Positions 1 through 23,896 of a stretch of DNA of 23,896 nt are shown in pieces. Source of the stretch: a virus. Numbering within the stretch: position 1 is the stretch's first letter; every line of letters starts with the position of its first letter. The notes under the pieces were generated by a model. It was given only the letters and a program-made list of their open reading frames with translations, ran no database searches and was not told the origin of the DNA. The position numbers were made by a program, and so were the translations under genes. The stretch lies in the IMG/VR virus record IMGVR_UViG_3300034102_000876, positions 1-23,896 of that record; one strand, written 5' to 3'.

Positions 1-227
1 AAGCATACATTGGAAACAAGAACCCCACAAAGGATGAGAAGGCGGGTATAAGAGCAAAGAATCCAGGCTACGCAGACTCTTGGTATAAAACTCAGCTACG
101 TAATATGCGTAAACAAAGAACAGTAGAATACTTTAATAAAAAATATAGCATTAATTTAAACGACTTCGACGTAGCGGATTCATTTGGAATTGCTCATTAT
201 GCTAACAAGGTTCTAACAGAACGATGA
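1..227 (+). CDS. RuvC-like Holliday junction resolvase, C-terminal fragment
   Basis: The window opens inside a frame (codons from position 3) that stays open for 74 residues to TGA 225-227. The end reads DFDVADSFGIAHYAN, which fits the last acidic motif of RuvC-type resolvases (D-x-A-D-A/S-x-x-I-A), preceded by a basic stretch (KTQLRNMRKQRTVEYFNKKY) like the helix before that motif. Such enzymes resolve branched DNA before packaging, which suits a position just upstream of the terminase. The N-terminal half with the first catalytic Asp/Glu is outside the window, so the family call rests on one motif. The stop overlaps the next start in ATGA. Confidence 0.55.
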   Translation, partial: AYIGNKNPTKDEKAGIRAKNPGYADSWYKTQLRNMRKQRTVEYFNKKYSINLNDFDVADSFGIAHYANKVLTER

Positions 228-370
228 AGCTATATCAAAGTAAAGAGTGGCTATATAGAAGATATGTAGTTCAAAAGAAAACGGTAACAGAAATAGGAAA
301 AGAATGTAATGTATCTGCTATGACTATACAGAGATACCTAGACCAGTTCGGATTGATTAAAAAAAGATGA
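224..370 (+). CDS. Mini helix-turn-helix protein (48 aa)
   Basis: ATG 224 overlaps the upstream stop (ATGA) and its own TGA overlaps the next ATG in the same way, so it sits in a translationally coupled chain. Residues about 20-45 (TVTEIGKECNVSAMTIQRYL) form a clear helix-turn-helix of the kind found as a stand-alone DNA-reading module beside phage nucleases and terminases. Nothing else is encoded. It could help the neighbouring resolvase or terminase recognise DNA, or act as a small regulator; the function is inferred. Confidence 0.7.
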   Translation: MKLYQSKEWLYRRYVVQKKTVTEIGKECNVSAMTIQRYLDQFGLIKKR

Positions 371-924
371 AAATTTATGAGGGTAGTAATAGCCAGGCAG
401 GGCAAGAATCATTTGTGCTTAGCTCTTTAAAAGAAAAGAGAAACGGATATTACTTAGAGATAGGCGGATACCACTCTCGATATGACAGCAATACCTATCT
501 TCTAGAAACACATTATGGGTGGAGTGGTGTGGCATTAGAAATAGACAAAGAAAGATCAGATGAATATAATTCAAATAGATCTAATCCATGTTTAACTGCC
601 GATGCAACCACCTTCGACTACCTAGAGTATCTTGAAAACAATAATTTTCCAGATCGCATAGATTATTTACAAATAGACATTGAGCCTGCATTCCAGTCTT
701 TAAAAGCTCTAGAGGCACTACCGCTTGACAGATATAGGTTCTCTATTGTAACATTTGAACATGACCTTTATGCAGATCAAAACAATCTTATAGTAAAAGA
801 AAAGGCAAAAGAAATATTTAAAAAGTTTAACTACGTTCTTGTAAAAGAAAATGTAGATCATGAAGGAAAAATATTTGAGGACTGGTGGATAGACTCAGAT
901 ATATACAATAGAGATGGAGAATAA
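367..924 (+). CDS. FkbM-like methyltransferase
   Basis: A 185-aa protein with a class I SAM-dependent methyltransferase look: GYYLEIGGYHSRYDSNTYLL near residue 27 corresponds to the VDVGANdG..SNT motif I of the FkbM family, GWSGVALEID follows as motif II, and DYLQIDIE around residue 99 as the motif IV region. It is shorter than typical FkbM proteins but the core is present. Known members methylate sugars or other small groups; the substrate cannot be read here. It is coupled by ATGA to the HTH gene upstream and followed by a possible nucleotide-modification gene, so modification of DNA or a virion glycan is possible. No signal peptide is seen. Confidence 0.7.
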   Translation: MKIYEGSNSQAGQESFVLSSLKEKRNGYYLEIGGYHSRYDSNTYLLETHYGWSGVALEIDKERSDEYNSNRSNPCLTADATTFDYLEYLENNNFPDRIDYLQIDIEPAFQSLKALEALPLDRYRFSIVTFEHDLYADQNNLIVKEKAKEIFKKFNYVLVKENVDHEGKIFEDWWIDSDIYNRDGE

Positions 925-925
925 A

Positions 926-1267
926 ATGGCGGCATATCCAGAAAAAGAAAAAGGCTATCAGATGTGGGTTACAGATCTTCAATTAATGGCAACATCTGCC
1001 CCATCAGGCAATAAGATTATTACAGAGTGTCTTGAAATAGCAGGGATGCTAATTGAAAAGAATATATCATACGGAGACTCGGCCTTGTCCCCAATTAGAA
1101 TATTTTCTCAGGCGGATAATCAAGAACAAATTAAAATTCGTATTGATGATAAGATAAATAGAATTAAGAATGGCTCAGGATTTGCAGGAGATAACGATAT
1201 TGATGACATGATTGGTTATTTGATCCTGCTTAAAATTGCTAAGAAACTTGCTATTTCAGTCGACTAA
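926..1267 (+). CDS. DUF1599/Nmad1-like phage protein
   Basis: The protein (113 aa from ATG 926) contains NISYGDSALSPIRIF, then IKIRIDDKINRI and DDMIGYLILLKIA. This layout (YGxSAL...RIF, RIDDK.xRI, acidic D..GYL) is typical of a phage family usually filed as DUF1599 or nucleotide modification associated domain 1. Its biochemical role is not established; proximity to nucleotide or base modification genes is the family's main clue. Start choice: an in-frame ATG at 914 overlaps the previous gene, but GGAGA at 916-920 is an ideal ribosome-binding site for ATG 926 and matches the GGAG..ATAAAATG pattern at Hsp20 and at 16682. Confidence 0.6.
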   Translation: MAAYPEKEKGYQMWVTDLQLMATSAPSGNKIITECLEIAGMLIEKNISYGDSALSPIRIFSQADNQEQIKIRIDDKINRIKNGSGFAGDNDIDDMIGYLILLKIAKKLAISVD

Positions 1268-1276
1268 GAGTATACT
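1248..1276 (+). promoter_or_regulatory. Promoter of the terminase operon (leaderless)
   Basis: TATACT at 1271-1276 lies 7 nt before ATG 1284, with TTGCTA at 1248-1253 in the -35 position after a 17-nt spacer. The start point would fall on or next to the start codon, so the small-terminase mRNA would be leaderless. No Shine-Dalgarno sequence is present in the gap. Confidence 0.6.
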
Positions 1277-1283
1277 CTAGTAT

Positions 1284-1826
1284 ATGTCTGATATAGAGTT
1301 GACCCACCATTTTGACCGCATGAATACTGTTGTGTCAGAATTGCTTAAAGGTAATAACCCTACCCAAATCGCCGCCATAACAGGCTTTAAGAGGGCCGAA
1401 GTAGTTGAGTTGATAGATGAGTGGAAGACAGTTGCTCACAACGACACAGCGGCCCGTGACAGGGCTAAAGAGGCTATATCTGGAGCAGACCGACACTACG
1501 CAATGCTTATTAAAGAAGCTTGGAAAACTGTAGAGGATGCGGATACACAGGGTCAGCTAAATGTTAAGTCTGGCGCATTAAAACTAATTGCAGATATTGA
1601 AGGCAAGCGAATTGGAATGCTTCAAGAAGTAGGACTACTTGATAATGCAGAGCTGGCAACACAAATTGCGGAGACAGAAAAGAAGCAAGACATACTAGTA
1701 AAGATATTAAAAGAAGTTACGGCTACCTGCCCTAAATGTAAAATGGAGGTTGCAAAGCGCCTTTCTCAAATAACTGGAGTAGTCGAGCCTGTTATTATTG
1801 ATGCGGAGGTCACAAGTGGATCTTGA
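1284..1826 (+). CDS. Terminase small subunit (putative)
   Basis: The protein has 180 aa. An N-terminal helix-turn-helix (about residues 20-47, LKGNNPTQIAAITGFKRAEV) is followed by long helices and a late CPKCK motif (about residues 149-153). HTH plus helical oligomerisation region directly upstream of and overlapping the large terminase is the standard small-terminase arrangement; the subunit binds the packaging site and hands DNA to the motor. The call depends mainly on position and the HTH. The gene overlaps the large subunit by 11 nt. Its ATG is served by a -10 box only 7 nt upstream rather than by a ribosome-binding site. Confidence 0.75.
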   Translation: MSDIELTHHFDRMNTVVSELLKGNNPTQIAAITGFKRAEVVELIDEWKTVAHNDTAARDRAKEAISGADRHYAMLIKEAWKTVEDADTQGQLNVKSGALKLIADIEGKRIGMLQEVGLLDNAELATQIAETEKKQDILVKILKEVTATCPKCKMEVAKRLSQITGVVEPVIIDAEVTSGS

Positions 1827-3606
1827 TTTTAATGATCTGATTGACATGCTAGATGGCGAAGAGTTTGATGAACGCCCCGTAGACTTAAGAACGTTTGTGC
1901 AAAGCCCAGATTATTTGGGACTACCACCTCTATCAGAACACCAATACACTCTTATTGAAAAAAGCTCACAGATTTATAAAGAGTCTACGTTGGTTAAATT
2001 GTTTGGTGAAGACGAAGGCGTTAGAATGTTTAAGCAGACGGCTAACGAAATAGTTGCTCAGCTGGGAAAAGGATCTGGAAAAGATTACTGCTCTACAATA
2101 TCAGTAGCATATATAGTTTATTTATTGTTGTGCCTTAAAGATCCAGCAACATATTATGGAAAGCCTCCTGGAGACTCAATTGATATTATCAATATTGCAA
2201 TCAACTCGCAGCAGGCAAATAACGTATTCTTTAAGGGTTTTAAGACACGAATAGATAAGTCGCCATGGTTTACTGGGAAGTATGAAGCAAAAGCTTCTGA
2301 GATGAAATTTGATAAAGCCATAACAGTACACTCAGGTCACTCAGAGCGTGAGGCCTGGGAAGGATATAACGTTATCGTAATCATTCTTGATGAGATCTCA
2401 GGCTTTGCCACAGAAAATACAAGCGGCCACGAGCAGGCTAAAACTGGTGGGGCTATATATGATATGTATAGGGCATCAGTAGACTCACGTTTCCCAGATT
2501 TTGGTAAAGTAATTCTTCTTTCATTTCCTAGATATAAGAATGATTATATACAGCAAAGATACGACGACGTCGTTGCAGAAAAAGAAGTTGTAACTAGAAC
2601 TCATCATTTTAAATTAGACGAAGACCTTCCAGATGGAACTGAAGGGAATGAATTTGATATTGAGTGGGAAGAAGACCATATCATTTCATACAAGTATCCT
2701 AAGATGTACGCTTTAAAAAGACCTACGTGGGAAGTTAATCCAGTAAGAAAAATTGAAGACTTTAAGGTTGCTTTCTACAAAAATTACACAGATGCGTTAG
2801 GAAGATTTGCCTGTATGCCAACAGATGCAGTAGACGCATTTTTTAAGTCTAGAGAAAAGATTGAGAATGCCTTCAAGAACACTGCACTAGCCGTAGATAA
2901 CTTTGGAAGATTTGAAGATTGGTTTGCGCCAGATCCAGATAAAGAATACTTTATCCACGTTGACCTTGCACAAAAGCATGACCATTGTGCAGTGGCAATG
3001 GCACACGTAAAGAAGTGGGTTAATGTTAAGGTAACAGATACCTATTCTCAGCCAGCACCAATTGTTGAAGTAGATGTTGTAAGGTATTGGACTCCAACTC
3101 CAGACAAATCAGTAGACTTTACAGAAGTAAAAGATTATATCTTGTCTTTAAGATCAAAGGGCTTTAAGGTAAGAATATGTACATTTGATAGATGGAACTC
3201 TCACGACATGATGCAGCAATTAAAGCAGTATGGAATTAATACAGAAACTTTATCTGTTGCTAAAAAGCACTATGACGATATGGCAATGGTTGTAGCAGAA
3301 GACAGATTAGACGGACCCCACATCCCACTGCTTATAGATGAATTGCTTCAGCTTAAAATTATGAGAGATAAAGTTGATCACCCTAGAAAGGGTTCTAAAG
3401 ATTTAGCTGATGCTGTATGCGGTGCTATATTTAATGCCATTAAAAGAAGCAGGCCTTCTAATAATGAAGAAATAGATATACATACATACAGTTCTCTAAA
3501 GTGGGACAGAGAAGATGAAGATGATACAAATGTTATTAATATGATAAGAGCACCGAGAATGCCTCAACACTTATCAAATGCACTAGAAGGAATGGAAATA
3601 ATATGA
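1816..3606 (+). CDS. Terminase large subunit (packaging ATPase/nuclease)
   Basis: This is the ATP-driven motor and headful/cos nuclease that packages DNA through the portal. ATPase half: Walker A GKGSGKD at residues 84-90 and Walker B VIVIILDE ending in D192-E193. RNase H-like nuclease half: D383 in FIHVDLA, D458 in CTFDRW and D532 in KDLADAV, the expected three acidic positions. At 596 aa it has normal length and looks intact. I chose GTG 1816 because CGGAGGT at 1804-1810 sits 5 nt upstream; a TTG at 1798 or ATG 1801 in the same frame lies on top of that site. No portal gene follows, unlike most tailed phages. Confidence 0.96.
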   Translation: MDLDFNDLIDMLDGEEFDERPVDLRTFVQSPDYLGLPPLSEHQYTLIEKSSQIYKESTLVKLFGEDEGVRMFKQTANEIVAQLGKGSGKDYCSTISVAYIVYLLLCLKDPATYYGKPPGDSIDIINIAINSQQANNVFFKGFKTRIDKSPWFTGKYEAKASEMKFDKAITVHSGHSEREAWEGYNVIVIILDEISGFATENTSGHEQAKTGGAIYDMYRASVDSRFPDFGKVILLSFPRYKNDYIQQRYDDVVAEKEVVTRTHHFKLDEDLPDGTEGNEFDIEWEEDHIISYKYPKMYALKRPTWEVNPVRKIEDFKVAFYKNYTDALGRFACMPTDAVDAFFKSREKIENAFKNTALAVDNFGRFEDWFAPDPDKEYFIHVDLAQKHDHCAVAMAHVKKWVNVKVTDTYSQPAPIVEVDVVRYWTPTPDKSVDFTEVKDYILSLRSKGFKVRICTFDRWNSHDMMQQLKQYGINTETLSVAKKHYDDMAMVVAEDRLDGPHIPLLIDELLQLKIMRDKVDHPRKGSKDLADAVCGAIFNAIKRSRPSNNEEIDIHTYSSLKWDREDEDDTNVINMIRAPRMPQHLSNALEGMEII

Positions 3607-3851
3607 GCATATATCAAGAGCGGGCTAAAGAATGCAAGTGTTGTGGAAAACATGTACCTCTGCCTACTACATTAAAAGAATATCAAGGTGTTATACTTTG
3701 CCCAACAAGTTTTGCAAACGTTATAGAGTATAAAAGAATTTGGAAGTCAATTGGCAATAGGCCTACTGGTAGTATAAGAAAACATTTTTCTGATTATGTA
3801 CAACAAGTAGTTGAGAGTACTATTGACAAGAATGAGGACGGAACGTTATAA
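3603..3851 (+). CDS. Small Cys-containing protein, unknown
   Basis: An 82-aa protein overlapping the terminase stop by 4 nt. The N-terminus holds CKCCGK (residues 11-16) and a later single Cys (VILCP, about residue 33), which may bind a metal, although a clean four-ligand zinc finger is not visible. The C-terminal half is mixed and basic. I do not recognise the family. Overlap with the terminase suggests co-expression with packaging genes. Confidence 0.75.
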   Translation: MSIYQERAKECKCCGKHVPLPTTLKEYQGVILCPTSFANVIEYKRIWKSIGNRPTGSIRKHFSDYVQQVVESTIDKNEDGTL

Positions 3852-3860
3852 TAAAACTAG

Positions 3861-3934
3861 GCAACAGTAGCTTAGTTGGTTAGAGCCCCGAACTCATAAT
3901 TCGGTAGTCGTAGGTTCAAGTCCTACCTGTTGCA
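3861..3934 (+). tRNA. tRNA-Met (anticodon CAT)
   Basis: A complete cloverleaf: acceptor stem GCAACAG (3861-3867) with CTGTTGC (3927-3933); D arm GCTT/GAGC with the GG pair in its loop; anticodon stem CCGAA/TTCGG around loop CTCATAA, so the anticodon is CAT (3895-3897); T arm GTAGG-TTCAAGT-CCTAC; discriminator A 3934. The genome does not encode CCA (CAA follows). A paired G1-C72 and the lack of three G-C pairs at the base of the anticodon stem argue against an initiator tRNA. It could be elongator Met or, if C34 is modified to lysidine, an Ile tRNA reading ATA, a codon frequent in this AT-rich genome. Confidence 0.95.
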
Positions 3935-3948
3935 CAAAAGGAGATGGT

Positions 3949-4275
3949 GTGAGCGAAGAAGAAGATCAATACGATGCCGATAGACTAGCCTACTATATGG
4001 AAATAGGTGCAGTTACTTTAGAGGGCATGGACGAAAATGGAGAGCTTATTTATGCCATTAGCGAAGATGCAGAAACTTTAGCTCCAGAATTATGGCAGTC
4101 TCACACAGAATATGTAAATAGATCCCTAATGGAATTATATGAAGATGGCTTAGTTGAAATAGAGTATGACGAAAACCTAGAAGCAACTATTCATTTAAGT
4201 CCAGAAGGACGTAAGATTGCAAGGGAAAAGGGCCTGATCGATATGGATATTGATTGGGATATTCCGAACGACTAG
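3949..4275 (+). CDS. Small acidic protein, possible winged helix
   Basis: A 108-aa, strongly acidic protein starting at GTG 3949, chosen because AAGGAGATG lies just upstream, directly after the tRNA. Residues about 45-95 (NRSLMELYEDGLVEIEYDEN and then IHLSPEGRKIAREKGLI) look like the recognition helix, wing and last helix of a winged-helix domain of the kind that ends in LTPEGRxxA. No catalytic motif is seen. A small regulator or DNA mimic are both conceivable; this is inference. Confidence 0.75.
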   Translation: MSEEEDQYDADRLAYYMEIGAVTLEGMDENGELIYAISEDAETLAPELWQSHTEYVNRSLMELYEDGLVEIEYDENLEATIHLSPEGRKIAREKGLIDMDIDWDIPND

Positions 4276-4282
4276 AATATGA

Positions 4283-4317
4283 TATAATATATTTAGGTCG
4301 CCGTAAGGGGCCTAAAC
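4283..4317 (+). promoter_or_regulatory. Promoter and hairpin leader of the Hsp20 gene
   Basis: An extended -10 box, TGA-TATAAT (TATAAT at 4283-4288), is followed by a hairpin whose arms are TTTAGGTC (about 4292-4299) and GGCCTAAA (about 4309-4316), 8 pairs with one G-U. A strong GAAGGAGG ribosome-binding site precedes ATG 4350. I see no convincing -35. The order promoter, 5' stem-loop, strong RBS recurs in this genome. Confidence 0.6.
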
Positions 4318-4349
4318 AAATTAACTTATTCGCTTGAAGGAGGAATAAA

Positions 4350-4772
4350 ATGGTAACAACATACACATGGGATCTTTTCAAGGATCCCTTTTTCATTGGA
4401 TTTGATAGAGCTTTAGATACATGGAGCCACGCTCAAACAGTATCAAGTGCAACTAACTATCCACCATATAACGTAATCAAGGTAGACGAAGACAACTTTG
4501 TTGTCGAACTAGCCGTTGCTGGATTTGCTAAGACAGATATTGATGTATCAACAGCAGACGGCAAGCTCACTGTAAAGGGAGAATTAAACACAGAGGATAA
4601 CGATTCGAAGTTTATCCATCGTGGAATTGCTGCCCGTAAATTTACTCGTGAGTGGGCCCTTGGTGAATATATGGAAGTAAAGGCAGCGGAACTAAAGGAT
4701 GGAATGCTTAAGATTGATATTGTACGCATTCTGCCAGAAGAGAAGAAGCCAAAGACCATCAAGATCAAATAA
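4350..4772 (+). CDS. Small heat-shock protein Hsp20
   Basis: A 140-aa alpha-crystallin-type chaperone. After a short Phe/Trp-rich N-terminal arm comes the crystallin beta-sandwich: YNVIKVDEDNFVVELAVAGF, DGKLTVKGE, IAARKFTREW and the diagnostic AELKDGMLKIDI (A-x-x-x-G-x-L). A C-terminal TIKIK tail plays the part of the I-x-I anchor that links dimers into oligomers. Such proteins hold unfolding proteins in soluble form and are common in T4-like marine and freshwater phages, perhaps assisting scaffold or capsid folding. A near-ideal RBS and a 5' hairpin suggest strong expression. Confidence 0.95.
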   Translation: MVTTYTWDLFKDPFFIGFDRALDTWSHAQTVSSATNYPPYNVIKVDEDNFVVELAVAGFAKTDIDVSTADGKLTVKGELNTEDNDSKFIHRGIAARKFTREWALGEYMEVKAAELKDGMLKIDIVRILPEEKKPKTIKIK

Positions 4773-4776
4773 ATAG

Positions 4777-4884
4777 TATAATAGAAACCTGCACCCCGTC
4801 ACTGGGGAGTCGCAGACTATTCGGGTCGCTACCCGAAGGATGGACCTGAGCATGTCCTCAAACTGCTCCTTATAATTTAAGGAG
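4777..4884 (+). promoter_or_regulatory. Promoter and structured leader of the nuclease gene; candidate cis-regulatory RNA
   Basis: TATAAT at 4777-4782 should start a leader of about 100 nt. It contains several stems: CTGC/GCAG (4789-4792 with 4812-4815) enclosing CCCC/GGGG (4794-4797 with 4804-4807); a perfect 7-bp TTCGGGT/ACCCGAA (4820-4826 with 4831-4837); GGAC/GTCC (4842-4845 with 4854-4857); and CTCCTT/AAGGAG (4866-4871 with 4879-4884), which buries the ribosome-binding site. A second CTGC at 4863-4866 could compete for GCAG 4812-4815 and open the last stem. I do not recognise a known riboswitch class. The loop of the last hairpin also spells TATAAT (4871-4876), so a second promoter giving an unblocked mRNA is possible. 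Confidence 0.55.
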
Positions 4885-4888
4885 AATC

Positions 4889-5296
4889 ATGTTCGAGTAT
4901 TATGTTAAAAAGGTTACAAAGGTTGTGGACGGAGATACAATCGATGTAGAGATAGATCTTGGATTTGATATCTCATTTAGCTCAAGAGTAAGACTAGCTG
5001 GTATAGATACACCAGAAAGTAGAACTACAGACAAAATGGAAAAAGCATTAGGCCTTGAAGCAAAAGCTTATCTAAAGCGTGAAATTGAAGCTGCCAAAAC
5101 TGTTGTCATCAAAACAGAAAAAATGGACTCATCAGAAAAGTACGGAAGAATTTTAGGTTGGCTGTTCCTTGATGGATCAGAAGTTTCTATGAATGAAAAA
5201 ATGATTGCAGATGGACATGCCTGGGGATACTTGGGAGACACTAAGGTTAAAGACTTTAACGCCTTAGCAGAGAAGAGAAAAAAGAGCGGTAAGTAA
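4889..5296 (+). CDS. Staphylococcal-nuclease-type (thermonuclease) enzyme
   Basis: A 135-aa SNase-fold protein that should cleave DNA or RNA phosphodiester bonds with calcium. Visible signature: VVDGDTI at residues 12-18, RLAGIDTPE at 35-43 (catalytic Arg35, metal-site Asp40, Glu43) and SEKYGRILG with Arg87, so the full catalytic set is present. There is no signal peptide, so it probably acts in the infected cell, for example on host DNA or RNA. The RBS AAGGAG is placed in a predicted hairpin, so translation may be controlled. It ends one base into the next start (TAATG). Confidence 0.93.
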   Translation: MFEYYVKKVTKVVDGDTIDVEIDLGFDISFSSRVRLAGIDTPESRTTDKMEKALGLEAKAYLKREIEAAKTVVIKTEKMDSSEKYGRILGWLFLDGSEVSMNEKMIADGHAWGYLGDTKVKDFNALAEKRKKSGK

Positions 5297-5484
5297 TGCC
5301 TGTATATGAATACAAGTGTTCGTATGATGATGCACATGCAACAATGTCAGTACATAGATCAATAACCGATACAGATCCAGGTTACACATGTGTTGAATGT
5401 GAGTCACAAATGACTAGACACTTTACACCATTTGGTATACAGTTTAAGGGTAATGGTTTCTATAAAACAGATAATCCTAAATAA
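5296..5484 (+). CDS. FmdB-type zinc-ribbon protein
   Basis: A 62-aa protein starting MPVYEYKC and ending with GIQFKGNGFYKTDNPK, both hallmarks of the FmdB putative regulatory family. The second zinc knuckle CVEC (about residues 34-37) is intact, while the first has only one Cys (KCSYDDAHA instead of CxxCGH), so metal binding may be altered. The role in phages is unknown. It is coupled to the nuclease gene by a one-base overlap. Confidence 0.85.
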   Translation: MPVYEYKCSYDDAHATMSVHRSITDTDPGYTCVECESQMTRHFTPFGIQFKGNGFYKTDNPK

Positions 5485-5490
5485 CATTAG

Positions 5491-5534
5491 TGGTATAATT
5501 ATTAAGTAAGCAAAGATATTGCATTACTTAGGAG
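5491..5534 (+). promoter_or_regulatory. Extended -10 promoter and 11-bp leader hairpin of the giant surface protein
   Basis: TGG-TATAAT (TATAAT at 5494-5499) is followed by TAAGTAA/TTACTTA (5503-5509 with 5524-5530) and inner GCAA/TTGC (5510-5513 with 5519-5522), one bulged A and a 5-nt loop. The stem ends exactly where the GGAG ribosome-binding site (5531-5534) begins. A 5' stem next to the RBS could stabilise the mRNA or tune translation. Confidence 0.65.
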
Positions 5535-5542
5535 ATACCTAG

Positions 5543-8149
5543 TTGACTAGAAAGTTACAGTATTTTTTAACCAGCCTTTTTATAATCGGCTGGCTTTTCC
5601 TTTTTAGTCCTAATTTTGCTAATGCTAATGAGCCACCAGCACCTGCAGAGCAAGTTGTAGTAAGCCCAGCACAGCAGGCAGTTAATACAGCTCTTGCTAC
5701 AGCAACTACAGAAGTTGCACAAGCCGCAGCTGCATCGGATACAGCCACTGCCGTAATAGCAACAGCAGTACAGGCAGTCACAACATCTAATGAAGCCGTA
5801 GCTACCGCAAACACTGCAGTTACAACAGCAGTAGCAGCAGTTGCAGAAGTTGCAAGTACAGCAACAGTTGTAGAAACAGCAACAGCAGTAGTTAGTGATG
5901 TAACAACTGCAGTAGCTGCAGTAACAACAGCGGTTGAAGCAATTCCTGCAAACGCAACAACAGCAGCTCCAGAAGTAGCAGTTGCCCAAGCAGCAGTTGA
6001 ATCAGCAACTACTGTAGTAACAGCTGCAGCAGAAACAGTTATATCGTCATCGAATACTTTGTCAGCAACACCCATTGCTACAGTTGAAGAGGTGGCCGTA
6101 GCAGTTGCAACAGAAGCAGCACAGGCCGCAACAGCCTCTACTTCAATACAAGCAGCTCAAGCAGCAGTAGATACAACTACTGCTACCATTACAACAGCAA
6201 CGACGGCTTTAGCAGCAGTATCTCCTGCACGGACAGAGGCTCAAACACAATTAACTCAAGCAAACGTAGCAATTAATAACGCTCAAGACGCAGTCAACGC
6301 CCTTGCAGCAACTATCGGCACAACTACAAATGTTTTATCTAATGTCGATGACGCTGGCGTTCGAATGAACCTTCCCTTTAATTTACAGATGGGTGGAGTA
6401 ACATATAACAATGTTTTTGTAGGCTCTAATGCAACAATTACTTTTGGGGTAAATGAAGGTGGAACATATCACACTACACCTAATGCTCCTTCTATATCTA
6501 TAGCAGGCTGGGACTGGACTACATGGAGTAATGGGTCTGGAATCACATACTCAACAACTACTAATACACTTAGTGTTGCTTGGGATCTTAGAGTTTATCC
6601 TTTAACTACAGCCGAGACACAAATGACTCAAGTTAGATTTAACGCAGACGTTAATCCATCTAACGGAGCATGGCAGGCAGATGTTAATGTTACTGGACCA
6701 ATACCAAACGGTGCTAGATTTAATATAAGAGAAACAGCAGGCGGAGCAATAACACCTATTATTGATACTAATTCAGGTCCTGGATTTAATGGGACAATAA
6801 GTCAAGGACCAGCCTTTACTCCTACACCTGATCCAGATAATGCAACAGTATTGGCAGCAATTGATACAGCAAACGCACAAATTGCTACATTAAACTCAGC
6901 AGTTACTGCTATTGTTGCAACAAATACAGCAAATACAAATACAGTTATTGCACCAATCGCAACTGTTTCACAAAATACTGTAACGGCATTATCAGCAGCA
7001 AGCACAACATTGACTGAAAAGGTGGCAGACCTTGCAATTGTTTCTACAGCCGTAGAAAAAGTAACTACCGCACCTACAATATTAGCAGTAGCACAAACAG
7101 TAATTGATGCAGTTCCTGCACCAGCCCCTACTCCACCTGCACCAGCCCCTACTCCACCTGCACCAGCTCCTGAACCACCTGCACCAGCTCCTGAACCACC
7201 TGCACCAGCTCCTGAACCACCAGTTGCCGAACCACCAGTTGCTGAGCCACCAGTTGCTGAGCCACCAGTTGCTGAGCCACCTGCAGAAGAGCCACCTGCA
7301 GAAGAGCCACCTGCAGAAGAACCACCTGCAGAAGAACCACCTGCAGAAGAACCACCTGCAGAAGAACCACCTGCTGAAGAACCACCTGCAGAAGAACCAC
7401 CTGCAGAAGAACCACCTGCAGAAGAACCACCTGCAGAAGAACCACCTGCAGAAGAACCACCTGCAGAAGAACCACCTGCTGAAGAACCACCTGCAGAAGA
7501 ACCAGAGGCGGGATCAGAAGAAGCAGTAGAAGAATCTGTTGATGACGCATTGTCTGATGGCAAAATAGATGCAGAGGAAGCAGAAGATATTTTAAATGAG
7601 TTAGCAAGTGACGGTGAAGTAACTGCAGAAGAAGTTCAAAATCTTGCAGATGCTTTATCCGAAGATGGAAAATTAACTAATGCAGAAAAAGAATTGGTAG
7701 CAGAGGCTCTTGTAGAGTCTATTGCTCCTGGAGAATCTTTAACTAAAGAACAAATACAAGAGGCTGGAATTGAGTATAAAGATTTGCCTGCAGATACACC
7801 TGTTGAAGTTCGTCAAGATGAAAACGGTAACGAAGTTGTTATTACTGCAGAGGTAGCAGCATCTTTGGTATTGCTTGAAAATCCTGCAGAGTTATTATCA
7901 ACAGCATTTTCAGACCCTGGAGCGGCTATTCAGGCATTGAGTAATATAGGTGCTGATATGTCAGATGAAGAAAGAGAAGAGGCAACAGAAATGGTTGTAG
8001 CAACAGTTGTAGCAGCAGGTGCCGCAATTAATGCAGCAGCAGTTGCCACAGGAGGAGCCACTGGAGGTGGCACAGGGGGCGGAGGAAGTTCTGGGGGAGG
8101 CTCATCAGGAGCAAATTCACCAGGTTCACGAGGAGGTAGAAAATGGTAA
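5543..8149 (+). CDS. Giant secreted repetitive surface-type protein (868 aa)
   Basis: It starts at TTG 5543 behind GGAG 5531. A Sec signal peptide (KLQYFLTSLFIIGWLFLF, AxA cleavage after about residue 28) leads into an Ala/Val/Thr-rich helical region (about 29-260), a beta-rich domain (about 265-430, with VFVGSNATITFG and AGWDWTTWSNGSG), a second helical stretch, a Pro/Glu repeat stalk (about 520-654), three DG-E units resembling degenerate EF hands (LSDGKIDAEEAEDIL, ASDGEVTAEEVQNL, SEDGKLTNAEKELV), a helical domain (about 740-835) and a Gly/Ser tail. The architecture suits an extracellular stalked adhesin. A secreted protein next to lysis genes is odd for a phage; the C-terminal part resembles freshwater actinobacterial envelope proteins as I remember them, suggesting host origin. 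Confidence 0.88.
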   Translation: MTRKLQYFLTSLFIIGWLFLFSPNFANANEPPAPAEQVVVSPAQQAVNTALATATTEVAQAAAASDTATAVIATAVQAVTTSNEAVATANTAVTTAVAAVAEVASTATVVETATAVVSDVTTAVAAVTTAVEAIPANATTAAPEVAVAQAAVESATTVVTAAAETVISSSNTLSATPIATVEEVAVAVATEAAQAATASTSIQAAQAAVDTTTATITTATTALAAVSPARTEAQTQLTQANVAINNAQDAVNALAATIGTTTNVLSNVDDAGVRMNLPFNLQMGGVTYNNVFVGSNATITFGVNEGGTYHTTPNAPSISIAGWDWTTWSNGSGITYSTTTNTLSVAWDLRVYPLTTAETQMTQVRFNADVNPSNGAWQADVNVTGPIPNGARFNIRETAGGAITPIIDTNSGPGFNGTISQGPAFTPTPDPDNATVLAAIDTANAQIATLNSAVTAIVATNTANTNTVIAPIATVSQNTVTALSAASTTLTEKVADLAIVSTAVEKVTTAPTILAVAQTVIDAVPAPAPTPPAPAPTPPAPAPEPPAPAPEPPAPAPEPPVAEPPVAEPPVAEPPVAEPPAEEPPAEEPPAEEPPAEEPPAEEPPAEEPPAEEPPAEEPPAEEPPAEEPPAEEPPAEEPPAEEPPAEEPPAEEPEAGSEEAVEESVDDALSDGKIDAEEAEDILNELASDGEVTAEEVQNLADALSEDGKLTNAEKELVAEALVESIAPGESLTKEQIQEAGIEYKDLPADTPVEVRQDENGNEVVITAEVAASLVLLENPAELLSTAFSDPGAAIQALSNIGADMSDEEREEATEMVVATVVAAGAAINAAAVATGGATGGGTGGGGSSGGGSSGANSPGSRGGRKW
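7280..7504 (+). repeat. 15 tandem copies of a 15-nt unit (PAEEP)
   Basis: Fifteen in-frame copies of CCTGCAGAAGAACCA, with GAG for GAA in the first copies and GCT for GCA in two, encode residues 580-654 as PAEEP repeats. Related PAPEP and VAEPP units lie just upstream (about 7110-7279). Near-identity at the DNA level points to recent slippage or recombination, so copy number probably varies between relatives. The peptide should form an extended, negatively charged stalk. Confidence 0.95.
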
Positions 8150-8325
8150 GAGTACTAAAAAATATCATGAAGGATATGATTGATCAGGCATGGACCCTTC
8201 TTGGAATGTTTATTGCCTGGGTAGTTTTGGACGGAAGTGCTAAAACTATAGTCGGTTATGGAATTGTAGCTACCACAGCACTTTGGATAGCTACGAGCCC
8301 TATTAGAAATAAAAACTCAGAATAG
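8143..8325 (+). CDS. Small two-helix membrane protein, holin-like
   Basis: A 60-aa protein with two hydrophobic segments (about residues 15-30 and 36-51) separated by a short turn containing DGSAKT, and charged ends. GAGGAGGT just upstream supports ATG 8143, which overlaps the previous stop. The size, topology and position ahead of the endolysin fit a class II holin, which would let the endolysin reach the wall. A second membrane protein (8548) is an equal candidate. Confidence 0.75.
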   Translation: MVRVLKNIMKDMIDQAWTLLGMFIAWVVLDGSAKTIVGYGIVATTALWIATSPIRNKNSE

Positions 8326-8327
8326 GG

Positions 8328-8333
8328 TATAAT
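8328..8333 (+). promoter_or_regulatory. -10 box of the lipoprotein gene (leaderless)
   Basis: TATAAT lies 6 nt before ATG 8340, placing the transcription start at the start codon. No clear -35 is seen. This gives the lipoprotein and lysis genes a promoter inside the larger operon. Confidence 0.65.
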
Positions 8334-8339
8334 AGTGGT

Positions 8340-8555
8340 ATGAGGAAATTAATCACTATTGCCCTATCTGGGCTATTAATGCTATCATTAACTGGATGCG
8401 ACTCTTTAAATAGATATCGCTATGAATGCCAAGATCCTAAAAATTGGGAAATTGCAGCATGTAATCCTCCAGAATGTGAAGCCTCACAGACTTGCACAAA
8501 AGATGTAATAAAAATTACACCTACTACACCAGAACAGGAAATAACAAATGGCTAA
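8340..8555 (+). CDS. Small Cys-rich lipoprotein in the lysis cassette
   Basis: A 71-aa protein with a lipoprotein signal peptide: basic MRK, hydrophobic core and lipobox LTGC with the lipidated Cys at residue 20. The mature part is short and carries four further Cys (ECQDP, ACNPPECEASQTC), which could make two disulfides on the outer face of the membrane. Placed between two membrane proteins and the endolysin, it may take part in lysis or modify the cell envelope. Similar Cys-rich mini lipoproteins occur near lysis genes in aquatic phages, to my recollection. It overlaps the next gene by 8 nt. Confidence 0.85.
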   Translation: MRKLITIALSGLLMLSLTGCDSLNRYRYECQDPKNWEIAACNPPECEASQTCTKDVIKITPTTPEQEITNG

Positions 8556-8958
8556 AGAAAGATTAACGGCTGCAGACTTAGATGCTCGTTTAAAGTTTAT
8601 TCTAGGAATAACTCTTGGAGGCATTTTGTTTCTAACAGCAGTTGGAATTATTTATGGACTATTGTTTGTAACACAACCTATCGGAGCTCAGTCAGAAAAT
8701 GACAAAATGTTTTTTAATGTTCTAGGAAGTATTGCAACATTTATTACAGGAACCCTTGCAGGAATTTTGATTGGCAACTCAGGTGCCAAGGATATTATGG
8801 CGGCTCAAATACAAAACAAAGAAGTAGATGCAAAGAATACACAGGCGGACAAGAAGCTTGAAGCAGAAATTGATGCAACTGCAGCACGTTTAGCGGCAAA
8901 GCCAGACGGAGAGATGCCAGCAGAACAACCAGTTGATACAGATTGGGACAAAGACTAA
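8548..8958 (+). CDS. Two-TM membrane protein with cytoplasmic-type helix, holin candidate
   Basis: 136 aa. A charged N-terminus is followed by TM1 (about residues 18-42, LGGILFLTAVGIIYGLLFV) and TM2 (about 58-76, ending in GTLAGILIGNSGA), then a charged helical tail (about 80-115) and an acidic end. It directly precedes and overlaps the endolysin gene by one base, the classic holin position. The long charged tail is more than a minimal holin needs, so it might regulate or anchor the lysis complex. Confidence 0.8.
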   Translation: MAKERLTAADLDARLKFILGITLGGILFLTAVGIIYGLLFVTQPIGAQSENDKMFFNVLGSIATFITGTLAGILIGNSGAKDIMAAQIQNKEVDAKNTQADKKLEAEIDATAARLAAKPDGEMPAEQPVDTDWDKD

Positions 8959-9533
8959 TGGCAGAACAGGGTACAGCAGCACGTTTAATTGAAGTTGCTA
9001 CAGCAGAGCTAGGAACCATTGAAGGTCCAAAAGATAACGAAACAAAATATGGCGCTTTTATGAAAGCTAACTTCCAACCATGGTGCGGAAGTTTCGTTAA
9101 CTGGTGTGCCTCAGAATCTGGCGTAAAAATTCCTAACACTGTTTACACTCCAGCAGGAGCAGCAGCATTTAAGAAAGCTGGGTCATGGATTGATGGAGAC
9201 GTTGCAGATCCAGAACCAGGAGATATAGCCTATTTTGATTTCCCATCAGATGGTGTCGATAGAATTTCTCACGTTGGAATTGTTGTAAAAGATAACGAAG
9301 ATGGAACTGTCTGGTGTATCGAAGGAAACACTTCTTCAAAGAAAAAGGGAAGCCAAAGAAATGGCGGAGAAACTTGCAAACAACTTCGTGCTTATAAGAA
9401 AAACAAAGCTGGAGTAATGATTTCAATTGTAGGATTTGGCCGTCCAAAGTTTAAAGGAGCAGGCTCAGCAACTCCTGCAGAACAAAAGCCTGCTAAGGCT
9501 AAAGCAAAAGTATGCCCAACCTGCGGTAAGTAA
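8958..9533 (+). CDS. CHAP-domain endolysin
   Basis: A 191-aa cell-wall hydrolase (amidase or endopeptidase) that should cut peptidoglycan at lysis. The CHAP domain fills most of the protein: catalytic Cys43 in QPWCGSFVNWCA, catalytic His105 in ISHVGIVV and the third polar site in CIEGNTS (E122/N124). A Lys/Ala-rich linker leads to a terminal CPTCGK that may bind zinc. The start is ATG 8958, coupled to the membrane gene (TAATG); a TTG 15 nt upstream in the same frame is less likely. There is no signal peptide, so it needs a holin. Confidence 0.93.
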   Translation: MAEQGTAARLIEVATAELGTIEGPKDNETKYGAFMKANFQPWCGSFVNWCASESGVKIPNTVYTPAGAAAFKKAGSWIDGDVADPEPGDIAYFDFPSDGVDRISHVGIVVKDNEDGTVWCIEGNTSSKKKGSQRNGGETCKQLRAYKKNKAGVMISIVGFGRPKFKGAGSATPAEQKPAKAKAKVCPTCGK

Positions 9534-9677
9534 ATGAACACATACAAAGTTAAGCTTGAAGTAACGGCAGAAGTAGAAGCCTTTGATGAGAGCGATGCTT
9601 TAGAGTATGCTAATGATATATTTGGCGTAGACGATGAAATTAAAAACGTTAAAGTAGTTAGCGTTAAGGAAAAATAA
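9534..9677 (+). CDS. 47-aa small protein, Y-V-E-A-x-D-x-x-A type
   Basis: A short frame directly after the endolysin stop (TAAATG) and overlapping the next gene by one base. The pattern YKVKLEVTAEVEAFDESDAL followed by acidic residues and KVVSV suggests a small beta-alpha-beta fold, similar in style to the protein at 22022-22222. The function is unknown. The tight packing on both sides is the main reason to believe it. Confidence 0.7.
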   Translation: MNTYKVKLEVTAEVEAFDESDALEYANDIFGVDDEIKNVKVVSVKEK

Positions 9678-10369
9678 TGGCAACCGAAGGATACAAACCA
9701 ACTTCAGGAATGCAATCTGCAGCTCGCCGTGCAATTAAATTAAAAGAAGAAGGCAAGGCTAAGGGTGCGGGAACGGCAGTAGGCTGGACTCGTGCAGGAC
9801 AGCTAGCAAGAGGAGAGACTTTAAGTCTATCAACAGTTAAAAGAATGTATTCTTTTTTTTCACGCCATGAGGTAGATAAAAAAGGAAAAGACTTTAATAA
9901 TGCAGAAAACCCATCTAATGGCAAAATTATGTGGTTGGCTTGGGGTGGGGACGCAGGGTTCTCATGGTCTAGAAAAATAGTAACAAGGGAGAAAAACATG
10001 AAAAAGAATTTAGAAATGCAGGAAATGGTAGAAGAAATTAAAGGCATCTTAGAAGATGTAGTAAATCCAATAGAGACAGTGGTTGAAATTACAGAGGATG
10101 ATTTAGCAAAATCAATAGATCCTAAGCCAGAAGATCTTACAGATGAAGAGATTTCAAAGTCATACGAGTCAGATAATGAAGACGAAGACAAATGGGATAA
10201 TATGGAGAAGGCATGCTGGTCAGGATATGAGCAGCAAGGAATGAAAGATAAGGGTGGCCGTAAGGTTCCTAATTGTGTTCCTATTAAAAAGTCTGCGGAC
10301 GAGGCTCCAATTAACGAAGCAGAAAAAGAAGTAAATAAGTCCATATGGGGTGGAGCTTTTCTTAGATAA
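9677..10369 (+). CDS. Two-motif phage protein (capsid-protease-associated type domains)
   Basis: A 230-aa protein. Residues about 11-102 hold GMQSAARRAIKLKEEG, GTAVGWTRAGQLARG, LSTVKRMYSFFSRHEVDKKG and IMWLAWGGDAGFSW, a motif chain often attached to phage prohead proteases, portals or other structural proteins. Residues about 172-205 hold ACWSGYEQQGMKDKGGRKVP with NCVP, another short motif common in phage proteins. No catalytic triad is visible. Between the two is an acidic helical linker. Here the modules stand alone, away from head genes, so a virion-associated or DNA-linked role is only a guess. Confidence 0.8.
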   Translation: MATEGYKPTSGMQSAARRAIKLKEEGKAKGAGTAVGWTRAGQLARGETLSLSTVKRMYSFFSRHEVDKKGKDFNNAENPSNGKIMWLAWGGDAGFSWSRKIVTREKNMKKNLEMQEMVEEIKGILEDVVNPIETVVEITEDDLAKSIDPKPEDLTDEEISKSYESDNEDEDKWDNMEKACWSGYEQQGMKDKGGRKVPNCVPIKKSADEAPINEAEKEVNKSIWGGAFLR

Positions 10370-10372
10370 TCA

Positions 10373-10426
10373 TTGACATAACCGCAGGTTCTACTGTATA
10401 ATATATATTAGTGGGATGCTGCGGTT
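10373..10426 (+). promoter_or_regulatory. Strong promoter flanked by an 8-bp inverted repeat
   Basis: TTGACA (10373-10378), an 18-nt spacer and TATAAT (10397-10402) make a near-consensus sigma-70-type promoter. AACCGCAG (10380-10387) in the spacer and CTGCGGTT (10419-10426) in the leader are perfect inverted copies either side of the -10, 31 nt apart. They could be two half-sites for a looping repressor or form a hairpin. The leader ends in GAGGGA before ATG 10442. Confidence 0.75.
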
Positions 10427-10441
10427 TATGTTTGAGGGAAA

Positions 10442-10669
10442 ATGTTAAATCTAACAGAACTAGGTGTCGAAGTCTTTATCAAGAAGGCTAAGAATGTAAC
10501 CCCTTATTGGGATAATTACGATCTTATAATTTGGAAAAAAGATAGTGGCGGGTTTACCAGCATAAAAGGAATGTTCAAAGAGAACACCTGGGGAACAGCA
10601 GAACGAATTGCAGTTGCCGCCAATGGAACATGGAAGCTACCCACTAAGTATGTCAGACATTTTAAGTAG
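10442..10669 (+). CDS. 75-aa protein, unknown
   Basis: First gene behind the strongest-looking promoter of the region. The sequence is Trp/Lys-rich (VTPYWDNYDLIIWKKDSGGF, then ENTWGTAERIAVAANGTWKL) and looks like a small beta-rich fold of phage type. I do not recognise the family. It overlaps the WhiB gene by 20 nt, so it should be co-expressed with that regulator. Confidence 0.75.
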   Translation: MLNLTELGVEVFIKKAKNVTPYWDNYDLIIWKKDSGGFTSIKGMFKENTWGTAERIAVAANGTWKLPTKYVRHFK

Positions 10670-10961
10670 TTTAGGAATAGATCAAGATTCTTTAGATTGG
10701 TTTCATCTTGCTATATGCAGAGGAATGAACACTGATTTGTTTTACGAGAAGTATGAGTCCGATTCTAACATAGCAAAGAACATAGATGAGATGTGTTTAA
10801 GTTGTCCAGTAATTAGCATGTGCTATGAATCTGGAGTTGAAGGAAATGAATACGGTGTATGGGGCGGTGTATACTTGACATCTGGATCAATTGATAAGTC
10901 TAAGAATCTGCATAAAGATCAAGACCTATGGAAGAAGTTAAAGAAGAAAAATGTTTATTGA
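10650..10961 (+). CDS. WhiB-family iron-sulfur transcriptional regulator
   Basis: WhiB-like proteins carry a redox-sensitive 4Fe-4S cluster, bind the principal sigma factor and are essentially confined to Actinobacteria and their phages. The 103-aa protein has the four cluster cysteines C23, C49, C52 and C58 (spacing C-x25-C-x2-C-x5-C), then the GVWGG turn at residues 69-73 and a basic Lys-rich C-terminus for DNA contact. The phage could use it to redirect host transcription. ATG 10650 gives the usual short N-terminus; ATG 10623 in frame is an alternative. This is the best single host marker in the window. Confidence 0.93.
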   Translation: MSDILSSLGIDQDSLDWFHLAICRGMNTDLFYEKYESDSNIAKNIDEMCLSCPVISMCYESGVEGNEYGVWGGVYLTSGSIDKSKNLHKDQDLWKKLKKKNVY

Positions 10962-11277
10962 TAAAAGCCAAGACAGGCTAAAAGAACATTTTAAGTACGG
11001 GGTCAACGAATGGACTGGCGAACCTAATAAGCCAGTATTTTATACCCCAGAGATGAAAAAGGCTGTTCATCAAATAAAGAAGCCTTCGATGCTTTTGATG
11101 GACATAGTAATGTACCCACAGTTTTTAGCACTACGATTATATGAAGATAATTTTTTACAGTTTGAGGGAACCAAAAAAGAAATGGTTATTGATTATGTAG
11201 GAAAGGTCAAGCAACTGCTTGAATCATATGGAGTAAGATGCGTACTGGAGGGCAAGCCTAGTGAAAGAGTATTATGA
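10951..11277 (+). CDS. 108-aa protein, unknown
   Basis: It overlaps the WhiB gene by 11 nt and the next by 17 nt. The C-terminal half is helical (IDYVGKVKQLLESYGVRC) after LALRLYEDNFLQFEGTKKEM, giving a mixed alpha-beta appearance. No motif, TM segment or signal is seen and I do not recognise it. The context suggests an early or regulatory operon member. Confidence 0.75.
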   Translation: MFIDKSQDRLKEHFKYGVNEWTGEPNKPVFYTPEMKKAVHQIKKPSMLLMDIVMYPQFLALRLYEDNFLQFEGTKKEMVIDYVGKVKQLLESYGVRCVLEGKPSERVL

Positions 11278-11458
11278 TATCACCCACATTGTTTTTATTC
11301 ATGCAGAAGATCTTCATGGAACTGTGGAAAAACTTGGTGCATACGCATCAACTGTTAGTTATACCAAGGATGGGATAGAGTACAAAGAGCTTATGGAAAA
11401 CGAAGAATTTACAATTGTAGATGAGATAGTATTTACGCATATTGAGGACTCAAACTAA
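11261..11458 (+). CDS. 65-aa protein, unknown
   Basis: It starts at GTG 11261 inside the previous gene and ends one base into the next (TAATG). The content is a beta-strand followed by a helix (ITHIVFIHAEDLHGTVEKL) and an acidic end. The function is not recognised; it is accepted for its overlap on both sides. Confidence 0.65.
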   Translation: MKEYYDITHIVFIHAEDLHGTVEKLGAYASTVSYTKDGIEYKELMENEEFTIVDEIVFTHIEDSN

Positions 11459-11694
11459 TGGAAAAGATATTGTGTTATAGCTGTAATAAATCCAAGAATA
11501 AACTAGAAGCAAAGAAATCTGCACTGCTTCCAATTAATTTGCTAATATGCGAAACATGTATTTCTAGTAAACTAGAGCCTAGATGGGTAGTAATTTTGGC
11601 TGGAAGATCTAATGGATCAGATTATGTCAAGGAATTTATTATTAAACGCCGTTATTTGGGCAATGAAATATCTGCATCCGAGCTATTAGTTTAA
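11458..11694 (+). CDS. Zinc-ribbon protein (two CxxC)
   Basis: A 78-aa protein with CYSC (residues 6-9) and CETC (about 31-34), a treble-clef or ribbon-type zinc site, followed by PRWVVILAGRSNG and a basic KRRYLG segment. Such small zinc proteins are frequent in actinobacteriophages and usually remain uncharacterised; a nucleic-acid role is likely. It is the last gene before a new promoter whose palindrome overlaps its stop codon. Confidence 0.8.
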   Translation: MEKILCYSCNKSKNKLEAKKSALLPINLLICETCISSKLEPRWVVILAGRSNGSDYVKEFIIKRRYLGNEISASELLV

Positions 11695-11722
11695 ACTAAT
11701 ACTAAGGTATAATTAGTTTATC
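11685..11722 (+). promoter_or_regulatory. Leaderless promoter with three operator-like half-sites
   Basis: TATAAT at 11708-11713 ends 9 nt before ATG 11723. ATTAGTTTAAACTAAT (11685-11700) is a perfect 16-bp palindrome covering the -35 zone, and its half ATTAGTTTA is repeated at 11712-11720, over the start point. Three copies of one 9-mer around a promoter look like a repressor binding array. No -35 consensus is visible. Confidence 0.6.
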
Positions 11723-12031
11723 ATGGACTACACTTCTGTCATTATTGCTATTTCTGCTGCTATATTAAGCGGTCTAGGAACGGCAATAATAGCAGGAATA
11801 AGGGATCTTGCCAAGGAAAGAAATAGGCGAGCAGAGCGTGAGCAAGATCATCTTAAAATAGATTTAAGAGACCTTAAAATTGAATTATATAAAATTGAAA
11901 AAGAATTAACCGAATGGAAAGATAAATATTATGATGCCATTCAACAGCTTATATCCGTAAAAGCCGAGCTTGAAGAAGCTTTAATTCTGGTAACCCATGC
12001 CGAACATCATTTTGACGAGCTGGACACATAA
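11723..12031 (+). CDS. Membrane-anchored coiled-coil protein
   Basis: 102 aa. One N-terminal TM segment (about residues 5-26, VIIAISAAILSGLGTAIIAG), then a highly charged coiled coil (about 30-95, ERNRRAEREQDHLKIDLRDL onward). The topology resembles inner-membrane spanins or Rz-like proteins, but actinobacterial hosts lack the usual outer membrane, so a scaffold or membrane-tethered role is also possible. The mRNA should be leaderless. Confidence 0.8.
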   Translation: MDYTSVIIAISAAILSGLGTAIIAGIRDLAKERNRRAEREQDHLKIDLRDLKIELYKIEKELTEWKDKYYDAIQQLISVKAELEEALILVTHAEHHFDELDT

Positions 12032-12049
12032 TTTTAAATTTAGTATACT
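12021..12049 (+). promoter_or_regulatory. Leaderless promoter of the proteasome-like gene
   Basis: TGGACA (12021-12026), exactly 17 nt, then TATACT (12044-12049), 6 nt before ATG 12056. Both elements are one base from consensus. The -35 lies inside the end of the upstream gene. Confidence 0.75.
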
Positions 12050-12055
12050 AGCAAT

Positions 12056-12613
12056 ATGACCTGCATAGTAGCCATTGCCCAAAACGGAACCGTATATATG
12101 GGTTCCGATCACGCCGCATCAGATGATAAAACTGGCTTGATCCTGTCAAGAAAAGAGCCTAAAGTTTTTAAAGTTGGTCAGTATGGCATTGCATTTACCG
12201 ATTCTTTTAGAATGGGTCAGATTCTTCAATACTCATGGACTCCACCAAAATATACTCCGACAAAAACTAATTCTGGATTAGATAAGTTTATGAGAACTAA
12301 ATTTATTGATTCTGTTAAAGTTGCATTTAAAGATGGTGGATACGGAAGCATTGGCGCATCATCAGAAGAAGACACTGGCGGTATTTTTATAGTTGGGGTT
12401 TGCGGAAGACTCTTTACCATAGATGAAGACTTTCATGTTGGAGAGAATGTTGTAAACTATATGGCAGAAGGCAGTGGGGGAATGATAGCGCTTGGAGCCC
12501 TGCATGCAACAAAGAAGCAAAGAAACCCTAGACTTAGACTAAAGGCTGCATTAGAAGCAGCAACTGAGTTTAATATGAGCGTAGCAGCACCCTATACATA
12601 TATCCAAGTTTAA
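12056..12613 (+). CDS. Proteasome-beta/HslV-like Ntn hydrolase
   Basis: A 185-aa protein of the N-terminal-nucleophile fold. MTCIVAIAQNGTVYMGSDHA matches the start of mature proteasome beta subunits: after Met removal Thr becomes residue 1, Asp18 (GSDHAAS) corresponds to Asp17 and Lys33 or Lys36 (LSRKEPKVFKV) to Lys33 of the Thr1/Asp17/Lys33 active site. EGSGGMIALGALHA is the glycine-rich loop typical of the family. Length matches HslV or beta subunits without propeptide. It may form a phage peptidase, self-assemble, or interfere with the host proteasome that Actinobacteria possess. Substrate and partners are unknown. Confidence 0.85.
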   Translation: MTCIVAIAQNGTVYMGSDHAASDDKTGLILSRKEPKVFKVGQYGIAFTDSFRMGQILQYSWTPPKYTPTKTNSGLDKFMRTKFIDSVKVAFKDGGYGSIGASSEEDTGGIFIVGVCGRLFTIDEDFHVGENVVNYMAEGSGGMIALGALHATKKQRNPRLRLKAALEAATEFNMSVAAPYTYIQV

Positions 12614-12621
12614 GGTATAAT
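12593..12621 (+). promoter_or_regulatory. Leaderless promoter, gene at 12628
   Basis: TATAAT at 12616-12621 ends 6 nt before ATG 12628; TATACA at 12593-12598, 17 nt upstream, is a partial -35 (the final ACA matches). The -10 begins right after the upstream stop codon. Confidence 0.65.
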
Positions 12622-12627
12622 TGATTT

Positions 12628-12975
12628 ATGAAATGGTTCTCTCGTTTTTCTGCCCTCATGTTTGGATTACTTACTTTAGGAGTAGTCAAAGATCTTCTTG
12701 AAAAAAACAGAATTCTTGTTATCAACGATGAAGACGAAGATAAGAATGACGAAGAACACATTAATAGCCAGATGAGACCCCATAACTATGACTCTGCGAT
12801 GGATCTTAGAGGTACCCCGACACATGTATGCCCCTGCGGTAGTATGGTCTGGGACCTTAAGGTAATATTTCAAGATGGTGAGATTGCAACATATTTTCTA
12901 GATATGGAATGTTTTAGCTGTGGTAGTTTGGCAACTGCGCCAACACCAATAGACGTATTAGGAACGGAAGAATGA
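12628..12975 (+). CDS. Membrane-tethered zinc-ribbon protein
   Basis: 115 aa. A short hydrophobic N-terminus (about residues 5-21, SRFSALMFGLLTLGVV) is followed by a charged linker and a C-terminal zinc site: HVCPCGS (about residues 67-73) and CFSCGS (about 96-101), with WDLKVIFQDGEIATYFLDME between them. This C-terminal ribbon occurs in many actinobacteriophage proteins of unknown role. It overlaps the next gene by 4 nt (ATGA). Confidence 0.8.
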   Translation: MKWFSRFSALMFGLLTLGVVKDLLEKNRILVINDEDEDKNDEEHINSQMRPHNYDSAMDLRGTPTHVCPCGSMVWDLKVIFQDGEIATYFLDMECFSCGSLATAPTPIDVLGTEE

Positions 12976-13142
12976 GAAAATCTGAAAGAATTAGATTACT
13001 TGAAATGGAAATGCTTAGAATGCAGTTTCAAATCGAATATTTAAATACAGCAGTAAGATTGCTGTTAGATGAAAGCAAGGTAAGCGGTCCAGATATGGAC
13101 GCTGGCAAATGGTACAAAGCTAAACTAAATAAAGATAAGTAG
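12972..13142 (+). CDS. 56-aa coiled-coil protein
   Basis: It is coupled to the zinc protein by ATGA. Residues 1-35 (KSERIRLLEMEMLRMQFQIE) form an amphipathic helix likely to make a coiled coil, then DAGKWYKAKL. Short proteins of this pattern recur in actinophages; the function is unknown. The stop is followed almost at once by the TTGACA of the next promoter. Confidence 0.75.
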   Translation: MRKSERIRLLEMEMLRMQFQIEYLNTAVRLLLDESKVSGPDMDAGKWYKAKLNKDK

Positions 13143-13146
13143 ACTA

Positions 13147-13175
13147 TTGACAAGACTAATCGAATTTAGTATCAT
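13147..13175 (+). promoter_or_regulatory. Leaderless promoter of the secreted protease
   Basis: TTGACA (13147-13152), a 17-nt spacer and TATCAT (13170-13175) lie 6 nt before ATG 13182. The -35 is perfect and the -10 has one change. The absence of any RBS in the gap agrees with a leaderless mRNA. Confidence 0.8.
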
Positions 13176-13181
13176 TACGAT

Positions 13182-14117
13182 ATGAACAAAAAACTAATAT
13201 CGGCTCTAGCAGCCATTGCAATACTGATTCCTGCATCCGCTCAGGCGGCATCGCTACAAAATAAAACTGTAGCTCATCCAACCATAGCAATTTTAGACAC
13301 AGCGTTGGACACCTCTTTACCAATCTTTAAAGACCGAATTTTATTTGAAGCTTGTGTAACACAATGGTCTTCTTGCCCTAATGGTTTACCTGAAATGGAA
13401 GGAACTAATTCTTCAACTCTTCCAGCAACTGTTATGAGCAAGAACGGTTTTGATCATGGAACTCAAATGGCTTCATTAGCAATTGCAACCAACCCTAACG
13501 TAAAGATAGTATTTGTTAGAATTATTGGTGCAAACGCAACTGGTCTACGCCAATCATCTGGTGAAGAGACAGTATATAATGCCCTTAACTGGGTAATTCG
13601 TAACAAACAAAAGTTTAACATCCAAGCAGTTTCTATGTCTTTGGGTCACACTGGTGCAAGATCTGCTACATCTGATTACTGCCCTAAGACTCCAATTACT
13701 GAAGGAAAGATCAAGGAATTGATTAGCTTAGATGTACCAGTATTTTTCCCTACAGGAAACAACAGAGACTATCAAAGAATTGATTGGCCAGCTTGTATTC
13801 CTGCATCAATTGCAGTTGGGGCTACAATGCCTGCTGAAACAATTGCAATCTATTCTAACCACGATCCCCTACTCACAGATTTCTTTGCTCCAGGAACGGT
13901 TAGAGCAACCACTGTAGGAAACAAGGTTGTTAATATCGCTGGAACTTCTGCCTCAGCAGTTATTGCTGCAACATCATGGGCAACAGTTAAATCAGCAAAA
14001 CCACATTTAACATATGAACAGGTATACAAACTGCTATCTGTTACGGCTAAGCCAACCTCTAATTCAAAAATTACGGGTGGAAAGCTTATTAACCTACAAG
14101 GAGCTCTAAATGGATAA
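13182..14117 (+). CDS. Secreted subtilisin-like serine protease (S8)
   Basis: 311 aa. The Sec signal peptide (KKLISALAAIAILIPASAQA) should be cut after about residue 22. The full subtilase set is visible: Asp39 in IAILDTALD, His92 in DHGTQMAS, oxyanion Asn193 in PTGNN and Ser256 in GTSAS. Asp39 follows the signal almost immediately, so the usual inhibitory propeptide is missing; folding may need another chaperone or the enzyme is naturally minimal. Four Cys in the mature part (EACVTQWSSC, DYCP, PACIP) could form disulfides. An exported protease is unusual cargo for a phage and might process surface proteins such as those at 5543 and 14908. Confidence 0.92.
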   Translation: MNKKLISALAAIAILIPASAQAASLQNKTVAHPTIAILDTALDTSLPIFKDRILFEACVTQWSSCPNGLPEMEGTNSSTLPATVMSKNGFDHGTQMASLAIATNPNVKIVFVRIIGANATGLRQSSGEETVYNALNWVIRNKQKFNIQAVSMSLGHTGARSATSDYCPKTPITEGKIKELISLDVPVFFPTGNNRDYQRIDWPACIPASIAVGATMPAETIAIYSNHDPLLTDFFAPGTVRATTVGNKVVNIAGTSASAVIAATSWATVKSAKPHLTYEQVYKLLSVTAKPTSNSKITGGKLINLQGALNG

Positions 14118-14331
14118 CAAGGTAAACTTAACGGTTTTAGAAGAAATCATTAAAGATATTTCTGTGCTAGTCTATGATAAGTGGTCAAAGGCTTTACCAG
14201 ATGATCAGAAAACACCACAGGCTCTAGAAACTTTACAAAAAAATTCTTCTGAGTATACCCTATTCATTGTTCAGAATTTTATCAATAAGTTTAATGAGGC
14301 AGCAGAAGAATTAAAAGATCAGCCTGAATAA
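14110..14331 (+). CDS. 73-aa helical protein, unknown
   Basis: It overlaps the protease gene by 8 nt, with GGAG a short distance upstream of ATG 14110. The sequence is helical and charged (LEEIIKDISVLVYDKWSKAL, FIVQNFINKFNEAAEEL). I do not recognise a family. Its stop lies 1 nt before the thioredoxin start, suggesting one transcript from the protease promoter. Confidence 0.75.
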   Translation: MDNKVNLTVLEEIIKDISVLVYDKWSKALPDDQKTPQALETLQKNSSEYTLFIVQNFINKFNEAAEELKDQPE

Positions 14332-14332
14332 A

Positions 14333-14638
14333 ATGATAATCACAGATGAAACATTTAATACTGTAGTAGAAAGTAATGAATTGATTCTTGTCGACTTTTG
14401 GGCAGAATGGTGTGGTCCCTGTAAAATGGTATCCCCAGTCCTGGATGACATATCAAAAACTACTGGGTTACTGGTCGGTAAGTTAAATGTTGATGAGAAT
14501 CCTGAAAAGGCACAGGAATACTCTGTACAATCAATACCGACTATGGTATTATTTAAGAATGGAAAGCCAGTCCATACAGTGCAAGGCGCAAAGCCCAAGC
14601 ATAAACTTATGAAGGAGTTTGAGGAATGGCTGAACTAG
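14333..14638 (+). CDS. Thioredoxin
   Basis: A 101-aa thioredoxin fold with the classic active site WCGPC (W26, C27, C30) in VDFWAEWCGPCKMVSP, the cis-proline loop SIPTMVLFKNG and a C-terminal helix. It is cytosolic (no signal) and should reduce protein disulfides. In phages thioredoxin can support DNA polymerase processivity (T7 uses the host protein) or ribonucleotide reductase; neither partner is visible here. It overlaps the next gene by 13 nt. Confidence 0.95.
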   Translation: MIITDETFNTVVESNELILVDFWAEWCGPCKMVSPVLDDISKTTGLLVGKLNVDENPEKAQEYSVQSIPTMVLFKNGKPVHTVQGAKPKHKLMKEFEEWLN

Positions 14639-14862
14639 AGTTTGACGAATGGATGTCATACGGGATTGAAAAAGGTTGGTGCGGACCTCCTGTATGCAGT
14701 ACACACGACGGACTACCAATGTCAGAGCAAGAAGATGCAGAGTTTGGCGAAGGCCAAGACCCTTGCATTCACGTTGTTCGAATGTATGATGACATTGATA
14801 CGAAAAAAGAAATTGAGTCTAATCACTCACCGACCCAATGGCGGAACTCATACATAAATTAG
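14626..14862 (+). CDS. Actinophage conserved small protein with GWCGPPVC motif
   Basis: 78 aa starting inside the thioredoxin gene behind AAGGAGTTTGAGGA. FDEWMSYGIEKGWCGPPVCS, THDGLP and DPCIHVVRMYDD followed by HSPTQWR form a pattern I recall from many actinobacteriophage hypothetical proteins. The three Cys plus His residues could bind metal. The function is unknown. The frame is preferred over a 71-codon alternative frame in the same place because of this recognisable pattern and its overlap with the upstream gene. Confidence 0.8.
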   Translation: MAELEFDEWMSYGIEKGWCGPPVCSTHDGLPMSEQEDAEFGEGQDPCIHVVRMYDDIDTKKEIESNHSPTQWRNSYIN

Positions 14863-14866
14863 AATT

Positions 14867-14885
14867 CTAGCTCAGAAAGAGTTAG
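14867..14885 (+). promoter_or_regulatory. Leader hairpin before the second surface protein
   Basis: CTAGCTC (14867-14873) and GAGTTAG (14879-14885) pair over 7 bp with one G-U and an AGAAA loop. It lies between the upstream stop and the AAGGAGA ribosome-binding site of the gene at 14908. It lacks a U-tract, so it is more likely a leader element than a terminator. I find no clear -10 next to it. Confidence 0.45.
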
Positions 14886-14907
14886 AGTAAGAAGGAGAAT
14901 AAATTAA

Positions 14908-15930
14908 ATGAAGTCATTTAAGAAAGTATCGCTAATCATCGCTGCAGCCCTGACTAGCACAATGCTTGTAGCACCATCGGCTAACGCCAATGCAGGCACC
15001 GTTACATTAACGGTTGCAGGCTCTGCAGCAACAGGTGGAACAGTAGTAACAACTCCTGTATCACTACCCGTCCCAGCAGATAACAGTGTAGATGCAGCAG
15101 ATGCATTGAAGATTGCCGTAACAGGCGTAGACACTGGAACAGTAGTAACAGCAGTTGCAGTAAATGCAACACTTGTTCCTGCTCTATCAGCAACTGGTGC
15201 AGCAGTAACAGCATCATCTGGATCCTCAACGCTATCAATTGCAACAGGAACTGGAACATCAGCAGACTTTTATGTATATACTAAAAGTACAGCAGTAGGA
15301 TCAGTATCGATTACTCGTGCTGGAACTACAACAGTTTATTATGTACAAGGTACCGCAGGTGCTTTGAACTCAATTACACTAACCGCTCCTGCATCAGCAG
15401 CAGCAGGTACATCACAGGTACTTAAGGTATCAGGATACGATGTGTTTGGTAATCTAAAGGGTGGAGCCACAATTAATACTTTGGTTTCAAGCTCTGGAAC
15501 AGCATTGGCAACAGCGCTGACAACTGACACAGCAGTAGCAACACTTGGAACAAAAGAGCAGACAGTAACAGTTCCTGCAACTGGTTCAATCACAGTAGTT
15601 GCATATGCAACAGTAGCAACAGCCGTAACAGGCCTATCAGCACCAGTTGGTTCTGTAAGCGCTACAATCGTAGTTCGTGACATTGCAGCAGAACTTGCAG
15701 CAAAGAATGCAGAGCTAGCAACAGCTAATGCAGCACTTAAGGCAGCACAAGATGCTCTAGCAGCAGAAAAGGCTGGACGTGCATCAGATTCTGCAACTGC
15801 AACAGCAGCAGCAGTGACAGCAAAGGCCGCAGCAGATCTTGCTAAGGCTACATATGTTGCAGAGTATAATGCTCTCGCTACAAAGTGGAACAAAAAGTTC
15901 CCTAAGCTTAAGGTTAAGCTAAAGAAGTAA
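14908..15930 (+). CDS. Secreted Ala/Thr/Val-rich surface-type protein (340 aa)
   Basis: A Sec signal peptide (KVSLIIAAALTSTMLVAPSA, AxA cleavage after about residue 27) precedes beta-rich segments with Ig-like patterns (TLTVAGSAATGG, SVSITRAGTTTVYYVQG, LTAPASAAAGTSQVLKVSGY), then a coiled coil (about 260-315, ELAAKNAELATANAALKAAQ) and a basic end, WNKKFPKLKVKLKK. This layout resembles S-layer or envelope proteins of freshwater Actinobacteria as I remember them. AAGGAGA before ATG 14908 and a strong terminator after the gene suggest abundant, independent expression. Possible roles are envelope remodelling, superinfection block or a virion surface protein. Confidence 0.9.
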   Translation: MKSFKKVSLIIAAALTSTMLVAPSANANAGTVTLTVAGSAATGGTVVTTPVSLPVPADNSVDAADALKIAVTGVDTGTVVTAVAVNATLVPALSATGAAVTASSGSSTLSIATGTGTSADFYVYTKSTAVGSVSITRAGTTTVYYVQGTAGALNSITLTAPASAAAGTSQVLKVSGYDVFGNLKGGATINTLVSSSGTALATALTTDTAVATLGTKEQTVTVPATGSITVVAYATVATAVTGLSAPVGSVSATIVVRDIAAELAAKNAELATANAALKAAQDALAAEKAGRASDSATATAAAVTAKAAADLAKATYVAEYNALATKWNKKFPKLKVKLKK

Positions 15931-15938
15931 ATCCTTTA

Positions 15939-15976
15939 ATTAAAGGGGCAGGGCCCAAGGGTCTTGCCCCTTTAAT
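15939..15976 (+). terminator. Intrinsic terminator after the surface protein
   Basis: ATTAAAGGGGCAGGGCC pairs with GGTCTTGCCCCTTTAAT (17 pairs, two G-U) around a CAAG loop. The 3' arm ends in TTTAAT, a weak U-run. It is the strongest hairpin on the plus strand and, being flanked by AAA/TTT, might act in both directions. Confidence 0.85.
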
Positions 15977-15986
15977 ACATAAATGA

Positions 15987-15992
15987 TAGAAT
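15987..15992 (+). promoter_or_regulatory. -10 box, gene at 15998 (leaderless)
   Basis: TAGAAT lies 5 nt before ATG 15998, right after the terminator, so a new transcript should begin here without a leader. No -35 consensus is seen. Confidence 0.5.
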
Positions 15993-15997
15993 AAGGT

Positions 15998-16150
15998 ATG
16001 TCAGAAGACGAGATATATAAACTAGAAGGATATTTTCAAAGAAAATATACTAAGTTAGTATTAGATCAAATAAATAATTTTGAGTTTCCAGAAGACTGGA
16101 CACCAAAGCAAGTAATAGATTATATTACTTATAAAATAGATAGGGAATAA
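15998..16150 (+). CDS. 50-aa protein, unknown
   Basis: A short charged protein (MSEDEIYKLEGYFQRKYTKL, then FPEDWTPKQVIDYITYKI) with two probable helices, first gene after a terminator and abutting the next start without a gap. The DW-x-P-x-x-V-I-x-Y-I pattern is phage-like but I do not recognise a function. Confidence 0.7.
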   Translation: MSEDEIYKLEGYFQRKYTKLVLDQINNFEFPEDWTPKQVIDYITYKIDRE

Positions 16151-16339
16151 ATGTTTAATAGACTAAGATTATGGATTTTAGAACAACAGGTAAAGACAAT
16201 GGTTGCAGACGTTCCAGTTAAGGCGCCAGTTAAAAAGGCACCAGTAAAGAAGACAACAGCCAAGAAGGTTGCTAAGAAGGTTGCTAAGAAGGCTCCTGCC
16301 AAGAAGACTGCAGCAAAGAAAGCAACAAAGAAGAAGTAA
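16151..16339 (+). CDS. Lys/Ala-rich histone H1-like DNA-binding protein
   Basis: 62 aa. The last 40 residues are a KKAPVKKTTAKKVAKKV-type repeat, like histone H1 C-termini and bacterial histone-like tails, which bind DNA without sequence preference and help compact it. The first 16 residues (MFNRLRLWILEQQVKT) form an amphipathic helix; an internal ATG at 16199 would give only the basic part. It might coat phage DNA or displace host nucleoid proteins. It ends one base before the next start (TAAATG). Confidence 0.8.
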   Translation: MFNRLRLWILEQQVKTMVADVPVKAPVKKAPVKKTTAKKVAKKVAKKAPAKKTAAKKATKKK

Positions 16340-16486
16340 ATGGGAAAACATTTAGATAAAGTTAAAAAGGCTTTAGAGCAAAGAATTGCTGCAACACCAA
16401 ACGGGGCGGGATTCAAGAAGCCTGGATCAATGAATAAGAAGAAGACAGGATACCGTGGCCAAAAAGCCAAAGGCCCCTCTAAATAA
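16340..16486 (+). CDS. 48-aa basic protein
   Basis: A very basic short protein (MGKHLDKVKKALEQRIAATP, then FKKPGSMNKKKTGYRGQK) in the same tight run as the H1-like gene and overlapping the next gene by one base. Probably a nucleic-acid binder or a virion-internal peptide; the family is unknown. Confidence 0.7.
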   Translation: MGKHLDKVKKALEQRIAATPNGAGFKKPGSMNKKKTGYRGQKAKGPSK

Positions 16487-16608
16487 TGTTTAGCGGATTA
16501 TGTGAAATGGCGGGATGCGGTAAAAAAGCAACCAGACTTACTTCAAAGCCAGAAGGCTCGATCATAGATATTTGTGACGATTGCTGGCATCAGATATACC
16601 GATCCTAA
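16486..16608 (+). CDS. 40-aa zinc-finger-like protein
   Basis: It starts in TAATG overlap with the previous gene. Four cysteines, LCEMAGCGKK and ICDDCWHQ, give a C-x4-C...C-x2-C arrangement followed by His, a compact zinc knuckle. In such a small protein the metal site is probably the whole fold. Role unknown. It ends the run before a new promoter. Confidence 0.75.
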   Translation: MFSGLCEMAGCGKKATRLTSKPEGSIIDICDDCWHQIYRS

Positions 16609-16620
16609 TCAACTAAATGC

Positions 16621-16657
16621 TATAATAGACTCATAGATGGATTTCTAGACCCATCTA
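16621..16657 (+). promoter_or_regulatory. Extended -10 promoter and leader hairpin of the 16682 operon
   Basis: TGC-TATAAT (TATAAT 16621-16626) is followed by TAGATGG/CCATCTA (16634-16640 with 16651-16657), a perfect 7-bp stem with a 10-nt loop, then AGGAG before ATG 16682. Together with the terminator at 17211 this frames a short three-gene unit. Confidence 0.7.
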
Positions 16658-16681
16658 AATACAACCTATAGGAGTAATAAA

Positions 16682-16840
16682 ATGACAGACGGAATTAACT
16701 TAACAGGCTTTAACGAAACAAAGCCAGGAGCAACAAACAACTTGGATCTAAATCCAACAGGACAAGCTCCAGCAGCAGCATTCCCAGCAACAGATAAGTC
16801 ATCACAAGATGGCGCTGGACTTGGAAACAACGGTAAGTAA
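16682..16840 (+). CDS. 52-aa Gly/Asn/Ala-rich protein
   Basis: The first gene of a short unit behind an extended -10 promoter and AGGAGTAATAAAATG. The sequence is low-complexity and polar (LTGFNETKPGATNNLDLNPT, then GQAPAAAFPATDKS and GAGLGNNGK), with no hydrophobic core, so it should be disordered unless bound to a partner. Function unknown. The strong promoter and RBS suggest many copies per cell. Confidence 0.75.
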   Translation: MTDGINLTGFNETKPGATNNLDLNPTGQAPAAAFPATDKSSQDGAGLGNNGK

Positions 16841-16842
16841 TA

Positions 16843-16992
16843 GTGTGCGTTGAATGTGGATGCGAAGCATTTGGTAGCGAAACTGGTATTGTTCCAGTAA
16901 CTATCACTGATGTTTCAAGAGATGGGGAATCAGGTTTAACATTAAACATGACTTCAACACCTGAGCAGACAAGACAATTTATTAATGAGTGA
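16843..16992 (+). CDS. 49-aa Cys-rich N-terminus protein (MCVECGC)
   Basis: It starts at GTG 16843, 2 nt after the previous stop, and overlaps the next gene by 8 nt. MCVECGCEAFGSETG suggests a metal or cluster site formed by three Cys in seven residues, followed by a beta-rich part (IVPVTITDVSRDGESGLTLN) and TPEQTRQFINE. The mini protein at 17264 begins similarly (MCKQCGNC). The family is unknown to me. Confidence 0.7.
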   Translation: MCVECGCEAFGSETGIVPVTITDVSRDGESGLTLNMTSTPEQTRQFINE

Positions 16993-17203
16993 GAATGGCA
17001 CAGGAATGGCTACTCCACCAAATAATCAACCATCTGGTGCAGTAACATCTCAAGAGACAGCAAGAAAGAAGCCTACACAGGGCAAGTTTAGATCTGGAAT
17101 TACAACTCCAAGACCGCCAACAAAAGTTGACAAAAACAGACATGGCATTCGAAGAGAAACAGTTTTAGGTCCAAAGAAGACTGGTAAGCCAAAGAAAGTT
17201 TAA
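16985..17203 (+). CDS. 72-aa basic disordered protein
   Basis: Pro/Lys/Thr-rich (TARKKPTQGKFRSGITTPRP, then HGIRRETVLGPKKTGKPKKV), strongly basic and without predicted structure. It is the last gene before a strong terminator in a short, highly expressed-looking unit. A nucleic-acid binding or virion-internal role is possible. Confidence 0.75.
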   Translation: MSENGTGMATPPNNQPSGAVTSQETARKKPTQGKFRSGITTPRPPTKVDKNRHGIRRETVLGPKKTGKPKKV

Positions 17204-17210
17204 TTAAGTA

Positions 17211-17254
17211 TTCCCCACTGCCCTGCAAACACAGGGCTGGTGGGGATCTTTATT
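17211..17254 (+). terminator. Intrinsic terminator of the 16682 operon
   Basis: TCCCCAC (17212-17218) pairs with GTGGGGA (17240-17246) and CCCTG (17221-17225) with CAGGG (17232-17236), a GC-rich stem with a small internal loop, followed by TCTTTATT. This is a typical rho-independent terminator. Confidence 0.9.
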
Positions 17255-17263
17255 GGAGAAAAT

Positions 17264-17350
17264 ATGTGTAAGCAATGTGGGAACTGCTCAAAAGAACACA
17301 CTACAACAATAGACGATGCTATTGACAAAACCCTAGACGATATTATATAA
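17264..17350 (+). CDS. 28-aa Cys-rich micropeptide
   Basis: ATG 17264 is preceded by TTGGAG at good distance. The peptide MCKQCGNCSKEH has three Cys and a His that could hold a metal, followed by an acidic helix (IDDAIDKTLDDII). It lies just after the terminator, so it depends on read-through or an unseen promoter. Similarity of its start to the 16843 protein supports it as a real gene. Confidence 0.55.
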   Translation: MCKQCGNCSKEHTTTIDDAIDKTLDDII

Positions 17351-17351
17351 T

Positions 17352-17357
17352 TATAAT
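17352..17357 (+). promoter_or_regulatory. Possible -10 box for the gene at 17375
   Basis: TATAAT starts 1 nt after the micropeptide stop and lies 17 nt before GTG 17375. No -35 stands out. A purine-rich GAGAAGAG in between could serve as RBS. Confidence 0.4.
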
Positions 17358-17374
17358 CTACGAGAAGAGTTGGC

Positions 17375-18118
17375 GTGAAAAATAAAGACAAGATAACCTT
17401 TGTAAGCACGGTTCCAGGACTAGAAAGCATTGAAGAGTGTATCCCAAAGCCATCAAAAAACTTTATCCCAGAGTGGTTTAAGGAAATCCCTTCTAATAGA
17501 ACTGATACAGTAAGAGTATGTCCTTCATTCCCAGACTATTTCTCCTTGGGATATATCATGCCAATGTGGACAGATACTATTTTGAGGGTTGATCAAAAGG
17601 GTCCATTCTGGTCAGTCATGCAAACCGACTACGCTTGGGATTACCATGGAGATAATCAGTTTATAGATTGGTGCTACCCTAATCTTAGAGGAGTTGAAGC
17701 TCAGTTTGTATTTAAATCAGAATCGCCTTGGAAAATAATTACCCCACCAGGATGGTCTGTATTGCAACTACCACTATTCTATCATTTTAACAAAGGTTTC
17801 TCTGTTCTTCCTGGTATTTTAGATACTGATGTGCATCACGAAACCAATCATCAGGTCATGTATCATGGAGATGGCGAAGATGTAGTAATTAAGGCGGGAG
17901 ACCCTTTTGCTCTATATATTCCTTTTAAGAGATCAGAAAAGCTAAAGAGCGAAGTAAGGTATCAGACTGAAGAAGATAAGTATATGTTTAAGGCAAAACA
18001 TTTAGATTTAAATAAACATTTTAGGCCTAATGGGGCTTATAGATCTCTTCAAAGAAAAAGAGATAAAGAATCTGAGCAGAACAAGGGGCGATGGCCTTGG
18101 ACGAAGACCCAAAAGTAA
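17375..18118 (+). CDS. DUF6065-like protein (247 aa)
   Basis: It starts at GTG 17375. The N-terminal pattern CIPKPSKNFIPEWFKEIP, then TVRVCPSFPDYFSLGYIMPM, fits a family often seen in aquatic phages and filed, as far as I recall, as DUF6065. The middle holds many aromatic and His residues (DTDVHHETNHQVMYHGDGED) that could form a cupin-like metal site, and IKAGDPFALYIPFKR resembles a cupin strand. The C-terminus is basic (RSLQRKRDKE). The reaction is unknown; an oxygenase-like or sugar-binding role is speculation. Confidence 0.8.
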   Translation: MKNKDKITFVSTVPGLESIEECIPKPSKNFIPEWFKEIPSNRTDTVRVCPSFPDYFSLGYIMPMWTDTILRVDQKGPFWSVMQTDYAWDYHGDNQFIDWCYPNLRGVEAQFVFKSESPWKIITPPGWSVLQLPLFYHFNKGFSVLPGILDTDVHHETNHQVMYHGDGEDVVIKAGDPFALYIPFKRSEKLKSEVRYQTEEDKYMFKAKHLDLNKHFRPNGAYRSLQRKRDKESEQNKGRWPWTKTQK

Positions 18119-18282
18119 TTGAAGAAATTGAAAAAACTTATCTAGAGTTTGATCAGGTAATGGAAAACTTATCTTCAGATAAGCCTAAGTCACCTCCACC
18201 CTGGGTAGTAACAGATCCCTTGGATCCAAGGTATTTTGACATTGATGAAATTTTAGAAAGGCTTAAGTATACAGATGATTAA
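18091..18282 (+). CDS. 63-aa acidic protein
   Basis: It overlaps the upstream gene by 28 nt, with AAGGGG just before ATG 18091, and overlaps the next by 8 nt. Acidic with a Pro-rich middle (SDKPKSPPPWVVTDPLDPRY) and helical ends. It is probably translated together with the DUF6065-like protein and may partner it. Function unknown. Confidence 0.75.
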   Translation: MALDEDPKVIEEIEKTYLEFDQVMENLSSDKPKSPPPWVVTDPLDPRYFDIDEILERLKYTDD

Positions 18283-18412
18283 TATTAAATCTATTGTATG
18301 TATGATTAAAGATCATGTTTTAGTTGAGGCAGGAACCTGCCCATTTACGGGATCAACCTATCAGTATTGTGAAAGATGTAGCGCAATGATTCCAATTCAG
18401 AAGGCGGAGTAA
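18275..18412 (+). CDS. 45-aa Cys-containing protein
   Basis: It starts inside the previous gene and ends in TAATG overlap with the next. Cys at 9, 22, 32 and 35 (VCMIKDHV, TCPFTGS, YCERCSA) plus His14 could form a small zinc site. Short zinc proteins are frequent in this genome. Function unknown. Confidence 0.65.
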   Translation: MINIKSIVCMIKDHVLVEAGTCPFTGSTYQYCERCSAMIPIQKAE

Positions 18413-18555
18413 TGAACAAGAAAATGATAACCCTTGCAGCAGGCGTAGTATCTATTGCCATCATCGGCTATTTAGTATATAATAGTTTTAATCAATTAAA
18501 AGATATTGATTATGATCTATTCGATATAGAAGATATTGATGAAGATGACGAATAG
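18412..18555 (+). CDS. 47-aa single-TM protein with acidic tail
   Basis: MNKK is followed by a TM helix (about residues 5-24, ITLAAGVVSIAIIGYLVYN) and then an Asp/Glu-rich tail (DIEDIDEDDE). It is coupled to the gene before it by one base. It could be a small membrane modulator; no family is recognised. Confidence 0.75.
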   Translation: MNKKMITLAAGVVSIAIIGYLVYNSFNQLKDIDYDLFDIEDIDEDDE

Positions 18556-18596
18556 TGAAGCGAAAAGTGCGTCGAAAAGAGAGAACCCATGACTAA
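18555..18596 (+). CDS. Possible 13-aa basic micropeptide
   Basis: GTG 18555 overlaps the previous TAG and reads MKRKVRRKERTHD before TAA. The peptide is extremely basic. There is no dedicated RBS, but stop-start overlap could allow re-initiation. It also overlaps the next gene by 8 nt. This may be chance; I list it because the arrangement is tight and the composition unusual. Confidence 0.2.
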   Translation: MKRKVRRKERTHD

Positions 18597-18741
18597 TCCT
18601 GATCGAGACCGATCAATGCGTCTTAAATTAGCTATAGAAGATATGCTAAAAGATATTGATATGAGCGGAGAAGAGTGGAATGACCGTGATAAAAACGGAA
18701 TTGCATATTGGGAGAAATATTCAGAAGAGGAGACTAATTAA
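18589..18741 (+). CDS. 50-aa acidic protein
   Basis: AAGAGAGA precedes ATG 18589. Mostly helical and charged (MRLKLAIEDMLKDIDMSGEE, then WNDRDKNGIAYWEKY). The stop overlaps the next start (TAATG). The family is not recognised. Confidence 0.7.
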   Translation: MTNPDRDRSMRLKLAIEDMLKDIDMSGEEWNDRDKNGIAYWEKYSEEETN

Positions 18742-18998
18742 TGTATTGGTCATATATACTCGCCGTTATCGGCGTAGCAGGCATATATTTTGTAGGTCGC
18801 AAGACAATCTGGGGATGGTGGGTGCTTTTATTTAATGAGGTATTATGGATTACATATGCTTTAATTACTAATCAGTATGGATTTATCCTATCGGCAATAG
18901 CCTATGCCATAGTCTATATTAGATCTTATATACACTGGTCTAATGATAAAAAGCTTGACATAAATAAACTACTAGAAAACCAGAGGGACTTTGAATGA
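18741..18998 (+). CDS. 85-aa three-helix membrane protein
   Basis: Three hydrophobic segments (about residues 3-18, 25-42 and 46-64: SYILAVIGVAGIYFVG, WWVLLFNEVLWITYALI, FILSAIAYAIVYIRSYI) followed by a charged tail. The Trp/Tyr pattern resembles half of a PnuC-type transporter, and similar small proteins occur in actinophages; here it is too short for a transporter unless it oligomerises. It is coupled at both ends by overlaps of 1 and 4 nt. Confidence 0.8.
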   Translation: MYWSYILAVIGVAGIYFVGRKTIWGWWVLLFNEVLWITYALITNQYGFILSAIAYAIVYIRSYIHWSNDKKLDINKLLENQRDFE

Positions 18999-19255
18999 TT
19001 GATAGATTAGTTAATACTTTATTTAGGTGGGGCAGACTAAGAGAAGCTTTATTTGCAGAGGTGCATCTATACGATTATTTAGATGAGATTATGGCGGACC
19101 CAGAGTCTATGAATACGGGAGCATCTTATTGGCCAGATATAGATGGATGGAGAGGCTGGAGCCAAGATGAAGAGACAAATAAGTATTACTTCAATGACGT
19201 CCCAGAAGATAACTGCATGGACGCAATTAAAGCATTAGAAGAGATGAATGCGTAG
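18995..19255 (+). CDS. 86-aa acidic protein, actinophage type
   Basis: GAGGGA lies at good distance before ATG 18995. A helical N-terminus (LFRWGRLREALFAEVHLYDY) is followed by a Trp-rich middle (YWPDIDGWRGWSQDEE) and an acidic helix. The start pattern RLREALFAEVxLYD seems familiar from actinophage hypotheticals. No enzymatic motif is visible. Confidence 0.75.
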   Translation: MIDRLVNTLFRWGRLREALFAEVHLYDYLDEIMADPESMNTGASYWPDIDGWRGWSQDEETNKYYFNDVPEDNCMDAIKALEEMNA

Positions 19256-19261
19256 ATATAG

Positions 19262-19267
19262 TATAAT
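19262..19267 (+). promoter_or_regulatory. -10 box, gene at 19276 (leaderless)
   Basis: TATAAT lies 8 nt upstream of ATG 19276 with no RBS in between, right after the upstream stop. A clear -35 is not seen. Confidence 0.6.
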
Positions 19268-19275
19268 AGATACAT

Positions 19276-19470
19276 ATGAGAAGATTACTGGATAAATACG
19301 GATTTGGCGGAGTAGAAGAGTTAGACTCTCCTATGGATTTAATAATACACACTAAAGCTCCTGGGAAGTGGCGACTTATAGATATGGAAACTGGTCAGGA
19401 ATATATAGGAACCTCATCTCCTCACGAATACGGATGCTGGATCAGAGTCAAAAACAAAGTCAATGAATAA
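19276..19470 (+). CDS. 64-aa protein, unknown
   Basis: A likely leaderless mRNA. The sequence appears beta-rich (GKWRLIDMETGQEYIGTSSP, then YGCWIRVKNKVNE), consistent with a small SH3- or OB-like barrel, but no family is recognised. It overlaps the next gene by 8 nt. Confidence 0.7.
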   Translation: MRRLLDKYGFGGVEELDSPMDLIIHTKAPGKWRLIDMETGQEYIGTSSPHEYGCWIRVKNKVNE

Positions 19471-19852
19471 AGAAATAGACTGCCTATATCTGTGGAAGTC
19501 TTGGTCTATGTTTGAGCCTGAAAGCCCATACGTAACGGGAGCCAAAGAAAAGATGGCGGGGTATACCAGAGAAGACTGGGTATCAATGAGCCAAGAAGCT
19601 ACAACCATGATGGAAGATATGGGACATATAGTCAAGAATAATCTAGGGGAGTTTACAGAGGACATATTTGACACCCTATGCTCACATCTACAAAACTGGT
19701 TCTTTGAGGTAGATAAGGCACTAATAGATAGATTTGCTATATTCAGCATATCTGTCCCAGAATACATATTATTCTTAAATAAGTATGGAAGTGGACTAAA
19801 CCTATACTTCTACAGGATGTGCCAAAAATACTCATACAAATTGGCTGGCTGA
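19463..19852 (+). CDS. 129-aa all-helical protein, possibly TipAS-like
   Basis: The protein seems wholly helical, with SPYVTGAKEKMAGYTREDWV, an acidic central helix and WFFEVDKALIDRFAIFSIS. The early SP-x-A motif and the late F.VGxA-like segment faintly recall the TipAS ligand-binding domain of MerR-type regulators, without the DNA-binding part. The link is weak. A Tyr/Phe-rich C-terminus (YLNLYFYRM-type) is unusual. Function unknown. Confidence 0.65.
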   Translation: MNKEIDCLYLWKSWSMFEPESPYVTGAKEKMAGYTREDWVSMSQEATTMMEDMGHIVKNNLGEFTEDIFDTLCSHLQNWFFEVDKALIDRFAIFSISVPEYILFLNKYGSGLNLYFYRMCQKYSYKLAG

Positions 19853-19856
19853 CAGA

Positions 19857-20039
19857 ATGGATCCCCTATATACGTATAACTATATATGTATGAAAGATAA
19901 GTCAACGCTAAACCTTGAAATAAGTAAACCATTAGACTATAAGCCTAAATGTCTTAAATGTAATTCTAGTCGACTAGTATTAAGATATACTATTATAGAT
20001 AATCAATTATGGTTAAATAACTCAGTATTGCACGAATAG
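19857..20039 (+). CDS. 60-aa protein with single CxxC
   Basis: ATG 19857 follows the previous stop by 4 nt. It holds CLKC (residues 32-35) and an upstream Cys11 in a basic, beta-rich context (RLVLRYTIIDNQLW). It may be half of a zinc ribbon or a degenerate one. Translation signals are weak. Unknown function. Confidence 0.6.
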   Translation: MDPLYTYNYICMKDKSTLNLEISKPLDYKPKCLKCNSSRLVLRYTIIDNQLWLNNSVLHE

Positions 20040-20066
20040 TGAAATCGTCGGCGAGAAGAACACCCC

Positions 20067-20095
20067 TTGTCAGTACCTGACAGAAATGCTATAAT
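20067..20095 (+). promoter_or_regulatory. Leaderless promoter with a palindrome on the -35
   Basis: TTGTCA (20067-20072), a 17-nt spacer and extended TGC-TATAAT (20090-20095) lie 6 nt before ATG 20102. TGTCAG-TAC-CTGACA (20068-20082) is a perfect 15-bp palindrome covering the -35, a typical repressor position. Confidence 0.75.
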
Positions 20096-20101
20096 AAATA
20101 T

Positions 20102-20311
20102 ATGATACAGAACCTAGAAATACCTGATCCATTTGCTACATTTGTGGCACACAAATATGCCAATTTTAAAGGTGCTAAATATGACTTCTTTAGCGGTGAA
20201 TGGGATATGGAATGCGGGGCATGCAAAGAACCATTAAGCGCTGGCAGTAAGAAGATGCTAACTAAGATCAGACTTTATCATACTCGCAATGAATGTCTGG
20301 GTGGATACTAA
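20102..20311 (+). CDS. 69-aa zinc-binding protein
   Basis: MECGACKEPL (C-x2-C, about residues 37-40) together with YHTRNEC (His59, Cys64) gives a CCHC-type arrangement in a basic context. The mRNA should be leaderless from the promoter just upstream. It resembles small phage zinc-finger proteins of unknown target. The stop overlaps the next ATG by one base. Confidence 0.75.
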   Translation: MIQNLEIPDPFATFVAHKYANFKGAKYDFFSGEWDMECGACKEPLSAGSKKMLTKIRLYHTRNECLGGY

Positions 20312-20547
20312 TGCACAATCATGAGTTTAAATTAGACCTAGATGGTCAAGTAACATGCTCTGTATGTGGTACTATGGATAATGAAGTAAATATTTCAGGT
20401 TCGTATAACGGCAGTACGCCAGGTTCCGAACCTGTAAATGAAGGTTCGACCCCTTCACCTGAAGCTGATGAAATAGGATATTCTACAGGCAAGTGGTCAG
20501 ATGATGATGACTTTGGCATAACTCCATTTCTAGGACCAATGAGATAA
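20311..20547 (+). CDS. 78-aa protein whose coding frame contains a tRNA-like gene
   Basis: Start ATG 20311 (TAATG overlap); a TTG 18 nt upstream in frame is less likely. The N-terminus has HNHEFKLDLDGQVTCSVCG, a CxxC knuckle with His residues, and the C-terminus is acidic (KWSDDDDFGITPFLG). Residues about 28-51 (SGSYNGSTPGSEPVNEGSTP) are low-complexity and are encoded by the same bases that fold into a perfect tRNA cloverleaf at 20394-20464. Either the tRNA is embedded in a tolerant linker of a real protein, or the frame beyond the CxxC motif is partly incidental. The junctions with both neighbours favour a real gene. Confidence 0.6.
   Translation: MHNHEFKLDLDGQVTCSVCGTMDNEVNISGSYNGSTPGSEPVNEGSTPSPEADEIGYSTGKWSDDDDFGITPFLGPMR
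20394..20464 (+). tRNA. tRNA-Arg-like (anticodon CCG), nested in a coding frame
   Basis: Acceptor stem TTCAGGT (20394-20400) and ACCTGAA (20457-20463), 7 perfect pairs; T8; D arm GTAT/GTAC with A14, GG (20410-20411) and A21; anticodon stem CAGG/CCTG around the canonical loop TTCCGAA, anticodon CCG (20426-20428); 4-nt variable loop; T arm GAAGG/CCTTC with TTCGACC; discriminator G 20464; no encoded CCA. All usual invariant bases fit. Oddities: U1-A72 at the tip, C9, a C-U mismatch at 27-43, and C rather than A at position 20, the usual Arg identity base. It would read CGG. Active gene or tRNA-derived element cannot be decided by eye. Confidence 0.75.
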
Positions 20548-20559
20548 AGGCGGGAATCG

Positions 20560-20757
20560 ATGATAGCTAATATACTAGGTAGAGATCCCAATTGCTATAC
20601 AGGAGCAGACTGTTGGAGTTATGATCATTCTAATAGATGGCTATTACTCTTTGGTATTATATTAGGTATAGTAGGTATATACCGTGCAATTAAGATCTAT
20701 AGAGACCAAGATAAGCTACATGAGAGTTCCTCTCAAATAGAGCAAGATAGGTCTTAA
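20560..20757 (+). CDS. 65-aa single-TM protein
   Basis: Preceded by AAAGGCGGGA before ATG 20560. The N-terminus carries two Cys (PNCYTGADCWSY) that would lie outside, then a TM helix (about residues 28-44, LLLFGIILGIVGIYRAI) and a charged tail. The last plus-strand gene before the non-coding region; no terminator is apparent after it. Function unknown. Confidence 0.75.
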   Translation: MIANILGRDPNCYTGADCWSYDHSNRWLLLFGIILGIVGIYRAIKIYRDQDKLHESSSQIEQDRS

Positions 20758-20972
20758 CCCTTATATCCCCCCTCCCTTTATCCCCTCTCATATACCCCTT
20801 AGAAGGCTTATTTGACTGCATAGATAGTCAGATCATAGAAAATAAATACTATTAAAACTAAACCATTTACTATCATAATATATCTATTTAGATATATGTG
20901 TAATGGGACATGCCCTCCATAAGCCCCCATTTTAATCCACTTTGCTCCACATAGACCCCATATGCCTATCAT

Positions 20973-21240
20973 ATTTCAGGGATCCTGTCAATACCCTCGT
21001 AAATAGCATATTTGGCCCACATTGTCAATAGATTTCTATAGAAAAATTTTGACCAATTTTGGGTATATTATGCCAGATTCATTATATGTTTTGGATCATT
21101 CCATATAGATTATATTAGATTAAATATACTTTCTTCTAAAATTTGAGGGATTTTTTAGAGCTCGTCGTAAATGAAATATATGGCCCACAATTTCAGGGAC
21201 TTTTTTTGATCTGTCGTAAAGGGGAAATTTGGCCCACATT
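20973..21240 (+). repeat. Three copies of a 51-bp iteron-like unit
   Basis: Units at 20973-21023, 21141-21191 and 21190-21240. Each begins ATTTCAGGGA (ATTTGAGGGA in the second), and exactly 24 nt after its first base has TCGTAAA, followed by a variable 4-mer, an A/T run and TGGCCCACA. The second and third are adjacent with a 49-nt period; the first is 168 nt before the second, about 16 helical turns. Constant internal spacing with a divergent middle is what bound sites of a dedicated protein look like. The CCCACA end resembles part of a DnaA box. Confidence 0.85.
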
Positions 21241-21285
21241 TTTTCCACAAAAAAATCCACAGGCTGTGGATAAACCTGTGGATAA
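21241..21285 (+). other. Symmetric cluster of four DnaA-box-like 9-mers
   Basis: TTTTCCACA (21241-21249), AAATCCACA (21253-21261), TGTGGATAA (21265-21273) and TGTGGATAA (21277-21285). The last two are perfect reverse complements of the bacterial DnaA box TTATCCACA; the first two have one and two mismatches. All start exactly 12 nt apart, and the two pairs face each other around 21263 (TCCACAG-G-CTGTGGA). This suggests recruitment of the host initiator DnaA. Confidence 0.8.
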
Positions 21286-21312
21286 TTCTGGGCTATATTA
21301 GATTACATTGAT

Positions 21313-21723
21313 CTACATTCCCTGGTTTACAAATGTATTAGATTTATTATTTGTTTCGTGTAACCAAGAGTATCTATATGATTGTTCTTGTTCTTGTGGT
21401 AGGGCCTTTACGAATGCCCGCCTTTGGTTTGGAGTCATAGGCAGTTTAACATTCTTTAATTCATTCTCATTGTTAATCTTATCTATAACTAAGTCTAACT
21501 TAGAAGCAATAGCAAGGCCTTCTGATATCGCCCCACCCGTTTCCAGTTCTCGGTCATATCGTCTTGCCTGCTTCTCGATAACCCACGCAACGACCTCCAT
21601 AACACGGTCTAGGGTGTATGTAGGCTGGTCTGCTAGATACCTGCCTAAAGCGGCAGGATTGAAGAAATGGTCTTCTACTGAATTAGTTAGTAGTTCTGCT
21701 ATCTGCTGTTCTTTAGTTTTCAT
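21313..21723 (-). CDS. 136-aa actinophage conserved protein, unknown
   Basis: A helical protein with SVEDHFFNPAALGRYLADQP, TYTLDRVMEVVAWVIEKQAR and GGAISEGLAIASKLDLVIDK. I recall this pattern from actinobacteriophage hypothetical proteins, where it has no assigned function. AGGCGGA before the ATG and TATAAT at 21755-21750 (minus) serve it. As the gene closest to the candidate origin, a role in replication or its control is possible but unproven. Confidence 0.8.
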   Translation of the reverse strand: MKTKEQQIAELLTNSVEDHFFNPAALGRYLADQPTYTLDRVMEVVAWVIEKQARRYDRELETGGAISEGLAIASKLDLVIDKINNENELKNVKLPMTPNQRRAFVKALPQEQEQSYRYSWLHETNNKSNTFVNQGM

Positions 21724-21749
21724 ATTCCGCCTTTTCTCTATGACCTATG

Positions 21750-21755
21750 ATTATA
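21750..21755 (-). promoter_or_regulatory. Extended -10 of the 21313-21723 gene
   Basis: On the minus strand TGC-TATAAT is followed after about 26 nt, including the AGGCGGA ribosome-binding site, by the ATG at 21723. The usual -35 zone is occupied by the hairpin at 21757-21789 and has no consensus. Confidence 0.6.
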
Positions 21756-21756
21756 G

Positions 21757-21789
21757 CACGAGGGACTGACATTTAGCCAGCCCCCCGTG
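21757..21789 (-). terminator. Minus-strand hairpin after the Lsr2-like gene
   Basis: Read on the minus strand, CACGGGGGGCTGGC pairs with GTCAGTCCCTCGTG over all 14 positions (11 Watson-Crick, three G-U) around loop TAAAT. On the plus strand the three G-U pairs become A-C mismatches, so the structure is specific to minus-strand RNA. It probably ends or punctuates the Lsr2-like transcript, though no U-run follows; the next bases are the -10 of the downstream promoter. Confidence 0.6.
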
Positions 21790-21802
21790 GTCAAACAACC
21801 AA

Positions 21803-21949
21803 CTACTTCTTTGGTGCCTTGGCCTCTGCCTCAAATGTGATCCCATTTGTCTGAGCATCTGATAGAGCCTTTACTGCTGCAGCTGAGAAGCGCCCACGCT
21901 TGCCAACTGTAATTCCCTGTGCCTTTAGATATTCACGCTTTGTCGCCAT
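21803..21949 (-). CDS. Lsr2-C-terminus-like DNA-binding protein (48 aa)
   Basis: The sequence REYLKAQGITVGKRGRFSAA followed by AVKAL matches the layout of the Lsr2 DNA-binding domain (helix, G-x-x-V, RGR loop, A-V-x-x-A helix), where the RGR loop enters the AT-rich minor groove. The N-terminal oligomerisation domain of Lsr2 is absent. Stand-alone versions could compete with the host silencer or bind specific AT sites. AAGGGG precedes the ATG at 21949. Its promoter contains an inverted repeat with the same 10-mer found in the first origin repeat, suggesting self-control or shared binding. Confidence 0.8.
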   Translation of the reverse strand: MATKREYLKAQGITVGKRGRFSAAAVKALSDAQTNGITFEAEAKAPKK

Positions 21950-21981
21950 TTTGAATCCCCTTTCAAGAGATGTTTATATTT

Positions 21982-22013
21982 ATTATATCAACTATTTACG
22001 ATATTGTAAATAG
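21982..22013 (-). promoter_or_regulatory. Promoter of the Lsr2-like gene with an inverted repeat on the -35
   Basis: On the minus strand: TTTACA (22010-22005), 17 nt, extended TGA-TATAAT (21987-21982). CTATTTAC (21992-21999) and GTAAATAG (22006-22013) form a perfect 8-bp inverted repeat with a 6-nt centre over the -35 and spacer. The minus strand contains TCGTAAATAG, identical to bases 20997-21006 of the first origin repeat. Confidence 0.75.
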
Positions 22014-22021
22014 CTTTCCGC

Positions 22022-22222
22022 CTAGATATTAAGTTGTAAATCTATCTCGGTATCTTCATCTAAGAATACGTCTGTAGCCTCAATGATGTCACCTGTAGTA
22101 ATTTCATTCCAATCTGTTTCTGGACGAAGGTTCGCAATCTCCGCTGCCTGATATTCGTCGGCAGCCGAAACAATTGTGTAGTAATTTGTGTACTTGGTTC
22201 CAAACACTCTATACAGAGGCAT
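22022..22222 (-). CDS. 66-aa protein, small alpha-beta fold
   Basis: The start at ATG 22222 (MPLYRVFGTKYTNYYTIVSA) is chosen because GGGAG lies about 8 nt upstream; an ATG 18 nt earlier (22240) has no such site. The Y-x-I-V-x-A-x-D-x-x-x-A pattern followed by acidic strands is like the 47-aa protein at 9534. It overlaps the upstream gene by 14 nt. Function unknown. Confidence 0.75.
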   Translation of the reverse strand: MPLYRVFGTKYTNYYTIVSAADEYQAAEIANLRPETDWNEITTGDIIEATDVFLDEDTEIDLQLNI

Positions 22223-22442
22223 ATGACAACTCCCTTTCATTCCATTCCGCTAATGTCCTGACAGTAAAGTCTTTCCCTAGATTGTAGCAGAACTGGACCG
22301 CTTCGGTCAAACTTTCTGTCTCATATATTGGGACAGATAAAGGTATATCTGTTTTATCATAGACTTCAAATAGATCAATTCCTCCAGGTGAGCAAGAATA
22401 CTCAACTTCCAGGATTTCCAAGCTAGGCTCATAATTAGTCAT
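22209..22442 (-). CDS. 77-aa acidic protein, unknown
   Basis: GAGGG precedes the ATG at 22442, inside the end of the upstream gene. Strands and helices alternate (EILEVEYSCSPGGIDLFEVY, then ESLTEAVQFCYNLGKDFTVR). No family is recognised. It is part of the overlapping minus-strand operon. Confidence 0.75.
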   Translation of the reverse strand: MTNYEPSLEILEVEYSCSPGGIDLFEVYDKTDIPLSVPIYETESLTEAVQFCYNLGKDFTVRTLAEWNERELSYASV

Positions 22443-22587
22443 TTTGGCCCTCGTCCCCTTCCATTCTATCTCTTATTAGTTTAGATATAATATTATGTGC
22501 TTCAATATTCTCAGTTTCAGATCCACCCCACAAAAGCTTTTGGGCCTTGTTTAATTGATCATTGATGTACTCATCACTCATCTTCAT
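22435..22587 (-). CDS. 50-aa helical protein, unknown
   Basis: The start at ATG 22587 (MKMSDEYINDQLNKAQKLLW) is preferred because GGAGGA lies 6 nt upstream; ATG 22581 is the alternative and a longer frame to 22635 ignores this site. Charged helix, SETENIEAHNIISKLI segment, acidic tail. It overlaps both neighbours. Unknown function. Confidence 0.65.
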   Translation of the reverse strand: MKMSDEYINDQLNKAQKLLWGGSETENIEAHNIISKLIRDRMEGDEGQND

Positions 22588-22891
22588 CTTCTTCCTCCTC
22601 ATCATCTTCGAACATTGTGTCAACAATGTATTCACGGTTCAACATCCATTCAAGGACGTCGTCATTGTGCTGTTCCGCCCCGTATTCCAGGGAGAACCCG
22701 TGGCCTGCAGATACAGCCTCACATAGGTTGTCCCACATTTGGTCTTGGGTTACCTTGACCTTGTATGTCTCATCTTCCATTATATTATTAATGGTCGACC
22801 AAGTCCATAGCCAGACTAAAGATAGTCCTAGGTCCGTTGTGTCTAGAATCTTTAAACATTCGTTTAGTTTATCTTTATCTTCAGGCTTCAT
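22574..22891 (-). CDS. 105-aa acidic protein, unknown
   Basis: ATG 22891 follows TTGGAG at 7 nt and is preferred over the ATG at 22909. Early Leu/Trp-rich helix (DLGLSLVWLWTWSTINNIM), then VTQDQMWDNLCEAVSAGHGF and an extremely acidic end (DDEEEEDEDE). The acidic tail could mimic DNA or bind a basic protein. It overlaps neighbours on both sides. Confidence 0.75.
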   Translation of the reverse strand: MKPEDKDKLNECLKILDTTDLGLSLVWLWTWSTINNIMEDETYKVKVTQDQMWDNLCEAVSAGHGFSLEYGAEQHNDDVLEWMLNREYIVDTMFEDDEEEEDEDE

Positions 22892-23153
22892 TACGTGCTC
22901 CAATCGCAAATGATAATTGATAAGTTAGTTGATACAGTTCTACTAGCATATCTAGACGCCCTTCACATTCTGTGCGGACCATAGAATCCATTGCCTCTTC
23001 AGACAACTCTTCTTGTTCTATTGCGCTTGCTAAGTCTTGCTCAGCCATTAGCATTAGATTTTTTAGTTCTCCGTGCATTATATCTAATCCATTAACACCT
23101 GCATTGACTAGGCGTTGCAAGTGGGGCGGGAGCCCAATGTCTTCTGAATTCAT
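22881..23153 (-). CDS. 90-aa helical protein, unknown
   Basis: AAAGGG lies 7 nt before the ATG at 23153, which overlaps the upstream stop (ATGA). PPHLQRLVNAGVNGLDIMHG is followed by long charged helices (AEQDLASAIEQEELSEEAMD). It looks like a small helical bundle. No motif identifies it. Confidence 0.75.
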   Translation of the reverse strand: MNSEDIGLPPHLQRLVNAGVNGLDIMHGELKNLMLMAEQDLASAIEQEELSEEAMDSMVRTECEGRLDMLVELYQLTYQLSFAIGARNEA

Positions 23154-23344
23154 CCATATACCCTTTCGTTAGAGTTATTCATTATATCAGTTGCCACTGA
23201 CAATAAATGCTCGGTTGCCATAATTTGTCCCTGGATATTAATCTTAGATTGAACATTGTAATCACCCTCTAAGTCCTGGTTAAGACTAATTAGATGTAAC
23301 TTCATATACTCCAAGAAGTATGATGATTTAGTCTGTGTGGTCAA
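23150..23344 (-). CDS. 64-aa helical protein, unknown
   Basis: It starts with TTG at 23344 behind GGAGGG at 5 nt spacing, a site that makes the rare start credible. Helical and polar (SSYFLEYMKLHLISLNQDLE, then IQGQIMATEHLLSVATDIMN). It overlaps the previous gene by 17 nt and the next by 4. Confidence 0.7.
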   Translation of the reverse strand: MTTQTKSSYFLEYMKLHLISLNQDLEGDYNVQSKINIQGQIMATEHLLSVATDIMNNSNERVYG

Positions 23345-23510
23345 AGTAACCCTCCGCCCATAAACCTTGCAAGAAACTAACAGCGTCTTCTAGGTCTTTC
23401 CTCAAAGGCTCCTTGTCCATTAAATCGGACGGGGTCCTAAGATAGAAAAGCTTTGAATCGTGTATAGCATTAATCATTCTATTTAGATCAGACTCAGTAT
23501 AACCTAGCAT
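23328..23510 (-). CDS. 60-aa protein, unknown
   Basis: It overlaps the upstream gene by 7 nt, with GGAG a little upstream of the ATG at 23510. MLGYTESDLNRMINAIHDSK and DLEDAVSFLQGLWAEGYF suggest two or three helices. The family is not recognised; it belongs to the minus-strand operon. Confidence 0.7.
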   Translation of the reverse strand: MLGYTESDLNRMINAIHDSKLFYLRTPSDLMDKEPLRKDLEDAVSFLQGLWAEGYFDHTD

Positions 23511-23698
23511 AACTCATACTCCATATCCCAAGATACATCAGGCCAATTTAAATCATATCTTGCGCTATCAACTTCACCCAAATCGTTTAGGTGTAGATTA
23601 ATTTTCTCGTGTGCTTCTTTCTCATTATTGGCCATTACTGCACCTTCTAATTTAATTACAAATCCATATTTATTCAAAGTAATCCTCATCTCCTTCAT
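23504..23698 (-). CDS. 64-aa protein, small alpha-beta fold
   Basis: Strand-helix pattern (MRITLNKYGFVIKLEGAVMA, NNEKEAHEKINLHLNDLG) with an acidic C-terminus, again like the proteins at 9534 and 22022. The start is uncertain: ATG 23698 has no clear RBS, while ATG 23689 has AAGGAG directly against it, too close to be ideal. TATAAT with only 4 nt to ATG 23698 is also present. It overlaps the upstream gene by 29 nt. Confidence 0.65.
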   Translation of the reverse strand: MKEMRITLNKYGFVIKLEGAVMANNEKEAHEKINLHLNDLGEVDSARYDLNWPDVSWDMEYELC

Positions 23699-23888
23699 TT
23701 AGATTATAGAATTTATTAAATTCAGATTGAACAAACTTATCTCCTGACATTTCAGCAAATTGCTTATCAGCATAATATTGCCCTTCGTCAAGATTACTAT
23801 TAATCCAATCTTCAAGTAATTGTTCTGCTATATCTTGATAGCAAGCGTCAATTACCATTTGATTTACATCTTCTAAGAAACTAGCCAT
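23670..23888 (-). CDS. 72-aa acidic protein, first gene of the visible minus-strand block
   Basis: ATG 23888 lies 8 nt from the window edge, so upstream signals are not visible and the start could be further out. An acidic helical protein (LEDVNQMVIDACYQDIAEQL, then DEGQYYADKQFAEMSGDKF). Family unknown. Confidence 0.65.
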   Translation of the reverse strand: MASFLEDVNQMVIDACYQDIAEQLLEDWINSNLDEGQYYADKQFAEMSGDKFVQSEFNKFYNLNEGDEDYFE

Positions 23889-23896
23889 TTAGCGCT

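Follow-up and report, generated by a model that had tools for sequence, protein, structure and literature searches.

A putative composite replication origin with three-block repeats and a double DnaA box in a large actinobacterial phage

Results

Gene setting and base composition of the locus

The stretch of DNA under analysis, hereafter the window, is a virus fragment of 23.9 kb (23,896 nucleotides) recorded in IMG/VR. Its large terminase is 62–63% identical to the terminases of Stanwilliamsviridae Streptomyces phages, and the window as a whole has no direct DNA similarity to isolate phages. Within the explanation that we find best, and judging from sequence, the carrier is a large freshwater actinobacterial phage related to the Stanwilliamsviridae, and probably a virulent one. 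The region of interest (20758–21312) is located between two convergent gene ends, an ORF on the plus strand which ends at 20757 and one on the minus strand which ends at 21313, in agreement with an earlier sequence-only reading that described it as non-coding and as the place where two gene blocks meet. The rightward block finishes to the left of the element with a gene of 65 amino acids (20560–20757, plus strand) and the leftward block finishes to its right with a gene of 136 amino acids (21313–21723, minus strand), both of unknown function. Both blocks are transcribed towards the element, which is an unusual setting for an origin and counts against this interpretation. Elsewhere in the window, a tRNA-Arg (CCG) at 20394–20465 overlaps a predicted ORF (20293–20547), and an ORF of 868 amino acids (5543–8149) contains a long PAEEPPAEEP repeat; a similar protein of 921 amino acids from a related contig (G001, L257:4144–6906) has a weak TerB-like similarity.

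The element had also been regarded as AT-rich, which holds in a mild sense, as the region has 34% GC versus ~38%; this value is nevertheless ordinary and not an extreme of the window, several other 300-bp stretches being lower. By the usual rule, a maximum in cumulative GC skew marks a replication terminus. In the contigs examined such a maximum is found at the locus, which taken at face value counts against an origin, and the skew analysis that had been put forward as a check on the origin proposal therefore returned an extremum of the wrong sign. In fact, the sign of the skew flips with gene direction, which the extremum follows, and the main blocks have a third-codon skew close to 0, so that the skew is uninformative with respect to the origin and argues neither way. 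GC skew was thus discarded as an origin signal.

Repeat units

Three direct repeats start at 20973, 21141 and 21190. As previously noted from the sequence, all three have an exact ATTTSAGGGA, and in every unit TCGTAAA is placed at an offset of +24 (20997, 21165 and 21214) and TGGCCCACA at an offset of +40. The assigned unit length of 51 bp needs some adjustment: three 51-nt units can indeed be drawn, but the conserved core comprises 49 nt, and since unit 3 directly follows unit 2, at a step of 49 bp, 51-nt units overlap by 2 nt. Unit 1 (20973–21021, plus strand), which reads ATTTCAGGGA ... TCGTAAA ... TGGCCCACA, is orthologous to the 'first' unit of 23 relatives; it is followed by an AT-rich spacer (21022–21140) which contains a palindrome (~21024–21053) and may be the unwinding region. 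Unit 2 (21141–21189, plus strand) precedes unit 3 (21190–21238, plus strand), which adjoins the DnaA-box array and has its counterpart in 37 'last' unit copies among 38 relatives.

Across the three units 31 of the 51 columns are identical, and the most alike pair shares 36 of 51 positions; out of 1000 dinucleotide-shuffled versions of the region none reached this value (maximum 34). A stringent unit pattern occurs in the window at this element only, which counts for an origin; on the other hand, the unit-to-unit steps are 168 and 49 bp in the window and take other values in relatives, and this irregular spacing counts against it, as does a unit length well above that of classical iterons. Folding of the window units as RNA was no better than that of shuffled sequences (z of +0.7 and +1.2) and no Rfam match at the element reached a family's threshold, so a structured RNA in these units was rejected.

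DnaA-box array and terminator signature

Unit 3 leads into four DnaA-box-like 9-mers, two per strand, which start at 21241, 21253, 21265 and 21277, all at 12-bp steps, exactly as the sequence-only reading had stated. Its description of two of these as perfect also stands, although the four sites are far from equivalent. The two perfect boxes (21265–21273 and 21277–21285, minus strand, both TTATCCACA) are separated by a 3-bp gap and are the two halves of a double DnaA box. The site at 21241–21249 (plus strand, TTTTCCACA) has one mismatch and is not conserved in relatives, and that at 21253–21261 (plus strand, AAATCCACA) is a weak box with two mismatches which forms an arm of a terminator hairpin and is preceded by a conserved A-run. 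No other perfect DnaA box is present in the whole window, and two perfect same-strand boxes within 30 bp were found in none of 300 shuffles of the whole window. Clearly, the repeats and the paired boxes are not a chance occurrence.

The array also comprises an intrinsic-terminator-like hairpin for the minus-strand gene block (21249–21283, minus strand), in which a GC-containing stem of 11 pairs (21283–21255) is followed by a T-run, as is typical of intrinsic terminators. This is the sole terminator call in the region, and its RNA fold amounts to −24 kcal/mol (z of −5.3). All 38 relatives selected for having the array show the corresponding plus-strand A-run, and the stem extends outside the boxes as GG/CC in 31 of them, with a compensatory AC/GT in one (L095). 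In relatives whose boxes have moved or are lost, a different hairpin with an A-run is found in the same position, suggesting that termination and DnaA sites are separable and that both are apparently kept. We consider that the array likely doubles as a terminator of the minus-strand genes, an extra function which the sequence-only reading had overlooked.

The terminator observations would also fit a transcription insulator between the convergent blocks, consisting of a leftward terminator perhaps helped by DnaA as a roadblock, the repeats being unrelated or regulatory. We judge this to be unlikely as a full account, as relatives whose array is on the left side of the units retain the double box with no terminator, as Streptomyces phages keep the array without the A-run and between genes running in one direction, and as the repeat ruler is left unexplained. 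Insulation or termination is probably an additional rather than an exclusive function.

Conservation in freshwater relatives

Searching with the 136-aa protein encoded beside the element yielded 20 loci, and DNA-pattern searches yielded many more. Filtering resulted in 38 non-redundant regions having the array and an adjoining unit, with 86 unit copies. As the array was a requirement of this filter, the loci from the protein search are a fairer sample; most of them have the array, which is on the opposite side of the units in L015 and L016 and absent from L021. Within the 38 array-filtered relatives, the distance from CGTAAA to CCC is 18 nt in 86/86 unit copies and that from GGG to CGTAAA is 21 nt in 79/85 copies and 20 nt in 6, while the gap of the double box is 3 bp in 32 relatives and 2 bp in the other 6. 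Units number two to four in relatives, as compared to three in the window, and have one orientation. Repeat conservation and box spacing in relatives, which had been named as checks on the origin proposal, are therefore both borne out, and the maintenance of unit ruler and double-box gap in 38 relatives was counted for an origin.

In seven further relatives (L015, L016, L052, L079, L082, L120 and L346) the double box is placed on the opposite side of the units, and inspection of the first five evidenced a separate, box-free hairpin at the usual terminator place, which indicates that boxes are kept near the units without a terminator job. Two findings count against an origin: L021 retains two units with no DnaA box nearby, and a subgroup (L039, L049 and L117) has degenerate boxes.

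The 'middle' units of several relatives (L007, L008, L012, L013, L017 and others) contain a covarying hairpin around CGTAAA (CTCCGTAAACGGAG, CCCGTAAACGGG and GTCGTAAACGAC), which is absent from the units of the window. The element could in principle be a packaging, partition or RNA element that merely resembles an origin, and the covariation around CGTAAA in 13 such units (9 cells with changes on both sides versus 3.6 in shuffles) would fit an RNA; given that only one unit class has the hairpin, that the window units fold no better than shuffles and that the terminase gene is ~17 kb away from the element, we hold this to be very improbable.

A second DnaA-box element, GTTATCCACAGGnTTACGnnnGTTATCCACAAyCCC, with boxes ~21 bp apart, was observed in the related contigs (G001:4203–4232, G006:66168–66197 and G003:112459–112488), as well as in L286, L293, L306, L334 and L340. 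Upstream of genes, it is accompanied by a site resembling TGTGA-N6-TCACA and a motif resembling TATAAT, and it is present in at least 120 viral contigs, several of which have two or three copies ~1–1.4 kb apart. Such pairs upstream of genes in these phages imply that DnaA boxes alone are not origin markers, which was counted against an origin. A similar inverted-plus-tandem box array is also found in a different sequence context in L145, L146, L147, L153, L159 and others, mostly short viral contigs. In a contig of an uncultured actinobacterium (L467:112–141), the same 30-bp box array as in these phages is located ~0.9 kb upstream of dnaA, an occurrence in an actinobacterial genome which was counted for an origin.

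These data bear on the possibility that the element is a DnaA-control site rather than an origin, which would titrate, reactivate or inactivate host DnaA, or regulate transcription, thereby redirecting host replication. Indeed, in Escherichia coli double DnaA boxes outside oriC act at promoters and at DARS2 (PMC11317965), and the same phages carry the other two-box elements just described. The array is nevertheless linked to repeats with a fixed ruler, occupies a single conserved position in DNA that otherwise lacks genes, and in the freshwater phages has no gene start adjoining it, which makes this explanation improbable in our view. It is, together with the transcription insulator, the main rival of the origin interpretation.

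Streptomyces phages with the same layout

A blast search with the window element matched 33 nt of the array at 97% in Faust, Moab, Sham and Patelgo. Tandem CGTAAA repeats plus the array TTCCACAGGCTGTGGATAAACCTGTGGATAA or close variants were found in Faust, Sham, Annadreamy, Limpid, Beuffert, Moab, Gilson and others, a DnaA-box region which is unannotated in the records and was found in this analysis. Some of these repeats have GGG ~21 nt before CGTAAA, and the second unit of Annadreamy, Limpid and Beuffert has the full ruler (GGG before and CCC 18 nt after CGTAAA), which is partial in the others. The array is placed within a mostly gene-less stretch of 1.3–1.8 kb with the CGTAAA repeats at its left end; annotated genes inside it are an endonuclease gene in TunaTartare and a small gene in Beuffert. 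Genes of the same direction flank the stretch on both sides. In BillNye and Wakanda the array is rearranged, with two boxes one way and one opposite. The five phages first examined (L388, L389, L390, L391 and L274) all have a lone TGTGGATAA ~255 bp downstream of the array. Over most of the genome, BillNye has the same gene order as a freshwater contig of 110 kb, the early block being inverted. The combination of CGTAAA repeats, near-identical array and common gene order in these phages was counted for an origin.

No plasmid relatives of the Streptomyces phage region were found, and none of 47 matching records corresponded to BE-cluster-dependent satellite phages (PMC10690885) sharing it. A non-coding block near the array of the Streptomyces phages (L388, 2145–2275) recurs at ~75% identity in unrelated 18-kb Streptomyces tectiviruses (Forthebois, L479, 1501–1631; RickRoss).

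Replication genes

DnaB is encoded in 11 of 11 freshwater contigs, these being near-complete, and PolIII-alpha and a DnaG-like primase in the one freshwater contig examined in detail. Among 11 contigs of 86–116 kb, none was found to encode a DnaA ATPase domain or a DnaA DNA-binding domain, and a phage-encoded DnaA was accordingly rejected. The presence of own PolIII-alpha, DnaB and DnaG-like primase alongside the absence of DnaA domains was counted for an origin. The proteins adjoining the element have no initiator match in Pfam or PHROGs, and the lack of a rep-like gene beside the element counts against it. A small HTH protein (phrog_9440) is encoded beside the helicase gene in both freshwater and Streptomyces phages, and as a guess we put it forward as a candidate repeat binder. 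An AlphaFold model of this helicase-linked protein had a mean pLDDT of 47, too poor for use.

Discussion

We favour, with some reservation, the interpretation that the element is a composite replication origin which would use host DnaA together with a phage repeat-binding protein. It draws on features read directly from the genomes, namely the repeats, their ruler, the double box, the family-wide linkage of these, the terminator signature and phage replisome genes without a phage DnaA; from them we infer DnaA binding, a repeat-binding protein, unwinding, helicase loading and origin activity. The sequence-only reading had proposed this design, which suits a phage that encodes PolIII-alpha, DnaB and a DnaG-like primase and lacks a DnaA gene. 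The four boxes of that reading are not equal, and it had missed the terminator. Host DnaA would bind the double box at 21265–21285 and a phage protein would bind the ~50-bp units on their fixed ruler (GGG, 21 nt, CGTAAA, 18 nt, CCC), and the two together would open nearby AT-rich DNA, at which the phage DnaB helicase, DnaG-like primase and PolIII-alpha would be loaded. In the freshwater lineage the box array would, in addition, have evolved into an intrinsic terminator of the leftward gene block and would thereby shield the origin from transcription that converges on it. The literature searched contained no report of origin activity for the element.

Origins made of iterons and DnaA boxes are known from P1 oriR (phage/plasmid), RK2 oriV, F and pSC101 (review, PMC4980987). 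The element resembles those of P1/RK2 type in having direct repeats in one orientation beside DnaA boxes (L021 being an exception), and in a design that would combine host DnaA with a replicon-specific initiator. The iterons of P1 and RK2 are ~17–22 bp long and regularly phased, whereas the units described here are far longer (49-nt core, ~50 bp), irregularly spaced and made of three separated conserved blocks. Also, the cognate initiator gene is beside the repeats in P1/RK2-type replicons, unlike the element, and the carrier belongs to a phage type of ~110–130 kb with its own PolIII-alpha, DnaB and primase.

With regard to the boxes, ChIP-seq in E. coli indicates that DnaA prefers a 'double DnaA box', in which a gap of 2 or 3 bp separates two boxes on one strand (Stringer et al. 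2024, PMC11317965), an arrangement which the element shares; here, however, it is found in a phage, is mirrored against weak boxes and, in the freshwater lineage, is folded into a terminator. The bacterial BUS (PMC6669920, PMC8287927) likewise has tandem boxes at most 3 bp apart and a GC-rich GGGC after the last box. It also has DnaA-trios, whereas by eye no convincing trio run was seen in the element, on the side where general knowledge would place it. A further likeness is that of the Streptomyces Loccivirinae phages (Faust, Annadreamy, BillNye), with CGTAAA repeats, a nearly identical array and a common gene order; their region differs from the window in its much longer gene-less stretch, the extra lone box ~255 bp downstream, the lack of a terminator signature and genes which are not convergent.

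For the family as a whole we propose, more tentatively, that large virulent actinobacterial phages start lytic replication at a composite origin, in which a new phage initiator would read the three-block ~50-bp repeat and host DnaA would occupy the double box, the DnaA sites of the freshwater lineage being folded into a terminator that would shield the origin from converging transcription. Few large actinobacteriophages have a known origin, and the presence of the layout in culturable Streptomyces phages makes the idea directly testable. The freshwater array would also be a clear-cut example of DnaA sites put to a second use in transcription termination. If the proposal is true, a virulent phage would rely on host DnaA, and its replication would be coupled to the control of initiation in the host.
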